Shown here: in pieces, positions 1 through 64,000 of the stretch
How positions within the stretch are numbered: the stretch's first letter is position 1
Layout of the letters: each line of letters begins with the position of its first letter
Source: Candidatus Latescibacterota bacterium
Lineage (GTDB): Bacteria > JAAXHH01
Direction of reading: 5' to 3'
Assembly: GCA_022822725.1 (NCBI GenBank)
Contig: JAJEAN010000007.1
Location: 2,367,045 to 2,431,044 of the forward strand
Length of the DNA stretch: 64,000 nt
Notes under the pieces: generated by a model
What the model saw: only the letters and a program-made list of their open reading frames with translations
What the model was told of the DNA's origin: nothing
The model's database searches: none
Translations under genes and position numbers: made by a program

Positions 1-819
1 CGCCGCGATATCGATGGCGCCAATGAAGCTATTCTGCACGCCGGGCCTTGCGCCGGGTCCCGTGAGGGCGGCCGTCAACAGGGGATTGCCGACCATCAGG
101 CTCGACAGGCACTCGAAGATGAGGGCCAGTCCATAGCCTTTGTAGCCGGCCGCGGGCTGCAGGTACCGGGCCTTGCGGGGATCCGTCGTCGGATGTCCGT
201 CTCCGTCCAGCGCCCAGGTGTCGGGAATGGGCTCGCCCCGGTCCACGGCCACGTCCAGCTTGCCGAAAGCGGCCACGCTCGTGGCCATGTCCAGGGAAAT
301 GGCACGGCCGTCGCTTCCCGGTACGGCGATGGCTATCGGGCTGTTGTGCACCCCCGGCGCCCGCGCGCCCGGTGGGGCCATGTTCGGGGGATTGCAGACG
401 GACGCGATGCCGGCCATGTTCTCCCGGGCGGCCATCTGCGCGTAATACGCCATGGCGCCCTGGTGGGTCGTGTTACGGATCAGCACCCATCCGATGCCCG
501 CTCCGCGTGCCTTCGCGATGGCCTGCTCCATGGCGTAGGTCGTCACCACCGGTCCGAAGGCGCGGTCGGCCTCGATGAGCATCGTGGCGGGCGTCTCCCG
601 TTCGATCCGGATGTCCGGCCGGGGATTGTAGTGTCCGGCTTCCACCGCATGGACATATCCGTTGACCCGCTGGACACCGTGGGAGTCCACTCCTCGCAGG
701 TTCGCCCATACCAGCACTTCGGCTTCGATGGCCGCGTCTGCAGGCGTCAGGCCGGCCTGCTCGAATACCGCCGCCGTGAATGCCTGCAGTTTCTCCCCAT
801 CCACGCGGATATCCGCCAT
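1..819 (-). CDS. Ldh-family (malate/L-lactate-type) NAD(P)-dependent oxidoreductase, truncated by window edge
   Basis: The minus-strand frame stays open from the ATG at 819 to the window edge, giving 273 residues. The family is usually about 330-350 aa, so the C-terminus lies outside. An excellent ribosome site (AAAGGAG, 5 nt before ATG) fixes the start. Family marks are DSHG at residues 45-48 (the His is the usual catalytic residue), NTTHQGA near 116-122, and GYKGYGLAL in the C-terminal half. Members are soluble Rossmann-unrelated dehydrogenases that reduce or oxidise 2-hydroxy/2-keto acids such as malate, lactate, ureidoglycolate or sulfolactate. The substrate cannot be read from sequence alone. 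No neighbour in the window shares its strand next to it, so no pathway context is available. Confidence 0.9.
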   Translation of the reverse strand, partial: MADIRVDGEKLQAFTAAVFEQAGLTPADAAIEAEVLVWANLRGVDSHGVQRVNGYVHAVEAGHYNPRPDIRIERETPATMLIEADRAFGPVVTTYAMEQAIAKARGAGIGWVLIRNTTHQGAMAYYAQMAARENMAGIASVCNPPNMAPPGARAPGVHNSPIAIAVPGSDGRAISLDMATSVAAFGKLDVAVDRGEPIPDTWALDGDGHPTTDPRKARYLQPAAGYKGYGLALIFECLSSLMVGNPLLTAALTGPGARPGVQNSFIGAIDIAA

Positions 820-1080
820 GAGTCTCCTTTCCGATCGGTGTCCTGGCAACGCTTTCCGGTTCCCCGGATCACGGTGCCGGACTTCCGCATCCACGTACCG
901 AAGCGCCGCGAGACCGTGTCGCCGCAACCAACTGAGTATCGACAGACTGCCGTAAGATAGATGGGCGGATCACGCCGCGCCAGAGGTTACTTGCCTGCTC
1001 GAGATCCGGTCGGCCGTCATCCGGAACGGCGTCGATTCGGGACGCAGGTGGCCGGGGCGTCCCGCCCGGTATCTTCGTCG

Positions 1081-1109
1081 TTGACAAAGCCCTCGATGGT
1101 CGGTAAAGT
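1081..1109 (+). promoter_or_regulatory. Candidate sigma-70 promoter for yggT-tsaB-rimI
   Basis: TTGACA at 1081-1086, a 17-bp spacer and TAAAGT at 1104-1109 (4 of 6 to consensus) sit about 48 bp before the yggT start. The rest of the 820-1156 gap shows no supported gene; frames crossing it are short or shadows. Confidence 0.5.
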
Positions 1110-1156
1110 TCCCATGCATTTTGAGCGCAGCAGTCGTCGTCAAATAGGCCATTACC

Positions 1157-1405
1157 ATGATCCTGCTTCAGATTCTTCGTATATACCTGGTCCTGATCAT
1201 CGTCCGCGCGGTGATGTCCTGGTTCAACCCGGATCCATCCGCGCCGCTCGTGCGTATACTGACGTGGCTCACGGAGCCGGTCCTGTTGCCCTTCAGGCGG
1301 ATCATTCCACCTATCCCCGTGCCGAAGACCAACGTTCGGATCGATCTGGCTCCGATCTTCGTGCTGTTGATTGGCGGCTGGCTGTTGGCCAGACTGCGTT
1401 ATTAG
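1157..1405 (+). CDS. YggT family membrane protein
   Basis: This 82-residue protein has two hydrophobic segments (about 3-22 and 66-80) separated by a short stretch containing the family-typical SWFNPDPS and LLPFRRIIPP motifs. YggT proteins are small inner-membrane proteins with an unsettled role (linked in the literature to osmotic tolerance, photosystem factors and cell-division neighbours). The length matches a single YggT repeat; E. coli YggT has two. It is 12 nt from tsaB and probably shares the promoter at 1081. The ATG start is the only in-frame choice that keeps the first membrane helix whole. Confidence 0.85.
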   Translation: MILLQILRIYLVLIIVRAVMSWFNPDPSAPLVRILTWLTEPVLLPFRRIIPPIPVPKTNVRIDLAPIFVLLIGGWLLARLRY

Positions 1406-1417
1406 AGGAAACCGCCC

Positions 1418-2230
1418 ATGATCGTCGTGGGACTCGAGACTTCTTCCACGATCGCCGGGATCGCCGTGATCCGTGACCGGCAGGTGATGGCCGAAGCGTC
1501 GCAGGAGTTGGGCGGCGTGCACGCCGAAAAGCTGCCCGGAATGCTGGAACGCACGATGAGCGACCTGGAAATGCAGTGGTCGGAAGTGGAAGGGTTCGCC
1601 ATCTCGATCGGACCCGGATCGTATACCGGGCTGCGCGTGGGACTGAGCCTGGTCAAGGGCCTTGCCTACGTGACGAAGCAGCCGGTCGCCGCCGTACCCA
1701 CGCTCGACGCCATCGCTTTCCAGGTGCCCTGCTGCGGGAATCCCGTCCACGTGCTGACCGATGCCCGCAGGGGCCAGGTCTACGAAGCCCGTTACGACAC
1801 GTCCGGCGGCTGTCCCAGGCGGCAATCCGAATTCAGGGTGGGACCGATCGAAGACGTGCTTGCATCCATCAAGGACAAGGTGTTGCTCGTCGGCAGCGGC
1901 GTCGACGCGTACCGCCCGGACATCGTCGCCGCGCTCGGAGAACGGGCCTGCTTCCCGCCTGCCGGCACGGGACGGCCGATGGCCGCCTCGACCGCGTTTC
2001 TCGGCCAGGACCGCCTCGAGCGGGGCGAGCAGTCCGACCTGAACGCGCTCGAACCCCTGTATTTGCGGAAAACCGACTTCGCCAGGCAACCGCCCTCCCG
2101 GCTCGAACGGGCCGAACGGACGACGCCGGCCGATGCTTCCCCTGCCGCGCCTGCCTCTGCTGCGCCCGGCCCGGATGCCTCTCCTGGCCCACCCGGCCCG
2201 AGCGAACGGGCCGAAACCTCGTCTGAATGA
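1418..2230 (+). CDS. tsaB: tRNA threonylcarbamoyladenosine biosynthesis protein TsaB
   Basis: TsaB is the dimerisation subunit of the TsaBDE complex, which transfers threonylcarbamoyl to A37 of ANN-decoding tRNAs. The ASKHA-fold N-terminus (GLETSS, residues 5-10) and GPGSYTGLR at 65-73 are diagnostic. The core ends near residue 225. About 44 residues of Pro/Ala/Ser-rich, partly repetitive sequence follow (ADASPAAPASAAPGPDASPG within it), which is not part of the usual 220-240 aa protein and is probably disordered. rimI follows after 3 nt, a pairing known from other bacteria. TsaD and TsaE are not in the window. Confidence 0.93.
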   Translation: MIVVGLETSSTIAGIAVIRDRQVMAEASQELGGVHAEKLPGMLERTMSDLEMQWSEVEGFAISIGPGSYTGLRVGLSLVKGLAYVTKQPVAAVPTLDAIAFQVPCCGNPVHVLTDARRGQVYEARYDTSGGCPRRQSEFRVGPIEDVLASIKDKVLLVGSGVDAYRPDIVAALGERACFPPAGTGRPMAASTAFLGQDRLERGEQSDLNALEPLYLRKTDFARQPPSRLERAERTTPADASPAAPASAAPGPDASPGPPGPSERAETSSE

Positions 2231-2233
2231 CCC

Positions 2234-2692
2234 ATGGCCGAGGCGAAACCCTTCGTCATACGGGAAATGGACCGTTCTCATGTCCCTCAGGTCCTGGAAA
2301 TCGAACGGGCGTGCTATCCAGCGCCCTGGTCCGAATCCGCCTTTAACCATGAAATGACGTCGGAGTCATCCGTCGACCTGGTCGCGATGGCCGGGGAGAC
2401 GGTCGCGGGTTTCCTGGTGGGGTGGATCGCCGCTGACCAGGTGCACGTCGCCAACATCGCCGTGACGGCCGGGCATCGGCGCCGTGGTGTCGGAACGGAG
2501 ATGATGATGCGGCTTATCGGGGAGGCGGTCCGGCGGGGGTGCACTTCCTCCAGCCTGGAAGTGCGGGAGTCGAACCTGGCGGCCCGGTCGATGTACAGCC
2601 GGCTGGGATACCACGCGGTTGCCCTGCGGAAGTCCTACTATTCGAATCCTGCCGAAGACGCCGTGATCATGGTAAAGGACCTGGAAGCATAG
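2234..2692 (+). CDS. rimI: Ribosomal-protein-alanine N-acetyltransferase RimI
   Basis: This 152-residue GNAT protein carries the acetyl-CoA pyrophosphate loop RRRGVG at 82-87 and the C-terminal SxLEVRESNLAARSMYSRLGY pattern typical of RimI, which acetylates the N-terminus of ribosomal protein S18. It starts 3 nt after tsaB, so the two are probably co-translated. Length matches the family (about 150 aa). A broader GNAT specificity cannot be excluded, but the tsaB-rimI order supports the assignment. Confidence 0.9.
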   Translation: MAEAKPFVIREMDRSHVPQVLEIERACYPAPWSESAFNHEMTSESSVDLVAMAGETVAGFLVGWIAADQVHVANIAVTAGHRRRGVGTEMMMRLIGEAVRRGCTSSSLEVRESNLAARSMYSRLGYHAVALRKSYYSNPAEDAVIMVKDLEA

Positions 2693-2696
2693 TGTT

Positions 2697-2710
2697 TAGC
2701 GCTGGCGCTA
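2697..2710. terminator. Small hairpin between converging genes
   Basis: TAGCGC-TG-GCGCTA is a perfect 6-bp inverted repeat exactly where rimI (plus) and the glycosyltransferase (minus, stop at 2708) converge. There is no T run, so it is at best a weak bidirectional end signal. Confidence 0.25.
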
Positions 2711-3886
2711 TCGAAAGGCATTGACCCCGCCCGTCATCAGCTTCTCCAGCACGGCAGTCGCGGATCGTCCGATCTGTACCGTGGAAGCGTGGTCGCGGAA
2801 GACGCGGCTGCCGCCCTCGGCGATCCTGCGCAGCAGTTCGCGGTCCCCGTGCAGCCGGCGGATGGCGCCGGCGAGCGCTTCCGAGTCTCCGCGCCTGCAC
2901 AGCACCGCGCTTTCCCCGTCGGTCAACAGTTCACGGACGGACGGGGAATCGGCTGTGATGACCGCCTTGCCCGCCGAGAGGGCCACGAACACCTTGCCGG
3001 GGATCACGCGGGCCGCTTTGCCCGACGTACCGAAAATACCGAGACATACGCCCCATCCCTGCAGGAACCGGTGCAACTGCTCGTAGGGGATCCAATCGGT
3101 GAAGCGTACGTTTTCCAGGTTCAGCCTCCGCGCGGTCTCGTGTATTTCCTCGGTCAGTTGACCCGATCCGACGAAATGAAAGACGATTTCCGGTTCGTCC
3201 TTCAGGCGGTTCGCCGCTTCCAGCATGAACGGCAAGCCGTGAAGCGGTATGAACTTGCCGACGAATAAGACCCTGAAGGAAGTGTCCTCCGAGGGCGTGG
3301 CTCCGTTCACATCCTCCTGCGCGTCCGGTTCCACGGCGCCGACGAATACCCGGGCAAACCGCTTCCGGGGCAGGTTGAATTCCTGTACGAAGTAGTCTAT
3401 GTGGGCTTCCGTGTCGAGCAACACGAGGTCGGCCTTCGCGCAGGTCTGCCGGTCCAGCCAGCGCAAGATCCGGCTCATGAGCGTGCCGTCCGCGAAGGAC
3501 CGGCGGTCATCGACGAGGGTGTCGTAGAGGGAGATCAGCGGACTGAAGACGAGAGGCCGCCGCGGCAGCCTGGTCAACAGCCATGCCATCGGCATATCGA
3601 AATGGCCAATGTATCCGACCAGCATGACGTCGTAGCGGCCGACCGTGAAGACATATTTGAGCAACAACCGGAAGTAAGCCAGCTTCAGTTCCACGGCGCG
3701 CAACACCAGCGACCATGGTCCCAGGTACCGGCCGGTCTTGTCGCGTTCCTTTTCCCAGAGGGGCACATGGCACTCCAGGACCTGCCAGCCGGACCGCTTC
3801 AGGCCTTCGACGAGTGTCCGGTTGCGCGGATAATCGCGTTCGTAGGTGCCGAAGAAGCAGATCCGCCCGCGCGGGGTGGGTGTCAT
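2708..3886 (-). CDS. Glycosyltransferase, GT-B fold (GT4-like)
   Basis: The 392-residue protein has the two-Rossmann-domain layout of GT-B enzymes. An N-terminal domain starts RICFFGTYERDYPRN; a C-terminal nucleotide-sugar domain includes FRVLFVGKFIPLHG (about 205-218) and a late ALSAGKAVITADSPSVRELL segment matching the donor-binding region of GT4 enzymes. It is the last gene of a three-glycosyltransferase run, 4 nt after the GT2 gene, with GAGG just before its ATG. Such enzymes add sugars to lipid-linked or protein-linked glycans at the cytoplasmic membrane face. Donor and acceptor are unknown. Confidence 0.85.
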   Translation of the reverse strand: MTPTPRGRICFFGTYERDYPRNRTLVEGLKRSGWQVLECHVPLWEKERDKTGRYLGPWSLVLRAVELKLAYFRLLLKYVFTVGRYDVMLVGYIGHFDMPMAWLLTRLPRRPLVFSPLISLYDTLVDDRRSFADGTLMSRILRWLDRQTCAKADLVLLDTEAHIDYFVQEFNLPRKRFARVFVGAVEPDAQEDVNGATPSEDTSFRVLFVGKFIPLHGLPFMLEAANRLKDEPEIVFHFVGSGQLTEEIHETARRLNLENVRFTDWIPYEQLHRFLQGWGVCLGIFGTSGKAARVIPGKVFVALSAGKAVITADSPSVRELLTDGESAVLCRRGDSEALAGAIRRLHGDRELLRRIAEGGSRVFRDHASTVQIGRSATAVLEKLMTGGVNAFR

Positions 3887-3890
3887 GACC

Positions 3891-4814
3891 TCATCCCAGC
3901 CGCTCCCGGACGGCGTAGTCTTCCGTGCGCCGGGCCTGGTGGGCGATCATTTCGGCGATCAGCCCCATGGAGACCAGCTGGATACCGAGGACCATGAGAA
4001 ATACGGAGAACAGCAACAAGGGACGGGTCCCGATGCCGACGCCGGTCAGCCAGAGCCAGGTCAGGTAGAACGCGATCCCCACGCCGACGGTGAAGGACAA
4101 CAGGCCGAAGGAGCCGAACAGGTGAAGCGGCCGCCGGGTGAAGTTCGACACGAAGTAGACGGTCAGCAGGTCGAAGAACCCGTGGGTGAACCGTCCCAGG
4201 CCGAACTTGCTGCGGCCGTGCTTCCTGGGATGATGCAGCACCGGCGTTTCCGTCACGCGGAAACCGGCCCAGTGCGCAAGCACCGGCAGATAGCGGTGGA
4301 GTTCGCCGTAGACGGGAATGGTCTCCACGACGGCCCGGCGATAGGCTTTCAGGCCGCAGTTGAAATCGTGTAGCCGCAGGCCGCTGACGAGCCCCGTGAC
4401 CCGGTTGAACAGCTTCGATGGGATGCGCTTGGACAGCGGGTCCTTCCGCGTTTTCTTCCAGCCGGAGACCAGGTCGAAGCCCTCGCCCAACAGGTCGACC
4501 ATGCCGGGCACTTCCGCGGGATCGTCCTGCAGGTCTCCGTCCATGGTCACGACGACCTCGCCGCGGCTCGCTTCGAAGCCCACCGCCAGCGCCGCGGACT
4601 TCCCGTAGTTGCGGCGGAACCGGATGGCCCTCACCCGGTCGTCCTCTTCCCGGAGCCGGCGCAGTTCGTCGAAGGAACCATCCCGGCTTCCATCGTCGAC
4701 GAAAAGCACCTCGAAAGACTTCCCCGACGCCTCGAGGGCCGCCACAATGCGCTCGTGGAGTTCCCGCAGGCTCTCCGCCTCGTTGAACAGGGGAATCACG
4801 ACGGTGATGTCCAT
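3891..4814 (-). CDS. GT2 family glycosyltransferase, polyprenyl-phosphate type (DPM1/ArnC-like)
   Basis: I place the start at the ATG at 4814 (MDITVVIPLFNE), which has GGGAGGAG just upstream; the frame is open to 4859 but that would add 15 atypical residues. The 307-residue product has a GT-A domain with VDDGSRDGS and the DxD-like MDGDLQDDP (about 92-100), then two C-terminal membrane helices (about 233-255 and 266-290). This is the architecture of enzymes that load a sugar onto undecaprenyl phosphate. With the neighbouring GT4 genes and the DUF2723 protein upstream it suggests lipid-linked glycan assembly feeding an extracytoplasmic transferase (inference). Confidence 0.9.
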   Translation of the reverse strand: MDITVVIPLFNEAESLRELHERIVAALEASGKSFEVLFVDDGSRDGSFDELRRLREEDDRVRAIRFRRNYGKSAALAVGFEASRGEVVVTMDGDLQDDPAEVPGMVDLLGEGFDLVSGWKKTRKDPLSKRIPSKLFNRVTGLVSGLRLHDFNCGLKAYRRAVVETIPVYGELHRYLPVLAHWAGFRVTETPVLHHPRKHGRSKFGLGRFTHGFFDLLTVYFVSNFTRRPLHLFGSFGLLSFTVGVGIAFYLTWLWLTGVGIGTRPLLLFSVFLMVLGIQLVSMGLIAEMIAHQARRTEDYAVRERLG

Positions 4815-4848
4815 CTTCTCCTCCCTGTCATCCGTTGTCGCAGGTTCG

Positions 4849-6045
4849 TCACGCGGCATCGGGGCTTTCCCCCATCGAACGCCGGATAACCTGCAGCGTC
4901 TGCCTGGCCGTATTCTCCCAGGTGTAAAGCCTGCTCCTCGCTACGGCATTCCCGGCGAGCCGTTCACGCTCCTCCCGGTCGTGCAACAGGCCGATCAGCG
5001 CCCGCGCCATGGCCTTCCGGTCCCCGGGCGGTACCAGCACGCCCGTTTCCCCGTCGACCACGGCGTCTCTGAGTCCGGGCACATGCGCAGCCACGACCGG
5101 CACGCCGCAGGCATTGGCCTCGATCACGGTGATCCCCCAACCTTCCTTGCTCGAGGGACAGGCCGCCAACTCGGCGCAGGTCAGCAGGCGCAGTTTTTCA
5201 TCCTCGGAAACGAAACCCGTGAAACGCACCACGTCGTCCAGGCCCATGGAACGCGTCAATGACTCGAGCGCGCGCCGCCGGTCGCCTGTCCCCACGATCA
5301 CCAGGCGCGCACCGGGCACCTCCTCGCGGACGATCGCCATGGCCTGGATCAGGTGATCCACGTTCTTGTACTTCTTGAGGCGGCCGAGGTAGATGACCAG
5401 GCCGGGCTCCTTCCCGTCCGGAGCGGCAGGCGCATCCTTCCCGTCCGAAGCGGCCGGCGCATCCTCCTGGACCGGAGCGGCCGGCGCATCGTTGATCCCT
5501 GCGTCCAGAAACCGGCGGTCCAGTCCGTTGTGCACGACGCTGATCCGGTCCGCCGCGACCCCCATCCTCACAAGTTCGTCACGGGTGCTTTCGGAAACCG
5601 CTTCGAAGAGGCAACGGCGGTACACCCGGGGGATCAGCCGTTCCATGAAGTACAGGTAGGTCGCGAGCAGCGGATTGATTTCCCGGTAGAACGTGGTCCC
5701 GAAAAGATGGTGCAGCAGGACCATCAGCGGGGGACCGTTCAGAAACCAGGGCATCAGTGCAGGGATCTTGTTGATGTCTTCGATGACGACGTCGAAGGGC
5801 AGGCGGGCCAGGCGTCTCCGGTAGTACCAGGGCGCGGTAAGGTTGAACGTCCATTTCCCGCCGTGACGGATGACATCGATTCCGTCGATCCGCTCGGATT
5901 CCGCCGCGCCGGGGAACCGGCTGCAGAGCACGGTGACCTGGTGCCCCCACGCGGCGATCCGCGAGAAAGTCTCGTGCAGGTGTACTTCGGCGCCGCCCGC
6001 TTCCGGGTTGCGGATATCCCTCCAGTTTATGACCAGAATGCGCAT
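4849..6045 (-). CDS. GT4 family glycosyltransferase with a repetitive interdomain insertion
   Basis: The 398-residue protein starts MRILVINWRDIRNPEAGGAE, the GT4 N-terminal pattern with the Gly-rich acceptor loop. The C-terminal domain contains LVIYLGRLKKYKNVD, the CPSSKEGWGITVIEANACG donor motif and GLRDAVVDGETGVLV. Between the domains (about 185-212) lies a 27-residue low-complexity stretch encoded by three 27-bp repeats, absent from typical relatives. The two catalytic Rossmann domains look intact, so the insertion is likely a tolerated linker expansion. It sits upstream of the GT2 gene in the same run. Confidence 0.88.
   Translation of the reverse strand: MRILVINWRDIRNPEAGGAEVHLHETFSRIAAWGHQVTVLCSRFPGAAESERIDGIDVIRHGGKWTFNLTAPWYYRRRLARLPFDVVIEDINKIPALMPWFLNGPPLMVLLHHLFGTTFYREINPLLATYLYFMERLIPRVYRRCLFEAVSESTRDELVRMGVAADRISVVHNGLDRRFLDAGINDAPAAPVQEDAPAASDGKDAPAAPDGKEPGLVIYLGRLKKYKNVDHLIQAMAIVREEVPGARLVIVGTGDRRRALESLTRSMGLDDVVRFTGFVSEDEKLRLLTCAELAACPSSKEGWGITVIEANACGVPVVAAHVPGLRDAVVDGETGVLVPPGDRKAMARALIGLLHDREERERLAGNAVARSRLYTWENTARQTLQVIRRSMGESPDAA
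5411..5491. repeat. Three 27-bp in-frame tandem repeats inside the GT4 gene
   Basis: Units at 5411-5437, 5438-5464 and 5465-5491 share the core GGAGCGGC(C/A)GGCGCATC. On the coding strand they give DAPAA-type nonapeptides in the interdomain linker. Confidence 0.85.
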
Positions 6046-6160
6046 TTGACTGAACCGGCAGGCATCCCGCGATAGGCAGCAGGACGCGACGACCCCGGAC
6101 CGTCCCGGACACCGGACGCGGCCGGTCTCAGGGAATCAGGATCCGGGGCGCGGCAGGACC

Positions 6161-8890
6161 TCAGGGCGCGCTCGTATCGCCGGCATCCTCGAGATCCTCG
6201 ATCATTTCCTGTACGACCGTATCCCCCGGCGCGATCCGTTGCCACCTCTCGAGCGTTTCAAGCATGCGGTCCGAATCAGCCATCTGGAAATAGAGATTCA
6301 CCAGCTGATCGTATCCCGTGGTGTATTCGGGATGGGCGGAAACGCCCCGTTCCAGCAGTTCGGCGGCCTCCGACTCGCGCCCCTGTCTCCGCAAGGCCTG
6401 GCTCAGGATGGTATACCCGTCGAAGGTACTGAAGTCCCCGGCCAGCTCAGACGCAAGGTCCTCGACTTCGGAGAACTCGCCCAGATCGGCGTTGAACTGG
6501 ATGAGCATCAGCCGTTCGAACGCGCCGTTCGTGATATTGTACTCCAGGTACTTCTCGATGGTCTCGATAGCCTGGGCCGGCCGGCCGCGCTTCCACTCGA
6601 TCAGCGCCAGTTGATGGAAGGACACGGTGTAGTTCCGCAGGAGGGTGCGGACCTGCGGGTCCTTGTAGACATCCGGATCCGCTATGCCGCGGTATTTGTA
6701 TACGTTCCAGAGGTTGTGCCGCGTCCGATCCACGTCCATCAGGTCCGGATCGGGATCCGGGAGGACCTGCCAGACCATGCCTTCCAGTTGCAGGTAGTCG
6801 TCCAGGCCCACGTCGTTCTCCGGCGAGACGGTCACGGCGAAGTATACGGGTTTCTCCCAGTTGTTCTGCTCCAGGATGTGCAGGATCATCAAATCCTGGA
6901 CCCTGAGATATCCGATGTCCTCTCCCAGCATGCCGGCCGGGGGCACGGTCCACGTAATGCCCGCGGTATGCACTTCCCGTTCCTCCCAGCCCTGGATGTT
7001 CAGCATGTCGATGGTCTCGTCGGTATAGGCGATGGGCACCTTCGGTTCCATGTGCTTCAGTTGCTTGATGTACCAGTTCGTGTTGAGGAGGCTGAGATTG
7101 ATCACCCGCACGTCCTTGCGGATGCCTTCCACTTCCTGGAGGAACCAGAGGGTGAAGGTGTCGTTGTCGCCGTTCGTGAAGATGAGACCGTTCTCGTCGC
7201 AGGACTGCAGCATGTTGTAGGCGTAGTCGTAGGGTATGTAGTTGCCTTCCCGGGAATGGGATTCGTAGTGATAGGCAAAGGGAACAAGGGGCAGTGCGGT
7301 CATAAGCACGGCGATGCCGGCCGTACCCTTCTCCACGGGCAGCCGCAGCCGGTCCAGCCAGACGCCGACCTGGGTCAGCAGCGACCGGACGCCGATCCCC
7401 ATCAGCACAGCGGCGAATACGAAGGCGGGCGTGTAGAAGTAGTCCCGGATGCGGACCTCCCGCTGTATGCCGCGCGAACCGTCCGAAAAGTTCATGTACA
7501 GGATGAGCCCGATGCTGCAGATCAGCAGCATGGCGACCAGGAAAACCACGCTGCGCCGGTCCCGCTCCGCCTGGGAGACGATGCCCAGGGCGACCAGCAG
7601 GACGGGAAAGAGCCAGAAGGGAAAGGACGGGGCGCTGAACTGACGGGAAAAGAACCGCCAGAACCCCATGTTTTCTCCGTTTCCGAACTGGGAGGACCAG
7701 CTGCCCTTTCGGTTGAGCATCGATTCGAACATGCTTTCCTGGCCGTACTGCTTGCGTTCCAGAAAACCCTCGAAGTTCTGCCAGCTCGACGGGTCGTTTT
7801 CGTTGATGATGGGCTGCTGGGCCGCCCGGATCGGCACGTAGAAGTTCACGGAATAGCCCAGTACGGCGAGAAAGAGCACCACCGTCCAGAACGGCCACTT
7901 GTAGCGCCCGGGACCGTCGGCCGTGGTCGAGACCAGGGCGAGGGCCGCGCTCACCAGCGCCAGGCTGAACATCACCGTGCCGAACGTGGCCTCGAATCCG
8001 CCGATCACGATCAGCGGAAGTCCATTGTATGCGCCCACGCCGTCCATGCCGAAGAACGTCACGGCGACCGCGGCCAGGCACAGCAGCGCCGGGTAGCCCC
8101 ACGGCAGCCGGCCCCTGGTGAGGACCAGCCCGGCGATGGCCAGGGGAACCGCGACGAAAAACACGTCGATGGAAGCCACGACGCTGAACAGGATCAGGCC
8201 CATGGCCGCGCAAAGCAGCACCAGTTTCCGGTCCGAACGGATGACCCGGTCCGTGAAGACCACGCAGAGCGCTACGGCCGGCAGTATCAGCATGGTGAAC
8301 ATGTGCACGGCGATGCCGAGAAAGGCCAGGTAGCCGACCAGGAAGAGATATCGCTCGCTGCCGCTTTGCTCGTGCCGTTCGACCCAGTGCAGCATCAACC
8401 AGGTACAGGCCACCATGCACAGCATGGAGAGCGCGTACACCTCGGCTTCCACCGCGTTGAACCAGAACGTATCGGAGAAGGCCAGCAGAAGCCCGCCCGT
8501 CAGCGCGCTGCAACAGACCGCCAGGCTTTCGCAGAAGGACAGCCGATCCCGTTCCCGGTTGAGCGTAACCGCCTTCACGATGACCAGGTAAACGGCCGTC
8601 ACCGTGAGCGCGCTGAAGAGGCACGAGGAAAAGTTCACCAGCCAGGCGATGCCCATGCCCAGGTCGGGCAGTACGGAGAAAAGCCGGCCGATCAGGATGT
8701 AGAGCGGAGATCCCGGCGGATGGGGAATGCCCAGGATATAGGATGCCGCGATGAATTCGCCGCCGTCCCAGAAGGGCACCGTGGGCGCGATGGTCTTGGT
8801 GTACACGGCCAGCGATACGATGAACGCCACCGCCATGCCGGTCATGGAAACAACGCGATAGGCAACCATGTGCTCGTAATCCTCAGTCAC
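6161..8890 (-). CDS. DUF2723 / TMEM260-like multi-membrane glycosyltransferase with C-terminal TPR-like region
   Basis: The 909-residue protein opens with a membrane helix and the family signature TVPFWDGGEFIAASYILGIPHPPGSPLY (about 37-64), where the acidic DGGE resembles the catalytic loop of GT-C enzymes. Roughly a dozen hydrophobic helices follow to about residue 520. A soluble region comes next with FTNGDNDTFTLWFLQEVEG (about 565-583), then helical repeats (about 740-900; YTILSQALRRQGRESEAAELLERG) resembling TPRs. The human relative TMEM260 is a protein O-mannosyltransferase, so transfer of a lipid-linked sugar to exported proteins is plausible but unproven here. GTG start overlaps the upstream phosphoesterase stop by 4 nt (GTGA). 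Confidence 0.85.
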   Translation of the reverse strand: MTEDYEHMVAYRVVSMTGMAVAFIVSLAVYTKTIAPTVPFWDGGEFIAASYILGIPHPPGSPLYILIGRLFSVLPDLGMGIAWLVNFSSCLFSALTVTAVYLVIVKAVTLNRERDRLSFCESLAVCCSALTGGLLLAFSDTFWFNAVEAEVYALSMLCMVACTWLMLHWVERHEQSGSERYLFLVGYLAFLGIAVHMFTMLILPAVALCVVFTDRVIRSDRKLVLLCAAMGLILFSVVASIDVFFVAVPLAIAGLVLTRGRLPWGYPALLCLAAVAVTFFGMDGVGAYNGLPLIVIGGFEATFGTVMFSLALVSAALALVSTTADGPGRYKWPFWTVVLFLAVLGYSVNFYVPIRAAQQPIINENDPSSWQNFEGFLERKQYGQESMFESMLNRKGSWSSQFGNGENMGFWRFFSRQFSAPSFPFWLFPVLLVALGIVSQAERDRRSVVFLVAMLLICSIGLILYMNFSDGSRGIQREVRIRDYFYTPAFVFAAVLMGIGVRSLLTQVGVWLDRLRLPVEKGTAGIAVLMTALPLVPFAYHYESHSREGNYIPYDYAYNMLQSCDENGLIFTNGDNDTFTLWFLQEVEGIRKDVRVINLSLLNTNWYIKQLKHMEPKVPIAYTDETIDMLNIQGWEEREVHTAGITWTVPPAGMLGEDIGYLRVQDLMILHILEQNNWEKPVYFAVTVSPENDVGLDDYLQLEGMVWQVLPDPDPDLMDVDRTRHNLWNVYKYRGIADPDVYKDPQVRTLLRNYTVSFHQLALIEWKRGRPAQAIETIEKYLEYNITNGAFERLMLIQFNADLGEFSEVEDLASELAGDFSTFDGYTILSQALRRQGRESEAAELLERGVSAHPEYTTGYDQLVNLYFQMADSDRMLETLERWQRIAPGDTVVQEMIEDLEDAGDTSAP

Positions 8891-9624
8891 CGGCCGAATT
8901 CAAGCCGTTCGGCGAGCATGTCCGGCAGGCCGGCCTTGCGAATCTTCCGCTGCGCGGATTCCAGGTCGTAGGGAACCCGCTTTATCTCGATCTTCTTCAT
9001 CTCTGTATCGTAAACGCAGTACGCCGCCCGGGGATCCCCGTCCCGCGGCTGACCGACGCTGCCCACATTTACGATGTATCTACGCTCTGAGGCCAGTTCA
9101 AGCGCTGTCGGCGGGATTGGTCTGCTGGGTTCTTCCACGGCCCGCTTCTCGAATATCATCGGTGTGTGCGTATGGCCCAGTGCGCAAAGCGCGACACCGG
9201 CGGGCATCGCATCGAAGGCTTCGTCCGCTTGCCAGGGCGTAGACAGGTAGATCCATTCCTCCGGATGGGCCGGGCTCGCGTGGACGATGAAGAGATCATC
9301 GTTCCGCCAGACATAGGGCAACGCCCCCAGGTAGCGCCGGCCATCGGGCGTAAGCTGCCGGCGTGTCCACAGCGCTGCTTCCGCCGCAAAGGGGTTGAAC
9401 GTGGAGATATCCAGTTTCCCGATCGCGGCATGGTCGTGGTTGCCCGCGATCACGTCCGTCGTCAGTCCGGAAACGCGGTCGAGGCACGCATTGGGACTCG
9501 CACCGTATCCAACGATGTCGCCCAGGCAAAGATAATGGCCGATGCGTTCACCGGCCATCGCTTCCAGTACGGCATCCAGTGCTTCCAGGTTCCCGTGTAT
9601 GTCGGACAGCATGCCGTATCGCAC
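8887..9624 (-). CDS. Metallophosphoesterase (YfcE/MJ0936-like)
   Basis: The 245-residue protein has the calcineurin-like metal-binding motifs in order: SDIHGN (7-12), GDIVGYGASPN (about 36-46), GNHDHAAIG (about 61-69) and a late GHTHTP. The family hydrolyses phosphodiesters or phosphomonoesters using a dinuclear metal centre; the substrate is unknown. The longest frame starts with GTG at 9624; an ATG four codons in (MLSDIHGN) is equally possible. Its stop overlaps the start of the DUF2723 gene, implying translational coupling. It lies between nusB and the glycan genes in the minus-strand run. Confidence 0.88.
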   Translation of the reverse strand: MRYGMLSDIHGNLEALDAVLEAMAGERIGHYLCLGDIVGYGASPNACLDRVSGLTTDVIAGNHDHAAIGKLDISTFNPFAAEAALWTRRQLTPDGRRYLGALPYVWRNDDLFIVHASPAHPEEWIYLSTPWQADEAFDAMPAGVALCALGHTHTPMIFEKRAVEEPSRPIPPTALELASERRYIVNVGSVGQPRDGDPRAAYCVYDTEMKKIEIKRVPYDLESAQRKIRKAGLPDMLAERLEFGR

Positions 9625-9673
9625 GTCGAGGTATCATTCCCTGTTTATGCGCCGGCAAGCCGATCGGGCAGGA

Positions 9674-10108
9674 TCAGGACTGGTCCGCCGCCGTGAGATG
9701 TCTCGCGGCCACGGCGTCCAGGACGCCATTGACGAACCCGCCGGACTGTTCCGTGCTGTACTTCTTGGCCAGTTCGATCGCTTCGTTGATGGATACCGCC
9801 GTCGGAATATCCAGAAAAGCAATGAGTTCGCAGGCGCCCAGCCGGAGGATGCAGTCGTCGATGCGGGCCACGCGGTCCCGGTCCCAGTGCCGCACCACCG
9901 CGGTGATATGACTGTTCACGGTCTTTTCGTGCTGTAGCAGCCGATCGATCAACGCCTCGGCAAAACTTCGGGCTTGCTCGGACGCCAGGGACCAACCGGG
10001 CAGCCCGGGAAGGGCCTTGCCGGGATCCCCCCCGGTCTGTTCGGCAAGATAAAGCGAATGCAGCGCCAGTTCACGGCCCAGGCGACGTTCCCCCGCGCGT
10101 ACGTTCAC
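9674..10108 (-). CDS. nusB: Transcription antitermination factor NusB
   Basis: The 144-residue all-helical protein begins [20 protein letters not shown] and has the conserved C-terminal [28 protein letters not shown] segment of NusB, which binds boxA RNA with NusE (S10) in rRNA antitermination complexes. The GTG start overlaps the ribH stop (GTGA at 10105-10108), the widespread ribH-nusB coupling. Length agrees with the family (about 140 aa). Confidence 0.95.
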
Positions 10109-10674
10109 TCTGGATCCCCCGGGCCGCTCGTCCCGCCTGGTCCGCCTGGCCCACCTGGCCCGCCTGGCCCGTCTGGCCCGTCTGGTCCGCCTGGCCCGCC
10201 TGGCCCGCTTAACCTGCGCATCAAGTCCGCCATTCTCAGTGCGGCCAGGGCGGCTTCCCGACCCCGGTTGTCTTCCATCGGACCCGCGCGTTCGGCTGCC
10301 TGTTCAACGTTTTCCGTGGTCAGCACGCCGAAGATCACCGGCACCCCCGTGTCCCTGGCGGCTTCGGCAATGCCCTTCGCGGCTTCCCCGGCCACGTAAT
10401 CGAAATGGGACGTCTCGCCGCGGATGACGCATCCCAGGCAAATCACGGCTTCGTAGCTTCCGCTTGCCGCCATCTTCCGGGCCGGCAGCGGGATCTCGAA
10501 GGCGCCGGGTACCCAGACCACGTCGATTCGGTCTTCATCCACGCCATGGCGAAGGAGGCCGTCCAGCGCGCCTTTGAGCAGGGAGTCCGTAATGAAGCCG
10601 TTGAATCGGCTGGCCACGATGCCGTACCGGTCTTCTCCCCCGTTATCCAGGCTGCCCTCAATGGTTGTCGTCAC
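10105..10674 (-). CDS. ribH: 6,7-dimethyl-8-ribityllumazine synthase with collagen-like C-terminal tail
   Basis: The enzyme condenses 5-amino-6-ribitylamino-uracil with dihydroxybutanone phosphate, the penultimate step of riboflavin synthesis. Core motifs are WVPGAFEIP (about 54-62), the catalytic loop GETSHFDYV (about 86-94) and GVLTTEN (about 116-122). The usual 150-160 aa protein ends near RMADLMRRL. Here 11 further triplets follow, almost all Gly-Pro-X with X = Gly or Asp (residues about 157-189), resembling a bacterial collagen-like segment. The GTG start at 10674 has GGAG 7 nt upstream. Coupled to nusB. The tail is encoded by near-identical 9-bp repeats. Confidence 0.93.
10108..10206. 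repeat. 9-bp tandem repeats coding Gly-Pro-X triplets
   Basis: On the plus strand the motif GGCCCGCCT or GGTCCGCCT recurs about ten times up to the ribH stop codon. On the coding strand each copy is one Gly-Pro-Gly or Gly-Pro-Asp triplet. Confidence 0.85.
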
Positions 10675-10845
10675 GTGCTCGCTCCATGCCGGTCACTGTC
10701 GTTTGTACCGGACCAGACGCTTCGGGGTCAGATTTCAGGATCACGGTTTTTCCACGGACCGGCGCCGAGTTTCGAGGCGGACCATGCGGTTCCGGTTAAT
10801 CCGCGGTCTGGCAGCGCTGATCTTTCCAGGCCGGATTACCCGCAA

Positions 10846-12096
10846 TCACAACAGGCTGTCGAACCCCACATCGTCGGGTGGCTCGTCGAATTCCAGCAGG
10901 TGGCCGAGTTTGCCGCGCTTGGTCTTGAGATATCCCACGTTGTAACGGTTCGGAAAGGTCTGCAGCGGGACGCGTTCGGTCACCTCGAGCCCGTACCCTT
11001 CGATCCCGTACCGTTTCGACGGGTTGTTGGTCATGATCCGGATCGTGGTCAGCCCAAGGTCCGCCAGAATCTGGGAGCCGATCCCATAGTCGCGCGCGTC
11101 CACGGGAAGGCCCAGCGCCTGGTTCGCCTCTACCGTGTCATGGCCCTGGTCCTGGAGGGCATAGGCCCTGAGCTTGTTGGCCAGCCCGATGCCGCGTCCC
11201 TCCTGGCGCATGTACAGCATTACACCGCGTCCTTCGGCGGCGATACGCTTCAGCGCCTGCTGCAGCTGGTCGCCGCAGTCGCAACGCATGGACCCGAACA
11301 CGTCTCCCGTAAGACACTGGGAGTGCACGCGGACGAGCACGTTCTGCTCGCCGTCGACGCTACCCCTGACCAGGGCGACGTGGTGTTCGCCGGTCAGCTC
11401 GTCTTCATAAAGATGCGACTCGAAATCCCCGTACTTGCTGGGCATGGTCGTCGTGACCACCCGCTTGACGAGTTTCTCGCTGCTCCGGCGGTATTCGATC
11501 AGGTCCTTGATCGTAATGATCTTCAGGTCGTGGTCGTTCGCGATCTCGACCAGCCGGGGCAGGCGGGCCATGGACCCGTCGTCGTCCATGATTTCGCAGA
11601 GCACGCCGGCGGGATAGAGGCCGGCCAGTTTCACCAGGTCGACCGTGGCCTCGGTGTGTCCGGCCCGGCGCAACACGCCGCCGTCGAAGGCCTGCAGCGG
11701 AAAGATATGGCCCGGACGGGCCAGGTCGTCGGGCCTGCTTTCCGGACGGACGAACACGCTGACCGTCTCGGAGCGGTCCGCTGCCGAAATACCCGACGTC
11801 GTACCATTCACGGCATCGACGGATACGGTGAAGCGCGTACTGTGCAACGCCGTATTGACCTCTTCGCCGACCATGGCGGGCACTTTCAGTTCTTCCAGGC
11901 GTTCGCGCGTGGTCGGAAGGCAGATCAGTCCACGGCCGTACCGGGCCATGAAATTTATGGCCGCCGGAGTGGTTCTTTCGGCGGCCATGATGAAATCGCC
12001 TTCGTTTTCGCGGTCTTCGTCGTCGATGACAATCAGTATGCGCCCGGACTTGATCTCCTCGACCGCTTCCGGGATGGTGCAAAAGGGGGACGACAT
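10846..12096 (-). CDS. ribBA: Bifunctional 3,4-dihydroxy-2-butanone-4-phosphate synthase / GTP cyclohydrolase II
   Basis: Two fused domains supply both branches of riboflavin synthesis. The N-terminal DHBP synthase (about 1-205) has DDEDRENEGDF and HTEATVDL. The C-terminal GTP cyclohydrolase II has the zinc site in CLTGDVFGSMRCDCGDQL (Cys residues about 260-273) and RQEGRGIGL. The total of 416 residues is normal for RibBA, and both active sites look complete. A 171-bp gap downstream separates it from ribH and an 80-bp gap upstream from ribE; neither holds a recognisable FMN riboswitch. No clear Shine-Dalgarno precedes the ATG. Confidence 0.96.
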   Translation of the reverse strand: MSSPFCTIPEAVEEIKSGRILIVIDDEDRENEGDFIMAAERTTPAAINFMARYGRGLICLPTTRERLEELKVPAMVGEEVNTALHSTRFTVSVDAVNGTTSGISAADRSETVSVFVRPESRPDDLARPGHIFPLQAFDGGVLRRAGHTEATVDLVKLAGLYPAGVLCEIMDDDGSMARLPRLVEIANDHDLKIITIKDLIEYRRSSEKLVKRVVTTTMPSKYGDFESHLYEDELTGEHHVALVRGSVDGEQNVLVRVHSQCLTGDVFGSMRCDCGDQLQQALKRIAAEGRGVMLYMRQEGRGIGLANKLRAYALQDQGHDTVEANQALGLPVDARDYGIGSQILADLGLTTIRIMTNNPSKRYGIEGYGLEVTERVPLQTFPNRYNVGYLKTKRGKLGHLLEFDEPPDDVGFDSLL

Positions 12097-12176
12097 GTTC
12101 TACTACCGTGTTTTTCGGTGGACCGGTCTCGGCGGATCCCGGTTAGCTTACGAACCTACGTGGGGTCTTGCCGACG

Positions 12177-12836
12177 CTACATGCGCTCTTTCAACCAGGA
12201 TTCGGTGATGGGTGACGGACCCGGGTGCGCTCCCGGGTTCGCAGCGCTGCCGGCATGCAAAAGGGACGCGACGTACCGGCCGATCATGTCCACTTCCATG
12301 TTCACTTCGTCACCGATCCGCTTGCCGCCGAACGTCGTAATCGACGCGGTGTGCGGTATGATCGATACGGCTGCCAAACTACCCGTCAGACCGGCGATTG
12401 TCAAGCTTATTCCATCCATTGCGATGGACCCTTTCTCGATGACGAAAGGCGTCAGATCGTCCGGGATTTCCACCTCGTACCACAGGCTGTTGCCCCGCTC
12501 TTCCCGCGACGCGATGCGTCCCACGCCATCCACGTGTCCCTGGACCAGGTGGCCGTCTATCCGGTCCGAAAGACGCAGCGGCCGCTCGAGGTTGACCCGG
12601 TGTCCGGCCTTGAGGCTGCCGAAGGTCGTCCGGGAGACCGTCTCGGGTACGATTTCCACGGAAAACGCCTCGCCGGCGGTGTCCACGACGGTCAGGCAGA
12701 CACCGTTGACGGCGACGCTGGCGCCCTGTTCGAAATCCGGCGCCATGGACGGCGCCTCCACGGTAAGCCTGAGGCCGTCCCGCTCTCCATCGAGTGCCTG
12801 TATGGTACCCATGGTTTCAACGATACCTGTAAACAT
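12177..12836 (-). CDS. ribE: Riboflavin synthase, alpha subunit type
   Basis: The 219-residue protein starts with the invariant MFTGIVE and consists of two lumazine-binding beta-barrel repeats (about 1-97 and 98-195). The second has GHVDGVG and DGISLTI. It dismutates two 6,7-dimethyl-8-ribityllumazine molecules to riboflavin. The last 25 or so residues (AGSAANPGAHPGPSP) extend past the usual end and are Pro/Gly-rich. A GGAG lies 8 nt before the ATG. It sits between ribD and ribBA on the same strand. Confidence 0.95.
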   Translation of the reverse strand: MFTGIVETMGTIQALDGERDGLRLTVEAPSMAPDFEQGASVAVNGVCLTVVDTAGEAFSVEIVPETVSRTTFGSLKAGHRVNLERPLRLSDRIDGHLVQGHVDGVGRIASREERGNSLWYEVEIPDDLTPFVIEKGSIAMDGISLTIAGLTGSLAAVSIIPHTASITTFGGKRIGDEVNMEVDMIGRYVASLLHAGSAANPGAHPGPSPITESWLKERM

Positions 12837-12974
12837 GCGTTTTTCTCCGCGTTCCTGCGTCTGCGTTTCTAGTCTGCGGCGGACGGCGCGTTTCGGCTCC
12901 GCGGCGGATCCTGCTCCGCGGCGGACGGTGGATCCTGCTCCACGTAGCCTGCTCCGTGCCGGGCGGCGTGCCGA

Positions 12975-13000
12975 TGGTCTCGTCAGGTGGTCTCGTCAGG
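12975..13000. repeat. Perfect 13-bp tandem duplication spanning the ribD stop codon
   Basis: TGGTCTCGTCAGG occurs at 12975-12987 and again at 12988-13000. The copy at 12988 contains the ribD stop (12996-12998). Further imperfect CTCCGCGGCGGA-type repeats fill 12880-12960 between ribD and ribE. Confidence 0.85.
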
Positions 13001-14126
13001 CGTAACCGGGCGTTCCCGTGAAGAGGAAATCGTCGCCCAGTCGCTCCACGCTCGTATCCCGCAGGTCTATGGTCCGAGAGAGGTCGTCCGGTTCCAGGCC
13101 GGCCACAGCGTCCAGGCCGGCGACAGCGTCCAGGCCGGCGACAGATGGGATCCCTTCGCCCAGGATGCGCGGCGCGACGAAACACGCGATACGGTCGACG
13201 GCCCTTTCCCGCAGGAACGAAGCGGCCACACGGCTTCCGCCTTCCACCATGAGGCTCACGATCCCGGCCTTGCCAAGGGCCGATTTCAGCGGTCCCACCG
13301 GGACGGAACCCTCTCCGCCGGGCAGAACGAGTACATCGGCACCCGCCTGCTCGAGTCCGTCGATCCGGTCTTCCGGCGCCGCTTCCGTAACGCAGATGGT
13401 CGCCGGCGCTTCGTCGTTCATTACCCGGGCCTCTACCGGGGTACGGGCACGGCTGTCGAGCACGATGCGGCGAGGCTGGCGGCCGTCCACGTGGCGGACC
13501 GTGAGCCGGGGATCGTCCGCCAATACGGTGCCTATGCCCACGAGCACGGCGTCTGACCGGCTGCGCATCAGGTGAACCCGTTTCCTCGCGGCCTCTCCGG
13601 TGATCCATTTCGAATGGCCGTTCATCGTGGCGATGCGGCCGTCCAGCGTCTGGGCCAGCTTGAGCAGCACGAAAGGCCGGCCGGTCTTCCGGTGGTGGAC
13701 ATAGGCCGCGTTCAGTTCCCGTGCTTCGGCTTCGAGGAGACCGGTTTCCACGGTTATGCCCGCCGCACGCAACCGCTCGACCCCTTTGCCGGATACGCGC
13801 CGGTCCGGATCAGCCATGGCGACGTGGACCCGGGCGATACCCGATGCGATGATCGCGTCCGTGCACGGCGGCGTGTTGCCATGGTGGCAGCAGGGTTCCA
13901 GGGTGACGTACAACTCGCCCCCACGAGCGCGGTCGCCGGCTTCCTCGAGCGCCTGGGGTTCGGCATGCCGCCCGCCGTATTCACGATGGTATCCCCGGCC
14001 CACGACAACGCCGTCGCGGACGACCACGGAGCCCACCATGGGGTTGGGACTGGTGCGGCCTGATCCCCGCGCCGCCAGGTCCAGCGCCTGGCGCATGAAT
14101 GCCGCGTCATGGTCCGGTTTCGTCAT
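12996..14126 (-). CDS. ribD: Bifunctional diaminohydroxyphosphoribosylaminopyrimidine deaminase / reductase
   Basis: RibD performs the second and third steps after GTP in riboflavin synthesis. The N-terminal deaminase has the zinc motif HAEPQAL followed by EPCCHHGNTPPC. The C-terminal reductase has KLAQTLDGRIA, SDAVLVGIGTVLADDP and VEGGSRVAASFL. I start at the ATG at 14126 (MTKPDHDAAF). The frame continues to 14180 but would run through a good promoter, and the -10 box lies only 5 nt before this ATG. Residues about 333-350 hold three VAGLDA copies from 18-bp repeats, an insertion not typical of RibD. First gene of the rib run. Confidence 0.94.
   Translation of the reverse strand: MTKPDHDAAFMRQALDLAARGSGRTSPNPMVGSVVVRDGVVVGRGYHREYGGRHAEPQALEEAGDRARGGELYVTLEPCCHHGNTPPCTDAIIASGIARVHVAMADPDRRVSGKGVERLRAAGITVETGLLEAEARELNAAYVHHRKTGRPFVLLKLAQTLDGRIATMNGHSKWITGEAARKRVHLMRSRSDAVLVGIGTVLADDPRLTVRHVDGRQPRRIVLDSRARTPVEARVMNDEAPATICVTEAAPEDRIDGLEQAGADVLVLPGGEGSVPVGPLKSALGKAGIVSLMVEGGSRVAASFLRERAVDRIACFVAPRILGEGIPSVAGLDAVAGLDAVAGLEPDDLSRTIDLRDTSVERLGDDFLFTGTPGYA
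13093..13146. repeat. Three 18-bp in-frame tandem repeats inside ribD
   Basis: Units at 13093-13110, 13111-13128 and 13129-13146 follow TCCAGGCCGGCGACAGCG with one or two changes. The coding strand reads VAGLDA. Confidence 0.9.
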
Positions 14127-14131
14127 GGCGT

Positions 14132-14161
14132 AAGCTAGGGGATTCGCGAAGAGGGTGTCAA
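14132..14161 (-). promoter_or_regulatory. ribD promoter, probably giving a leaderless mRNA
   Basis: On the minus strand TTGACA (14161-14156), an 18-bp spacer and TAGCTT (14137-14132) end only 5 nt before the ribD ATG. Transcription starting about 6-7 nt past the -10 would begin at or next to the start codon. Its -35 forms an inverted repeat (TGTCAAGG/CCTTGACA) with the -35 of the divergent ilvE promoter. Confidence 0.55.
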
Positions 14162-14173
14162 GGCCTTTTGCCC

Positions 14174-14202
14174 TTGACAACGGGGGGTTCGGCCCCTAGT
14201 TT
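14174..14202 (+). promoter_or_regulatory. ilvE promoter
   Basis: TTGACA at 14174-14179, a 17-bp spacer and TAGTTT at 14197-14202 lie about 45 bp before ilvE. The -35 is an exact consensus and is back to back with the ribD -35. Confidence 0.55.
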
Positions 14203-14247
14203 GCGCCAGATTGTGACGCGTACCGAACCGCAGAAAGGAGATCGTGC

Positions 14248-15171
14248 ATGGCCACCCTGCCGGAGGCCGAATACATCTGGTTCAATGGAAAACTCGTACC
14301 GTGGCAGGACGCAAAGATCCACGTACTTTCCCACGTGGTCCACTACGGTTCGAGTTTCTTCGAGGGCATGCGCTGCTACGAGACGAATCAGGGTCCCGCG
14401 GTATTCCGGCTCCAGGAACACACGGACAGGCTCTTCGACTCCTGCAAGATCTACCGGGTGGAGATCCCCTACACCCGGGAGGAAATCAACGAAGCCGTCA
14501 TCGAGACCATCCGGTCCAACAAGCACGCTTCCTGTTACGTACGTCCCGTGGTCTATCGCGGCTACGGCCTGCTGAGCGTCGAACCCATGGGCTGCCCCGT
14601 GGAAGTCGCCATCGGCACATGGGACTGGGGTGCCTATCTCGGCGACGACGTAATGGAAAACGGCGTGGACGTGTGCATCTCGTCCTGGACCCGTCCCGCG
14701 CCGAATACCCACCCCGCCCTCTCCAAGGCCGGCGGAAACTACCTGAATTCCCAGTTGATCCGCATGGAGGCCATCGAGAACGGGTACAGCGAGGGCATCG
14801 CCCTGAATACCGATGGCATGATCAGCGAAGGCAGCGGCGAGAACATCTTCGTCGTGAAGGAAGGCCGGGTCATCACGAACAGCCTGGCCGCCTCGGTCCT
14901 GGGCGGCATCACGCGAAATTCCGTCATGACGCTCGCGCAGGACGCCGGGTTCGAGGTCGTCGAACAGGACATTCCCCGCGAGATGCTCTACATCGCCGAC
15001 GAGGTATTCTTCGTGGGAAGCGCCGTAGAGGTGACGCCGGTCCGGTCCATCGACCGCATCACCGTGGGCGGCGGGTCCCGCGGTCCGGTCACGAAGGAAC
15101 TCCAGGACCGGTTCTTCGCAATCACCACCGGCGAGGCCGAGGACTCCCACGGCTGGCTGACCTACGTGTGA
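14248..15171 (+). CDS. ilvE: Branched-chain amino acid aminotransferase
   Basis: This PLP-dependent class IV transaminase converts Val/Leu/Ile and 2-oxoglutarate to the branched 2-keto acids and glutamate. The 307 residues match the family. Fold IV features include HYGSSFFEGMRCYET (about 31-45), the Schiff-base lysine in LSKAGGNYLNSQ (about 159-170), EGSGENIFVV (about 193-202) and the C-terminal SxVEVTPVRSID pattern. AAAGGAGA precedes the ATG by 7 nt. It is monocistronic, divergent from ribD; leuCD are 18 kb away. Its stop codon lies in an 11-bp triplicated sequence. Confidence 0.93.
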   Translation: MATLPEAEYIWFNGKLVPWQDAKIHVLSHVVHYGSSFFEGMRCYETNQGPAVFRLQEHTDRLFDSCKIYRVEIPYTREEINEAVIETIRSNKHASCYVRPVVYRGYGLLSVEPMGCPVEVAIGTWDWGAYLGDDVMENGVDVCISSWTRPAPNTHPALSKAGGNYLNSQLIRMEAIENGYSEGIALNTDGMISEGSGENIFVVKEGRVITNSLAASVLGGITRNSVMTLAQDAGFEVVEQDIPREMLYIADEVFFVGSAVEVTPVRSIDRITVGGGSRGPVTKELQDRFFAITTGEAEDSHGWLTYV

Positions 15172-15193
15172 CCTAAGTGTGACCTTCTGTGCG
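15160..15193. repeat. 11-bp triplication across the ilvE stop codon
   Basis: ACCTACGTGTG (15160-15170), ACCTAAGTGTG (15171-15181) and ACCTTCTGTGCG (15182-15193) are consecutive; the stop TGA is 15169-15171. Confidence 0.75.
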
Positions 15194-15227
15194 ACAGCTG
15201 CCCGGTTTCCGACGGTCAGGTAAATCC

Positions 15228-16406
15228 CTACCCCACCCACACCGGGTGATCCGCGCCCAGGTTTTCGTACCCGTCCGTCAGCATGCGCGCGTTCCCGCCG
15301 TCGGCATCGACCAGCCAGATGCCGCTCGGTGAACCCACCTCGGCGCGGCAGAAGGCGAACTGGGTGCCGTCCAGCGACCAGGCCGACCGGAAGTTCCAGA
15401 CGCGCTCTTCAAACTGAATGAACTCCGATTCCTCTCCCGAAAAAGGATCGAGCAGGCAGATGGCGGTACCTCCGCGGGCTTCGTCCGGGTAGTAGTCCCG
15501 GTTGAAATGGTCGGTGTCCGGCCGTTGCGCCTGGTACGGCCAGGCCGTCCGGGAACCGGGCTCCGCACGGGTGCAGGTGACCTTCTTTCCGTCCGGCGTC
15601 CACTGGGCCATGTTGGAACCGCTGCCCCGCGAGTCCGGGTTGCCGTAGGACGTGGCGAACCACTGGCGCTGGCCGGTCGTAACCTTCCGGTGCGCCACGC
15701 CGCCGGGGCCGTCGGGGCCGCCGGGACTACCCAGGCAGAGGTCGGCCCAGTCGTGCCCCGGATCATCGGGATAGTGGCAGTCCTGGTAGATCAGCCACTT
15801 CCCGTCCGGCGACCACATGGGACCGAAGTACAGGTGGTCCTGCGCCGCCGCGACTTCCACGCGGTTTCCTCCGTCCAGGTCCGATACGAAAATGCAGTAG
15901 CTGTCCCGTCCTGCCAGGAAGGTGGCGTGGTAGGCGAACCGGCGTCTGTCCGGACTGATCTGGACGCCGTAGACGAACCCGTCCTCCGCGCCCGTGATCT
16001 CATGCGGGTCGGACCCGTCCAGGTCCATGGTCCAGATGCGCTGTTTCCCGTCGATGACGGGGTTCGTCACGAGACGTTCCCCACCCGGCAGGATATGGGT
16101 GCACCCCATGAATGGCGCGGGGCGGTTCTTCAGGGCGATCTCCTCGAGCAGACGGTCTTCCTCCAGGTCGTAGATCCAGAGGTGGACCCGCACGTTGCCT
16201 TCCCAGGCCTTGCCGGGTTCGTAGCTGGACAGAATGACCCTGCGGTGGTCTTCGAAGACAGGCCCCCAGCCCCAACTGTTCATGCCTGGGACTTCCAGGC
16301 CGGGGTACCAGACCCGCACGCCGGCCGTCGACGCGGCGGCATCCAGGTCGATCACACCCAACCTTCCGTGGGAGTTGAAAAGAATACGATATGGTTTGTC
16401 TGGCAT
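15228..16406 (-). CDS. PD40/TolB-like beta-propeller protein
   Basis: From the ATG at 16406 (MPDKPYRILFNSHG) the protein is 392 residues. It contains several WD40-like PD40 blades, for example DGFVYGVQISPDRRRFAY, GPMWSPDGKWLIYQD and FRSAWSLDGTQFAFCR, plus MDLDGSDP and SDLDGGN linkers. No signal peptide is visible, so it may be cytoplasmic. Such proteins range from TolB relatives to oligogalacturonide lyase-like enzymes; I cannot assign an activity. The frame stays open another 540 bp upstream through the 18-bp repeats and into the DUF3187 gene, but that stretch is not protein-like. Last gene of the oad run. Confidence 0.75.
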   Translation of the reverse strand: MPDKPYRILFNSHGRLGVIDLDAAASTAGVRVWYPGLEVPGMNSWGWGPVFEDHRRVILSSYEPGKAWEGNVRVHLWIYDLEEDRLLEEIALKNRPAPFMGCTHILPGGERLVTNPVIDGKQRIWTMDLDGSDPHEITGAEDGFVYGVQISPDRRRFAYHATFLAGRDSYCIFVSDLDGGNRVEVAAAQDHLYFGPMWSPDGKWLIYQDCHYPDDPGHDWADLCLGSPGGPDGPGGVAHRKVTTGQRQWFATSYGNPDSRGSGSNMAQWTPDGKKVTCTRAEPGSRTAWPYQAQRPDTDHFNRDYYPDEARGGTAICLLDPFSGEESEFIQFEERVWNFRSAWSLDGTQFAFCRAEVGSPSGIWLVDADGGNARMLTDGYENLGADHPVWVG

Positions 16407-16425
16407 GATGATTCCCGCTGTGCCG

Positions 16426-16569
16426 GCCGCCAGGGCATCCTCCGCCGCCAGGGCATCCTCCGCCGCCAGGGCGTCCTCCGCCGCCAGGGCGTCCTCCGCC
16501 GCCAGGGCATCCTCCGCCGCCAGGGCGTCCTCCGCCGCCAGGGCGTCCTCCGCCGCTAGGGCTTCCTCC
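16426..16569. repeat. Eight 18-bp tandem repeats grown from the 3' end of the DUF3187 gene
   Basis: Seven nearly identical units (GCCGCCAGGGC(A/G)TCCTCC) run from 16426 to 16551. The eighth, degenerate unit (16552-16569, GCCGCTAGGGCTTCCTCC) is the last codons and stop (16556-16558) of the DUF3187 gene. Because the unit is a multiple of 3, the opposite-phase frame reads EDALAA repeatedly with no stop. Confidence 0.9.
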
Positions 16570-17632
16570 ACACGATCCCGGCATGCAGCCCCACGTCGGG
16601 GGTGTTCTGGTACTGGCTGAGGTTTTCGGTCAGGCCGACATCGAACGACAGCGACTCGGACAGGGCGTACCGCACGCCGGCGGTCGCCTCGATGGCCGTG
16701 CGGTTCAGGGGGCCCAGCCGGCTGCTGGGAAAGGGACCGATATTGACCTGCGTCTGGAGCAGGGCCGCAAGCCGGCCCATGGTCCGGTATTCGAAGGCCA
16801 GCACGAACGTCGTGATGGACCGAAGGGGGAACCCCGCGCCGTTGGTGGGTCTGCCCAGTCGGCTGTGGGCGAGGTTGGCATGGAAGACCAGGTCCCGCTT
16901 CGGCCTGTCCGGCCGCCAGGTTGCGAAGAACGCCGCCTGGAAATCCCATCCCCCGCTGCCGGTCAGCGTTTCCAGGTTACCCGTGGGCAGCTTCACGACG
17001 CCGGCAAGGGCCATGACGACCTGCTCTCCGCCTCGGTTCAACGGTGTTTTCATCCGCACGACCAGGTCTCCTGGCCGGAAGCCGGCGGACTCCACGCTCC
17101 TGATCCAGAACCGGCGGTCCCGCACGACGAATACGCCATAGTCGTTCCGGGGGGCCCATTCCCGGCCCCCGTTGGACAGGTTGAACGCGCCGTGGAACCC
17201 CTCTACCACGCCGTCCAGGAAGCCCCCGCCGTGCTTCACGAAAGGAAGCGTCATGCCGACCTGCAGCCGCGACGCGATCCGCCAGTCCAGGTCCACCGAC
17301 AGGCGCAGGGATTCCGTGTCCACGAATAGCCGGTACTCGTCTGCCGGCGCGGCCCGGTAGTAGTCGTCGGCGATCAGGGTATCGCCCACGGGCAGGGTGC
17401 TCGCGTAGGTATTGGCGTAATCGAACTGTACTGCCCACTGGATCGACCTCCGCGGCAGGAGGTCCCCTGTTTCGGGACGCAGTCCGAGGAACAACATCCT
17501 GACGGGGAACTGGTCGCGCTGCATGAAGGGGCCGGTGGCCGGAGACTGGGAAAAGGCGGGATATGCGGGGATTACGAGCGTCAACAGGCCGCAGGCAACG
17601 GCCCTGCGCAGCATGCGGACCACGTTCGGCAT
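16556..17632 (-). CDS. DUF3187 family predicted envelope protein
   Basis: The product (358 aa from the ATG at 17632; a TTG at 17638 is also possible) begins with a signal peptide of the form RRAVACGLLTLVIPAYPAFSQ. The remainder is beta-rich with alternating hydrophobic residues and many aromatic positions (SIQWAVQFDYANTYAST, VFHANLAHSRLGRPTN, FVLAFEYRTMGRLAALL). It ends in VGLHAGIVWRKP, an outer-membrane-like terminal strand pattern. DUF3187 proteins are predicted beta-barrels of unknown role. It follows oadA with its start overlapping or adjoining the oadA stop, so it is probably in the same transcript. Confidence 0.75.
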   Translation of the reverse strand: MPNVVRMLRRAVACGLLTLVIPAYPAFSQSPATGPFMQRDQFPVRMLFLGLRPETGDLLPRRSIQWAVQFDYANTYASTLPVGDTLIADDYYRAAPADEYRLFVDTESLRLSVDLDWRIASRLQVGMTLPFVKHGGGFLDGVVEGFHGAFNLSNGGREWAPRNDYGVFVVRDRRFWIRSVESAGFRPGDLVVRMKTPLNRGGEQVVMALAGVVKLPTGNLETLTGSGGWDFQAAFFATWRPDRPKRDLVFHANLAHSRLGRPTNGAGFPLRSITTFVLAFEYRTMGRLAALLQTQVNIGPFPSSRLGPLNRTAIEATAGVRYALSESLSFDVGLTENLSQYQNTPDVGLHAGIVWRKP

Positions 17633-17634
17633 AC

Positions 17635-19446
17635 TCAACCCAGGTAGGCCAGCGTCTGCCCCGCGATCACCTGCACGCCGGGGTTGATGGAGACATGGGT
17701 CACGGTTCCGGCTACGTCGGCGGTGACCTCCATTTCCATCTTCATGGCCTCCAGGACCGCGATGACGTCCCCTTCCTCGACGGCCTGTCCGGGCGTGACC
17801 GCCACCTTGAGCACTTTCCCGGGGATCGGGGCGATGACCGGCGTGGTCCCTGCGCGTTCCGCCGCTTCCGTAGCGGCCTCGGACGTATCGGGTTGCAGGT
17901 CGACGTCATAGGCCTTGCCGTTCACGATCGCCGTCTTGCCTTCGATCCGCAGCGCGTAACTCCGGCCGTTGACCGTCACCTGGTATCCTCGGGGACCGTC
18001 CGTTGTGGCCATCGCGTCCTCTTCCAGCACCTGCTGGTCAGCCGGGGACTTCTTGCGGACGCCGATGAACCCTTCGCCCTTGAGGAAGGCCAGCCCCCGC
18101 TCTCCGCAGGCCGCGACGATGAAGATGTTCTCGTCCGTATCCTCTATCCCGGCTTCTTTCAGCACACTGCGCGCCGCCTCGACACCCTTCTTCGGATCGT
18201 TGTCGTTGAGTTCCAGCACCGGCCGCCGGTTGGGCGGCAGGCCGAGCTGCTCCGAGGCGATGTTCACGACCACCGGGTCGGGGGGCACGGGCGTCCGGCC
18301 GAAGTAGCCCAGCACCATGCGGCCGTAGTCCTCCGCGATCTTCTTCCAGGGCCCCATCATCACGTTGTTGAAAGCCTGCTGGAAGTAGAACTGGGAAACA
18401 GGCGTGACCGACGTGCCGTACCCGCCTTTCTCAACGACCTCGCTCATGGCCTTGATGATGGCGGGATAGCGGTCCATGATCCCGTTGTCCCGGAGCATCT
18501 GCGTGTTGGCGGTCAGGGCGCCGCCCGGCATAGGGCTCCAGGGCAGCAGTGGCTCGACGGCCACGGCCTCGGGCGGCAGGAAATAGTCCTCCATGCATTC
18601 CTTCAGGATCTCCGCCGCTTCCCGCACGCCGTCCGGGTCGATGTCCAGGTCGTAGTCCGTGCCCCGGAGCGCGTGCCACATGACGAGGATGTCGGGCTGG
18701 GAGGTACCGCCCGACACGGGCGCGAAGGCCAGGTCTATGGCGTCGGCGCCGGCGTCGAGCGCCGCCTGGTACGCCGCGACGGAGATGCCGGCCGTGTCGT
18801 GGGTGTGGTAGTGGATCCAGGTCCCCTCGGGCAGCAGCTTCCGGGCGGCCTTGACGGATTCAAACACCTTGGAGGGCACGGCCGTGCCCGACGCGTCCTT
18901 GAAACACACCGAGTCGAAGGGAATGCCGGCATCCAGGATCTTCCTGAAGGTCTCCGTGTAGAACGCCGCGTCATGGGCGCCCGAACATCCCGGCGGCAGT
19001 TCCATGACCGTGACGCACACCTGGTGCTTTAGGCCGGCTTCCGTGATGCACCGCCCGCTGTGCACCAGGTTCTCCACGTCGTTCAGCGCGTCGAAATTTC
19101 GAATGGTCGTCATGCCGTGTTTCTTGAACAGCTCCGCGTGCAACCGGATGATGTCGCTGGGCTGCGAATCCAGCCCGACAACGTTGACGCCCCGGGACAG
19201 GGTCTGCAGGTTGGCGTCCGGCCCCACCGCCTCCCGGATGGCGTCCATCCGTTCGAAGGCGTCCTCGTTGCAATAGAAATAAGGCGACTGGAACAGGGCG
19301 CCGCCGCCGGCCTCGAAGTAATCGATGCCCGCGTCCCGCGCCGCTTCCACGGCGGGCATGAAGTCCCGGGTGAATACGCGTGCGCCGTAGACGGACTGAA
19401 ATCCGTCCCGGAACGTGGTGCACATGAAATTGACTTTTTTCTTCAC
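17635..19446 (-). CDS. oadA: Na+-pumping oxaloacetate/methylmalonyl-CoA-type decarboxylase alpha subunit (carboxyltransferase plus biotin domain)
   Basis: The 603-residue protein has an N-terminal HMGL-like TIM barrel (TTFRDGFQSVYGAR, about 10-23, and YHTHDTAGIS about 218-227). A PYC_OADA conserved domain follows, then a linker, then a C-terminal biotinyl domain with the biotin lysine in LEAMKMEMEV (about 566-575). The alpha subunit moves CO2 from oxaloacetate to biotin; the beta subunit releases it and exports Na+. The complete gamma-beta-alpha order upstream supports a membrane pump rather than soluble pyruvate carboxylase. Start is GTG with GAGGG 8-9 nt upstream. Confidence 0.9.
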   Translation of the reverse strand: MKKKVNFMCTTFRDGFQSVYGARVFTRDFMPAVEAARDAGIDYFEAGGGALFQSPYFYCNEDAFERMDAIREAVGPDANLQTLSRGVNVVGLDSQPSDIIRLHAELFKKHGMTTIRNFDALNDVENLVHSGRCITEAGLKHQVCVTVMELPPGCSGAHDAAFYTETFRKILDAGIPFDSVCFKDASGTAVPSKVFESVKAARKLLPEGTWIHYHTHDTAGISVAAYQAALDAGADAIDLAFAPVSGGTSQPDILVMWHALRGTDYDLDIDPDGVREAAEILKECMEDYFLPPEAVAVEPLLPWSPMPGGALTANTQMLRDNGIMDRYPAIIKAMSEVVEKGGYGTSVTPVSQFYFQQAFNNVMMGPWKKIAEDYGRMVLGYFGRTPVPPDPVVVNIASEQLGLPPNRRPVLELNDNDPKKGVEAARSVLKEAGIEDTDENIFIVAACGERGLAFLKGEGFIGVRKKSPADQQVLEEDAMATTDGPRGYQVTVNGRSYALRIEGKTAIVNGKAYDVDLQPDTSEAATEAAERAGTTPVIAPIPGKVLKVAVTPGQAVEEGDVIAVLEAMKMEMEVTADVAGTVTHVSINPGVQVIAGQTLAYLG

Positions 19447-19487
19447 GTTGGTACCCTCGTTTTAAGGGTTCGATGTATTCACCGCAC

Positions 19488-20618
19488 TTATATGACCACC
19501 AGTACGGACCAGAGTATGCCCGCCGCGATGGCGGAGCCGAGGACGCCCGCCACGTTCGGCGCCATGGCGTGAAACAACAGGAAATTTCTCGGGTCTTCGC
19601 GATGGGCTTCCACCTGTGCCACCCGCGCCGCCATGGGCACGGCGGAGACGCCCGCCGCACCGATCAGCGGGTTGATCTTGTCTTTGACGAAAAGGTTCAT
19701 GAACTTGGCGAAGAGCACACCGCCGGTCGTCGCGATGCAGAAGGAGACTACGCCCAGGGTGAAAATGAAGAGCGCATCCAGCGTAAGGAACGCCGACGCC
19801 TGCGTGCTGGCGCCGACCGAGAACCCCAGGAGGATGGTGACGATGTCGATCATCGAGGTCCGCGCCGTATTGGCCAGTCGTTCGGTGACGCCGCATTCCT
19901 TGAGCAGGTTGCCGAAGAAGAGCATGCCCACGAGCACGATCGAATCCGGCGCGATCATCGCCGCGATGATGAAGGCGACGATGGGGAAGATGATCTTCTC
20001 GCGCTGCGAGACCGCCCGGGGCGGCGCCATGCGGATCAGCCGTTCCTGCCGCGTGGTGAACAGCCGCATGATGGGCGGCTGGATGATGGGTACCAGGGCC
20101 ATGTAGGAATAGGACGCGATGGCGATCATGGATAACAGGTGAGGCGCCAGTTTCGAGGACAAAAAAATGGCCGTGGGACCGTCCGCGCCGCCGATGATGG
20201 CGATGGCGCCCGACTCGGCGGGCGAAAAACCGATGGCCATGGCGCCGAGGAGGGTCAGGAAGATGCCGATCTGCGCGGCGGCGCCCAGGAGGACGAGCCG
20301 CGGGTTGGACAGCATGGCCGAGAAATCGGTCATGGCCCCGATGCCCAGGAAGATCAGGGGTGGGAAGACGCCTTCCCTGACGCCGAAATAGATGTAGTAG
20401 AGTACGCTTCCTTCATCGTAGACCCCATGGCCGTCCCCTTCCATCATGGGGATGTTGCCCAGCATGATGCCGAAGCCGATGGGCACCAGGAGCAACGGTT
20501 CGTACCGGCGCACGATGGCCAGTACGATCATGACCATGCCGATCAGGACCATCACGGCATGTCCCCACGTCGCCGCGGCCAGGCCGGAAGCCGACAGAAA
20601 ATCGTACAGTATCGTCAT
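19488..20618 (-). CDS. oadB: Sodium-ion-translocating decarboxylase beta subunit
   Basis: The 376-residue polytopic protein has about nine to eleven hydrophobic segments and the conserved intramembrane regions GAMTDFSAML, GGADGPTAIFLSSKLAP (Asp in the first is a known Na+ and H+ coupling position in the family) and GFSVGASTQASAFLT. It forms the ion path of the oxaloacetate/methylmalonyl-CoA decarboxylase pump in the cytoplasmic membrane. It follows oadG by 22 nt and precedes oadA by 41 nt. Confidence 0.92.
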   Translation of the reverse strand: MTILYDFLSASGLAAATWGHAVMVLIGMVMIVLAIVRRYEPLLLVPIGFGIMLGNIPMMEGDGHGVYDEGSVLYYIYFGVREGVFPPLIFLGIGAMTDFSAMLSNPRLVLLGAAAQIGIFLTLLGAMAIGFSPAESGAIAIIGGADGPTAIFLSSKLAPHLLSMIAIASYSYMALVPIIQPPIMRLFTTRQERLIRMAPPRAVSQREKIIFPIVAFIIAAMIAPDSIVLVGMLFFGNLLKECGVTERLANTARTSMIDIVTILLGFSVGASTQASAFLTLDALFIFTLGVVSFCIATTGGVLFAKFMNLFVKDKINPLIGAAGVSAVPMAARVAQVEAHREDPRNFLLFHAMAPNVAGVLGSAIAAGILWSVLVVI

Positions 20619-20640
20619 TTAGTCCGTCCGCATGGCCTGG

Positions 20641-20925
20641 CTACCGATGGTTGTTCTTCTCGTCGAGCGCGAACCCGACCGCTGCGGCCACGGCTTCTTC
20701 GTCTTGCGGGGAATCCGTACCGGTGGAATTGTGCGGATGTTCAGGGGGCGTGCCTCCCAGCGCCGTCACGACCCTGGGCAGCACGGCAATGCAGAAGCTG
20801 ATCGCGGCGAGGGCCAGGAATACGATGAACATGCCGGTGAAGGCGACTTCGAGACCCTGGCCTTCCAGGATTCGCTGCCATCCGGTGTACAGGGGATTGG
20901 ACATTAGCCCTTTGACAGAATCCAT
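20641..20925 (-). CDS. oadG: Decarboxylase gamma subunit (OadG-like)
   Basis: From MDSVKGLMSN (ATG at 20925) the product is 94 residues. It has one membrane helix (VAFTGMFIVFLALAAISFCIAVL) and a polar, acidic C-terminal tail, the layout of gamma subunits that anchor and assemble the pump. The frame is open to 20982; a second ATG at 20904 (MSNPLYTG) is another option. Identification rests on topology and on the oadB-oadA genes that follow, because gamma subunits diverge strongly. A TTGCCC-18-TACTTG sequence upstream might be its promoter (weak). Confidence 0.7.
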   Translation of the reverse strand: MDSVKGLMSNPLYTGWQRILEGQGLEVAFTGMFIVFLALAAISFCIAVLPRVVTALGGTPPEHPHNSTGTDSPQDEEAVAAAVGFALDEKNNHR

Positions 20926-20941
20926 GGTGACGTTAGATATT
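20912..20941 (+). promoter_or_regulatory. Candidate promoter for the amidohydrolase operon, inside the 5' end of oadG
   Basis: TTGACA at 20912-20917, an 18-bp spacer and GATATT at 20936-20941 point right toward the amidohydrolase at 21064, giving a leader of about 115 nt. Confidence 0.4.
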
Positions 20942-21063
20942 ACCGATGGGTCCAAGTAAAGGACGGAGCACGCTGCGGGCAAGGGATTTATACCGGGTCG
21001 AACGAGGCGGGGAAGGCACCTGTTCCAGCCTTAAGGCCGGCGACCGGCACGCGGGATACCTTC

Positions 21064-22371
21064 ATGAACGACAACAGGCGGAACGGCACGTACGCACTGG
21101 TCCCGGACCGTATCTGGGACGGTGTTGCCGGCGAGACGCGCAGCGGTCTGGCCGTCGTGGTGATGGACGGCTTGATCGACGCGGTCCTGCCCGTCTCCGG
21201 AGTCCCCGCCGGCATGGAGACCGCGGCCCTGCCGGGTTGTACGCTGCTGCCGGGGCTGATGGACGCCCACGTCCACTACAGCTCCGCCATGGGACCGGCT
21301 TTCCTCGCCGCCGGGGTGACCACGATCCGCGACGTGGGCAACGACCTGTCCTGGATCCTGGGGGAGCGCGAGCGCCACGCAAAGGACCTATCCGCCGGTC
21401 CCGCCATCCTGTGCTGCGGACACCTGCTCGACGGGCCCCGGGTCTACTGGCCCCAGTTGGGACGCGCCCACGGCACACCCGGCGAGATCGCCGATTCGGT
21501 CCGGCGGCACGCGGAAGCCGGGGTGGACCAGATCAAGCTGTACGCGGGCGTGGAACCGCCGCTGATGAAGGCGGCGATTGACGCCGCCCACGCACTGGGC
21601 AAATTCGTGGTGGCCCATCTGCAGGCGACCACCGCCGAGGATGCCGTACGGCTCGGACTGGACGAGTTCGAGCACCTGGCCGGCTGCGGCGTGGCCTGGC
21701 GCGCGGCGTCCGAGGTGGAAGACGATCTCATGATCGATCAGCTTTTGGAGCGGGACGTGGTCATCGACCCGACCCTGGTGGTCTGGGACCGCCTCGGCCG
21801 CGTCCTGGACCGGCCTTTCCACCACGACGCCCGGAGGGCCTGGGTACACCCCCGCCATCTCGACATATGGCAGCGGTACCTCAGCCGTTTCGGACCGGCG
21901 GAACATCGCTGGCGGTACCAGGGCGCCATGGTGCACCTGAAACGGTTCCTGCGCAGGGCCCATGAGCGGGGGGTGACCGTCGCGCTGGGTACGGACACGC
22001 CCTTCCCCCATCTCGTGCCGGGGATGAGCGTGCACGACGAACTGGCCATGTACACGGACGCGGGCATCTCGACCGTGGACGCGCTCCGGTCGGCCACTTC
22101 GATCAACGCCCGGGTACTGGGCATCGAGGGCAGGACCGGTTCGATCAAGGCGGGACTGCGGGCCGACCTGGTCGCGGTCCGGGGGAACCCTCTCGAAAGG
22201 ATCGAAGATATCGAAAACGTACAATGCACCGTGCGCGAAGGAAGACGGTTCGAACCGTCCGCCCTGATGCGGGACCACAGGACGGCCTTCGACCGGGAAC
22301 CCGATGGTGCGGTCACCCGGGATCTGCTCGATTACGTCGACGGCAAACACGTGAATCGGCCGGCATCATGA
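21064..22371 (+). CDS. Amidohydrolase family protein
   Basis: The 435-residue protein has the composite layout of metal-dependent amidohydrolases: an N-terminal beta-sandwich strand pair, the metal motif DAHVHYSS (about 69-76), VVAHLQATTAEDA (about 182-194), the conserved EHLAGCG, and the Asp motif LGTDTPFPHL (about 311-320). The C-terminal KAGLRADLVAVRGNPLERIEDIENV completes the beta-sandwich and resembles imidazolonepropionase/prolidase-type enzymes. Substrate unknown. It overlaps the following small membrane-protein gene by 4 nt (ATGA). Confidence 0.87.
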   Translation: MNDNRRNGTYALVPDRIWDGVAGETRSGLAVVVMDGLIDAVLPVSGVPAGMETAALPGCTLLPGLMDAHVHYSSAMGPAFLAAGVTTIRDVGNDLSWILGERERHAKDLSAGPAILCCGHLLDGPRVYWPQLGRAHGTPGEIADSVRRHAEAGVDQIKLYAGVEPPLMKAAIDAAHALGKFVVAHLQATTAEDAVRLGLDEFEHLAGCGVAWRAASEVEDDLMIDQLLERDVVIDPTLVVWDRLGRVLDRPFHHDARRAWVHPRHLDIWQRYLSRFGPAEHRWRYQGAMVHLKRFLRRAHERGVTVALGTDTPFPHLVPGMSVHDELAMYTDAGISTVDALRSATSINARVLGIEGRTGSIKAGLRADLVAVRGNPLERIEDIENVQCTVREGRRFEPSALMRDHRTAFDREPDGAVTRDLLDYVDGKHVNRPAS

Positions 22372-22571
22372 AACGCATGATCAAGGATTTCCTGTTCTGC
22401 CTGGTCGTGGCCACCGCCACCGCGGCCATTCCCGCGGCGGGCATAAGCACTTTGCTGGCGATGACCGGGATCATCGAGGACGACAGGGCGCTGATCTGGA
22501 TTTTCCTGGCCCTCGCCATACCTATTTTCATTATTGCTTACGTGCGCGTTACGCGTAACCCGCGCGGCTGA
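22368..22571 (+). CDS. Small two-helix membrane protein
   Basis: The ATG at 22368 overlaps the amidohydrolase stop (ATGA). The 67-residue product begins KRMIKDFLFC and has two hydrophobic helices (about 8-31 and 42-59) with a short acidic loop (IIEDDRA) between. It ends in a basic RVTRNPRG tail, suggesting both termini face the cytoplasm. I recognise no family. Translational coupling is the main reason to believe it. Confidence 0.6.
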   Translation: MKRMIKDFLFCLVVATATAAIPAAGISTLLAMTGIIEDDRALIWIFLALAIPIFIIAYVRVTRNPRG

Positions 22572-22592
22572 GCGCGTCCGAGCGCGTCTGGA

Positions 22593-22672
22593 CACGGTTG
22601 ACTTCTGCCGGGCACGGTTGACTTCGGCCGGGCACGGTTGACTTCGGTCGAGCAAGGTTGACTTTGGCCGGG
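22593..22672. repeat. Four 20-bp tandem repeats before msrA
   Basis: Units CACGGTTGACTTCGGCCGGG (with 1-4 changes) lie at 22593-22612, 22613-22632, 22633-22652 and 22653-22672. They directly follow a 10-bp duplication (AGCGCGTCCG, 22571-22590) at the upstream stop codon. Each unit holds a TTGACT, but no -10 box follows at a suitable distance. Confidence 0.88.
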
Positions 22673-22728
22673 CACGACGGAGACGACGAAAACAACGGAT
22701 CGGCCCTCACTCCAGGGAGGACGGCTAC

Positions 22729-23268
22729 ATGACACGAGAGTCGCAGGCGGCAACACTGGGCGGTGGTTGCTTCTGGTGCCTGGAAGCGATCTACCAGCAG
22801 GTCAAGGGGGTAACGGGCGTGGTGTCGGGCTATGCCGGCGGCAGCGTCGACAACCCGGATTACAAGTCCGTATGCACCGGCGCCACGGGCCATGCCGAAG
22901 TCGTGCGTATCGACTTCGATCCTGCCGTGATCGGCTACGCGGACCTCCTGCACATCTTCTGGCGCATACACGACCCGACTACGCTCAACCGCCAGGGCGG
23001 GGACGTCGGCACGCAGTACCGTTCGATCATCCTCTACCACGACGAAGAACAGAAGCGCGCGGCCGAATATTCAAAGACGGAAGTCGACGCGTCGGATCTG
23101 TGGAGCGCGGCGATCGTCACGGAGATCGAACCTCTCGAGGTTTTTTACGAGGCCGAAGCGTACCATCACGACTATTACCTCAATAATCCGCGGCAGCCTT
23201 ACTGTTTTATGGTCATCGACCCGAAGGTGGACAAGTTCAGAAAATCCTTCCAGCACATGCTGTCGTGA
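22729..23268 (+). CDS. msrA: Peptide methionine-S-sulfoxide reductase MsrA
   Basis: The 179-residue protein has the catalytic GGGCFWC motif (residues 11-17; the first Cys is nucleophilic), GVVSGYAGG (about 30-38), HAEVVRIDFDP and DVGTQYRS. It reduces methionine S-sulfoxide using thioredoxin. Length fits the MsrA class, and no MsrB domain is fused. GGGAGG lies about 8 nt before the ATG. The next gene starts within or just after its stop. Confidence 0.96.
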   Translation: MTRESQAATLGGGCFWCLEAIYQQVKGVTGVVSGYAGGSVDNPDYKSVCTGATGHAEVVRIDFDPAVIGYADLLHIFWRIHDPTTLNRQGGDVGTQYRSIILYHDEEQKRAAEYSKTEVDASDLWSAAIVTEIEPLEVFYEAEAYHHDYYLNNPRQPYCFMVIDPKVDKFRKSFQHMLS

Positions 23269-23285
23269 TCAAGGAGCGTTCTACC

Positions 23286-24755
23286 GTGCGCGTGGGCATA
23301 CTCTCGCTGATCCACGAATCCAATACGTTCAGCCACACGCCGACGACCCTCGACCTGTTCCGCCGGGACGGGATCCTGACGGGCGAAGCCGTCGCCGATC
23401 ATTTCAGGGGCGGATTCCACGAGATCAGTGGATTCCTGGAGGGACTGGACGGCGCCGGTATCGACGCTGTACCGATGTTCTACGCGTCCACCCCGCCGTC
23501 CGGCCGGATCACGGTAGACACCTGCGACGCGCTGATCGAGATGATGTTCGCGCAGCTCGCAGCTGCGGGGCCGCTCGACGGCCTGCTGGTCGCTCCCCAC
23601 GGGGCCAATGCCGGCGAGGGGGCGGATTACCACGACCTGGACGGGTGCTGGCTGAACCGGTTGCGCGGGGAGGTCGGACCGGACATCCCGATCATTTGCA
23701 CCATCGATCCCCACGCCAATCTCTCCCAGCGCATGGTCGCGGCCTGCGACGCCACCATCGCCTACCGCACCAACCCGCACCTGGACCAGAAGCAGCGGGG
23801 ACTGGAGGCCGCGGCGCTCATGGCCCGGACCCTGCGCGGAGAAGTCCGGCCCGTGCAGGCCGCGGCCTTCCCGCCGGTGGCCATCGGCATCGAGCGCCAG
23901 TACACGTCCTCGCCGCCCTGCCGGCCCCTCTACGAAAAAGCGGATGCGTGGCTGGAGGCGACCGGCGTCCTTTCCGACAGCATCGTGCTCGGGTTTCCCT
24001 ACGCGGACGTGCCGGAAATGGGCTCGGCCTTCATTGCCGTGACCGACGGCGACCCCGATCTGGCCCAACGCATCGCGGATGATCTCGCCGGTTACCTGGT
24101 CGCGCATCGGCACGAGTTCGTCGGCGAGTTCATATCCATCCCCGAGGCCGTCGACGCCGCCCTGGACGGCGAGGGGCCCGTGTGCCTGCTCGACATGGGC
24201 GACAACGTGGGCGGCGGGTCGGCCGCCGACGGCACGCTCATCGCCCACGAACTGTTGAAGCGCGGGGAGGTGAAGACCTTCCTCTGCCTGTACGACCCCG
24301 GGTCTGTCGAACGGGCCGTTGCCGCGGGCGTGGGCGCGAGGCTCACGCTGGAAATGGGCGGCAAGACGGACGACCGGCACGGACCGCCCATCCGGACCGA
24401 AGTGCGGGTGCAGGGCATCCACGAGGGACGCTTCACCGAAACGGCCGTTCGCCACGGCGGCCGGACCGCTTTCTACATGGGCCGGACCGCGGTCGTGACC
24501 ACGGACAGCGGGTTGACGGTGAGCCTGACGTCGCTGCGGACGGTGCCGGTCAGCCTTGGGATGATGACCAGTATCGGCCTTGACCCGACCGACTTCCACG
24601 TGCTCATCGCCAAGGGCGTCCACGCGCCGACGGCGGCCTACGCTCCCGTGAGCAAGCGATTGATCCGGGTGGATACGCCCGGCGCCACGACCGCGGACAT
24701 GCGGCGGTTCGACTTCCGGTACCGCCGGCGGCCGCTCTATCCGTTCGAGGAATGA
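23286..24755 (+). CDS. M81 family (MlrC-type) metallopeptidase-like protein
   Basis: The protein has the two-domain layout of MlrC/DUF1485 proteins. The N-terminal half starts VRVGILSLIHESNTFS and has LLVAPHGANAGEGADYHDLDG with HG and D residues. The C-terminal half has LLDMGDNVGGGSAADGT and ends in a DFRYRRRPLYPF tail. MlrC is the last enzyme of microcystin degradation in sphingomonads, but most family members occur without that pathway and have unknown substrates. I choose the GTG at 23286 because AAGGAG is 9 nt upstream; an earlier GTG at 23265 overlaps the msrA stop. Confidence 0.85.
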   Translation: MRVGILSLIHESNTFSHTPTTLDLFRRDGILTGEAVADHFRGGFHEISGFLEGLDGAGIDAVPMFYASTPPSGRITVDTCDALIEMMFAQLAAAGPLDGLLVAPHGANAGEGADYHDLDGCWLNRLRGEVGPDIPIICTIDPHANLSQRMVAACDATIAYRTNPHLDQKQRGLEAAALMARTLRGEVRPVQAAAFPPVAIGIERQYTSSPPCRPLYEKADAWLEATGVLSDSIVLGFPYADVPEMGSAFIAVTDGDPDLAQRIADDLAGYLVAHRHEFVGEFISIPEAVDAALDGEGPVCLLDMGDNVGGGSAADGTLIAHELLKRGEVKTFLCLYDPGSVERAVAAGVGARLTLEMGGKTDDRHGPPIRTEVRVQGIHEGRFTETAVRHGGRTAFYMGRTAVVTTDSGLTVSLTSLRTVPVSLGMMTSIGLDPTDFHVLIAKGVHAPTAAYAPVSKRLIRVDTPGATTADMRRFDFRYRRRPLYPFEE

Positions 24756-24778
24756 TCCAGTGGTCCGTCGAGATTTTC

Positions 24779-24847
24779 CGCGAGGCGGCCTGCGAGGTGC
24801 ACGGTGAGGCGGCCTGCGATGTACCGGTGAGGCAGCCTGCGAGCCGT
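24779..24847. repeat. Three 23-bp tandem repeats downstream of the M81 gene
   Basis: Units at 24779-24801, 24802-24824 and 24825-24847 share GGTGAGGCGGCCTGCGA; another partial copy (GAGAGGCGGCCTGCGAGCCG) is at about 24897-24917. With the promoter and 21-bp repeats below they fill the 384-bp gap 24756-25139. Confidence 0.8.
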
Positions 24848-24929
24848 CCGTCGAGGCGTTTCGAGTGGCGTCCGGTGACGTGTTCCGCGACCTGTCCTGA
24901 GAGGCGGCCTGCGAGCCGTCTTGTATGTC

Positions 24930-24958
24930 TTGACAGTAAATGTCCCCGTGTTTATGGT
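24930..24958 (+). promoter_or_regulatory. Promoter for the PhyH gene
   Basis: TTGACA at 24930-24935, a 17-bp spacer and TATGGT at 24953-24958. Transcription would start near 24965 and give a leader of about 175 nt that contains the 21-bp repeats. Confidence 0.55.
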
Positions 24959-25027
24959 CTTGTCGAAATCCAGAGGGTGAACCCGATGAGGCCGGTGCAC
25001 TACCGGAAGGACCACTGATTTCCGGAT

Positions 25028-25132
25028 CCGGCAGCGGCGTACAAGAACCCGGCAGCCACGTACAAGAACCCGGCAGCCGCGTACAAGCATCCGGCTGCGG
25101 CGTATCAGGATTAGACCGCGGCGTACAAGGAG
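25028..25132. repeat. Five 21-bp tandem repeats ending in the ribosome-binding site of the PhyH gene
   Basis: Units of the form CCGGCAGC(G/C)GCGTACAAGAAC begin at 25028, 25049, 25070, 25091 and 25112. The last unit ends ACAAGGAG, which is the Shine-Dalgarno sequence for the GTG at 25140. Confidence 0.88.
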
Positions 25133-25139
25133 AGACCAG

Positions 25140-25889
25140 GTGAATGATCTCGACGAAAGATTGGATCGACTGGAACGGGACGGATTCGTCTTGCTCAAGG
25201 GCGCCCTTTCCCCGGAGGAAACCGAGCAGGTGAGGTCGCGCATTTTCCACGCCAGGGAACAGGGTTGGGAAGAAGGACTGAATGCGGTCGGGAACATGTG
25301 GTTCGACACCCTGCTTGACCGGGAACCCGATATCTTCGGACCGCTCGTGGGCCATCCAAGCGTGGCGCCGCTGCTTTACGCCATGATGGGCAAGCAGTGC
25401 CAGCTCCGCAGTTTCCGGGCCCACATCAACCCCGGCGCCTACACCCAGGAATGGCACATGGACTTCTACGGCTACTGGAACGAGAAGCGGGAGACCGAAA
25501 AACGCAGGCTGGCCGTGCAACCCAGCAGCGTGAACACGACCTTCTACTTCCAGGACAACGTCCCCGGCCAGGGCAATCTGCGATTCGTCAGGAACGGCCA
25601 CCTTTCCGAGCCGCCCCACCTTTATCCCCGGATCGACCACGTCGCGTTCGAAGAATGGTGCTACGCGCAGGAACACGTCGTGCTGCATCCCATGGCCGGC
25701 GACGCGGTCGTCTTCCTCAGCCACATCCCCCACCAGGGCGCCAAGGAAGACGACGACATGGAACGATGCAACGTGGTCTGCCACTACCAGACCTGCCCGA
25801 TGTACGAAGGCGTGTGGTACGTCTCCAGCCCCCGTCCCTTCAAGGGGTCCTTCCCCTTTCACAAGACGGCGCCGGCGGGGATGAACTGA
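25140..25889 (+). CDS. Phytanoyl-CoA dioxygenase (PhyH) family protein
   Basis: The 249-residue protein starts with the PhyH-type LERDGFVLLKGALSPEE. The Fe(II) facial triad is visible as HMD in EWHMDFYG (about 103-110) and a distal His in LSHIPHQGAKE (about 197-207). The double-stranded beta-helix core lies between. Family members hydroxylate diverse small molecules with 2-oxoglutarate and O2; the substrate is unknown. GTG start with AAGGAG 7 nt upstream, supplied by the last 21-bp repeat. It stands between the M81 gene and HU with its own promoter. Confidence 0.88.
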   Translation: MNDLDERLDRLERDGFVLLKGALSPEETEQVRSRIFHAREQGWEEGLNAVGNMWFDTLLDREPDIFGPLVGHPSVAPLLYAMMGKQCQLRSFRAHINPGAYTQEWHMDFYGYWNEKRETEKRRLAVQPSSVNTTFYFQDNVPGQGNLRFVRNGHLSEPPHLYPRIDHVAFEEWCYAQEHVVLHPMAGDAVVFLSHIPHQGAKEDDDMERCNVVCHYQTCPMYEGVWYVSSPRPFKGSFPFHKTAPAGMN

Positions 25890-25907
25890 CCTTTGCGCCG
25901 AAATCCG

Positions 25908-25936
25908 TTGACACGGCGAAAACCGCCCCTTAGAAT
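25908..25936 (+). promoter_or_regulatory. Strong HU promoter
   Basis: TTGACA at 25908-25913, a 17-bp spacer and TAGAAT at 25931-25936 (5 of 6). It lies 85 bp before the HU start, giving a leader of roughly 78 nt. Among the best matches in the window. Confidence 0.75.
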
Positions 25937-26020
25937 ACGTGCCACGTGGTTAAGTTGAATTAATGCAAAGGGATAGCTTCCGATGCGTCCCGGTGTCCCG
26001 ACTGTCGTGAGGAGGCCTTC

Positions 26021-26317
26021 ATGACCACCACCAAGAAGGAATTGGTGGAACTGATCAGCAAGCGTCTGGGGCTCAAAAAAGAACAGGTGTTTCCTGTGGT
26101 CGACCAGACGTTCGTGGCCATGCGGAACTCCCTGATCGAGGGAGACCGGATCGAAATCAGGGGATTCGGGGTCTTCGAAGTCAAGGACACGAAAGCCCGC
26201 ACTTCCGCGCGCAATCCCCGCACGAGCGATATCGTTTACGTCCCGGCTGGCAAAAAGACCCGTTTCAAACCCGGAAAACTGTTGAAGGAAGCCCTGCGGG
26301 TCCCCCTCGATGACTGA
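26021..26317 (+). CDS. HU/IHF family DNA-binding protein
   Basis: The 98-residue protein starts TTTKKELVELISKRLGLKK and has the beta-arm region RGFGVFEVKDTKARTSARNPRTSD (about 46-69) with the Asn-Pro (residues about 65-66) that intercalates into DNA, then PAGKKTRFKPGKLLKEAL. It would bend and compact DNA as a dimer. Whether it is HU- or IHF-like cannot be settled from one gene. GAGGAGG lies 6 nt before the ATG. The following TPR gene starts 8 nt before its stop. Confidence 0.93.
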   Translation: MTTTKKELVELISKRLGLKKEQVFPVVDQTFVAMRNSLIEGDRIEIRGFGVFEVKDTKARTSARNPRTSDIVYVPAGKKTRFKPGKLLKEALRVPLDD

Positions 26318-27146
26318 AATCAAGGCGGTCCTCAGCACCCCCGCCATCCTGTCGACTTTCTGCAAATACACCCGCCCGTATCTGTTTCGTTGGCTTTTGT
26401 GCCTGTGTCCGTACCAGGTCGCACAACAGGACACGACCGCCGGCACGGTGCCGTCCGGGCTCCCCTCCATATCGCTGGAACAAGCCGTTGCCCTTTACGA
26501 ATCGGGACAGAAGGACCAGGCGCGCGAAGCCTTCCTGCGCATACTGGACGACCGGCCCGAAGAGCCCGTGGTCCTGTTCCATCTGGGACACCTGGATCCG
26601 GACCGGGAAGCGGCCGAGCAGTATTTCCTGATGGTCCTGCTGCACGGTCCGGACCACGCTCTTGCCGACGACGCACTGCTGGAGGTCTCCCGCATCCACC
26701 TCGCCATGGAACGGCACGACGAGGCGGTGGACGCCTGCAACCGGCTCCTGTCGGCCTATCCCGACACGGACCTGGAAGATGAAGTGCGGTTCCTGCTGGG
26801 GCAGGCGCTCCTGGCCGGAAGGCGGCCGGAACTCTCGCGCATGGTCTTCCAGCAGCTGCTTTCTTCCGAGCCCGATTCGACGCTGGTACGGCCGGCGCGT
26901 CTCGCCATCGCGGAGAGCTACCGTGCGCAGGAGGATTTCATCGAAGCCGCCCGACAGTACCTAAAGTTCGAGATCGACTTTCAGGGATTCGAAGGGCTCG
27001 CGACGGTCCTGTGGGAGGCGGGGCAATGCCTCGAAGCCGCGGGACGCATTGTCGAGGCCGGTTTCGTGTACCAGCGGCTGATCAAGCAGTATCCCGATTC
27101 GCCCGAGGCGAACCGCGCCCGGGTGGAGAGGCCCCTGCCGGAGTAG
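26310..27146 (+). CDS. Tetratricopeptide-repeat protein
   Basis: The 278-residue protein starts inside the end of the HU gene (8-nt overlap). After a somewhat hydrophobic N-terminus (FRWLLCLCPYQVAQQD) it has about five to six helix pairs of TPR type: LEQAVALYESGQKDQAREAFLRIL, EVSRIHLAMERHDEAVDACNRLL and CLEAAGRIVEAGFVYQRLIKQYPDSPEA. TPRs mediate protein-protein contacts; no catalytic motif is present. Layout resembles YbgF/BamD-like envelope helpers, but the N-terminus is not a clear signal peptide. A 30-bp duplication follows its stop. Confidence 0.75.
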   Translation: MTEIKAVLSTPAILSTFCKYTRPYLFRWLLCLCPYQVAQQDTTAGTVPSGLPSISLEQAVALYESGQKDQAREAFLRILDDRPEEPVVLFHLGHLDPDREAAEQYFLMVLLHGPDHALADDALLEVSRIHLAMERHDEAVDACNRLLSAYPDTDLEDEVRFLLGQALLAGRRPELSRMVFQQLLSSEPDSTLVRPARLAIAESYRAQEDFIEAARQYLKFEIDFQGFEGLATVLWEAGQCLEAAGRIVEAGFVYQRLIKQYPDSPEANRARVERPLPE

Positions 27147-27147
27147 T

Positions 27148-27207
27148 GGCGCGTCAGGCCGACAACGCCGACTCCGCGGCGCGCCCGGCCGGCAACGCCG
27201 ATTCCGT
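27148..27207. repeat. 30-bp tandem duplication directly after the TPR gene stop
   Basis: Units 27148-27177 and 27178-27207 differ at about 5 of 30 positions; both contain GGCGCG, AACGCCGA and TCCG in register. They fill most of the gap between the converging TPR and M1 genes. Confidence 0.8.
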
Positions 27208-27227
27208 GGCAACGTAAGGGCCGGACA

Positions 27228-29993
27228 CTACCGGGCCGCCTTGAAGTACACGGAGAAATCCGGCGCGATGTCGATGCGCTTCGCCCTGTCCGGCAATGCG
27301 TACTCGAAGGTCTGACGCCTCCGGGTATTCCAGATCTCCCGGGCGATCCGGTCGCCATTTTCCAGTTCGATGACCAGGGGCACGACCGCCTGGAATACGC
27401 GGCCTTCCTGTTCCTGCAATAGCTGTCCGCGCACCGTGAACATCCTGCCTGAGCCCGGGGTGCCGGCTTCTTCGCTGTCCTGCCCGACGGCGGACCCCGC
27501 GCTGCCGGACCCCGTGCCGCCGTGACCCGCGCCGCCGGACCCCTCGCTACCGGTCCTTTCACTGCTGGCATGATACACCCGGTAGACCGGGTAGCCCGTG
27601 TCCCGGATCCACTGGTCGAAGAACCAGCTCATCTCCCGGCCCGTTTCCGTTTCCACCATGGCCTCGAAATCGGCGGTCGTGACCAGCTTGCCCGCGTGAC
27701 GCCGACAGAATCGTGAGAGCAGGTTCAGAAAGTGCTCGTCGCCTATGGTGCGGCGCAGCATGTGGAGTACCATGGCGCCCTTCTCGTAGACGACGGCCTG
27801 GTAGTGCTCCCCGAGCCGCATACCCAGGTCGATCGCGCCGTGCCGGTCGGCGTAAAGCGCCTGGTCCGTGTGCCGCTTCATCATCTCGCGGAACGCCTCG
27901 GGGCCGGTCTCGCGTTCGATGAACATGGCCGCCGCATAGGTCGCCATGGCCTCCGAGAGCCAGGCGTCGCGGTACGTCTTCGGGATTACGGCGCCGCCCC
28001 ACCACTGATGGGCCAGTTCATGGGCCAGGAATCCGCGGAAGATGTGCTGCACTTCCGTGTACAGGTGGGCGTGCAGGTTGGCGTCCAGGCTGAAAGCGTC
28101 CTGGAAATAGAGGCCCCACAACATCAGCATCGACGGCAGCGCCCTTCCGAAGGCATAGTCGTCCGGCATCTGGACGATGTCGAGCTTCTCGTAGGGGTAG
28201 GGCCCGAAGATGGCGCCGAAGAAGTCCAGCGCGGGACCGATGTGCGAGAGGATCCGCTCCGTGTTCGGTTCGGCCGTGCGCCGGTCCTCGTCCACGCTGA
28301 GGATCACGTCGACGCCACCCGCGGAGACCATGCGGGTACGGTTCTCTGAAACCGTCATGCCCATAGACGACACGGGCCGCGTCCGACGCCAGCGCGTAAC
28401 GCGCGTATCTTCCTCTGCCTCACTGTCCACGTGGGCGCCGACCGTCGCCACGGTCAGCTTCTCCGGATAGCGCAGTTCCAGCTGGAAAGTGTACAGATCC
28501 TCGTTGGAATGAACGGGGAGCCACTGCTGGTTGGTCAACAGGCCGAAGAAGCTGTCGCTGCCGCCGCCCCGGAAGACGTCCCCCTCGTACCAGAGCGTCA
28601 GCGCGGTGGTACTGTCTTTCGGCACAGGCCGCCGGAACGGGACCGTGAGCCAGGTGCCCTGCCGCGTGAACAGCGCGCCGTCGCCGTCGGCGTAGTCCAC
28701 GCGGTAGACGTCGAGATCCGGATTCAGCGTGAAAGTCGCCGCGGTAAGCCGGTCTGTCCTGGCCGTGATTTCCAGGTTCGTCTTCATGCGCAGGCGCCGA
28801 CCGCCACGCTCCAGGGATCCCGCGATATCGTAGTGGTCCAGGGACAGCAGCGGACGCTGGGTCGTCTCGTCCTTCTCGGCGCGGCCGGACGAGCTTTCCT
28901 CGGCGCGGCCGGACGGTCCTTCCGGCCCCGGCGAGAAGCGGCACCAGACCACGGGAGGACTGATGTCCGGATTCCTGGGGAAACCACTCTTCTGGACCAG
29001 GCTGACCGATTCCGATTCATAAGGACTGTTCGTATAGACGAGCCACCGGTCCGATTCCGCGAGGTCGATCTCCGCCTGTAGGAAATCCGGATGCGAGTGG
29101 GCGAGAGAGAAACGTTCCCGGGCGGGCTCCATGTCCAGCAGATAGTCCCGGTCGACGCGGTTCAGCAGGGCCCTGGCCCGGCCGAATGTCCTTCCGCCCT
29201 CGACGCGCGAAAGCGCCACGCCTTCCACCAGGTGCTCATAACCCTCGGGCGACAGGACCAGCACCATCCGGTCGAACCCCGTCGTGTAGGTATCGCCGGT
29301 CGTACGGGCGTACTTGTTCATCTGGTGACGCTCGACGCGGTCCGGAGGCGTAAAGGTGAATCGCCCCGCACCCACGAGGACCGCGCGCCCGATCCAGTCT
29401 CCGGCAAACCCGGGCATCAGCAGGCCGTCCTCGATGACGAATATCCCGGCGGGGCGCTCGATCTCCAGGTGGTCGAAAGCGTAGACCTCCTCCTCGCGCA
29501 GGGAGAACCGGAAGCCGAGGTGGGCAGCCAGCAGCGGTTCGAACCGTTCGGCCCTCCAGCCATCCCCATGCCGCTCGAAACGGACGTCCCACAGTTCGGC
29601 CGATAGCCGATCTTCCTCTTCGAAGAAAACATTGAGCCGTACTTCGGGCCGGGCGAGAAGACTGTCCAGCGCGTGCCGCGTCCGCAACCTGATCCTGGCG
29701 TCGCCGTACCGTTCGGACAGGGAAGGATCGCCTTCGCCCAAGAGTTCTTCGAGGGGGTTCTCGCTGGTACGCCGGCCATCGAGCAGCCGGTACAACTCCT
29801 CCAGGGCCGCTTCGATGGACGGGCCCGGGATGGCGGAACGGTCGGCGGCCGACGGACCTTTGATGGCCTGGGGGTGAGGAGCCACCAAGCGGGCGTCCGT
29901 GGTATCTGATGCGATGGAACAGAGGATGAACAGCAGGCCCGACAGAAGGGCGGGAAACAACCGGGATGAGGGACGTGGCGGGAAGGCGATCAT
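27228..29993 (-). CDS. M1 family metallopeptidase, exported
   Basis: The start at 29993 (MIAFPPRPSSRLFPALLSGL) has GAGGAG 6 nt upstream and begins a signal peptide; the frame extends to 30068 without benefit. The product is about 921 residues. The gluzincin site is HELAHQWWGGAV, with the third ligand Glu in WLSEAMATYAA about 20 residues on, and a later Tyr-containing VVYEKGAMVLHMLRR region. Long N-terminal beta domains precede it. Two low-complexity stretches (GRAEESSSGRAEKDE, and GSEGSGGAGHGGTGSGSAG near the C-terminus) interrupt otherwise conserved regions. Probably a periplasmic or secreted aminopeptidase; the GAMEN exopeptidase motif is not obvious, so exact specificity is uncertain. Confidence 0.87.
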   Translation of the reverse strand: MIAFPPRPSSRLFPALLSGLLFILCSIASDTTDARLVAPHPQAIKGPSAADRSAIPGPSIEAALEELYRLLDGRRTSENPLEELLGEGDPSLSERYGDARIRLRTRHALDSLLARPEVRLNVFFEEEDRLSAELWDVRFERHGDGWRAERFEPLLAAHLGFRFSLREEEVYAFDHLEIERPAGIFVIEDGLLMPGFAGDWIGRAVLVGAGRFTFTPPDRVERHQMNKYARTTGDTYTTGFDRMVLVLSPEGYEHLVEGVALSRVEGGRTFGRARALLNRVDRDYLLDMEPARERFSLAHSHPDFLQAEIDLAESDRWLVYTNSPYESESVSLVQKSGFPRNPDISPPVVWCRFSPGPEGPSGRAEESSSGRAEKDETTQRPLLSLDHYDIAGSLERGGRRLRMKTNLEITARTDRLTAATFTLNPDLDVYRVDYADGDGALFTRQGTWLTVPFRRPVPKDSTTALTLWYEGDVFRGGGSDSFFGLLTNQQWLPVHSNEDLYTFQLELRYPEKLTVATVGAHVDSEAEEDTRVTRWRRTRPVSSMGMTVSENRTRMVSAGGVDVILSVDEDRRTAEPNTERILSHIGPALDFFGAIFGPYPYEKLDIVQMPDDYAFGRALPSMLMLWGLYFQDAFSLDANLHAHLYTEVQHIFRGFLAHELAHQWWGGAVIPKTYRDAWLSEAMATYAAAMFIERETGPEAFREMMKRHTDQALYADRHGAIDLGMRLGEHYQAVVYEKGAMVLHMLRRTIGDEHFLNLLSRFCRRHAGKLVTTADFEAMVETETGREMSWFFDQWIRDTGYPVYRVYHASSERTGSEGSGGAGHGGTGSGSAGSAVGQDSEEAGTPGSGRMFTVRGQLLQEQEGRVFQAVVPLVIELENGDRIAREIWNTRRRQTFEYALPDRAKRIDIAPDFSVYFKAAR

Positions 29994-30022
29994 GACCGTC
30001 TCCTCACGCGGAATGCATGGGG

Positions 30023-30592
30023 CTAGTCCATCGAATTCCGTATTTCGATCAGGCGGGACCGCAACCACTGAATGAGTTCGGTCTGGGAGGAGGTATCGGT
30101 CGGAGGGGCTTTCTGCTCGCCAGGGGCCGACTTATCCCCGGGGCCAGGGGCTGCCGGCTCCGCACCAGTTGCCGCCTGCTCCACGCCAGCTGCCGCTTGA
30201 TCCGCGTCGGGGGCCGCCTGCTCACCAGGGGTCACCGGCACCGCACTAGGATCCGTCTGTGCCACGCCAGGAACCGTATTCACCGGGCCGGCCGGTGCCT
30301 TTTCCACGGCACTGGAGGCTTTATCCGCAGTCCGGGCCGCCTTCTCCGCGCCCCGGTTCGCCGCGGATTCCTGGAGCTTCTTCCGGGCGCCGGCGATCGT
30401 GTATCCCTCGTCCCGGGTGAGCTGCTTGATCGTGCGGATCAGCTCGATGTCCTTCTCCCGGTACATGCGCTTGCCGGCGCGGTTCCGCTTGATGCGAAGC
30501 TGGCCGAACTGATCCTCCCAGAACCGGAGCACGGACGGTTCCAGTTCGAGCATGGCCGAGACTTCGCTGCTGGAATAGTACAGCTTGCTCAT
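30023..30592 (-). CDS. MerR-family transcriptional regulator with long low-complexity tail
   Basis: The start at 30592 (MSKLYYSSSEVSAMLELE) overlaps the der stop by 4 nt (ATGA). Residues 1-75 form a MerR winged helix: SEVSAMLELEPSVLRFWEDQF, then KRMYREKDIELIRTIKQL and YTIAGARKKLQE. The next 90 or so residues are an Ala/Pro/Gln-rich linker, and the last 20 (TELIQWLRSRLIEIRNSMD) form a short helix. No metal- or drug-binding domain is evident. This short-MerR plus der arrangement suggests a constitutive housekeeping regulator (inference). The longer frame to 31027 is a shadow of der. Confidence 0.85.
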   Translation of the reverse strand: MSKLYYSSSEVSAMLELEPSVLRFWEDQFGQLRIKRNRAGKRMYREKDIELIRTIKQLTRDEGYTIAGARKKLQESAANRGAEKAARTADKASSAVEKAPAGPVNTVPGVAQTDPSAVPVTPGEQAAPDADQAAAGVEQAATGAEPAAPGPGDKSAPGEQKAPPTDTSSQTELIQWLRSRLIEIRNSMD

Positions 30593-31914
30593 CTCTTCCC
30601 TTCCCGCCCGCGGATCAGCACGCGAATGGGCGACCCCTCGAATACGAAGGCCTCTCGGAGCCGGTTCGACAGGTACCGCTTGTACGAATCCGGGACTGCG
30701 TCCGGATGGTTCACGAAAAACACGAAGGTGGGCGGCGCGTTCTGCACCTGCGTGCAGTAGAGGATGCGGGTCGCCCGCCCGTCCGGCGCGGCCGGGGGCG
30801 GGTAGTAGGCCGTGATGCTCTTCACGACGCGGTTCAACTCGCCGGTGGATACCCGGAGGGAACGCATTTCGTGGACGTGGCGCGTCTTCTGCATGATCTG
30901 GGTCACCCCGCGGCGGGTCTCGGCCGAAACGAACAGGATCGGCGCGTAGTCGGCGAACCGGAGGTACTCTCTGGCCGTCTGGGCGTAGGCCTCGGTCGGA
31001 TGCTCGGTCCGGTCCACCAGGTCCCACTTGTTGAAGGCGACGACCAGCCCCTTTCCCGCCTCGTCCACCTGCGATACGATCCGCTGCTCCTGCGTGGCCA
31101 GGCCGTCGACAGCGTCCACCAGGAGCACCGCCACGTCGCAGCGCGCTATGCTCCGCATCGTCCGCGTCAAACTGTAGAACTCGATATCGCTCTTGATCCG
31201 CGACCGGCGCCGGAGGCCGGCCGTGTCGATCAGGCTGTACTTCACGCCCTGCCGGGTGATCTGCGTGTCCACCGAGTCCCGCGTGGTGCCGGGAACGTCG
31301 GAGACGATCACCGTGTCCCTGCCCACGATGGCGTTGACCAGGGACGATTTCCCCACGTTGGGCCGGCCCACGATCGCCACCTTGATCGCGCCGTCTTCCT
31401 CCTCTTCGACAGGCTCGGGTTCGGGCATCCGCTCCGCCAGCATGTCCATCAGGTCGCCCGTATTGCGGCCCTTCAGGGCGGAGATCATCATGGGCTCGCC
31501 CAGCCCCAGGGCGCCGAACTCGTAGGCGTGGTTCTCCTGGGCGCCGCTGTCCACCTTGTTGGCGACGACGATGACCTGCTTGCCGGCCCTGCGGACGACC
31601 TCGGCCGCCTTCTGGTCCAGGGGCGTGATGCCCGTGCGGACGTCCGTGACCAGCAGGATCACGTCGGCTTCGCTGACGGCCAGCCGGGCCTGCTGCTCGA
31701 TGGCCGCCTCCATGGGCTCGTCGGATTCCGGGACCAGGCCCCCCGTGTCCACCACGGTGAACTTCTTCCCGAACCAGTCGGCGTCGGCGTAGTGCCGGTC
31801 CCGCGTGATGCCCGGTGCGTCGTGCACAATGGCGTCGCGGCGGCCGATCATCCGGTTGAACAGCACCGACTTGCCCACGTTGGGGCGTCCTATGATGGCG
31901 ATGACAGGGGACAT
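30589..31914 (-). CDS. der: Ribosome-assembly GTPase Der (EngA)
   Basis: Two tandem GTPase domains are diagnostic. The first has GRPNVGKSVLFN, DTGGL and NKVD; the second has GRPNVGKSSLVN (about 181-192), DTAGLRRRSRIK and NKWD, followed by a C-terminal KH-like domain. Der acts in late 50S ribosome assembly. The 441-residue length is normal. It lies between the DUF512 gene upstream and the MerR gene, with which it overlaps by 4 nt; all three probably share the promoter at 33369. Confidence 0.97.
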   Translation of the reverse strand: MSPVIAIIGRPNVGKSVLFNRMIGRRDAIVHDAPGITRDRHYADADWFGKKFTVVDTGGLVPESDEPMEAAIEQQARLAVSEADVILLVTDVRTGITPLDQKAAEVVRRAGKQVIVVANKVDSGAQENHAYEFGALGLGEPMMISALKGRNTGDLMDMLAERMPEPEPVEEEEDGAIKVAIVGRPNVGKSSLVNAIVGRDTVIVSDVPGTTRDSVDTQITRQGVKYSLIDTAGLRRRSRIKSDIEFYSLTRTMRSIARCDVAVLLVDAVDGLATQEQRIVSQVDEAGKGLVVAFNKWDLVDRTEHPTEAYAQTAREYLRFADYAPILFVSAETRRGVTQIMQKTRHVHEMRSLRVSTGELNRVVKSITAYYPPPAAPDGRATRILYCTQVQNAPPTFVFFVNHPDAVPDSYKRYLSNRLREAFVFEGSPIRVLIRGREGKR

Positions 31915-31935
31915 GTTTTCCTTACTGTAGGTGTT

Positions 31936-33261
31936 TTACGTTCGCATATGGTCCGCGGACCCGTTCGTTTCCCCAAGTCCCGGAAGATCCCGCACGTGAC
32001 CGGGGAAGAGTTCCACCGGCACCCCGATCCGCTTGCTCAGGCCGGGCAGGTTCATGTCGTCCAGCAGCAGGCCGTCGTCGTTCAGCACATTGGGTGGAAG
32101 GTACACGCGGTCGCCCACTTCCTCGTCCTTCAGCGCGTGGAGGATGTCCCGGCCGGTCAGCAATCCCGAAACCGTGATGCCCGGGCCGAAGAACGTGTTC
32201 TCCGCCACGACCAGCTTCGCTTCCACGTGCTCCACGCGGTTCAACGGCTCCACGAGCGAAGTCCGGACCACGTGCTGCGCCAGTTCGGCCGTGACGAACG
32301 TCGTCCTGAGCGGTTCGGCCGCCCGGTCGGGGAGCGAACGGATCTGTTCGCCCATTTCGGTTTCGAACTGCGTGACCATACCGACACCGTTCTCCACGAC
32401 GGGGCAGTCCTCGTAGAAGGATGGCGGAGGAAAGGGCGTGGAAGACATCAGGTACCATTCGTCGGACAGATACACCAGCGGATGCCCAAGCCGTTCGCGC
32501 AGTTCCTCCTGCCACGCGCCGACCGTATCGATCATGCGACGGGCATAGTCCACGGTGACCGGCTCGAGGTGGTACAGTCCCTGGCGATGCGCCGTAAGGC
32601 CGACGGGCACGATGGAGATCGATTCCACCACCGGATACAGTTCGGCCAGGTCGTCCACGGTCTTTCGCAGCGCGGGACCGTCGTTGAGTCCGGGACAGAG
32701 GACGATCTGTGTCTCGATCAGGATGCCGCCGTCCGCAAGCCGCCGGAGGATGGGCATTACGTCCTTCGCCTTGGGCGCGCCAAGCAGCATCCGCCGCAGT
32801 TCCGGGTCCGTGGCGTGGACCGACACGTAGATCGGACTCAGGCGCTGCACGATGATCCGGTCGAGGTACGCGTCGGACGCGAAGGCCAGCGTCACGTAGT
32901 TGCCGTAGAGGAACGTGAGGCGCACGTCCTCGTCCTGGAAGTACACGGCCTTGCGCATGCCCTTCGGGTTCTGGTGGATGAAGCAGAATACGCATTTGTT
33001 CGCACAGGCCTGGTAGGGCGGTTCGTGGAGAGACAGGCCGAGGTCCTCATCCGGATCCTTTTCCACGTCGATCAGCACCCGGTTCCCATTGGCCTGGAGA
33101 ATGTCGAGTTCCAGCACGTCTTCGCTGGACCAGAACCGGTAGTCCAGGGAATCCCTGACCCGGGCCTGGTTGATCCGGATCAACCGGTCGCCGGGAACCA
33201 GTCCGACCTGTTCCGCGATGCTGTCCGGACGTACCTGTTCTATCCGCATATCACCTAACAC
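31936..33261 (-). CDS. DUF512 family radical-SAM-like protein with N-terminal PDZ domain
   Basis: The 441-residue protein starts with a PDZ-like module (residues 1-62: DSIAEQVGLVPGDRLIRIN). A radical-SAM-type cluster motif follows, Cys86-x3-Cys90-x2-Cys93 (CANKCVFC), then a TIM-like domain. The C-terminal DUF512 domain has GLTAHRQGLYHLEPV and TFFGPGITVSGLLTGRDI. This is a conserved bacterial family of unknown function, often beside der, as here. The Cys spacing predicts a [4Fe-4S] cluster. Confidence 0.9.
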   Translation of the reverse strand: MLGDMRIEQVRPDSIAEQVGLVPGDRLIRINQARVRDSLDYRFWSSEDVLELDILQANGNRVLIDVEKDPDEDLGLSLHEPPYQACANKCVFCFIHQNPKGMRKAVYFQDEDVRLTFLYGNYVTLAFASDAYLDRIIVQRLSPIYVSVHATDPELRRMLLGAPKAKDVMPILRRLADGGILIETQIVLCPGLNDGPALRKTVDDLAELYPVVESISIVPVGLTAHRQGLYHLEPVTVDYARRMIDTVGAWQEELRERLGHPLVYLSDEWYLMSSTPFPPPSFYEDCPVVENGVGMVTQFETEMGEQIRSLPDRAAEPLRTTFVTAELAQHVVRTSLVEPLNRVEHVEAKLVVAENTFFGPGITVSGLLTGRDILHALKDEEVGDRVYLPPNVLNDDGLLLDDMNLPGLSKRIGVPVELFPGHVRDLPGLGETNGSADHMRT

Positions 33262-33340
33262 TTTGAAATATCAGTGACAACACAGCGTCATCACAAGCAA
33301 TCGTTTAAGTATCTTCATTTAACGATTTGCGACTCTTGGA

Positions 33341-33369
33341 AATATAGAGAATCGGACCCTTTCTGTCAA
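33341..33369 (-). promoter_or_regulatory. Promoter for DUF512-der-merR
   Basis: On the minus strand TTGACA (33369-33364), a 17-bp spacer and TATATT (33346-33341). Transcription would start about 75 nt before the DUF512 ATG. Confidence 0.72.
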
Positions 33370-33382
33370 GGGGATTGGCACG

Positions 33383-33451
33383 TTCCGGAACCCGTGGATG
33401 GCGCACCCGTGAACCGGTGGATAGCGTACCCGGGAGCCCGTAGATGGCGCA
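33383..33451. repeat. Three 23-bp imperfect tandem repeats in the leuC upstream region
   Basis: Units end GTGGATGGCGCA (33405), GTGGATAGCGTA (33428) and GTAGATGGCGCA (33451). They lie between the divergent DUF512 and leuC promoters in the 386-bp gap 33262-33647, which holds no supported gene. Confidence 0.75.
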
Positions 33452-33519
33452 CCTGGAAACCTGCATACTAAAGGTGCCGACAACCGGGAAACGAAGCCGC
33501 CGGGACACTGACTTTTCGC

Positions 33520-33549
33520 TTGCCCGCGGCGCCGCTGCCGGACTATATT
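33520..33549 (+). promoter_or_regulatory. leuCD promoter
   Basis: TTGCCC at 33520-33525, an 18-bp spacer and TATATT at 33544-33549. It lies about 100 bp before the leuC start, leaving a leader of about 90 nt in which I see no T-box or Leu-rich leader peptide. Confidence 0.5.
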
Positions 33550-33647
33550 GGATAAGCTGGCCCGCGAGACGGAACCGCGGGTGTAAGCGTATGAATTTAC
33601 GGTCTTTACAGGCCGCCGCACGGTGCTATGCGACCGGGGAAACAGCG

Positions 33648-35048
33648 ATGCCTCCCAAAACCATGTACGAGAAGGTCTGGGACCAGCACGTCGTCAGGGA
33701 GATGCCCGACGGGCTCACCGTCCTGTACATTGATGCCCACCTGATCCACGAGGTGACCTCTCCGCAGGCTTTCGAAGGGCTGCGGACCGCGGGCCGGAAA
33801 CTGCGGCGGCCCGACCTGACCTACGCCACGATGGATCACAACGTGCCCACCACCGACCGCTCCCTGCCCATGACCGACGAGATCGCGCGCCTGCAGGTGG
33901 ACATGCTGTCCCGGAACTGCGAGGAGTTCGGCGTGCCCCTGTACGATCTCGATTCGCCCCGCAACGGGATCGTCCACGTGATCGGGCCGGAACTGGGCAT
34001 CACGCAACCGGGCAGGACCATGGTCTGCGGCGACAGCCACACGTCCACCCACGGCGCCTTCGGCGCGCTGGCCTTCGGCATCGGGACGAGCGAGGTCGAG
34101 CACGTCATGGCCACGCAGTGCCTGCTCCAGAAGCGCTCCCGCACCTTCGAAATCCGCGTGGACGGCCTGTTGAGCGAAGGGGTGACGGCCAAGGACATCA
34201 TCCTGAACATCATCCGCCGCACCGGTACGGCCGGGGGCACGGGCACGGTAATCGAATACGCTGGGAGCACGATCCGCGGTCTTTCGATGGACGAACGGAT
34301 GACGATCTGCAACATGTCCATCGAGCTGGGCGCAAGGGCCGGCCTCATCGCGCCGGACGACACGACCTTCGAGTACCTGGCGGGGCGGGAGTTCGCCCCT
34401 GAAGGCGCGGCGTTCGACCGGGCCGTGGCGGAGTGGCGGACGCTGGCCACCGACGACGGGGCCGAGTTCGACGAGCGGCTCGCGCTTAAGGCGGACGAGA
34501 TCGTGCCCCAGGTTTCGTGGGGCACCAATCCCGGTATGGTGACGGACGTGACCGGCGTCGTGCCCGATCCCGGCGGGATGGACAGCGAGAACGACCGGCG
34601 GGCGGCGGAAAAGGCCTTATCCTACATGGCGCTGGAGCCCAACACGTCGATCACCGATATCGAGATCGACCGCGTATTCATCGGCAGTTGCACCAATTCC
34701 CGGTTGAGCGACCTGCGGGTGGCGGCGGACGTCATCAAGGGCCGCCGCGTATCGCCGCGGGTGACCGCCCTGGTGGTGCCCGGTTCCCACGCGGTCAAGC
34801 GGCAGGCCGAGGCCGAGGGGCTGGACCGGGTGTTCCAGGAAGCCGGTTTCGAGTGGCGCGAGGCCGGTTGCAGCATGTGCCTGGGCATGAACCCGGACAT
34901 CCTGCAACCCGGCGAACGTTGCGCCAGCACCTCGAACCGGAATTTCGAAGGCCGGCAGGGCCGGAACGGACGCACGCACCTGGTCAGCCCGCCCATGGCC
35001 GCGGCGGCCGCCGTCGCCGGCCGTTTCGTCGACGTGAGAGACTGGTAG
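33648..35048 (+). CDS. leuC: 3-isopropylmalate dehydratase large subunit
   Basis: LeuC is the [4Fe-4S] aconitase-fold subunit that isomerises 2- to 3-isopropylmalate in leucine synthesis. I start at the ATG at 33648 ([16 protein letters not shown]), giving 466 aa, the usual length; the frame extends to 33444 but runs through the promoter and repeats. Key segments are [23 protein letters not shown], cluster Cys in GSCTNSR (about 346-352) and CSMCLGMN (about 406-413), and [11 protein letters not shown]. leuD follows after 21 nt. leuA and leuB are not in the window. Confidence 0.96.
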
Positions 35049-35069
35049 GCACCGGAGAGGGAGTACAGC

Positions 35070-35738
35070 ATGGCGGAACCCTTTACCACGCACACCGGCC
35101 TGGCCGTCCCGCTCGACCGGATCAACGTGGACACGGACCAGATCATCCCCAAGCAGTTTCTGAAACGGATCGAGCGCACGGGGTTCGGCCAGTTCCTGTT
35201 CTACGACTGGCGGTTCACGGGCGACGGCTCGCCCGATACCGGTTTCGTACTCAATGAAGACCGCTACCGGGACGCCACGATCCTGGTGGCCGGGGACAAC
35301 TTCGGCTGCGGGAGTTCCCGCGAGCATGCGCCCTGGGCCCTGCAGGACTACGGCTTTCGCGTGATCATCGCGCCGTCCTTCGCGGACATCTTCTACAACA
35401 ACTGCTTCAAGAACGGACTGCTGCCCGTCGTGCTGCCCGGCGATACCGTGCGCCGCATGCTCCGCAGCGCGGCGGAACAGCACCCCTATTCCGTCTCGGT
35501 GGATCTCGAACGGCAGGTCGTCACCGAACCCGGCGGCGCGTCCGAGCCCAGCGGCGCTCCGGATTCCCGAGGCGCGTCCGAGACCAGCGACGCTCCCGAG
35601 CCCGGCGGCGCGTCCCACCCGTTCGAGGTCGACCCCTTCCTCAAGCACTTCATCCTGGAGGGTCTGGACGAAATCGGCTGGACCCTGCAATTCGAGGACG
35701 ACATAGCGGCGTATGAACGTACCCAGTGTACCGGTTGA
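35070..35738 (+). CDS. leuD: 3-isopropylmalate dehydratase small subunit with repeat insertion
   Basis: The 222-residue protein has the swivelling-domain motifs DTDQIIPKQFLKR (about 22-34) and GDNFGCGSSREHAPWAL (about 73-89). The C-terminal FLKHFILEGLDEIGWTL is intact. Between them (about 153-182) lies a 30-residue insertion of hexapeptides (EPGGAS, EPSGAP, DSRGAS, ETSDAP, EPGGAS), encoded by five 18-bp repeats, which is not usual for LeuD (about 200 aa). GAGAGGGAG precedes the ATG. The 3' end overlaps the sensor kinase gene by 26 bp. Confidence 0.94.
   Translation: MAEPFTTHTGLAVPLDRINVDTDQIIPKQFLKRIERTGFGQFLFYDWRFTGDGSPDTGFVLNEDRYRDATILVAGDNFGCGSSREHAPWALQDYGFRVIIAPSFADIFYNNCFKNGLLPVVLPGDTVRRMLRSAAEQHPYSVSVDLERQVVTEPGGASEPSGAPDSRGASETSDAPEPGGASHPFEVDPFLKHFILEGLDEIGWTLQFEDDIAAYERTQCTG
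35526..35615. repeat. Five 18-bp in-frame tandem repeats inside leuD
   Basis: Consecutive 18-bp units start at 35526, 35544, 35562, 35580 and 35598; the first and last are nearly identical (GA(A/G)CCCGGCGGCGCGTCC). Confidence 0.9.
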
Positions 35739-38472
35739 CCAACTGCTCGCGCTGTCCCAGGCCAGCGACGAAATGTTGCGCAGCGTGTTTCACCGGGACC
35801 GTCACGCCACCCTGCGCTCGGTGACCCGGTGCGTCCACGACCTGCTCCACGCCGAGTACTGCGGCATCTTCCTGGTGCCCGATGACGCGCCGCACGAGCT
35901 GGAGCTGACGGCGCAGTACTCGGACCTGACCGGCCACGACGATCCGCCGACCGTACGCCTGCGGATCCATAGCGCCGCGAAGGGCGGCATGACCGGCCAC
36001 ATCGCGGACCAGGGCGATGTCATGCGCCTGCGCGGGACGCAGATCACCGAAAGCCCCTTCTACACGGCGGAAGTCCGCGAATACCTGGCGAGCAAGAAAC
36101 TGCGCTCCCTCCTCGCCATTCCCCTGAAGGACCCCAAGGACATGGTGCTGGGACTCGTCAAGGTGGAGAACAAGAAGCGGCCCGACGGCACGCCCCTGGA
36201 GTCCGGCTTCGACGAGGCCGACGAGTCCATCGCCCGCATCCTGGCCAATACCATCTCGCTCGTCCTGGAACACCTGAGGACCGATTCCATCAACCGGAGC
36301 CTCGTGCAGGCGATCCACTCGATACGGGACCGTGGATCCATGCTCGACCGGATCCTGCAGTGCAGCCGGGCGCTGGTCCGCGCCGACCGTAGCGGTCTCG
36401 TCCTGTGGAACGATGCGCGCGGCGACCTGGTCATTGGCGCCCAGTTGGGGGAACGCACCCTGTCCCTTGGCCGTACGGTCCCGGGCCCCAGTGTCGTGCG
36501 TCGTCTATGGAACGATCCCGATCTGCGCGAGATCAGCGTCCCCGACGTTACGGCCGACCCGTACTACCATGCGATCGACGCCAGGACCCGCAGCCAGGCG
36601 GCCGTCAAGCTCCGGTTCGAAGACCGGGACATCGGCGTACTGAGCGTGGAGTCCTTCAGAAAAAACGCCTTTGACGGGCACGACCTGGAGATGCTCCAGT
36701 GGCTGGGCCACTACGCCGTCATCGCCTACCAGGTCGTCGGCAGGGAAGTCCAGTTCCGCGGGATCGTGGAGCGCCTCGTCGAACGGTCGCCCCATCGCGA
36801 CGAACTGCTCGACCGGATCCTCGTCAGCATACGGTCGATCTACGGTTTCACCGACTGCGTGATCTACACCGTGGACAACACGGCGCAGATGCTCCAGTGC
36901 CGGTCCTATATCGGCTGCGAGGGATTCGACGAAGACCCGTCGGTACTGAGCTACCGGTTCGACGACAACACCCTGGCGAGCAAAGTCTACCGCGACCGCA
37001 AGGGATACCTCTGCGTCGATCCCCGGACGGATCCTTACATAAGCCGGCATGCGCTCGAACGATTCGGCTTCACGTCGCCCATTCTCGCCATACCCCTCAT
37101 ATACAACGAGAAGGTCGTGGGCACGTGCACGCTCTGGAGCCAGTCCGGGAAGGTGACGCCCGGTCCGCATCACCTGGTCGAGATGGAGCCGTTCGCCCGG
37201 CTGGCGGCGGCCAACATCGCCCTGGCGGAGACCGAACAGCACCGCAGCACCGTGCTGGTATCGATCCAGGAGATCCTCACCCAGATGCAGACGGAGATGT
37301 CGCGGGAAAAGAACCTGCGTCTCATCCTCCAGGGCATCCAGACCGCGGGCTTCGACCGGGTGCGCATCTACGAAACGGACGAGACCCGGGAGAAGCTCGT
37401 GGGGATCGACTCGGTCGGCATGGAAGATCCGGCGTCCTTCGTCGGCTACTCCATGACCATTCGGGACAACCCTTACGTCCACCACGTGGCGAAACAGTCG
37501 CTCACCCGGCCCGCCGCCTGCTGGTTCGACCCCGCGGACCCGACGTTCTGGGGCACGGATCCTGCCGCCCCCAGCCTGGGCAAGGACGACGACCTGCCGT
37601 GGCTGGACGTTCCCCTGGTCATCGCGGGCAGGTTCTACGGGATGATCGGTGCGGACAACATGCATACCCGCCGCGAGATCACCAGCGACCACCTGGACTT
37701 CATGAACGTGGTGGGCGCTCTGACCGCGCAGGTGATCGCCAACACGCATACCGTCGAACTCCTGCGCGACCGCACCCGGGCAGAGGCGCGGAGCGAACTG
37801 GCCCAGCGGACGCTCCACGCGTTGAAGACGCCCGCGATGGCCACGCAGATCTTCCTCCGGCATCTCGGCGAGTCGGTTGTGGACATGCCGGCGAAAAACG
37901 GCCGGCCGGGAGAACTCATGGACAAGATCCGGGGGCAGGTCGACCGGATCGCCGCCATCGCGGAGGATATGCAGCGGTTGACCAGGCTGACTTTCACCCC
38001 GAAGCGAAAGGTGAATATCAACGAGTTGGTACGCCGCACCGTCCTGGACGGACTGATCGGCGACGACTGCCGCGCGGAGTTCGACTTCGTGGAGCCGGCG
38101 CCGTTCGTCGAGGCCAACGTGGAGGAGATCGACCAGGTCATTACCGAACTGACCGGTAACGCGTGGAAGGTCATGGCGTACCGGGGCGACATCCACGTAT
38201 CCACCCGGACGGGTTCCTCCGCCGACTATCCAAGGCTTTCTAACGGGAAGGAGGGCCGGTACGTGCTTATCGACGTGCGCGATACGGGCCCCGGGATCCC
38301 GGAGAAAGTGCTCAATGAACTCTTCGAACCCGGCGTGTCGACCACAGGCGGATCCGGGCTCGGACTGTATGCCATTAAGACCATCGCCGAGGAGCATCAG
38401 GGCGAGGTATGGCTCGAGGATACCGGCCCGCACGGTGCAACCTTTACTTTCGCCCTGCCCCTGGCGGGTTGA
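35713..38472 (+). CDS. Soluble histidine kinase with four GAF-like domains
   Basis: The 919-residue protein lacks membrane helices. Four GAF-like sensor modules occupy about 12-185, 205-345, 360-505 and 510-690; repeated signs are LLAIPLKDPKDMVLGLVKVEN, VKLRFEDRDIGVLSVES, SPILAIPLIYNEKVVGTCTLWS and DVPLVIAGRFYGMIGADN. A kinase core follows: phosphoacceptor His702 in LHALKTP, N box ELTGNAWKV, DTGPGIP and GGSGLGLY. GAF domains may bind small ligands, haem or nucleotides; the signal is unknown. It overlaps leuD by 26 bp and is followed 51 bp on by the receiver-phosphatase gene, its likely partner. Confidence 0.88.
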   Translation: MNVPSVPVDQLLALSQASDEMLRSVFHRDRHATLRSVTRCVHDLLHAEYCGIFLVPDDAPHELELTAQYSDLTGHDDPPTVRLRIHSAAKGGMTGHIADQGDVMRLRGTQITESPFYTAEVREYLASKKLRSLLAIPLKDPKDMVLGLVKVENKKRPDGTPLESGFDEADESIARILANTISLVLEHLRTDSINRSLVQAIHSIRDRGSMLDRILQCSRALVRADRSGLVLWNDARGDLVIGAQLGERTLSLGRTVPGPSVVRRLWNDPDLREISVPDVTADPYYHAIDARTRSQAAVKLRFEDRDIGVLSVESFRKNAFDGHDLEMLQWLGHYAVIAYQVVGREVQFRGIVERLVERSPHRDELLDRILVSIRSIYGFTDCVIYTVDNTAQMLQCRSYIGCEGFDEDPSVLSYRFDDNTLASKVYRDRKGYLCVDPRTDPYISRHALERFGFTSPILAIPLIYNEKVVGTCTLWSQSGKVTPGPHHLVEMEPFARLAAANIALAETEQHRSTVLVSIQEILTQMQTEMSREKNLRLILQGIQTAGFDRVRIYETDETREKLVGIDSVGMEDPASFVGYSMTIRDNPYVHHVAKQSLTRPAACWFDPADPTFWGTDPAAPSLGKDDDLPWLDVPLVIAGRFYGMIGADNMHTRREITSDHLDFMNVVGALTAQVIANTHTVELLRDRTRAEARSELAQRTLHALKTPAMATQIFLRHLGESVVDMPAKNGRPGELMDKIRGQVDRIAAIAEDMQRLTRLTFTPKRKVNINELVRRTVLDGLIGDDCRAEFDFVEPAPFVEANVEEIDQVITELTGNAWKVMAYRGDIHVSTRTGSSADYPRLSNGKEGRYVLIDVRDTGPGIPEKVLNELFEPGVSTTGGSGLGLYAIKTIAEEHQGEVWLEDTGPHGATFTFALPLAG

Positions 38473-38523
38473 GGCGGATCCGACCGCCGAACGGGCGAAA
38501 CGCTTTGACGGGCTGAGTGTGCC

Positions 38524-39687
38524 ATGACCAAACCCCTCATACTGCTCCTCGACGACGACCCCGCCATGACCGACGCCGTTTCCCTCGACCTGGAACCGGA
38601 TTTCGACGTGATCTGCGCCACCGGCGTGGACGAGTGCGTGGACCGGATCGGCAACGCCCGCGGCGCCGTCGACGTGGCGGTGATCGACATGTGGATCGAA
38701 ACGGACCGGGAAGGCGGACTCGAAGCGATCCGGCGCATCCGGGCCCTGGAGTCTCCGCCGGAATGCGTCGTGCTGACCGCGTACGGCACCCAGCCCAACA
38801 TCGTGAAGTGCATGGAGGCGGGCGCCTTCAGCTACGTGGAGAAATCGGGCCGGATCGCCGACGACACTACCGGCCTCCTGGTCACGGCCATCAACCGGGC
38901 GCTGGAGACGCGTCACCTGAAACAGCTTGAGGCGGCCCAGGAACAGATCAAGGCGGACGAGCGCCTCAAGCAGGACATCCAGCGCGCGTACGAGATCCAG
39001 CGTTCCATGCTGCCCCAGGAGGACCTGCGGCACGCCGGCATGCAGTTCACCGGCTACTGCCGTCCGGCCGAGAACGTGGGGGGCGACTACTACGACTACT
39101 TCGCGCTGCCCGACGGGCGGGTCGGCCTGCTGATCGGCGACGTCACCGGCCACGGGTTCAACGCGAGCCTGATCATGGCCATGGCCCGCAGTTGCCGGTC
39201 CACCCAGACCCGGATCGACCCGGATGTCTCCCCGGTCATGGACGCCCTCAACCGGATCGTGCAGACGACCGGTCCCGACTGGCTGTTCATGACGGCCTGC
39301 TACCTGGTGATCGATCCGGACGCGCGTCGGTTCGCCTACGCCAACGCCGGCCATCACTTTCCGCTTCACTACCGCGCAGACACGCGCACGGCCGAACCCC
39401 TGGAGTCCACCAGTCCCCTGCTGGGGATCGACGCCGAAACGAACTTCGAAGCCGTGGAACGGCCGTGGAGCCCGGGCGACGCCCTGGTCCTCTTTTCGGA
39501 CGGAATCGTCGAAGCGGAGAACGCGACCGAAGAGATCTTCGGCGAGAACCGCCTTCGGGACGTCGTGGAAACTCACGGGCACCGGCCGCCTTCGGACCTG
39601 AAGGAACAGATCATCGATGCCGTCGAGGGGTTCAGCCAGGGCGTGCCGTTTATGGACGATGTGACGCTCCTGGTGGCGAAGCTCTAG
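38524..39687 (+). CDS. Response regulator with PP2C/SpoIIE-type phosphatase output (RsbU-like)
   Basis: Residues 1-125 form a receiver: acidic D10-D12, phosphoacceptor Asp55 in VAVIDMW, Thr85 and Lys107. A helical linker follows (LKQLEAAQEQIKADERLKQDIQRA, about 132-155). The PP2C-like domain has QRSMLPQ, GGDYYDYF, LLIGDVTGHG, YANAGHH and LFSDGIVEAEN, all typical metal-binding positions. Such proteins dephosphorylate anti-sigma-factor antagonists in partner-switching pathways. No STAS or RsbW-like gene lies nearby, so the target is unknown. Confidence 0.9.
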   Translation: MTKPLILLLDDDPAMTDAVSLDLEPDFDVICATGVDECVDRIGNARGAVDVAVIDMWIETDREGGLEAIRRIRALESPPECVVLTAYGTQPNIVKCMEAGAFSYVEKSGRIADDTTGLLVTAINRALETRHLKQLEAAQEQIKADERLKQDIQRAYEIQRSMLPQEDLRHAGMQFTGYCRPAENVGGDYYDYFALPDGRVGLLIGDVTGHGFNASLIMAMARSCRSTQTRIDPDVSPVMDALNRIVQTTGPDWLFMTACYLVIDPDARRFAYANAGHHFPLHYRADTRTAEPLESTSPLLGIDAETNFEAVERPWSPGDALVLFSDGIVEAENATEEIFGENRLRDVVETHGHRPPSDLKEQIIDAVEGFSQGVPFMDDVTLLVAKL

Positions 39688-39771
39688 ATTATGGCGTAGC
39701 GCGCCGGTCTTCGGGGCAGGCGCTCGCGACATCCGGGAAGGCACGCGGGACCATATGCCGAGTACTCCGTT

Positions 39772-40353
39772 TTGAAGATCATCGAAGAACCCCTGAATAT
39801 GCTGGCCGAACACGGCCACGTACCTATCGCCTACGAGGTGAGATCCCGTTTCCGGGCCGACCCGGCGGGTGGCGGCCTGGGGGGTATCGCGCTGGTGGAA
39901 GAACCGGTGGATCTCCCCTACGTAAAGGACTACGATCAGACCTCTGAGGAAGGGCCCGCAAGGTGGCCCGCCCGATGGCTCGACCGGTGGGACACATCGG
40001 CGTGGGGATTGCTCGCGGCCTACGACGGCGCCCGGCGGGTGGGCGGCGCGTTGCTCGCCCGCCGCACGCCGAACGTAAACATGCTGGAGGGCCGGGACGA
40101 CCTCCTGGTGCTCTGGGACCTGCGCGTCCACCCCGACTATCGCGGGACCGGCGTAGGACGAAAGCTATTCGAGACCGCGATGGACTGGGGGCGGCGCCAC
40201 GGCTGCGTCGAGATGAAAATCGAAACCCAGAATACCAATGTGCCCGCGTGCCGGTTCTATGCCCGGCAGGGGTGCCGCCTGGGTGCCATCATTTCCCACG
40301 CATACGAAGAGTTCCCGGACGAGATCATGCTGATCTGGCGCCTGCCGCTGTGA
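39772..40353 (+). CDS. GNAT family N-acetyltransferase
   Basis: The 193-residue protein has a GNAT core: LLVLWDLRVHPDYRGTGVGRKLFETAMDW holds strand 4 and the acetyl-CoA loop (RGTGVG), then MKIETQNTNVPACRFYARQGCRLG, the conserved C-terminal helix-strand. The longest frame starts with TTG at 39772 without a clear ribosome site; an ATG at 39799 is an alternative. The acceptor is unknown. It stands alone between the regulator pair and the PhyH gene. Confidence 0.82.
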   Translation: MKIIEEPLNMLAEHGHVPIAYEVRSRFRADPAGGGLGGIALVEEPVDLPYVKDYDQTSEEGPARWPARWLDRWDTSAWGLLAAYDGARRVGGALLARRTPNVNMLEGRDDLLVLWDLRVHPDYRGTGVGRKLFETAMDWGRRHGCVEMKIETQNTNVPACRFYARQGCRLGAIISHAYEEFPDEIMLIWRLPL

Positions 40354-40498
40354 CGGGCATTTCCGCCTTGCGTCCCGGTTGCCCCGGCTATAATGTGGAA
40401 TATCCGGCAGGCCGGGAAGTCCAGCGGCAAAGGACCATCCCGCGAATTCCACCCCACAGTGAAGTTACGCCCTGTGTAGCGCTTCCCGTGTCGGTTGC

Positions 40499-40525
40499 TT
40501 GACTATAGTTGTACAATTGTACAAT
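40499..40525 (+). promoter_or_regulatory. Promoter with a doubled palindromic operator upstream of PhyH
   Basis: TTGACT (40499-40504) and TACAAT (40520-40525) form a promoter with a short 15-bp spacer. Two adjoining copies of the palindrome TTGTACAA (40509-40516 and 40517-40524), together a perfect 16-bp dyad, cover the spacer and the -10. A regulator bound there would block RNA polymerase. Confidence 0.5.
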
Positions 40526-40600
40526 ACGTATTCTCATCTATACACATTCTCGTCAGGTACCCTCACTGACGACAACCGGAACCAGCACTCGGAACTCGCC

Positions 40601-41449
40601 ATGCATCCCACGCCCCTGACCGAATCCCAGCGCCGGTCCTTTGAAGAAGACGGTTACCTGATCGTCCCGGGCGCGCTGGATCCTGGCCAGCTCGAAACGC
40701 TGACGGAGACCGGCGACCGGCTCATGGAAGGGTTCGAGCACCCCGGCTACTACGCCCATCGCCGTCCCGGCCTCGTACAGGAGCAGCCCTTTCTTGACCT
40801 CGTGACGAATGAGCGCACGGTCCCGCGGATCGTGGCGCTGCTCGGTTTCAATATCCACATCACGAACACGGCGCTCATCTACAAGCACCCCGAGGCGCCG
40901 GGGGATACCGAGGAGGTCAACTGGCACCGCGATGTGGGCGTCTCACTGGACGTGGGCCACGTGGTGCTTCCCTTCGTCGGCCTGAAGATCGGTTATTGCC
41001 TGACGGATTTTCCCGAACCGGACACGGGGGCGACCATGTTCGTCCGGGGCAGCAACAACATGAAATCCGCGCTGCCGATACGAAAGGGCCGGATGCATCC
41101 TGACGAATACGTACAGCCGATCCTTCGGGCCGGCGACGCCTTCCTCTTCGAAAACCGCACCTATCACGCGCCTGCATTGAACTTCACGAGCCAGGTCGCC
41201 AAGGTCGTCATCTACGGCTACCACTACCGGTGGATCAAGCCGGACCATTACATGCGGTTCTACAACGGCGTGCCGCAGCCCGATGACGGCCTGCTCGCGG
41301 CCACCGACGACATCGGACGCCAATTGCTGGGCGCCACCGTGGACTCCGAGGGACGCGAGGCGCCCGACGGCATCGACTGGTCCATCCGGGAATGGGCCGA
41401 CCGGCACGGACTCGACGTGGCGCAGTACACGCATACCGTAGAAGTTTGA
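40601..41449 (+). CDS. Phytanoyl-CoA dioxygenase (PhyH) family protein
   Basis: I start at the ATG at 40601 (MHPTPLTESQRRSFEEDGY), giving 282 aa; the open frame reaches back to 40499 but runs through the promoter. The FEEDGYLIVPGALDPGQ N-terminus, the HRD metal pair in VNWHRDVGVSLD (about 104-115), GATMFVRGSNN and the distal His in RTYHAPALN (about 186-194) fit an active 2-oxoglutarate/Fe(II) dioxygenase. Substrate unknown. The creatininase-family gene follows 37 bp later and the P-loop gene after that, so the three may form one operon. Confidence 0.88.
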   Translation: MHPTPLTESQRRSFEEDGYLIVPGALDPGQLETLTETGDRLMEGFEHPGYYAHRRPGLVQEQPFLDLVTNERTVPRIVALLGFNIHITNTALIYKHPEAPGDTEEVNWHRDVGVSLDVGHVVLPFVGLKIGYCLTDFPEPDTGATMFVRGSNNMKSALPIRKGRMHPDEYVQPILRAGDAFLFENRTYHAPALNFTSQVAKVVIYGYHYRWIKPDHYMRFYNGVPQPDDGLLAATDDIGRQLLGATVDSEGREAPDGIDWSIREWADRHGLDVAQYTHTVEV

Positions 41450-41486
41450 CCGGAAGCCTGAACCAACCATTGACCCGCAGGAAACC

Positions 41487-42212
41487 ATGTACCTGAAGCA
41501 CATGCTTCCCCATCAACTGCGCCAGGCGGTGGAACCGGGCGACCCGCTGCTGGTTCCCGCCGGTTGCATCGAGACCCACGGCCCCCATATGGCCATCGGT
41601 CACGACACGATCATCGTGGAGGAGATCTGCGCGCGCGTGGCGAAGCACCGGGATGTGGTCATCTCACCGCCCTTCGATTTCGGCCCCACCGGTTACGCTC
41701 TGGGCGGTCCCGAGGACGGCACCATCGACCCCGATTACGATGCCTTCGGTTCTTTCGTAAAGTCCATTCTGCGCAATTTCCTGGAGATGGGCTTCGGGCG
41801 TATCTACGTAATCATCATGCACCAGGGCATGGAGGCCCCGCTGGCGCTGGCCTTCAAGAAGGCCGCGGCAGAACTGTCCTTCGAAATGGTCCTGGCCGAA
41901 GGCAGGCCGCGGGGATGGTGGGCAGACGCCAGGATGTCCAGGGAGGCCCGCCGGTTCGGCAGGATACAGGTCCACCCCATGATCCTTCCCGCCGCGTCCC
42001 CACCGGCCGGCGGCGACCACGCCGGGTACAACGAAACTTCCTTCCTGCTGGCCACGCGCCCGGAACTGGTGGACCAGGGCCGCCTCGACGAGAACGCGCC
42101 GTGGTACTGCCGGCAGGACGAAGACCGGAACAGCTGGACGGCCAACGCGGCGCATGGGGAAGCCATGGTCGCAGCGGTCGTAGACGCCTGGGTCGAGTTA
42201 TTGCAGAGCTGA
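41487..42212 (+). CDS. Creatininase family protein
   Basis: The 241-residue protein has the metal-binding pattern PAGCIETHGPHMAIGHDTII (about 21-40; Glu, His and Asp ligands), FGPTGYALGGPEDGTI and AGYNETS late in the chain. Family members are Zn/Mn amidohydrolases acting on creatinine, mycofactocin peptides or formamide intermediates; no mycofactocin genes are here, so the substrate is open. GGAAACC precedes the ATG. Sixteen base pairs containing its stop codon are duplicated immediately downstream. Confidence 0.88.
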   Translation: MYLKHMLPHQLRQAVEPGDPLLVPAGCIETHGPHMAIGHDTIIVEEICARVAKHRDVVISPPFDFGPTGYALGGPEDGTIDPDYDAFGSFVKSILRNFLEMGFGRIYVIIMHQGMEAPLALAFKKAAAELSFEMVLAEGRPRGWWADARMSREARRFGRIQVHPMILPAASPPAGGDHAGYNETSFLLATRPELVDQGRLDENAPWYCRQDEDRNSWTANAAHGEAMVAAVVDAWVELLQS

Positions 42213-42234
42213 ATTTTCGCAGGGCTGAATTACA
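42203..42234. repeat. 16-bp duplication across the creatininase-family stop codon
   Basis: GCAGAGCTGAATTTTC (42203-42218) is followed by GCAGGGCTGAATTACA (42219-42234). The stop TGA is 42210-42212, so the second copy repeats the stop. Confidence 0.7.
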
Positions 42235-42282
42235 ACAGAGATGCATATCGTTTCGAACCCATAACCGTGGAAGGAGCAACAC

Positions 42283-42993
42283 ATGCGGTCCATTTTCGTC
42301 GGTATCGAATACGCCGGCAAGTCCACTCTGATCGATCACCTGGACGCCTACTACCAGAAACGGCGGCGCCGGACCCATCTCGACGATCACTTCACCATCC
42401 CGGACGCTTCCCTGAGTCCCGTTTCCCGGGCGCAGTATATCCACTATCCCGACGACGTAAAGGAACGCATGCAGCGGATGCAGCTTCACTACCACGTGGA
42501 GGTCATTCGTAACTACCCCCACACGCTGATCGCTGGCTGGCACATCGAGGAGAAGATCTACTGCGACGTATACGGCAGCGTGGAGGGGAATCCCTACTAT
42601 CCCAACTACGTCGAACACAACCAGCGGCACTACGAGGTGATGGTCCTGGAAGCCCGGCTGCCCGACGTCGTGCTGATCCACCTCACCGCCGACGACGAGG
42701 CGATCCGCGAGCGCATGCGCACGGACCCCCACGAGTACCAGATCATCGACGAGAAGGACATTCCGGATCTCAAGAAACGCTTCGAGGACGAGGTCGACCA
42801 ATCGCTCCTGACGCGCAACGGCCACCTGGTCACGCTGGATACGACCGAAAAGTCACCCGCGGAGTCGTTGGACGAATTGCTGCTGAAGACCGATCCGATG
42901 GTGACCGACGGCGAACTGGCCATGCGGGCCATGCCGGTTCCCGACGGGGATTACGAGGTGCATTACGAGAACGGTGTAAGGAAGATGGTGTAG
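42283..42993 (+). CDS. P-loop kinase-like protein
   Basis: The 236-residue protein has a Walker A motif FVGIEYAGKST (about 5-15), a mid-chain HTLIAGWHIEEKIYCD and VVLIHLTADDEAIRERMRTD (about 126-145), which looks like strand 4 and the lid region of thymidylate-kinase-type nucleotide kinases. The C-terminal 40 residues are acidic. The substrate is unknown. AAGGAG lies 6 nt before the ATG. It follows the creatininase gene in the same direction. A G9CAG5 stretch begins just at its stop. Confidence 0.75.
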   Translation: MRSIFVGIEYAGKSTLIDHLDAYYQKRRRRTHLDDHFTIPDASLSPVSRAQYIHYPDDVKERMQRMQLHYHVEVIRNYPHTLIAGWHIEEKIYCDVYGSVEGNPYYPNYVEHNQRHYEVMVLEARLPDVVLIHLTADDEAIRERMRTDPHEYQIIDEKDIPDLKKRFEDEVDQSLLTRNGHLVTLDTTEKSPAESLDELLLKTDPMVTDGELAMRAMPVPDGDYEVHYENGVRKMV

Positions 42994-43061
42994 GGGGGGG
43001 GCAGGGGGAAGTGATAGGTTTTTAAGGTTTTTTGGATTTTTTTTAAGTCCATAACGAGATC

Positions 43062-43532
43062 GTGGGTTTCAATTCCGACGATTTAATTATGGACCAATTG
43101 ATTTTGATCATAGGGTCGGTATCGACTGCATGTCTCGTTCTCCTGGCAGTGGTTTCGCTGGCGTGGAAGTTTGCTCATAGGAATCAGGATGAGTTGAAGG
43201 CACTTCGTGAATCCGTTGATGAAATAAAAAGCGTACTGTTTGAAATCAACGGCAGGATAGTGACTGTTAATTTGACCGAAGAAGCCAGAACGCTTGTTTT
43301 GAAAGCCTTACATACCGGAGATGGACTGATACTGACCGGGCAGACGTTCTCGGGATGGTTCGTTCAGACTGGTCATTGGAATTCAGGTTTTATCAGAAGC
43401 AGCGAACAAAACGTTTGGAAAGATGCGTTGGAATCTCTCTGCCTGAACGAGCTTGTGGCGCTATCAGGTATCCAGCTGTATAGGCTGACATCCAAAGGCC
43501 GGCAGTTGGCTGATTCACTCAAATCCGAATAG
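43062..43532 (+). CDS. Uncharacterised membrane-anchored protein with coiled coil and winged-helix-like C-terminus
   Basis: The longest frame starts GTG at 43062; an ATG at 43089 (MDQLILIIGSVST) is more likely because the membrane helix (about 14-34) then sits at the N-terminus. A short coiled coil follows (RNQDELKALRESVDEIKSVLFEING). The C-terminal 80 residues include LNELVALSGIQLYRLTSKGRQLADSL, which resembles the end of a winged-helix fold. No family recognised. The region is visibly less G+C-rich and uses codons such as TTA, AGA and ATA more than neighbours, a hint of transfer. Confidence 0.6.
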   Translation: MGFNSDDLIMDQLILIIGSVSTACLVLLAVVSLAWKFAHRNQDELKALRESVDEIKSVLFEINGRIVTVNLTEEARTLVLKALHTGDGLILTGQTFSGWFVQTGHWNSGFIRSSEQNVWKDALESLCLNELVALSGIQLYRLTSKGRQLADSLKSE

Positions 43533-43556
43533 TACCTGTCCCTGAGGAACCGAACG

Positions 43557-43817
43557 TTGAGCGAGATATCCCGTGATAACTGGACCTTCGGCGCACAGAT
43601 CGTAACTGCCGTAGGGATGTTCATTGTAGCCCTGGGCATCTTGTTCATCGCGACGCTTACTTATCTGGATCGGGAAGATCAGGGATTCAGGAACGAGATT
43701 CGGACCGACCTTACAGAAATCCGTACCGCGATGAGAGACATGAACAATCGTCTCGACAACATCAACACCCGTCTCGGAAGGGTCGAGGGGTATCTGAGGG
43801 TATCCGGTGAAGAGTAG
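43557..43817 (+). CDS. Small membrane protein with C-terminal coiled coil
   Basis: The TTG start at 43557 has GAGGAA 8 nt upstream. The 86-residue product has one membrane helix (IVTAVGMFIVALGILFIATLTYL) and then heptad-like DLTEIRTAMRDMNNRLDNINTRLGRVEGYL, a coiled coil. The layout matches the preceding protein (helix then coiled coil), and the two genes are 24 bp apart, so a membrane-bound complex is possible (inference). Family unknown. Confidence 0.6.
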   Translation: MSEISRDNWTFGAQIVTAVGMFIVALGILFIATLTYLDREDQGFRNEIRTDLTEIRTAMRDMNNRLDNINTRLGRVEGYLRVSGEE

Positions 43818-43828
43818 CGCGGTTTAAT

Positions 43829-44968
43829 CTACGCTGCCAGGCCCTTGCCCTGGGCTTCCTTGATGCAATCGGCGAGGATGGGCACGCCTTCGCGGATATC
43901 CTCGATCGTGGGGAACCCAAATGCGATGCGGAGGTACGGGATGTCCTCGTTCGTCGCGCTGAAGGACTGACCGAGACTGAAGAAAACCCCCCGTCCGGCC
44001 GCCAGTTGCAGCGCTTTCCGCGTGTCCGTCGCCGCGGGGATCCTGACCCATACGAACATGCCGCCGGGCGGATCCGTCCACCACACCTCCTCGCCCAGAT
44101 CGCTGAAGTGGGTCGCCAGCGATTCGACCAGGGCGTCCTTGCGCGCCTTCATGACCTCGTTCACTTCGCGGATGTGGTCCCAGAGATGAACGCCCAGGTA
44201 TTCGGCCACGATCATGCTCGCCAGCGCGTTGGTCCCGCCGTCCATCTTGTTCGCCATGATCCGCTGCTGCAGCGCCTCCGGCGCGATGAAGTAGCCCTGC
44301 CGGACGCCCGGCCCGAGGATCTTGGAGAAAGAGCCGACGTACACGACCCGGTCGTCTTCGTCCAGGTGGTACAGGTTCGGCGGCACTGGATCGGACTGGA
44401 ACACGAGATCGGCGTAACAATGGTCGTCCACGACCAGCGTGTCGAACGCCCTGGCCAGTTCGAGGAGGCGCTTGCGACGCTCCAGGGGCAGGATGGAGCC
44501 CGTGGGATTGTGATGGGTGGGTATGGTGTAGATGAACTTCGGCGGCGTGCCCGCGTCGACGAGTCTTTTGAGCACGGTCTCCAGTGCATCCGGCACCAGG
44601 CCCTGGTCATCGATGGGCGCCGGCGCGATGCGCACCTGCCGGCTCCGGAACACGCTCAGTGAGCCGCCGTAGGAAAAGGACTCCGTGACGATCGTATCGC
44701 CTGGCGCTGCGAAGGCGTCCGTGGTCAACTGCAGCGCCTGCATGGATCCGGACGTCAGCACGATCTCCTCCAGGGGCACTGCCCGTCCCGTACCGCGTTC
44801 GTAACGCTCCGCCGCGATGGCCCGCAAGGGTTCGAAACCGCGGCCGTCCGGGTAATTCACCAGTTCCGCGCCTCGGGCCCTTATGACTTTCGCGGCGGCC
44901 TCTGCCAGCGCGTCCGAAGGAAAGGAAAGCGGATCGGGCCTTCCCGCGCCGAAATTGATCTCACGCAT
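43829..44968 (-). CDS. PLP-dependent aminotransferase, class I/II (MocR/2-aminoadipate type without DNA-binding domain)
   Basis: The 379-residue fold-type-I protein has NYPDGRGFEPLRAIAAERYERG, TSGSMQALQLTTDAF, YTIPTHHNPTGSILP, VVDDHCYADL and the Schiff-base lysine in GSFSKILGPGVRQGY (about 215-229). It transaminates an amino acid, probably aminoadipate-like or aromatic, with 2-oxoglutarate; the exact substrate is unknown. AGGAG lies upstream of the ATG. It is divergent from the ABC transporter, and both promoters face each other in the gap 44969-45173. Confidence 0.9.
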   Translation of the reverse strand: MREINFGAGRPDPLSFPSDALAEAAAKVIRARGAELVNYPDGRGFEPLRAIAAERYERGTGRAVPLEEIVLTSGSMQALQLTTDAFAAPGDTIVTESFSYGGSLSVFRSRQVRIAPAPIDDQGLVPDALETVLKRLVDAGTPPKFIYTIPTHHNPTGSILPLERRKRLLELARAFDTLVVDDHCYADLVFQSDPVPPNLYHLDEDDRVVYVGSFSKILGPGVRQGYFIAPEALQQRIMANKMDGGTNALASMIVAEYLGVHLWDHIREVNEVMKARKDALVESLATHFSDLGEEVWWTDPPGGMFVWVRIPAATDTRKALQLAAGRGVFFSLGQSFSATNEDIPYLRIAFGFPTIEDIREGVPILADCIKEAQGKGLAA

Positions 44969-45044
44969 GGACCTGCTCCTGTAGGGTGGCGGTTACACAG
45001 ATGCCGGTTTTTGGATATTCGATGCCCAGGTAAGTCGACCAGAG

Positions 45045-45074
45045 AAAGTAGAACGGCGGTCCAGCGGCTGTCAA
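45045..45074 (-). promoter_or_regulatory. Aminotransferase promoter
   Basis: On the minus strand TTGACA (45074-45069), an 18-bp spacer and TACTTT (45050-45045), about 75 bp before the aminotransferase start. Confidence 0.45.
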
Positions 45075-45100
45075 CCGGTTATGCCAGGTCCCGGGGGCCG

Positions 45101-45129
45101 TTGACAGGTTATTCCGCGCATTCTACATT
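45101..45129 (+). promoter_or_regulatory. ABC transporter promoter
   Basis: TTGACA at 45101-45106, a 17-bp spacer and TACATT at 45124-45129, giving a leader of about 38 nt without a Shine-Dalgarno. CTGTCAAC (45068-45075) and GTTGACAG (45100-45107) form an inverted repeat overlapping both divergent -35 boxes. Confidence 0.6.
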
Positions 45130-45173
45130 GATCCTACCGGTCCCAGAAGCTCGAATCTATCGGTTCTCCAACC

Positions 45174-47612
45174 ATGACTCCGTTCCGCTTTCTCCTGTTC
45201 TGCCTCGTTGTGTCGTGCCTGGCTGTTTCTACCGTCGCCCACGCACAGCAATCACCACCGCCGAACCCGGCACTGCCGAACCCGGCACCGCCGAACCAGG
45301 GCCAGTTCGGCCGTTCGACCGACGGCCCGGCACAGCCGCCGAACCAGACCCAGCCCCCGGTACGCGTCGAAGTTCCCCTCTTCGAGGGCGGCCAGGGCCT
45401 GGAGTTCTTCCTCGAGTGCGCCCGGACCTACGAACAGGAGCACGAAGGCGTGGTTATCGACCTGTACGGCGATCCCCGCATCCACGACAAGGTGCGGGTG
45501 CGCGTGCTGGAACGGTCCTTCCCCGAAGTCACCAACGCCCGCCTGAACTACTGGGCGCTCATCCGCAACGGCGACCTGCTGCCCCTGGACGAGTTCCTCG
45601 ACCAGCCCAACTGGGAAGGCGACCGCACCTGGCGGGAATCATTCCTGCCCGGGACGCTTTCTCAGTACACCCACGAGGGCAAGACCTACGGCGTCCCGCT
45701 CATGGCGTCGGCCTATGCCGTATGGTACAATAAGAACATGTTCGAGGAGCACGGCTGGGAACCGGCGACGACCTGGGAGGAGTTCTTCGCGCTTTGCGAG
45801 GAGATCAAGGCCGCCGGCATGTGGCCGCTCGCCTTCCAGGGCCGTTACCCGGGCTACGTGCAGGCCGTGATCGATCACGGGTACTATCACCGGGCCGGGC
45901 CGCAAGGATATTTCGACCAGAAGAACCTGGTGCCCGGCAGTTTCGACAATCCAGAGTTCACCGAGGCCTTGTCCGTCGCGCAGCGGATCGCGCTCAACTA
46001 CTTCCAGCCCGGCGCCATGGGCATGAGCCACACCGAATCCCAGCTCGAGTTCTTCCTGGGCCACACGGCAATGATCTTCTGCGGTTCGTGGCTCAAGAGC
46101 GAGATGCTGGGCAAGATACCGGAGGGTTTCCGCCTGGGGTCCTTCAACATCCCGGCGGCGCCGACGGGCAGGGCGGATCCCACGGCCGTCTACGGCGGTT
46201 CCGGGTACTATTTTGTCATGAAGGACAGTAAAAACCCGCTGGCCGGGGTCGAATTCCTGCGCTTCATGACTTCGCGGCGCATGGCCGGCCGGTTCGCCCG
46301 GATGCGCGACATCCCCGTGTCCGTGGCGGGGGTGTCCGAAGCGAACCTGACCGAGGATATGGCAGACCTGGCGGACATGCTGAAGAAAGCGGCCGTCACC
46401 TACGGCACGCCGCCCGGTGAAGGTTATCCGGCCATGTCGCAGTACTGGACCGACGCCCGGTTCAGGGTGATCACCGGACAGACCACGCCCGCCGAGGCCG
46501 CCGCGGAACTGGAAGCTGCCGCGGCCGTCGTTCGCAGGCAGTCCATCGCGCCGGACGAGATCAACATCCGGCACGTCTGGAAACCCGGCCTGCTGATCGG
46601 CCTCATGGCCCTGGCCGTGGGCTACTGGTCGGCCACCACCTACAGACGCTACCGGGACCGTCGCCGCGCGGGAATCAATACCTCGGAGGCCCGGCCCTTT
46701 CTTCGGCGGACCGACCGGATCATCCTCATCGCGCCGGCCCTGGTGCTGTACACGGTCTTCGTGATCATCCCGAGCGCGAAATCGTTCCTCTGGAGCCTGA
46801 ACGAGTGGGACGGACTGACCGACATGCGGTTCATCGGCCTGCTCAACTTCGGCCGCCTGCTCTTCGAAAGCGACGGATTCTGGATCGCGCTGAACAACAA
46901 CCTGTTCATCATGTTCGTCATCCCGCTGTTCGTCATCCCCCTCTCCCTCTTCCTGGCCGTGTGCATCAGCCGGCAGATCCGGGGATCGAAGTTCTTCCGC
47001 ATCGCCTTCTTCTTCCCGAACATCCTCGGAGCCGTGGCCGCGACACTCCTCTGGATGCACCTCTACAACCCCCAGGGCGGTCCGATCAACGCCGCGCTGG
47101 TGGGACTCGGTATGATCCTGTCCGCGGTGGGCTTCGAGAGCGCGGGAAGCTGGCTTCAGGCCATGGAAGGATTCGCCTGGCTGTCGCAGTCCAACCTGTA
47201 CTGGGCGCTGATCCCCATGTCCATCTGGGGCGCCTGCGGCTTCAACATGATCCTCTTCCTGGCCGCCATGGAGAGCATTCCCCAGAGCCTCTACGAAGCG
47301 GCGGACATCGACGGCGCCTCGTCGTGGCGGCAGTTCTGGACCATCACCCTGCCGCTGATCTGGGAGGTGCTGTCCATCTCCATCGTGTTCATGGTCATCG
47401 GCGGGATGAAGGCCTTCGAGACCATCTGGCTCCTGACCAACCAGACGCCCACCACGCAGGTGCACGTCATCGGCACGCTCATGGTGCAGGACATGTTCAC
47501 CGAGTTCAAGATCGGCGAGGCCACGGCCATCGCGGTGCTGCTCTTCATCATGGTCTTCTTCGGCACGGCCGCCACGCTGCGGCTCATGCGAAGGGAAACG
47601 GTGGAATTCTGA
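45174..47612 (+). CDS. Fused extracellular solute-binding protein and ABC permease (CUT1 sugar type)
   Basis: One uninterrupted frame of 812 residues joins two usually separate subunits. Residues 1-25 are a signal peptide ending AHAQ; about 28-60 is a Pro/Asn linker with 15-bp repeats. About 62-455 is a type-1 sugar-binding protein (VEVPLFEGGQGLEFFLECA, YGVPLMASAYAVWYNKNMFEEHGWEPATTWEEFFALC). A membrane helix at about 469-487 leads into a basic cytoplasmic stretch. From about 511 there is a MalF/UgpA-like permease with the EAA loop EAADIDGASSWRQFWTITLP (about 708). The MalG-like partner follows with a 1-nt overlap. No ATPase gene is present, so a shared MsmK/UgpC-type ATPase is likely. Substrate unknown. 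Confidence 0.9.
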   Translation: MTPFRFLLFCLVVSCLAVSTVAHAQQSPPPNPALPNPAPPNQGQFGRSTDGPAQPPNQTQPPVRVEVPLFEGGQGLEFFLECARTYEQEHEGVVIDLYGDPRIHDKVRVRVLERSFPEVTNARLNYWALIRNGDLLPLDEFLDQPNWEGDRTWRESFLPGTLSQYTHEGKTYGVPLMASAYAVWYNKNMFEEHGWEPATTWEEFFALCEEIKAAGMWPLAFQGRYPGYVQAVIDHGYYHRAGPQGYFDQKNLVPGSFDNPEFTEALSVAQRIALNYFQPGAMGMSHTESQLEFFLGHTAMIFCGSWLKSEMLGKIPEGFRLGSFNIPAAPTGRADPTAVYGGSGYYFVMKDSKNPLAGVEFLRFMTSRRMAGRFARMRDIPVSVAGVSEANLTEDMADLADMLKKAAVTYGTPPGEGYPAMSQYWTDARFRVITGQTTPAEAAAELEAAAAVVRRQSIAPDEINIRHVWKPGLLIGLMALAVGYWSATTYRRYRDRRRAGINTSEARPFLRRTDRIILIAPALVLYTVFVIIPSAKSFLWSLNEWDGLTDMRFIGLLNFGRLLFESDGFWIALNNNLFIMFVIPLFVIPLSLFLAVCISRQIRGSKFFRIAFFFPNILGAVAATLLWMHLYNPQGGPINAALVGLGMILSAVGFESAGSWLQAMEGFAWLSQSNLYWALIPMSIWGACGFNMILFLAAMESIPQSLYEAADIDGASSWRQFWTITLPLIWEVLSISIVFMVIGGMKAFETIWLLTNQTPTTQVHVIGTLMVQDMFTEFKIGEATAIAVLLFIMVFFGTAATLRLMRRETVEF

Positions 47613-48460
47613 TGAAGCGGACAACCACCTGGAATCTCGTGATCTACCCGGTCCTGCTCGGCTACCTGGTCATCGTGGTCTACCCGATGGCCTGGCTGCT
47701 GTACACGTCGCTCAAGACGGACCGGGAGATCTTCCTGGCGCCTTTCACGCTGCCGGATTGGGCCGACCTGCAGTGGATCAATTTCTCGCGGGCTTGGACG
47801 GTGGGACAGTTCGGGGATTACTTCCTGAACAGCGCGGTGCTTACCATCCTGACGGTGATCCTGTCGCTGCTCTTCGCGGCCATGGCGGCCTATGCCCTCT
47901 CGCGGTTCCGCTTCTTCGGGGCGCGGCCCCTGTTCTTCTTCTTCCTGGCCGGCCTTATGGTGCCGCTGCAACTGGCCATCGTGCCCCTCTTCTTCCAGAT
48001 GAAGGACCTGATGCTGCTCAACTCCCGGCTTGGGCTGCTACTCGTTTACATCGCCTTCGGCATGCCCTTCGCCATCTTCATCCTGGCGGGCTTCTTCAAG
48101 TCGCTGCCTTCCGGACTCCACGAGTCGGCCCTGATGGACGGCGCCGGCGAACTGCGGGCCTTCTGGCACATCATGCTTCCCCTGGCCAAGCCCGCCCTGG
48201 TCACCGTCGGCATCTTCGCCTTCCTCGGCACCTGGAACGAGTTCTTCATGGCCTTCATGTTCCTGTCGGGCGAGAACGCCGAAAGCCTGCGCACCCTTCC
48301 CCTCGGCCTGGCCAACATCACCATCGTCAGCCAGTACCGCAGCGACTGGGGCATGGCCTTCGCCGGCCTGGTGCTCATGATGCTGCCCACCATGGCGGTC
48401 TACGCACTGCTCCAGCGACAGGTGACGAAGGGTATTACGGTGGGGGCGCTCAAGGGTTGA
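47612..48460 (+). CDS. Carbohydrate ABC transporter permease (MalG/UgpE-like)
   Basis: The ATG at 47612 overlaps the fusion gene stop (TGATG). The 282-residue protein has six membrane helices and the EAA loop ESALMDGAGELRAFWHIMLPLAKPA (about 171-195), where it would contact the ATPase. PVILGYLVIVVYPMAWLLYTSLK and LSRFRFFGARPLFFFFLAGLMVPLQ are typical of CUT1 second permeases. It pairs with the permease half of the preceding fusion. Confidence 0.93.
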   Translation: MKRTTTWNLVIYPVLLGYLVIVVYPMAWLLYTSLKTDREIFLAPFTLPDWADLQWINFSRAWTVGQFGDYFLNSAVLTILTVILSLLFAAMAAYALSRFRFFGARPLFFFFLAGLMVPLQLAIVPLFFQMKDLMLLNSRLGLLLVYIAFGMPFAIFILAGFFKSLPSGLHESALMDGAGELRAFWHIMLPLAKPALVTVGIFAFLGTWNEFFMAFMFLSGENAESLRTLPLGLANITIVSQYRSDWGMAFAGLVLMMLPTMAVYALLQRQVTKGITVGALKG

Positions 48461-48546
48461 CAGAGCGGAGGCCGAGAACAACAGCAGTAGAATATCCGAT
48501 TGGAAGCCGGGCCGGAGCTGGTCAACCTCGCGGCCGGCTTACAAAG

Positions 48547-49293
48547 CTATCTGCGCTTTTCCTGAGACAGATTGAAGCTCATGATGATCCGGTCGGCATT
48601 CTTCCCTTTGGCCCTGGAACGATTCGGCGCCACGCTATGGTATAGCCAACTCGGGAAGATCAGCATTCTACCGGCCACAGGTTGATACCGGACCTTGGTC
48701 CAGCAGTTTCGCGGGCGCCTGGTTCCGGGGATGTATTCGACCTGTGTCATCATGTTCTGGGTGCGTGGATCGATGAACTCTAAACGACCCGAATTCCTGG
48801 GGGCCTGGACGTAGTAGACACCGCTCCAGATGCAGCCGGGATGAATGTGGGCCCGGTTCGAACTCCCCGGCGGATTGATGATCGACCACATAGTGCCGAT
48901 TTTCAGTCGATAGGACGTGTGGTAGCCCAGTTTGCGGCACATCATGTCCGATACCGCGTCGACCTGTTGTACCAATCCCGCAAACGTGTCGTCCTTGTGC
49001 AGCCTCACGTGGCTGTGCCAGCTTCCCAACTCCGGGAAGTTCGACTTGTTAACCCCTGAATCATCGCGTTCGCGTTCGGCGTAGATCGCCTCGATAAGGT
49101 GGGCGTTCAGCGAATCGCTGTCCGGAATATCCAGAGAAAAAACCAGGGTTGGAAAGTAGCGTGTCAACTTGAGCGCGTCTTCGGACAGACGGGCCGCGCC
49201 GTCTTCGGACAGACGGGCCGACGTTTCGCTATCCGACGATTCGCCGTCCGAGGCTACATTGTCGGGAGTATCGCGCGACACCTGGTTCCCCAT
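48547..49293 (-). CDS. Putative 2OG-Fe(II) oxygenase (TIGR02466-like)
   Basis: Family marks in the 248-residue protein are YFPTLVFSLDIPD, ELGSWHSHVRLHKDDTF, MWSIINPPGSSNRAHIHPGCIWSGVYYVQ, LIFPSWLYHSVAPN (distal His) and the C-terminal RIIMSFNL arginine. These match the TIGR02466 group of predicted 2-oxoglutarate oxygenases, which act on unknown substrates. The first 40 residues are acidic, Ser-rich and contain a duplicated RLSED unit from a 24-bp repeat (49172-49219), outside the fold. No clear ribosome site precedes the ATG. Confidence 0.82.
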   Translation of the reverse strand: MGNQVSRDTPDNVASDGESSDSETSARLSEDGAARLSEDALKLTRYFPTLVFSLDIPDSDSLNAHLIEAIYAERERDDSGVNKSNFPELGSWHSHVRLHKDDTFAGLVQQVDAVSDMMCRKLGYHTSYRLKIGTMWSIINPPGSSNRAHIHPGCIWSGVYYVQAPRNSGRLEFIDPRTQNMMTQVEYIPGTRRPRNCWTKVRYQPVAGRMLIFPSWLYHSVAPNRSRAKGKNADRIIMSFNLSQEKRR

Positions 49294-49365
49294 CGTCTAA
49301 GTGATACGTATCCCGGGTAAACGCTGCCTTGCGCAGTTCCCGCCCCAGGCCTACTCCCAGAACTA

Positions 49366-50916
49366 CTAGTCGTCGTCCTCATCGTCGTCGTCTTCATCGT
49401 CGTCGTCATCATCGTCGTCATTTTCATCGTCATCGTCGTCTTCATCGCCCTCATCGTCCTCGTCACCCTCATCGCCCTCATCGTCTTCGTCGCCTTCGTC
49501 GTTCTCATCGCCCTCATCGTCTTCGTCGCCTTCGTCGTTCTCATCGCCCTCGTCGTCCTCATCACCTTCGTCGTCTTCATCGCCCTCGTCGTCCTCATCG
49601 TCTTCATCGCCTTCGTCGTCTTCGTCACCCTCATCGTCTTCGTCGCCTTCATCGTCCTCATCGCCCTCGTCGTTCTCATCGCCTTCGTCGTCTTCATCGC
49701 CCTCGTCGTTCTCATCACCTTCGTCGTCTTCGTCGTCCTCATCGCCCTCATCGTCTTCATCACCTTCGTCGTCCTCGTCGCCCTCATCGTTCTCATCGCC
49801 TTCGTCGCCTTCGTCGCCGTCTACGTCTTCGTCACCTTCATCGCCTTCGTCGCCTTCGTCGTTCTCATCGTCCTCGTCGCCCTCATCGTCTTCGTCGCCC
49901 TCATCGTCCTCATCACCTTCGTCATTCTCATCACCCTCGTCGTTCTCATCGTCCTCGTCGCCCTCATCGCCTTCGTCGCCTTCGTCACCCTCGTCACCGT
50001 CTACGTCTTCGTCGCCCTCGTCACCTTCGTCTCCCTCGTCACCCTCATCGTCTTCATCACCCTCATCGTCCTCATCGCCTTCGTCGTTCTCATCGCCCTC
50101 ATCGTCCTCGTCGCCCTCATCGTCCTCATCGCCTTCGTCGTCCTCGTCGTCCTCGTCGTTCTCGTCCCCTTCGTCCCCTTCGTCGTCCTCATCGTCCTCG
50201 TCACCCTCATTGCCCTCGTCGTCTACGCCTTCGTCGCCTTCGTCCCCTTCGTCGTCCTCGTCCCCTTCATCCCCTTCGTCATCCTCGTCCCCTTCGTCAT
50301 CCTCGTCCCCTTCGTCGCCTTCGTCGTCCTCGTTACCTTCGTCGTTCTCGTCGCCTTCGTCGTCCTCGTCACCGTCTACGCCATCGTCTTCGTCGCCCTC
50401 GTCACCCTCGTCACCTTCGTCGCCCTCGTCTCCTTCGTCGTCCTCGTCACCCTCGTCGCCTTCGTCGCCTTCGTCGTTCTCGTCGTCTTCGTCACCCTCG
50501 TTACCGTCGTTCGCATACCTTTCCAGATTCACGATCGAGGACGGGTCTGACGGTTCGACATCATCCCCGACTCCGTCACCGCTTGTGCCTTGATCAGCAT
50601 CCGTGTCACCTGCGCTACCGTCACCCGCGCTACCGTCACCCGCGCTACCATCCCCTTCTCCATTCCCCTCGCCGTCCCCACTGCCGCTTGTGCCTTGACC
50701 GTCATTCGTGTCACTTGCGTCGTCATCTCCTTCTCCGTCCCCGCCGCCGTCTCCGTTTCCGCTCTGGCCAGTCCCTACCTGGTTGATGGTCTGGGATGTA
50801 TTTGAAACCAGCGGATTCTGACCGCTATCGCCTCTGCAACTCATGATCATCATCAAGGCGGCAACTGCGATCTGCAGGTTTCTTACCCAGTTGTATACGA
50901 TACGGTAAACGGCCAT
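49366..50916 (-). CDS. Extremely acidic Gly/Asp/Glu repeat lipoprotein
   Basis: The ATG at 50916 (MAVYRIVYNWVRNLQIAV) has AGAGGTGA 6 nt upstream. The 516-residue product opens with a signal peptide ending in a lipobox-like IMSC. A Gly/Ser/Asp linker follows with three GDGSA units (about 90-105), then a short ordinary segment (DPSSIVNLERYAN). From about residue 137 to the end it uses almost only D, E and G with scattered N and V, mostly hexapeptides of EGDEDD type, ending in a D-only run. I know no family for it. If exported and lipid-anchored it would be a polyanion on the membrane surface, plausibly binding divalent cations (inference). The opposite strand is open too, but its Arg/His/Pro frame has no start context. 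Confidence 0.7.
   Translation of the reverse strand: MAVYRIVYNWVRNLQIAVAALMMIMSCRGDSGQNPLVSNTSQTINQVGTGQSGNGDGGGDGEGDDDASDTNDGQGTSGSGDGEGNGEGDGSAGDGSAGDGSAGDTDADQGTSGDGVGDDVEPSDPSSIVNLERYANDGNEGDEDDENDEGDEGDEGDEDDEGDEGDEGDEGDEGDEDDGVDGDEDDEGDENDEGNEDDEGDEGDEDDEGDEDDEGDEGDEDDEGDEGDEGVDDEGNEGDEDDEDDEGDEGDENDEDDEDDEGDEDDEGDEDDEGDENDEGDEDDEGDEDDEGDEGDEGDEGDEDVDGDEGDEGDEGDEGDEDDENDEGDENDEGDEDDEGDEDDEGDEDDENDEGDEGDEGDEDVDGDEGDEGDENDEGDEDDEGDEDDEGDEDDEDDEGDENDEGDEDDEGDENDEGDEDDEGDEDDEGDEDDEGDEDDEDDEGDEDDEGDEDDEGDENDEGDEDDEGDENDEGDEDDEGDEGDEDDEGDEDDDDDENDDDDDDDDEDDDDEDDD
49369..50508. repeat. About 1.1 kb of imperfect GAN-GAN-GGN repeats (18-bp and 9-bp periods)
   Basis: On the plus strand the tract is built of TCGTCNTCNTCNCC-type units with C/T wobble at third positions. 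The third-position variation keeps the amino acids D/E/G, so the reading frame on the minus strand appears selected rather than neutral. Confidence 0.9.
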
Positions 50917-51318
50917 GGGATCACCTCTTGCCACTCATCAATCGGCGAGGTGAGAAAGGGAGGTATTGGGAAGCAAGATTACATGCGGATTACTTTAAAA
51001 CTAACACATTTATGTATGGATAAAAGGGAAATTCCTGGAAAACGTCTCAAAGTCGGCTTGTTGTTCGAAGAATGCTCGAAAACCAAGGCGTTTTCATGCA
51101 ATCCGACGGACATGAGTGTGGAAGACCGTTTGCCCCGGGGTGTGGAAAACCCTCTGCACCGGGATGTGGGATCGCGCTGGATTCGATACAAGGGGACGAA
51201 TGCCAATGCCCGGACTTTGACGACTTGACGAACAGTCAGGTCAATTCGACGAACAAGCGGGGCTATTGGAGAAACAACTGGGGCTGTTGGATAATGCGGG
51301 CCTTCTACGCCTGGGGTC
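50917..51318. other. 402-bp intergenic region without a supported gene
   Basis: Lower G+C than its surroundings. It holds the upstream sequence of the acidic lipoprotein gene and short imperfect repeats: GTGTGGAAGACC and GTGTGGAAAACC near 51118-51150, and GGGGCTATTGGAGAAACAAC and GGGGCTGTTGG near 51258-51292. Frames crossing it on either strand lack ribosome sites and protein-like composition. Confidence 0.6.
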
Positions 51319-51678
51319 TTACGGCTTCGAGATCCACACGGGGTCTGGCGTAATGCTCGTTTCCGGCGTAGGACCCGTATCGTCCCACTCTTCCTCGTTC
51401 TCCAGCAGGAAGCCCGGCTCGACGGACATGTCGTGATCGCAGATGATCTGGCAGGAAAGCCGGACCTCGCCGAGTGCGCCCTTCTCCGTCAGCACGTCGC
51501 GTTCGGCCTCGGTCATCGTGGCCGGTTCGCCCGAGACGAAGTTCACACGGCAGGTCGTGCACTTGGCGTTGCCGCCGCAGCGGTGGCCGATGTTGACGCC
51601 GGTGCCTTCGATGGCCAGCACGAGACGCTGTCCCGATTCGACCTGGTTCTCTACGCCGTTTACGGTGAGTTTCGGCAT
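51319..51678 (-). CDS. [2Fe-2S] ferredoxin, plant/adrenodoxin type
   Basis: The 119-residue protein has the cluster pattern Cys34-x5-Cys40-x2-Cys43 (HRCGGNAKCTTCRVNF) and a fourth Cys in RLSCQIIC (about 76). A Glu/Pro-rich C-terminal tail follows. It would carry one electron to an oxygenase, hydroxylase or maturation enzyme. Several oxygenase genes lie nearby, but the 2-oxoglutarate type does not need a ferredoxin, so the partner is open. AAAGGAG lies 11 nt before the ATG. An 18-bp dyad sits in its upstream region. Confidence 0.88.
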   Translation of the reverse strand: MPKLTVNGVENQVESGQRLVLAIEGTGVNIGHRCGGNAKCTTCRVNFVSGEPATMTEAERDVLTEKGALGEVRLSCQIICDHDMSVEPGFLLENEEEWDDTGPTPETSITPDPVWISKP

Positions 51679-51699
51679 GATGACACGCTCCTTTGATGT

Positions 51700-51717
51700 A
51701 TTGTCAATGTTGACAAT
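51700..51717. promoter_or_regulatory. Perfect 18-bp inverted repeat upstream of ferredoxin
   Basis: ATTGTCAA-TG-TTGACAAT lies 22 bp before the ferredoxin start, each arm containing a TTGACA-like hexamer on one strand. It is well placed to be an operator over the promoter. The arms do not look like a Fur or IscR consensus. Confidence 0.5.
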
Positions 51718-51790
51718 GCTTTAAACGTCGTTTTTAACACCCGGGCAGCCGACACGCAGCCGGCACGCGGCAGACGCACAACCGGCGCGA

Positions 51791-52588
51791 TCAGCCTGTG
51801 ATAGTGTGCCCGAGCCGGTCACAGGTATGCTCCAGGTCCACCCACCGGTGCGGTCCGTCGGTCACGGCGTAACACACCTCGTACACCGGATGCTCCGTGG
51901 CCTTCAGGGCCAGTTCGATGATCTGCGTAATGTCCTCCTGGCTGCACCAGACCGAACGCAGGAAGGGCTCGGTGGCCTCGTTGTCCTTGTTGACCCAGCC
52001 GATGCGCAGGCAGACGACGGAGAAGCCATGGGCGTCGTGGTAGGTGCGGCAGATGCCTTCGCCCCACACCTTGCTGGCCGAATAGGGCTCGGTGGGACGG
52101 GGCGGGTCGGTGACCTTGACGATGGGCATGGGATCGGGAAGCCCCTCCAGGCGGCCTTTCAGGAGGGACACATAGGGTTCGGAGAACTGTCCGTACCCCC
52201 AGCTCGCCATGACCGAACTCGCATAGATCAGCCGACGGATGCCCTCCTCCCGGCAGACCTCCAGCACATTGTAGGTGCCGCGGATATTGCTCTCCAGAAT
52301 GGTCTCGAAGGATGCGCCTGGATCGGGGACCGCGCCTAGATGGACGACCGCGTCCATGCCGGAGAGCGCGCGGGACACGGCGTCGCGGTCGGTCAGGTCG
52401 GCCAGCGAGAAGCGGTCGTCCGGAATGCGCAGCAGGTCCTCGTCGTCGATGCGGTCCGAAGAAGCCGTCCGCCTGCCGCTGCCATAGGCTTCGTACTCAT
52501 CCTTTCCGCTCAAGTGCCGGTACGTCAGGTTGCCGATCAATCCATACGCGCCCGTTACGTGCACCTTCAAGGGTCTTCCCTCGCTCAT
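51791..52588 (-). CDS. NAD(P)-dependent epimerase/dehydratase (extended SDR)
   Basis: The 265-residue protein has the Rossmann motif TGAYGLIG (about 12-19), DAVVHLGAVPDP, a Ser in YASSVMASWGYG and the catalytic YSASK (about 169-173). Size and the HLGA/YxxxK pattern resemble uronate dehydrogenase and related short extended-SDRs; the substrate cannot be named. GAGGAACC precedes the ATG. It follows pruA by 58 bp on the same strand and may be co-transcribed. Confidence 0.87.
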   Translation of the reverse strand: MSEGRPLKVHVTGAYGLIGNLTYRHLSGKDEYEAYGSGRRTASSDRIDDEDLLRIPDDRFSLADLTDRDAVSRALSGMDAVVHLGAVPDPGASFETILESNIRGTYNVLEVCREEGIRRLIYASSVMASWGYGQFSEPYVSLLKGRLEGLPDPMPIVKVTDPPRPTEPYSASKVWGEGICRTYHDAHGFSVVCLRIGWVNKDNEATEPFLRSVWCSQEDITQIIELALKATEHPVYEVCYAVTDGPHRWVDLEHTCDRLGHTITG

Positions 52589-52646
52589 TGGTTCCTCCAG
52601 TTGAACTTCTGAACTTCTGTGAATCGATCATCAGTGGACCGCCGGC

Positions 52647-54278
52647 TCACCCCTCGTCCATGAAAGGATACCGCCAATCCGTCGGCGGGACCATGGTTTC
52701 CTTGATCGTCCGGGCGCTCATCCAGCGGAGCAGGTTCATCGGGCTGCCCGCCTTGTCGTTCGTGCCCGACGCCCGCGCTCCGCCGAAGGGCTGCTGCCCG
52801 ACCACGGCCCCGGTGGGCTTGTCGTTGACGTAGAAATTGCCAGCCGCGTTGCGCAGCGCGTCCGAAATGCGCACGATGGCCGCGCGGTCCCGCGCGAAGA
52901 CGGACCCGGTCAGGGCATAGGGCGACGTGGTGTCGCAAAGCGCGAGGGTCTCTTCCAGCCGGTCGTCCTCGTATACGTATATCGTCAGCACCGGGCCGAA
53001 GATCTCCTCCTCCATGGTCCTGAACCGCGGGTTCGTCGTCACGATGGTCGTCGGCTCGACGAACCAGCCCCGCTCGCGGTCGCAACCGCCGCCGGTGACG
53101 ATCTCGGCGTCGTCCGCCGACCGGGCGTATTCGATGTAACCGGCGATGTTGTCGAAGGACGCCTCGTCGATCACGGCCGCCATGAAGTTAGTGAAGTCTT
53201 CGGGATCCCCCATCCTGATCCGGGCCACCTCCGCCGTGAACCGGTCCCTGAAGGCCGGCCAAAGGGAGCGGGGCACGTACATCCGGGAGGCCGCGGAACA
53301 CTTCTGCCCCTGGTATTCGAAGGCGCCGCGCACCGCCGCCGCGACCAGGGCTTCCACGTCCGCCGATGCGTGGACGAAGATGAAGTCCTTGCCGCCCGTC
53401 TCGCCCACGATGCGGGGGTAGTATTTCATGCGCGCCAGGTTGCCGGCCACGGTGCGGTACATCCGCTGGAACGTGTCCGTGGAACCGGTGAAGTGAATGC
53501 CGGACAGGTCGGGGTTCTCGAGCACCGGATCGCCCACCTCGGCCCCTGAACCCGGGATGAAGTTGATGACACCGGGTGGCAGGCCGGCTTCCTGCAGCAA
53601 CCGCATGACGTGCCAGGCCGAGTAGACGGCCGAGGAGGCCGGTTTCCAGAGTACCGTGCAGCCGGTGAGGGCCGGCGCCGTGGGCAGGTTCCCGCCGATG
53701 GCCGTGAAATTGAAGGGCGTGACGGCGAATACGAATCCCTCGAGGGCCCGGTACTCCAGGCGGTTCCACACGCCCGGCGATGAAGCGGGCTGGTCGCTCA
53801 TGAGCTGCGCCAGGTAGCTGACGTTGAACCGCCAGAAGTCGATCAGTTCGCAGGCCGAGTCGATCTCCGCCTGGAAGATCGTCTTGGACTGGCCCAGCAT
53901 GGTCGCGGCGTTGACCGTCTGCCGCCACGGTCCGGCCAGCAGGTCGGCCGCCTTCATGATGACCGACGCCCGCTGCTCCCAGGGCATGACGGACCACGCG
54001 GCCCGGGCTTCCAGGGCTGCTTCGATCGCCATGCGGACCTCGGTTTCGCCGGCCTTGTGATATACGCCAAGGTCCAACGCGTGGTCATGGGGCGCTCGCA
54101 GCGGCGCCGTGTTGCCCGTCCTCACCTCCCGGCCGCCGATGACCAGCGGGACCTCGATGGGGGTGGATTTCAGTTCGCCGAGCTTCGCCTTGACGGCGGC
54201 TCTTTCCGGCGATCCGGGGGCGTAGTCCAGGACCGGTTCGTTGTAGGGCTGAGGGGGGTTGAAGCGTGCGTTGGCCAT
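52647..54278 (-). CDS. pruA: L-glutamate gamma-semialdehyde (1-pyrroline-5-carboxylate) dehydrogenase
   Basis: The enzyme oxidises glutamate semialdehyde to glutamate with NAD+ in proline catabolism. I start at the ATG at 54278 (MANARFNPPQPYNEPVLDYAPGSPER), giving 543 aa, the usual length for the stand-alone type. ALDH motifs are FTGSTDTFQRMYR, the Glu in VGETGGKDF (about 295), the catalytic Cys in EYQGQKCSAASRMYVP (about 329) and EEEIFGPVLTIYVY. The -10 of a TTGACA promoter ends 6 nt before the ATG, supporting this start. The proline dehydrogenase partner is not in the window. Confidence 0.95.
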   Translation of the reverse strand: MANARFNPPQPYNEPVLDYAPGSPERAAVKAKLGELKSTPIEVPLVIGGREVRTGNTAPLRAPHDHALDLGVYHKAGETEVRMAIEAALEARAAWSVMPWEQRASVIMKAADLLAGPWRQTVNAATMLGQSKTIFQAEIDSACELIDFWRFNVSYLAQLMSDQPASSPGVWNRLEYRALEGFVFAVTPFNFTAIGGNLPTAPALTGCTVLWKPASSAVYSAWHVMRLLQEAGLPPGVINFIPGSGAEVGDPVLENPDLSGIHFTGSTDTFQRMYRTVAGNLARMKYYPRIVGETGGKDFIFVHASADVEALVAAAVRGAFEYQGQKCSAASRMYVPRSLWPAFRDRFTAEVARIRMGDPEDFTNFMAAVIDEASFDNIAGYIEYARSADDAEIVTGGGCDRERGWFVEPTTIVTTNPRFRTMEEEIFGPVLTIYVYEDDRLEETLALCDTTSPYALTGSVFARDRAAIVRISDALRNAAGNFYVNDKPTGAVVGQQPFGGARASGTNDKAGSPMNLLRWMSARTIKETMVPPTDWRYPFMDEG

Positions 54279-54284
54279 GTTCCT

Positions 54285-54314
54285 TATGTATCCGGCGCGC
54301 GGCCGATGTGTCAA
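54285..54314 (-). promoter_or_regulatory. pruA promoter, probably giving a leaderless mRNA
   Basis: On the minus strand TTGACA (54314-54309), an 18-bp spacer and TACATA (54290-54285). Only 6 nt separate the -10 from the ATG at 54278, so transcription would start at about the start codon. Confidence 0.5.
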
Positions 54315-54417
54315 CTGTTTTGTAGGCCGCCTGGCGGCATCCCGCCCCGCTTATTCGCGCTGATCCGCAGCACTCCCTACGGCGCTCCCCACCGCGCTCC
54401 CCACGGCCATTTTACCC

Positions 54418-54447
54418 TTGCCAGACCCCGCGGTGAAATGAGATATT
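54418..54447 (+). promoter_or_regulatory. Candidate promoter for the IPNS-like oxygenase
   Basis: TTGCCA at 54418-54423, an 18-bp spacer and GATATT at 54442-54447, about 115 bp before the gene. Just upstream (about 54380-54406) GGCGCTCCCCAC and CGCGCTCCCCAC form another short duplication. Confidence 0.4.
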
Positions 54448-54562
54448 AGGGGTATAAACCGAAGTCATACACGCGAGTTATGCAACCAGGAAGAACGAGG
54501 TTCGCGGCCGCCATAAACAGCAGTTGTTCGGAACGGCAGCCGCCCGGACCGGGGGTATGGTC

Positions 54563-55651
54563 ATGAGCACCGATCAGGCGAAACAGGAACACGGCATCAA
54601 AGCGGTTAACCAGGAATACACGCAGTACGACCAGGTGGAAAAGGAACAGACCTACAACCTGGCCGAAGGCGCGGCGGAAGAGGAGTTTGACGAGGAAACG
54701 CAGATCAGGACCTGCGACATGAGCCTGTTCCTTCACGGCGGCCCGGAGGGCAAAGCGCAGTTTGCCCGGGACATCGGCGAGGCCATGGAGGGCATCGGCT
54801 TCGTGATCCTCGAGAACCACGAAATACCGCCCGGCCTGTACGTCGAGGTGGAACATAAGGTGGCCGAGTTCTTCACGGTTACGCCCCTGGCGGACAAGAT
54901 GAAGTACGAAGCCCAGCGCCACGGCTCGGTCAACCAGGGCTATTTTCCCATCAAGCAGACCAGCCGGATGCATCCCGACCTCGTCGAGGGCTGGGTATTC
55001 TGCCGCCGGGCCTTCAACCTGGGCGAGAACCCGGACTACCGCGAGACGGATTACTGGCCCGCGGCCGGGTACGAACCGTTCTTCCGGCAGGTCATCCAGC
55101 GCCACGAGAAGCTGATCCTGCCTCTCATGCAGAGCATCCTCGCCTACCTGGGCTGTGATTCATCGCTCTACGACGAAAAGCTGACGCGGACGAACTTCGG
55201 CTTCCGGCTGAACTACTACCCGCCCATCACGAAAGAGGACGACGAGTCCGGGGCCGGCCGCATGCTGGGCCACGAGGACGTCGACCTGTTCACCATCCTG
55301 CCCTCCCACGGTGTGGACGGCCTGCAGGTGCTCAACCGGGAAAACATGAAGTGGATCCGCCTCAATCCGCCGGAAGGCAGCATCATCATCAACACGGGCG
55401 ACTACATGCAGCGGATCACCAACGACCGCCTGCCCTCCACGACCCACCGGGTCAGCAAGCCGCTCGATACCAGCCTGTTCGAAAAGGCCCGCATCAGCAT
55501 CCCCATGGCCGTCTACGTCTGGGAGGAGGAGATGCTCGAGGTGCTGCCCAACACGGGCAAGCCGAAATACGAACCCATCTCTGCGGTCCAGTTCCACACC
55601 CGGACCACGAGCAAGTACTACGGCGACGACTACGCGGTGGACGAAGACTGA
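54563..55651 (+). CDS. Isopenicillin-N-synthase-like 2OG-Fe(II) oxygenase
   Basis: From MSTDQAKQEH (ATG 54563; another ATG two codons earlier) the protein is 362 aa. The N-terminal half has GEAMEGIGFVILENHEIP, typical of this plant-like oxygenase group. The core holds the HxD pair in LGHEDVDLFTIL (about 236-247), the distal His in STTHRVS (about 293-299) and the 2-oxoglutarate Arg in ARISIPM a few residues on. The substrate is unknown. The short acidic C-terminus (DDYAVDED) and stop lie in a 42-bp duplicated unit. The PhyH gene follows in the same direction. Confidence 0.88.
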   Translation: MSTDQAKQEHGIKAVNQEYTQYDQVEKEQTYNLAEGAAEEEFDEETQIRTCDMSLFLHGGPEGKAQFARDIGEAMEGIGFVILENHEIPPGLYVEVEHKVAEFFTVTPLADKMKYEAQRHGSVNQGYFPIKQTSRMHPDLVEGWVFCRRAFNLGENPDYRETDYWPAAGYEPFFRQVIQRHEKLILPLMQSILAYLGCDSSLYDEKLTRTNFGFRLNYYPPITKEDDESGAGRMLGHEDVDLFTILPSHGVDGLQVLNRENMKWIRLNPPEGSIIINTGDYMQRITNDRLPSTTHRVSKPLDTSLFEKARISIPMAVYVWEEEMLEVLPNTGKPKYEPISAVQFHTRTTSKYYGDDYAVDED

Positions 55652-55708
55652 TAGATCTCGGTGGACGACGATTACGCGGTGGACGAAGACTGAAAGATCG
55701 CGGCGGAT
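55625..55708. repeat. 42-bp tandem duplication covering the 3' end and stop of the oxygenase gene
   Basis: Units 55625-55666 and 55667-55708 both read GACGA(C/T)TACGCGGTGG, then ACGAAGACTGA and AGATC, with about 5 differences. The second unit repeats the last eight codons and the stop TGA in the same phase. Confidence 0.88.
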
Positions 55709-55817
55709 GGGATTCTGCGAGAACGAGAAGGACGACGATCGGTATTTCCGAGTTGGTCGACGTCTGACACTTCCAGGTTGGCCGACGCATGAGCATTGAT
55801 CCGGTAAAGGAGAGCGC

Positions 55818-56591
55818 ATGACCCCCCAAGAACGGTACCTCTTCGACCTGCAGGGCTTCATCGAAGTCCCGGACGCCCTCGACGCCGGGCAACTCGCCGA
55901 GTTGAACCGCATCCTCGACGACAAGATCGAAGATGCCATGGAACCCGGCGCCACTACGCACCGTTTCGGCTTCACCCTGCTCGACTGGGGACCCGCCTAC
56001 CGGGCATTGATCGACAACCCGCGGATAGATCCTTACCTGGAGCAACTGATCGGGCCCAAGTACCGGCTGGATCACGACTACGCCGACATCATCCGCAAAG
56101 GCGACGGACCCATCGGCACGACCCTCCACGGCGGCGCCATCCCCTTCGATCCCCTCTACTCCTACACCTGCGTCAACCAGGAGATCCGGTGCGGCCTGAC
56201 CGTGGTCGCTTACAACCTGAAGGACGTGAACCCGGGCGACGGCGGCTTCGGGTGCGTGCCCGGCAGCCACAAAAGCAATTTCCGGTTCCCCGACGAATGG
56301 CGCAACCTCAAGTCCGACCAGCCCTTCATCCGCGCCGTGACCGGCAAGGCCGGCACCGCCGTCATCTTCACCGAGGCCCTGACCCACGGCACCATGCCCT
56401 GGCACGGCGACGAGCGCCGCACCCTCTTCTACAAGTACTCGCCCAACTCGGTCTCCTGGTACGCCCAGTACTACGACCCGGACTGGTACGACGATCTGAC
56501 GGATAAGCAGTTTCAAATCCTCGAGGCGCCGAATGCGCGGTACCGGAAGCGTGAGCGGAGCCGCCGCGGGATCGGGGTCGGGATGGAGTGA
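55818..56591 (+). CDS. PhyH-like family protein with unusual metal-site region
   Basis: The 257-residue protein starts YLFDLQGFIEVPDALDAGQL, a PhyH-type N-terminus, and has GDGGFGCVPGSHKSNF and a late ALTHGTMPWHG holding the expected distal His. In place of the usual HxD I see TTLHGGAIPFDPLY, with the Asp several residues from the His. The same LHGG pattern occurs in a subgroup of PhyH-like proteins, so it may bind metal differently. AAAGGAG lies 6 nt before the ATG. Activity is therefore uncertain. Confidence 0.8.
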   Translation: MTPQERYLFDLQGFIEVPDALDAGQLAELNRILDDKIEDAMEPGATTHRFGFTLLDWGPAYRALIDNPRIDPYLEQLIGPKYRLDHDYADIIRKGDGPIGTTLHGGAIPFDPLYSYTCVNQEIRCGLTVVAYNLKDVNPGDGGFGCVPGSHKSNFRFPDEWRNLKSDQPFIRAVTGKAGTAVIFTEALTHGTMPWHGDERRTLFYKYSPNSVSWYAQYYDPDWYDDLTDKQFQILEAPNARYRKRERSRRGIGVGME

Positions 56592-56599
56592 AGATCGAC

Positions 56600-57526
56600 T
56601 CACCCCGCCGCCCTGAATACCTCGAACCGACGGTCCAGCCGGTCCCGGTCAGGGTAGTCCCGCGATCGGGAAGGTAGATGTAATTCCGAACCATTCAGCT
56701 GCTTGAGCGCCTTGAGCATGGGACCGTCTTCCTGGTCCAGCAGTCGGTCGGATACGTGCAGCCGGTAGTCGGGATCGATACCGATCAGGTGTGCGTCAAA
56801 GGCCGCGTGATGGATCTTGGACAGGGCCAGTCCGTTCGGTACAACGGGTTGTCCCAGTGCCTCGTCTCCATCGGCAATGATGTGGGCGGCGTCCAGCAGT
56901 TGTGTTTCCGGCAGGCCGGTAATGGCACAGCGGCGGCCGTAGGCATATAGGACCGCTTCTCGAAAGGTAGCCTGGTGCAGGCGTTCCTTTACCATGCGCA
57001 GCGCATACCGGCGCTCGGTCGCGTTGCCTGGCGCTGTAAGACCTTCCTGATACGGGATTCCGAAGGTGAGCGTAGACTTCAGGGCGAATCCATCCCACCC
57101 GGATATGTAGGTGGGAATGACCGACTGATAACGGCCGGGAGACACGCCGAGAAAGTAGATCACGGGAACCTGATTCTCCCAGGCCTCCTTTAGCCACCGA
57201 TTGTCCGCCGCTTCCGGGTCCTTTCCCATGAACGCATAGTCCACGGTTTCCTCGCCATCGAAGATCTGGCGATGGACCTGCCGCTGGTCGTCGTACCAAA
57301 TCCTGCCGCCCGGCCTGGGGAACACAGTCCTGATCGAAAGTAGGTAGCGCATCTGCCGAGGCTTGAAGATCCCACGTTGCGGATTGACCAGGGGAATGCG
57401 TTCCCCTTCGAATATGAACCCCGGACCCAGTTCGACCCTGGTCAGGTGGCCGTGGGCCTCGCTCAATCGCTGCACGTGATCGAAGGCGGCCATCCGCATC
57501 CTGGTATCGATATCGTCAAGTTGCAT
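56600..57526 (-). CDS. HNH endonuclease (HNH_2 type), second gene of a pair
   Basis: In the 308-residue protein the C-terminal third is an HNH_2 nuclease: RRCAITGL (about 199-205), LDAAHIIADGDE with His215, then NGLALSKIHHAAFD with Asn231 and His239/240. The N-terminal 170 residues contain GIFKPRQMRYLLSIRTV and YIPGWDG-like segments (here YISGWDG) common to a group of predicted restriction HNH proteins; this part may read DNA. It starts 9 nt after the upstream HNH gene stop (stop 57536). Probable target: modified or foreign DNA (inference from family). Confidence 0.82.
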   Translation of the reverse strand: MQLDDIDTRMRMAAFDHVQRLSEAHGHLTRVELGPGFIFEGERIPLVNPQRGIFKPRQMRYLLSIRTVFPRPGGRIWYDDQRQVHRQIFDGEETVDYAFMGKDPEAADNRWLKEAWENQVPVIYFLGVSPGRYQSVIPTYISGWDGFALKSTLTFGIPYQEGLTAPGNATERRYALRMVKERLHQATFREAVLYAYGRRCAITGLPETQLLDAAHIIADGDEALGQPVVPNGLALSKIHHAAFDAHLIGIDPDYRLHVSDRLLDQEDGPMLKALKQLNGSELHLPSRSRDYPDRDRLDRRFEVFRAAG

Positions 57527-57535
57527 GGCGGATCA

Positions 57536-58498
57536 TCACCCCCGGTAAATCTTCTCGTTGTGCCAGGACAGCACCTCGGCGTCCGGCCGGTCTGCTACCT
57601 TACTGGGAACGACGATCTGTTTCCCGTGCAGTGCATAGTAGTCCCGACCGTTCTCGAACTCCTCGCGGACCCGCCCGCTGACCTCGAAGTTCAATTCCGG
57701 GGTCACCGTTACATATCCCGAATCGAACAGTCCATGTATATCCCGCCTGAGCAGCAGTCCGTTCGGGGCCTCGTGGATGCCCCCTTCGCTATACGGACGA
57801 ATGTGTGCCGCGTCGAGGGCCGGCAGCGTCCGCTCGCGGGTAACCGCGCAGCGTCTGTCATAAAGGTCGGTTACAAGCGCTCTGAAAGCACCTTGACCGA
57901 GGCGCGGTTTTACCAACTGCGGTTTGCCAAACAGGGCTTCCCCGGCCGGCAGACCGGAGATTTCGGAGACGACGCCTTCAGTATCAGCGGGCATACTCGT
58001 TGCCTGTCGGAATACCAATCGGTCATTGACCTCATCCCACAGTGCCCGTCCTTCTGCATCGTTGGTGCTGAACGTCTTTAACGACACGATATTGGGCGAC
58101 CAGGACGACGGGACCTTTATGAATTCGGACTCATCGAAGAAGAACGGCTGGGTCAGGATCCGGCAACCTATCCTGAAATCGCTCATGTCGTTCGGGTCGG
58201 CGCTTCGGTAACGCGAGATACGATCGCGCATTTCCCGAAGTGTCCTGGCGCCGTTCGCGTCACCGAACGCTTCCCAGGCCAGGGAACAGGGCAGTTCATT
58301 GGCATAAGCGAAAACGCCGCCGCCAACGATCATGTTGTAAGGGGCATGCAGCTTGAACAGGAACAGTTCACCAGGACGAAGCGCCTTGAAGTTCCTCGGG
58401 GAAGGCGCCCAGAAGTTGACCTCGTCCAGATGTGGCGCACTCCGGAGGGTCTTAAACCAGTCACCATCGGTTACGGCAACGACCAGCTTGATGTCCAA
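57536..58498 (-). CDS. HNH endonuclease with N-terminal EVE/PUA-like domain
   Basis: The TTG start at 58498 has AGGAG 8 nt upstream. The 320-residue protein has an N-terminal module (about 1-165) with DEVNFWAPSPRNFKALRPGELFLFKLH and IVGGGVFA, the strand pattern of PUA/EVE-like folds that bind modified bases. The HNH_2 nuclease follows at about 205-265: DRRCAVT, DAAHIRPYSEGG (His232), then NGLLLRRDIHGLFD (Asn246, His255). A related HNH gene follows 9 nt later, so the two form an operon, perhaps a modification-dependent restriction pair (inference). Confidence 0.85.
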   Translation of the reverse strand: MDIKLVVAVTDGDWFKTLRSAPHLDEVNFWAPSPRNFKALRPGELFLFKLHAPYNMIVGGGVFAYANELPCSLAWEAFGDANGARTLREMRDRISRYRSADPNDMSDFRIGCRILTQPFFFDESEFIKVPSSWSPNIVSLKTFSTNDAEGRALWDEVNDRLVFRQATSMPADTEGVVSEISGLPAGEALFGKPQLVKPRLGQGAFRALVTDLYDRRCAVTRERTLPALDAAHIRPYSEGGIHEAPNGLLLRRDIHGLFDSGYVTVTPELNFEVSGRVREEFENGRDYYALHGKQIVVPSKVADRPDAEVLSWHNEKIYRG

Positions 58499-58580
58499 CG
58501 AATCGACTCCTGTTTGTCCACGAGAACTATAGGACTCAGGGAAAACCGAACGCCAATCAATTCCAGCCGGACGGATGTTA

Positions 58581-58589
58581 ATTATAGCA
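58581..58589 (-). promoter_or_regulatory. Extended -10 promoter for the HNH operon
   Basis: On the minus strand TGCTATAAT (58589-58581) is an exact TATAAT with the TGn extension. The upstream sequence has no good -35, as is usual for extended -10 promoters. Transcription would start near 58574, leaving a 75-nt leader. Confidence 0.6.
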
Positions 58590-58769
58590 CTGAATATTTG
58601 AAAATAAAAACATCTTCCATGTCAGGTCAAGTGCCGCTTGTGTAACTCGGCTTTTAAAATGTCAGGTGCCCGGGCGAGTGCTTCCGGATTGCCTTGACCA
58701 ATAGTACAGGTTAGTTTACTGAACATCTTTAAACCGGACCTCAATCGGAAATAGATCATAAAGGGGCGT

Positions 58770-59009
58770 ATGAAAAAAGACAGAAACTCGAAAGGCAAAA
58801 AAAGTCGTCGACTGCAACCTCAGAACGACAAGCATGACAAGAACGCCAAACATGGCAACTCGGTCGATGGAAACAACCCGCCAGCCACACTGGCAGAAGC
58901 GATCCGTGCTCGATTTGCACCCCTGGGCGGCGTAGAACTGGAACTGCCTCCGCGCGAACCAATGCGGGATCCGCCGGATTTCATGCGCGATACACCGGAT
59001 TTCAAGTGA
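58770..59009 (+). CDS. Small hypothetical protein with duplicated C-terminus
   Basis: The ATG at 58770 has AAGGGG 4 nt upstream. The 79 residues are very basic and Lys/Asn-rich at the start (KKDRNSKGKKSRRLQPQND), then ATLAEAIRARFAPLGGVELELPPRE, and end with two copies of MR-D-PPDF type (21-bp repeat 58962-59003) directly before the stop. A weak TTGACC-17-TACTGA is near 58694. No family recognised; could be an antitoxin-like or spurious ORF. Its position between defence-like genes and a GH gene gives no clear clue. Confidence 0.4.
   Translation: MKKDRNSKGKKSRRLQPQNDKHDKNAKHGNSVDGNNPPATLAEAIRARFAPLGGVELELPPREPMRDPPDFMRDTPDFK
58962..59003. repeat. 21-bp duplication at the 3' end of the small ORF
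   Basis: ATGCGGGATCC-GCCGGATTTC (58962-58982) is followed by ATGCGCGATAC-ACCGGATTTC (58983-59003); the stop comes two codons later. Confidence 0.8.
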
Positions 59010-59118
59010 GACAAACGCACCAGCACTTAACAGCATCTCCATGAAATCGTAGAACCTGCACACTATATCGAAAGCGGTCCGTTCCACCACCAGCACCCCC
59101 ACCCCCAAAGGAAACCCC

Positions 59119-60570
59119 ATGCAACCCATCGCACTGGGATCGCAACGTGAACTTTTTGTAGATCCCTACCTGATCGACAGCCTTGAAGGCGCCCGGCTGC
59201 ACCTTTACGAACCCGTCCGGAAGGAGATGGTCTTTCGCGTTATTGAACCCCTGGAGAACGCCTGCACGGGGTGCTACAACCTGGTTCAGGCCGACGGTAA
59301 GATTATGGTGTACTACCGCGGCTATCATCCCACGACCAAGCACGAGGATCTGCCCGAGGGTTGGGCGCAGACGCAAACGACGAACCTGCTGGTCAGCGAG
59401 GACGGCATCCACTTCGAGCGGCCCAGCCTTGGGCTGGTGGAGGCGGAGGGTTCAAAGGACAATAACATCCTCATCCGGGGCTCACAGGCGCACAACTTCT
59501 GCGTCTTCCTGGACGGCAATCCGTCCGCGCCGCCCGAACAGCGTTTCAAGGCCGTCGGGGGGGAAGGGCACAACAGGCTCTTCGGCTTCGCATCCCCGGA
59601 CGGGCTGACCTGGAAACCGGTTCAGGAGGGTCCTTTGGCGATCACGGGCGCTTTCGACTCGGTGAACGTGCCATTGTGGGACGATTACGCGGGCTGCTAC
59701 CGCATCTTCAGCCGGTATTTCGAGCTGGACGAGGACGGCGAGCGCATCCGCGCCATTCAGAGCTGTACCTCGGACGACTTCATCCACTGGACCACGCCCG
59801 AATACCACGTGTACGGCGAAGGCGTCCCGCTTGAGCACTTCTATACCAACGCCACCACGCCATGTCCCGGCGCGGAGCACATCCTGCTTTCCTTCCCCAT
59901 GCGGTTCGTACCGGAGCGGACGAAGGACATCGAAGGCATGGATTACCCGGGCGGAGGCGTGTCCGACGCGGTGTTCATGTCGAGCCGGGACGGGGTCCAC
60001 TGGGACCGTTCGTTCATGGACGCCTGGCTGCGCCCCGGACCGGAAAAGCGCAATTGGACCCACCGCAACCAGACGCCGGCCGCGGGGATCATTCCCACGG
60101 CGCCGGACGAATGGTCGATGTACGTCGCTGAACACTATGGATGGGATACCAACGGCGTGCGGCGGGTGACGGTCCGCCCCCACGGCTTCGCGTCGGTACG
60201 GGCGGGTTACCACGGCGGCGAGCTGCTGACCAAACCCCTGACCTTCTCCGGATCGACGCTGTTCATCAACTACGCGACGTCGGCTGTGGGCAGCGTGTCC
60301 GTGGAAATCCAGGACGCGGAGGGACGGCCCCTGGACGGATTCGCCGCGGGGGATATGGACCCGATGTTCGGCGACGATCTTGACGTCCCGGTCGCGTGGC
60401 GGGGGAGCGGTGCCCAGGGCGGTGGCTTGGGTGCCCAGGGCGGTGGCTCGGGTGGCCTGGCCGGCCTGTCCGACCTGTCCGACCTGTCCCGCCTAAACGG
60501 GTCGCCGGTCCGCCTGCGCTTCGTGCTGAAGGACGCAGACCTGTTCTCGATCCGGTTCGGGGATGCCTGA
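59119..60570 (+). CDS. Glycoside-hydrolase-like five-bladed propeller protein (GH32/43/68 superfamily-like)
   Basis: The 483-residue protein begins MQPIALGSQRELFVDPYLIDS, a start common to planctomycete and related predicted glycosidases. Blades show repeated pairs such as YYRGYH, LLVSEDGIHFERPSLGL, FGFASPDGLTWKPVQEG, SCTSDDFIHWT and FMSSRDGVHWDRSF. A C-terminal beta-sandwich (FSGSTLFINYATSAVGSVSVEIQDAEG) is interrupted by a Gly-rich and LSD-rich insertion (about 432-458) from tandem repeats. No signal peptide. Catalytic acids cannot be assigned with confidence. AAAGGAAA precedes the ATG, and a good terminator follows. Confidence 0.75.
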   Translation: MQPIALGSQRELFVDPYLIDSLEGARLHLYEPVRKEMVFRVIEPLENACTGCYNLVQADGKIMVYYRGYHPTTKHEDLPEGWAQTQTTNLLVSEDGIHFERPSLGLVEAEGSKDNNILIRGSQAHNFCVFLDGNPSAPPEQRFKAVGGEGHNRLFGFASPDGLTWKPVQEGPLAITGAFDSVNVPLWDDYAGCYRIFSRYFELDEDGERIRAIQSCTSDDFIHWTTPEYHVYGEGVPLEHFYTNATTPCPGAEHILLSFPMRFVPERTKDIEGMDYPGGGVSDAVFMSSRDGVHWDRSFMDAWLRPGPEKRNWTHRNQTPAAGIIPTAPDEWSMYVAEHYGWDTNGVRRVTVRPHGFASVRAGYHGGELLTKPLTFSGSTLFINYATSAVGSVSVEIQDAEGRPLDGFAAGDMDPMFGDDLDVPVAWRGSGAQGGGLGAQGGGSGGLAGLSDLSDLSRLNGSPVRLRFVLKDADLFSIRFGDA

Positions 60571-60588
60571 CTGACTGGCTCGTGCAGT

Positions 60589-60632
60589 ATCCCGGTAGAC
60601 TAAATATGTCAACCGGGATTGTTATCTTTTTT
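60589..60632 (+). terminator. Rho-independent terminator after the GH-like gene
   Basis: Stem ATCCCGGT (60589-60596) pairs with ACCGGGAT (60612-60619) across a 15-nt loop; a T6 run at 60627-60632 follows 7 nt later. The clearest intrinsic terminator in the window. A second hairpin (AAGAACAA at 60652-60659 with TTGTTCTT at 60670-60677) lies just after. Confidence 0.75.
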
Positions 60633-60779
60633 AAGGAGTAATGACAAATAAAAGAACAATGGTGGCGATTTGTTCTTGTGTATTTCTGAGGCTACACAAC
60701 GAGGATTAGAACTAGAGGGAATCGCAAAATTGTCTGGAGTGTCTATGAAAATACGATCTAGTTAATTTTGTCAACGTCC

Positions 60780-61535
60780 TCAACTATTTACTTTGTTATC
60801 GGGAGGTTTCAAAACGGTATTTGTTAGTACATTCGCGAGAGTCTTAGGCTCTGTGTGTTTAAATATTCTCTGAACCTTAGAATCAAAAATACGGGCAGAA
60901 ACGATTTCCTTCTCGGGTATTACAACTGCGAAATCTCGCATAGTAAGATTTCGCTCATTTAACATTGATCTGTAGTTTTCACCGTACAATACACTGTATT
61001 TTGTGTCAATAACCAACTCAAGTGTGTCCTCTTTACGGTGTCCACTTAGTAAGGGTCGGATAGTTACATCGTGACCATCAAGGGCACCGATTCCAGTCTC
61101 CAATGGAGCTCCGATGTAAACCTTCTTGTTACGAAGTGTTATCTCTGCAAATTTTCTCCTTCTGGTACAGTCGTACAACAGAATCTCCATGAAGTTCCCA
61201 CTGGTTTTAGCAGCCATATATTCAGCTTTTTGCCTCGATATAAACAAATTCAGTGTCTTAGCTGCGAGGTAGCTTATAACAAAGGTAAACACAATATCAA
61301 TTTGAAACGATATTGGGACATGTTGCTTCCAAAAACCACTTACATCATAAATGTACGTGTTGATGGATGTTAGAATCAAAAGTCGAGTAAGAACATATAT
61401 AACCAGCCCTGTTATAGCTGAAAGAAACAGAACATGATAACCAGACTGACGTGCTATCTCGTATCGGTTCTTATGGCTCACCCTTAAATACAAATACCCA
61501 CACAGGGCTGGCAATATAATTAGTTCGAGACTCAT
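60780..61535 (-). CDS. Uncharacterised three-helix membrane protein with cytosolic beta-rich domain
   Basis: The 251-residue protein has hydrophobic segments at about 3-17, 33-56 and 74-97. A basic loop and a soluble domain follow with FAEITLRNKKVYIGAPLE, VTIRPLLSGHRKEDTLELVIDTKYSVLY and RDFAVVIPEKEIVSARIF. The pattern of a short strand with NKKVYIG resembles the small beta-barrel at the cytosolic end of some predicted membrane sensors (such as DUF6338-type proteins), but I cannot assign a family. The ATG overlaps the stop of a 56-codon gene (ATGA). Base composition is clearly more AT-rich than neighbours, suggesting recent acquisition. Confidence 0.7.
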   Translation of the reverse strand: MSLELIILPALCGYLYLRVSHKNRYEIARQSGYHVLFLSAITGLVIYVLTRLLILTSINTYIYDVSGFWKQHVPISFQIDIVFTFVISYLAAKTLNLFISRQKAEYMAAKTSGNFMEILLYDCTRRRKFAEITLRNKKVYIGAPLETGIGALDGHDVTIRPLLSGHRKEDTLELVIDTKYSVLYGENYRSMLNERNLTMRDFAVVIPEKEIVSARIFDSKVQRIFKHTEPKTLANVLTNTVLKPPDNKVNS

Positions 61536-61702
61536 CCTTCGTTCGTTGATTGATCCTGTTTAGGCAGTTCAATCATCTCGTCGATCTCCCTAATCTCTTT
61601 CTTAATCTCAGGAAGCTCGAAGTAAGCGTCCGCATCGACACTAAATCCACCATTTTTCCCGACTGTGATCTCGGGGACATCTTCCCATTTCTCATCTGGC
61701 AT
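61532..61702 (-). CDS. Small acidic protein, first gene of a two-gene operon
   Basis: This gene encodes 56 residues from the ATG at 61702, with GAGGT 5 nt upstream. The product begins MPDEKWEDVPEITVGKNGG and ends in a charged helix with EIKKEIREIDEMIELPK. It is acidic overall with no membrane helix. The stop (61534-61532) overlaps the start of the downstream membrane-protein gene by 4 nt, so the pair is probably translated together. Family unknown; an accessory or regulatory subunit of the membrane protein is a guess from coupling. Confidence 0.6.
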   Translation of the reverse strand: MPDEKWEDVPEITVGKNGGFSVDADAYFELPEIKKEIREIDEMIELPKQDQSTNEG

Positions 61703-62108
61703 TTGTACCTCGATTCACATTGGGGATTACCTATAATTATTGGGGGTATCGGGGAGCCATTTAGGGAGTATGTTTCTAAATTACCTTACCAGATACTTAG
61801 AGACAATAGTAAAATACCCACTTTCCGATCTGAACCCCGTACGGGGTTCAGATTTCATATTGAGACATAGTGTTATCGTTGACTGAAGGTTGGCATAAAC
61901 CCAGTAAACTCGATTCGACTTCGTCTTGTGACAAACAGCCAGCGTTCACTTTGATCGGATCATGTAGCTCAGGACTACAATGGTCGTTACACTGACTAGG
62001 CGTGTTTACACCGGTTGCTCGATTGCAAGCGTTCTCTCCATATTGTGTGAGTGTTAAATACTGCCCAGATTCAGATATGAATGAGACTACGCCGGATTCA
62101 CCGATATC
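61703..62108. other. 406-bp AT-richer intergenic region without a supported gene
   Basis: It contains the upstream region of the two-gene membrane operon and, at 61828-61853, a 26-bp perfect palindrome. No frame here has a ribosome site plus protein-like composition. A TATAAT on the plus strand (61732-61737) lacks a -35. Confidence 0.55.
61828..61853. repeat. 26-bp perfect palindrome
   Basis: The half ATCTGAACCCCGT (61828-61840) is followed with no spacer by its exact reverse complement ACGGGGTTCAGAT (61841-61853). Symmetry breaks at the next base on each side. It could be a terminator stem, an operator or a recombination site. Confidence 0.9.
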
Positions 62109-62981
62109 CTAATCCGCCTGAATCGTTTTTCCACGGAGCTTTCGGTAGATCGCCGGGGACATGGAGACGGTGACGAGCAGGGCGAGGGCGATGCCCAGGT
62201 TGATCAGGGCCGAGGAGCGCAGGGCGGCGCGCGTCACCTCGTCAATTTCGGCGCCGGCCAGGTAGACCTGCATCAGCGACGCCGCGGTATATGCGTAGAT
62301 GAAGGTTCCCGGTGTGATCCCGATCATCGTCGCCATCGCGAAATGGAGCTTGCGTATACCGGAGAGTCCGGCGGCGAAGTTCAGCACGTTGAAGGGGATG
62401 ACCGGGATGAGCCGGAGCTGGAGCATATGCAGGAACCCCTTGTTCCGGAGCCGGCGGTTGATCCGGTCGATGGGCCCTTTAATGTAGCGGGATATGAAAT
62501 CCCGGCCCAGGTACCGGGCCAGGTCGAAGGCGAGGTTGGCGCCGATGTTCGCGCCGATCATTACGTACAGCGTGCCCTCCAGGGCGCCGAAGGTGAAACC
62601 CGCGAAGAAGGTCAGGATCACCATCGGCAAACCCAGCACGGTGAGCAGGACATAGACGCCGATAAACACCAGGGGCGCCCACCAGAATCCCTCGATCGAC
62701 TCGAAGAACCCCTCCATCACGACGGGCTGGAGATAGTTGCCCAGGGGCGTGAAGCTGTAGGCCAGAAAGCCGGAAAAGGCGATCGCGAGCAGGATGACCG
62801 GCTTGACGATCTGACGCTTCCGGCCGGTGGTCTCGACGGTGGCCTGGGCTGCGCCCTCGACTGCGCCTGCGTCTTCGCCAGCACCCTTGGCTGCGCTCTC
62901 AGCGGCGTCCTCGGCTGCGCCCTCTCCAGTCCGTTCGCCTGTTCCTTCGCCTGTACCTTCGCCGGGGCCTAACTGCGACAC
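62109..62981 (-). CDS. VTT-domain (TVP38/TMEM64, DedA-superfamily-like) membrane protein
   Basis: In the 290-residue protein the GTG start is followed by about 50 low-complexity residues (GTGEGTGERTGEGAAEDAAES). Five or so membrane helices follow with the VTT signature GLPMVILTFFAGFTFGALEGTLYVMIGANIGANLAFDLARYLGR (about 117-160) and RLIPVIPFNVLNFAAGLSGI (about 189-208). The reentrant-loop residues (Pro-Asn, Gly) of the DedA/VTT superfamily are present. Members act in lipid transport or flipping in membranes; the substrate is not predictable. A later start inside the low-complexity stretch cannot be ruled out. Confidence 0.87.
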   Translation of the reverse strand: MSQLGPGEGTGEGTGERTGEGAAEDAAESAAKGAGEDAGAVEGAAQATVETTGRKRQIVKPVILLAIAFSGFLAYSFTPLGNYLQPVVMEGFFESIEGFWWAPLVFIGVYVLLTVLGLPMVILTFFAGFTFGALEGTLYVMIGANIGANLAFDLARYLGRDFISRYIKGPIDRINRRLRNKGFLHMLQLRLIPVIPFNVLNFAAGLSGIRKLHFAMATMIGITPGTFIYAYTAASLMQVYLAGAEIDEVTRAALRSSALINLGIALALLVTVSMSPAIYRKLRGKTIQAD

Positions 62982-63018
62982 GGCGCGATTGTTTTTTTCA
63001 TGGATCCATTCCGCTTAT

Positions 63019-63804
63019 TCACTGCGCGGGCTGTTCGTTGATGCCCCAGTCGTAGTGCAGGTAGTCCACGTCCACGTTTTTCCGTCTCAGCAGCGCGCGG
63101 GCCGCGTCATCGGGCACGTAGGGGGCGATGTAATCCAGGACCTCCCGCTGGTTCTTCCCGAAATCGTCCGCGTACCAGTCCATGATCGGTGAAAGCCAGA
63201 CGGTGTTTTCTTCCGGGTCGGCCCGGAACTTACCGGGATCGGCAAAAAAGACAAGGGTATTCGCCTTCATCTGCCGGTCCAGGTCACCAGCGGTAAACGC
63301 TTCGGTCATCAGCGGCGGGCATCCTATGGAGGCGCACACGAGGGCGAAATGGACCAGGGGTTCGTCCATCTTGCGCAGGATGTTGTGCTCGATGTCATCC
63401 AGCGAGTATTCCCTGCCCTGGATCTCGATCTTGTAATCCTTCCAGATGCTGTACCCGAGCAGGCTGACGTGATTCTTGATGCTGCTGGTGGGATAGAAGT
63501 GCAGCATCCCGCGGATCGTGAGCGCGTTGTAGGTGTTGATCCAGAAGGCGATGACCTCGTTCCGGTCCTTCAGACTTACGGGGTCCACGCCTTTGATCAT
63601 CTCCAGGTAGCCGTCCAGTGTGCCCACGTCGCGGGCCTTCCAGGTCCGGTAGTCGATCATGCCCCGGCCATCGACGTACTTCTTCAGCAGACCGTCGTAC
63701 ACGGAGTGATCCACCATTCCGCCTCCCTGCGCTTTGGCCGTCCCGGTAAACAGGACTGCAGCCAGTGCAACGGCCACCGGGATATGCCATCGTCTCGTTC
63801 GCAT
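63019..63804 (-). CDS. DUF547 domain protein, exported
   Basis: From the ATG at 63804 the protein is 261 residues with a clean signal peptide (RRWHIPVAVALAAVLFTGTAKAQ). The DUF547 domain has FWINTYNALTIRGMLHFYP, SLLGYSIWKDYKIEIQGREYSLDDIEHNILR, HFALVCASIGCPPLMTEAF (about 155-173; Cys pair) and LSPIMDWYADDF. The function of DUF547 is unknown; the Cys/His content suggests a papain-like or metal-related fold, but I do not assign an activity. The frame is open 30 codons further (to 63894) through repeated Arg-Met-Arg-Thr-Arg units that would spoil the signal peptide. Confidence 0.85.
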   Translation of the reverse strand: MRTRRWHIPVAVALAAVLFTGTAKAQGGGMVDHSVYDGLLKKYVDGRGMIDYRTWKARDVGTLDGYLEMIKGVDPVSLKDRNEVIAFWINTYNALTIRGMLHFYPTSSIKNHVSLLGYSIWKDYKIEIQGREYSLDDIEHNILRKMDEPLVHFALVCASIGCPPLMTEAFTAGDLDRQMKANTLVFFADPGKFRADPEENTVWLSPIMDWYADDFGKNQREVLDYIAPYVPDDAARALLRRKNVDVDYLHYDWGINEQPAQ

Positions 63805-63915
63805 CGATCCTGTGCGCAACTGTCGCGTGTACGCCGGCCTCGTACGCATCTGTCGCATTCGTATCAATCGCGTTCGCATCGGTCGTATTTCCATCGCTCG
63901 TGTCCCCTATTTCCC

Positions 63916-63944
63916 TTGCCCCGCATGCGGTTTTCTGCTATATT
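63916..63944 (+). promoter_or_regulatory. Promoter reading toward the right window edge
   Basis: TTGCCC at 63916-63921, a 17-bp spacer and TATATT at 63939-63944, with the same hexamers as the leuC promoter. It predicts a plus-strand gene starting beyond or just at 64000. Confidence 0.5.
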
Positions 63945-64000
63945 TCATTGACTTCCGCAACACGTTCCGCAGACCGGATTCATCCTCCCCAGGCGGTAAG

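Follow-up and report, generated by a model that had tools for sequence, protein, structure and literature searches.

The window, i.e. the whole stretch of 64,000 nucleotides that was analysed, contains a single open frame of 812 codons at 45174-47612 (+), whose translation runs without an internal stop from a signal peptide through a substrate-binding domain and a further helix into a MalF-type permease. The features of this frame and of the gene that overlaps its end are as follows.

45174..45245, forward strand: Sec-type signal peptide, residues ~1-24, with likely cleavage near AHA/Q (translation; helix at residues 2-23 in the model)
45363..46538, forward strand: substrate-binding domain SBP_bac_1, residues 64-455 (Pfam, NgcE model and fold matches)
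46569..46667, forward strand: tether helix, residues 466-498, with its Arg-rich end towards the permease (AlphaFold2 model, alignment)
46704..47609, forward strand: MalF-type permease domain, residues 511-812 (Pfam, UgpA model)
47295..47354, forward strand: EAA loop, residues 708-727, EAADIDGASSWRQFWTITLP (pattern match)
47612..48460, forward strand: MalG-type permease; its ATG start overlaps the fused gene's TGA stop (TGATG)

Domain content and surroundings of the fused gene

With E-values up to 0.001, the Pfam scan of the 812-aa protein returned SBP_bac_1, SBP_bac_8 and BPD_transp_1 only. The SBP_bac_1 match (residues 86-368, E 2.8e-26, 93.7 bits versus a cut-off of 26) and the BPD_transp_1 match (residues 589-795, E 3.8e-08) lie in the same frame, and the UgpA model matched residues 505-806 at a score below its cut-off. 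The EAA loop fits exactly, at residues 708-727, the consensus pattern EAA-x3-G-x9-I-x-LP, while the MalG-type permease carries an EAA-like loop (ESALMDGAGELRAFWHIMLP) that reads ESA instead of EAA. A first-pass annotation had described the order signal peptide, SBP_bac_1, helix and MalF-type permease with EAA loop, and the single frame, the Pfam matches and the pattern match bear this out; its placement of a MalG-type permease directly behind the fused gene was likewise confirmed by the TGATG overlap at 47612, and its assignment to the CUT1 sugar importers agrees with the presence of an SBP_bac_1 domain together with two distinct permease subunits with EAA-type loops. An AlphaFold2 model built from 23 family members (mean pLDDT 61) predicted the binding domain mostly well, with the exception of residues 100-125, and the permease part with a confidence too low for docking to be read from the model.

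The signal peptide is followed by a linker rich in Pro, Asn and Gln, the length of which differs among relatives in the alignment. Inspection by eye of the N-termini of 27 fused frames revealed that AxA-type ends are common and that a lipobox Cys is not conserved; on this basis the family appears to start with an ordinary Sec-type signal lacking a conserved lipobox. A lipoprotein reading was considered and abandoned: the lipobox-like VVSC of the 812-aa protein also occurs in one relative (L037) but is unconserved among the 27 N-termini.

Upstream of the importer, genes for a PhyH dioxygenase, a creatininase-family protein and an aminotransferase occupy 40499-44968 and are shared, among 24 loci compared, only with loci of the same genus. 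On the other side, 49366-50934 (-) holds a 522-aa frame that consists largely of GDEDDEG-type acidic repeats.

Conservation of the fusion and its tether

A scan of named bacterial genomes identified 23 loci of this family, 22 of which encode a single frame across the junction, while the 23rd (L043, G008:C53) is the copy of G008, which a frame change near residue 618, within the permease part, interrupts. The titles of these loci, which are labels on metagenome bins and may err, read Latescibacterota/Latescibacteria in nine cases and Gemmatimonadetes or a related name in ten, with Zixiibacteriota, Armatimonadota, Phycisphaeraceae and 'uncultured bacterium' accounting for one each. One frame (L055) begins at residue 124 because of a contig end. 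Within the genus the whole protein is encoded in a single frame in 10 of 12 genomes, including the one analysed here, and no copy was found in the 87% complete genome G007; of two other genomes of the family one carries a copy (G013) and one does not (G001). Across the phylum the gene is present in 13 of 16 genomes, as a frame that is single across the junction in 12 (a contig end truncates one of these) and broken in one. In the phylum of G021, 11 of 64 genomes carry 13 fused single-frame genes; in that of G023, where scoring covered the best two candidates per genome, two of 392 genomes carry one. After removal of overlaps between these sets, 28 distinct copies with an open junction were counted, the 812-aa gene included, mostly from bins labelled Latescibacterota or Gemmatimonadetes and a few from other phyla; the lowest identity among them was 52-54% (G313). 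By the first-pass annotation, a stop or frameshift between about 46540 and 46720 in independent reads, or two separate genes in sister genomes, would have refuted the fusion. The junction contains no stop in any of the 28 copies, and a split into two genes at this locus was seen in none of the genomes of the genus or family.

Since a binding protein has its C-terminus outside and MalF its N-terminus inside, joining the two requires an odd number of added helices. The extra membrane helix proposed earlier is supported by a continuous helix that AlphaFold2 predicted at residues 466-498, with a low pLDDT of about 40-60. At a Kyte-Doolittle threshold of 1.2, moreover, each of the 39 fused MalF rows, a set that includes near copies, has a hydrophobic 19-mer before the permease. 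The hydrophobicity of the tether is weak in the 812-aa protein, where a threshold of 1.6 failed to pick it, and ~1.3 in the nearest relatives; at 1.6 the helix was picked in each of 17 listed fused proteins from other families. Among 58 separate MalF frames, the nearest Met lies no more than 18 aa from the permease domain in 41 and at 60 aa in one, and 16 have no Met ahead of the domain within 80 aa. An RHxWKP...LL motif is conserved at the entry to the tether (alignment A1, which excluded the frameshifted L043), and in the 812-aa protein the exit is rich in Arg.

With a mean identity to the 812-aa protein of 51%, residues 456-512 form the least conserved region compared, the two domains reaching 72% and 82% and residues 466-490 of the tether 70%. 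In six of 22 possible comparisons dN/dS was 0.25-0.53 for residues 456-512 and 0.17-0.36 for residues 466-490, short stretches with few changes, and 0.07-0.11 for the two domains. These values mark the junction as translated and under purifying selection, more loosely so than the domains.

A proposed importer with one tethered binding domain

We read the locus as encoding a CUT1 oligosaccharide importer, possibly of the amino-sugar/chitin type, in which the binding protein would be the N-terminal domain of MalF and each complex would hold one tethered domain; judged from sequence, we place the probability of this reading at roughly 0.8. The Sec signal would deliver the binding domain to the periplasm, the one added membrane helix would return the chain to the cytoplasm, and the MalF part would keep its normal topology. 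Assembly with MalG and with a MalK-type ATPase from another locus would give a complex that resembles MalFGK2 and carries exactly one tethered binding domain, which we infer to catch the sugar, close, dock in cis on its own pore and deliver its load without leaving. The 1:1 ratio of binding domain to transporter that the earlier annotation had drawn from the fusion would indeed follow from such a tether. Three Omp85 matches in the genome make it probable that the cell is diderm and has a periplasm.

A MalG gene is present in 21 of the 23 family loci, directly downstream of the fused gene in 20 and ~1.4 kb further on in L055. No MalK-like match was found in the available flanks of these 23 loci, several of which are short. 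The genome itself encodes two MalK-type ATPases with an OB fold (OB_MalK matches): the second belongs to the cluster of another transporter, while for the other (G000:C4) no permease was seen in the surrounding 10 kb, and the latter ATPase is the likely partner of the fused importer. A MalK near L042 was rejected as the cognate ATPase, with a match of 28% and no OB/TOBE domain in Pfam.

The two remaining family members, L045:5932-8235 and L046:420-2723, are extra fused copies with no MalG found nearby. The L045 copy adjoins genes for a PAS histidine kinase and a sigma-54 response regulator, the same genes cluster in L046, and a MalG-like tail (KGITVG) can be read in frame immediately upstream of the copies, as would be left by a tandem duplication with loss.

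For the substrate, an amino-sugar oligosaccharide is our best guess and not more, drawn from fold matches, the NgcE match and neighbouring genes. The best NCBIfam match of the binding domain was NgcE (TIGR03851, residues 63-455, E 2.6e-64), and since its score of 217.8 bits falls far below the equivalog cut-off of 399.65 the substrate is unsure. The closest folds, at ~20% identity, belong to proteins that bind fucosylated lacto-N-biose, xylo-oligosaccharides or chitin oligosaccharides, and in a separate-gene relative (L185) a GH20 hexosaminidase is encoded two genes after the binding protein. In one subclade, upstream genes common to five to eight loci encode a Gfo/Idh/MocA oxidoreductase and a sugar-isomerase-like TIM barrel, accompanied by a lactamase-cupin protein and an isochorismatase-like protein (L053 scanned); the oxidoreductase, TIM barrel and lactamase-cupin neighbours would fit other sugars too.

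Three other explanations of the frame were weighed against a tethered importer. An assembly or sequencing artefact might be suspected given that most of the relatives come from metagenome bins and that G008 has a frame break in the fused gene, but the 28 distinct junction-open copies come from many assemblies and selection acts across the junction, which leaves this explanation a negligible probability. The fused precursor might instead be cut after export to yield a free binding protein, so that the fusion would merely co-express two subunits. The low conservation of residues 456-512 relative to the domains would suit such a cleavage; the better conservation of the RHxWKP stretch and the helix (70% for residues 466-490) speaks against it, as does the transport competence of a fused MalE-MalF (PMC7756565), and we regard cleavage as improbable. 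A role in sugar sensing or regulation, and not in transport, is suggested by L045 and L046, which lack a nearby MalG and lie next to genes for a PAS histidine kinase and a sigma-54 response regulator. However, MalG accompanies the gene in nearly all family loci and in the window itself, the EAA loop is intact, and the genomes of L045 and L046 also carry a fused copy with MalG, so that a sensor role appears very unlikely. The fusion is real, conserved and probably functional.

Recurrence, origin and known systems

Fusions of this kind account for one of ten SBP_bac_1 rows in the genome analysed here, one of 11 in G001, four of 19 in G016, one of 14 in G021 and three of 15 in G022, while in the planctomycete G023 (L081-L091, L057) 12 of 22 distinct SBP_bac_1 frames (24 rows) are fused to a permease. 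Among 19 fused candidates from outside the family, three of which were drawn from beyond these rows, 18 showed both domains in Pfam at an E-value of 0.001 or better; in L085 Pfam matched the binding part only and the permease part was seen by HMM, and in L088 and L100 the permease match was slightly below the Pfam cut-off. Twelve further planctomycete genomes (42 SBP_bac_1 rows) yielded at least five fusions, in four genomes, among 30 loci checked; long frames also exist outside these loci (e.g. G027:C89, 714 aa; G032:C1:531603, 680 aa). A habit common to planctomycetes was dismissed on the five fusions confirmed, among the 30 loci checked, in four of the 12 genomes. In a second fused family (L023:2397-3818, L075:2-1483, L078:3-1112) the MalG-type partner seems, by eye, to carry ~250 inserted residues behind its first helix.

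Relatives with separate genes, in contrast to the fused gene, encode binding protein, MalF and MalG individually. In L184, from a genome in the phylum of G021, the three adjoin in the order of the fused operon and are ~33% identical to the 812-aa protein over both of its parts, whereas L185 and L098/L099 have the order MalF-MalG-binding protein. Likeness across these relatives was 26-35% for the binding protein, about 33-40% for MalF and 46-51% for MalG. In a tree of 73 MalF domains they branch next to the fused family, with support at the forks joining it of 98/89 for L185, 94/41 for L184 and 94/93 for L073/L074 (the MalF genes of L098/L099). Among the sampled MalF domains the fused proteins occupy four separate clades, and well-supported branches force four changes in the 73-row tree and three in the 78-row tree. 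The latter, built first, comprised 97 MalF rows less 20 near copies plus the 812-aa protein; for the 73-row tree 19 near copies and nine long-branch rows were excluded and L184, L185, L186 and the 812-aa protein were added. Of two capped lists used in the analysis, one gave part of the permease matches and the other 60 of 510 entries. A single clade for all fusions was rejected by an AU test (lnL 217 lower, p 4e-117), which leans on the model, includes long branches and does not tell gains from losses.

The rarity that had been attributed to such a tether is contradicted by these four clades and by the 12 of 22 fused frames of G023. We tentatively suggest, with doubt still prevailing, that fusion to MalF via an added helix has recurred by convergence. 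It would be represented by four clades, from bins of the Latescibacterota type, planctomycetes and armatimonads, would account in at least one planctomycete for about half of the SBP_bac_1 importers, and would perhaps be favoured where free binding proteins are wasteful because the periplasm is large or dilute. As few further planctomycete fusions were confirmed, the idea of a large periplasm remains a guess.

The N-acetylglucosamine/diacetylchitobiose importers of the NgcE type, which provided the best NCBIfam match of the binding domain at a score under the equivalog cut-off, are encoded by separate genes. In OpuA the binding domains are covalently linked to the membrane domain. The same arrangement is described for GlnPQ (PMC8025302). 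These are importers of amino acids or glycine betaine, whereas the 812-aa protein combines SBP_bac_1 with a MalF-type permease, and no binding domain of the amino-acid or glycine-betaine type was present in its Pfam scan at E-values up to 0.001.

In diderms, free periplasmic binding proteins are usual. The earlier statement that separate lipoproteins are the rule holds for Gram-positives, as the literature also states; the present genome is probably diderm by its Omp85 matches, and the fused family has, by eye, no conserved lipobox. In well-studied importers the binding protein is free or lipid-anchored and greatly outnumbers the transporter, with an excess of 30-50-fold for the maltose importer of E. 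coli (PMC9045158). The fused families fix the ratio at one per transporter and, if they arose more than once, would constitute a natural experiment on the purpose of that excess. Fused members and the separate-gene relatives L184 and L185 (about 33-35% identical) would permit affinity, rate and cost to be compared directly between tethered and untethered forms.

A published importer in which MalE is fused to MalF reportedly comes from Bdellovibrio bacteriovorus, and the same study may have surveyed such fusions as well. It is described as a maltose/maltodextrin importer with a single binding domain, likewise fused to the MalF subunit (Licht et al. 2019, Res Microbiol 170:1-12), so that the novelty implied for a tethered CUT1 importer in the first-pass annotation does not stand. 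The 812-aa protein probably serves another oligosaccharide, and its likeness to that importer is one of architecture. The fused importer adds a conserved example to the kind published in 2019, and the recurrence of such fusions with a similar helix is the interesting part.

Follow-up and report, generated by a model that had tools for sequence, protein, structure and literature searches.

In membrane effectors of the CBASS and Panoptes systems, such as Cap15 and 2TM-beta, a soluble beta domain comes after the membrane helices and a partner gene lies in the operon; in MscS-type channels, three membrane helices precede an Sm-like beta domain. In P2-like phages, the slot next to cos is a hotspot in which diverse anti-phage systems have been validated, with retron St85, old/tin and PARIS among the cargo; the hotspot also holds partition genes and a toxin, so that not all of its cargo is defensive (PMC9122126). 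The PHROGs collection lists two families, 3630 and 9843, separately and without a function.

We analysed a two-gene operon located in a 64-kb stretch of DNA (64,000 nucleotides, hereafter the window) from a Candidatus Latescibacterota bacterium, which probably lives in association with sponges. Its membrane protein belongs to PHROG 3630, and 26 of the 53 small partners encoded by its relatives match PHROG 9843 (best E-value 2.4e-35); the pairing, the Sm-like fold and the members outside phages are not described in PHROGs. The pair resembles the CBASS/Panoptes effectors in its helices, beta domain and operon partner, whereas its beta domain is Sm-like and it has neither a PADLOC match nor a nucleotide-signal enzyme. 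That is, no nucleotide-signal synthase was found in the operon, the module being made up of two genes flanked by host genes that are adjacent in related genomes. With the MscS channels the membrane protein shares an arrangement in which three helices precede an Sm-like barrel, but it lacks the C-terminal cage domain and has an obligate small partner; no MscS Pfam model matched any of 55 family members, and no MscS structure was among the 50 best PDB matches. Relatives of the pair share the P2 slot between the replication/DinI and portal genes, whereas the pair is unrelated in sequence to any PADLOC system and the window copy lies outside a prophage. No description of the pair was found in the literature and libraries searched, and newer defence catalogues could hold one.

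The operon and the inserted segment

Both genes are intact and lie at the positions given in the initial annotation, where the ATGA overlap and the ribosome binding site were likewise found exactly in the sequence. The features of the locus are as follows.

60571 to 62108, no strand assigned: AT-rich inserted segment, delimited by flanks that are adjacent in all 11 same-genus genomes
60589 to 60619, plus strand: 12-bp hairpin followed by a T-run, facing the convergent neighbour gene
60780 to 61535, minus strand: gene for the 251-aa membrane protein (open reading frame and match to the phrog_3630 profile)
61532 to 61535, minus strand: ATGA start/stop overlap of the small and the membrane gene (translational coupling)
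61532 to 61702, minus strand: gene for the 56-aa small partner (beta-hairpin, then helix; pI 4.1)
61708 to 61711, minus strand: Shine-Dalgarno-like GAGG, 5 nt 5′ of the ATG of the small gene (CCTC on the plus strand)
61828 to 61853, no strand assigned: palindrome of 26 bp without mismatches, located upstream of the pair, a possible operator or hairpin

The pair has a G+C content of 0.404, as against 0.633 in the window outside the insert, and among 923-bp stretches elsewhere in the window the lowest value was 0.489 (mean 0.632, SD 0.034), which bears out the AT-richer composition noted earlier; the comparison rests on the window and the relatives. The insert as a whole, of about 1.5 kb (G+C 0.41 versus 0.63), is missing at the same site from 11 of 11 same-genus relatives, in which the flanking genes (59119–60570, plus strand, and 62109–62981, minus strand) are direct neighbours separated by 53–180 bp, compared with 1538 bp in the window. 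Alignment to the empty sites ends near 60571 and 62101–62108; that is, homology breaks at the stop codon of the left gene and restarts just before the stop codon of the right gene. A related pair (36–38% identity) occurs at a different site in three other genomes of the genus, next to what we take, from the translations, to be a beta-lactamase-like and a peptidase-like gene. The pair is thus patchy within the genus, being present in four of 12 genomes at two sites, and its presence at this second site suggests that the genus probably acquired the module on two or more occasions. The membrane protein of the window grouped with the three same-genus copies in a maximum-likelihood tree (support 99/92), and the next nearest sequences were copies from Binatia and Acidobacteria, on long branches. 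In the window's bacterium the module is solitary, with no prophage around it. Comparison with related genomes and family members identifies the pair as a horizontally acquired, foreign two-gene module of prophage type.

The flanking motifs pointed out in the initial annotation fared differently. What had been called a strong terminator is the 12-bp hairpin at 60589–60619, which was absent from the list returned by a terminator scan; since its T-run is on the plus strand, it faces the neighbour gene and does not end the operon. The palindrome is present as a perfect 26-mer. It occurs a single time in its own genome and was found neither in the 11 same-genus genomes nor upstream of the pairs of relatives, and was therefore rejected as a part of the module. 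Neither RNA families nor tRNAs were detected in the 64-kb window.

Some other regions of the window were conspicuous. A second AT-rich dip at 42800–44000 (G+C 0.49–0.50), possibly another small foreign insertion, holds a gene (43062–43532, plus strand) whose 156-aa product has a single membrane helix at the N-terminus, its C-terminal portion being soluble. The extreme GC skew at 49–51 kb (-0.31 to -0.36) is due to a gene on the minus strand (49366–50934) for a 522-aa protein that consists mostly of GDEDDEGDE-type acidic repeats. Two minus-strand genes, 56600–57526 and 57536–58498, encode C-termini that by eye resemble HNH-type motifs (LDAAHI, ALDAAHIRPYSEGG) and are possibly restriction-like genes near the insert; the G+C content drops to 0.53 just beyond them.

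Predicted structure of the two proteins

The initial annotation had left both proteins without a family. The membrane protein can now be placed: it matched phrog_3630 with an E-value of 2e-26 (residues 5–230 on positions 5–253 of the 274-position profile) and relatives from P2-like phages with E-values of 2e-11 to 3e-6. Pfam, NCBIfam and PADLOC gave no significant match for the window proteins or 55 relatives; in particular, none of 55 members and neither window protein matched a known anti-phage system in PADLOC-DB 2.0.0. Some weak matches, to Cyt-b5, DUF6338, DUF2207 and KCTD16, were put down to chance. The one to DUF6338, a Pfam family of membrane proteins, concerned two of the 55 members at E = 0.0071, below significance for an assignment, and the one paper naming DUF6338 in the literature searched was unrelated.

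An AlphaFold model of the membrane protein, built with an alignment of 56 relatives (mean pLDDT 87.6), predicts a barrel of five strands in addition to three membrane helices and two linking helices, in agreement with the three-helix topology proposed earlier.

61479 to 61532, minus strand: membrane helix 1 (residues 2–19), with invariant G13
61365 to 61442, minus strand: membrane helix 2 (residues 32–57), with invariant G43 and preceded by a basic loop
61242 to 61313, minus strand: membrane helix 3 (residues 75–98)
60885 to 61193, minus strand: C-terminal Sm-like domain (helix 115–125 and strands to residue 217; AlphaFold, Foldseek)

A sequence search of the PDB with the membrane protein gave no significant match. 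Of the 50 best PDB matches in a Foldseek structure search, however, almost all were Sm/LSm proteins, with probabilities near 1.00, modest individual E-values of 0.005–0.05 and target TM-scores of about 0.4–0.64, and the target domain was covered well. As modelled, the C-terminal domain is of the Sm/LSm fold, with an N-terminal helix followed by a five-strand bent barrel. Apart from G13 in helix 1 and G43 in helix 2, the invariant residues cluster in this barrel (K138, Y140, P161, S164, G165, R167 and Y180 in the alignment of 56 relatives), and its conserved motifs are KVYVG and PxxSGxR. Over 55 relatives, the loop joining helices 1 and 2 has on average 3.0 K+R and 0.65 D+E, and the one joining helices 2 and 3 has 0.9 K+R and 1.2 D+E. 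The basic first loop is presumably cytoplasmic, and these charges put the barrel on the cytoplasmic side.

The model of the 56-aa protein (pLDDT 73.9) has short strands at residues 12–14 and 20–22 and a helix at 31–44, and the Foldseek matches obtained with it were uninformative. The protein is 28–30% identical to the partners in three of the collected loci (L006, L002 and L004). It did not match PHROG 9843 itself, and a profile of the small family built without it recovered it at E = 0.022 in a search of all ORFs of 125 loci, a marginal value. The family has no conserved stretch; what its members share is a beta-hairpin/helix motif and a conserved glycine, and the window pair displays both, with the small ORF directly upstream of the membrane gene. 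The acidity mentioned in the initial annotation is particular to the window copy (pI 4.1): over 53 partners the median pI is 9.6, and four lie below 6.

One reading of these models is that the Sm-like domains form a ring on the three-helix part, giving a minimal MscS-like pore that is shut or triggered by docking of the 55–75 aa partner. We regard it as rather doubtful; if true, it would amount to a class of membrane effector in phages that has not been described before.

Conservation and distribution of the pair

A single-protein genome scan found no relatives. Alignment-based scans identified 102 relatives in viral contigs, of which 80 were kept, and 32 in genome contigs, all of which were kept; the viral, genome, phage, plasmid and own-genome copies formed 54 groups at 90% identity. 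A gene-neighbourhood check revealed a small ORF of 53–100 aa within 38 nt upstream of the membrane gene in all 53 groups with readable upstream DNA, the remaining group (L009) being left out of the count as the end of the record cuts its upstream DNA. The two genes overlap or are separated by at most 8 nt in 38 of the 53. In the related phages Peduoviridae C5a, ST15-OXA48phi14.1 and SEN4/5, and in Pantoea and Vibrio megaplasmids, a gene of 58–80 aa lies directly upstream of the membrane gene. Furthermore, distances between the small proteins are correlated with those between the large ones (Mantel r 0.85, a value reached in 0 of 999 permutations). The unit proposed in the initial annotation is therefore conserved, and neither of the two observations that it had named as contrary was made, as each of the 53 non-redundant homologues with readable upstream DNA is accompanied by the small gene and all 11 relatives lack the insert at this site.

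The small-family profile detected 120 ORFs in the collected loci, of which 115 adjoin a membrane gene and five adjoin broken copies; outside these loci, small genes unaccompanied by a membrane gene may exist. Broken membrane genes next to an intact small gene were seen in L104, L107, L112, L116 and L123, and also in L154; intact membrane genes lacking the small gene were not seen among the relatives. Such a pattern is what a toxin-antitoxin or addiction pair could leave behind, in which the membrane protein would be toxic alone, the small protein would neutralise it and the pair would stabilise its carrier element. The small upstream gene, the translational coupling, the strict co-occurrence and the retention of the small gene beside broken membrane genes (in the first five of these loci and in Escherichia coli MIN9), with no reversed case, are in line with this explanation. 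However, the asymmetry in decay is weak because the large gene, being about four times longer, takes most chance hits, and we set aside as too weak the idea that decay strikes the toxin first. Moreover, no similarity of the pair proteins to known antitoxins was found. We consider an addiction pair unlikely.

In three sets of relatives, dN/dS was 0.03–0.22 for the small gene and 0.03–0.30 for the large gene. These ratios indicate purifying selection on both genes, including in the three same-genus genomes, and bear on whether the window copy is merely decaying foreign DNA with no function in its bacterium. Its AT-richness, solitary position without a surrounding prophage, and unconserved palindrome and flanks would suit such a relic. 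In contrast, both of its frames are intact, its ribosome site and coupling are present and every invariant residue of the membrane protein is kept, so that, with the selection acting in relatives, decay appears extremely improbable.

P2-type replication or DinI genes together with a portal gene surround the pair in 42 of 122 loci. In E. coli Tig228 it is the sole cargo between DinI and portal; in E. coli ATCC 11303 the same slot is occupied by retron St85, and in other E. coli strains by DUF262, DUF4145, ParA and unrecognised genes. A second, diverged subfamily of the pair is found in the P2 slot of E. coli 17MR471, beside ParA. In the P2-like phage ST15-OXA48phi14.1, a bSEFIR defence gene adjoins the pair. 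The relatives at these loci are located in the P2 hotspot; the window copy is not. Among 5426 E. coli genomes, the first subfamily is present in 52 (at ≥80% coverage) and the second in 16; among these 52 first-subfamily copies as listed, one (MIN9) carries an annotation as broken, with its small gene intact. E. coli CFT073 carries an intact pair of the second subfamily (NC_004431.1, 918325–919311), annotated as two hypothetical proteins. A 66-bp stretch just 3′ of the pair (L007:5833–5900) recurs in over 1000 E. coli genomes, frequently within the P2 hotspot and next to different cargo, and may represent a conserved element at the edge of the hotspot.

At other sites, some copies follow genes that include antitermination Q-like proteins (PHROGs), one follows a tape-measure gene (L014) and one lies between baseplate and tail-fibre genes (L011). 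Solitary copies between housekeeping genes occur in Pseudomonas, Nevskia and Paludibacterium, and solitary chromosomal copies are present in bacteria of several phyla. Judged from the loci collected, the pair is a widespread, unnamed family carried mostly by bacterial viruses. Copies at these other sites fit a defence function and would equally fit lysogenic-conversion or addiction genes. A role in lysogenic conversion or membrane physiology that does not have phages as its target, such as that of a membrane-bound regulator or an accessory to transport, would account for the varied prophage positions (among them those beside tape-measure and tail genes), the solitary chromosomal copies and the lack of matches in defence libraries; it seems quite unlikely all the same, as it has to contend with the recurrence of the pair in a P2 slot that holds mainly anti-phage systems and with its patchy presence in the genus.

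Possible function of the pair in temperate phages and their hosts

The P22 SieA-type exclusion proteins resemble the membrane protein in size and topology. Superinfection exclusion proteins such as P22 SieA are the topic of an earlier publication (PMC10883804). The pair could accordingly act by exclusion without cell death, with the inner-membrane protein stopping DNA injection by related phages and the small protein aiding its folding or localisation. Carriage by temperate phages at sites typical for extra genes expressed from the prophage, and an inner-membrane topology of three helices that keeps the large domain within the cell, are both compatible with exclusion; however, a conserved cytoplasmic Sm-like domain with invariant KVYVG and PxxSGxR motifs and an obligate soluble partner seem to exceed the needs of an injection-site plug, and solitary chromosomal copies occur in several phyla. 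Exclusion of this kind therefore appears somewhat unlikely.

The explanation that we favour, while giving it about an even chance, is that the pair is a prophage-derived anti-phage module, abortive or exclusion in type, that protects the host cell; it is favoured because the relatives sit in prophages and in the P2 hotspot. These positions likewise speak for the defence-type module raised in the initial annotation, with a putative anti-phage activity. Against defence count the absence of members from PADLOC-DB, the lack of a signal-producing enzyme beside the pair and the marginal family match of the window's small protein.

If the pair is such a defence module, coupled translation would yield the small cytoplasmic protein together with the three-helix inner-membrane protein and its cytoplasmic Sm-like domain, and the module would guard the cell and the resident prophage against other phages. 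The membrane protein would be the effector, self-assembling via its Sm-like domains, and could disturb the membrane or stop DNA entry once an invader is present; acting on the inner membrane, it might cause abortive depolarisation or an entry block. The small protein may serve as a subunit or gatekeeper whose beta-hairpin docks on the Sm-like domain, either keeping the effector inactive or supplying the trigger.

Two phage families that had been listed without function are here joined into a single obligate unit, whose carriers include temperate phages (P2-like ones and others), megaplasmids and chromosomes from several bacterial phyla, and one of its two subfamilies is carried by about 1% of complete E. 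coli genomes. Because it recurs in an anti-phage slot and combines membrane helices with an Sm-like domain in an unusual architecture, the pair offers a candidate for a new mechanism of defence or exclusion that is compact and open to direct testing.
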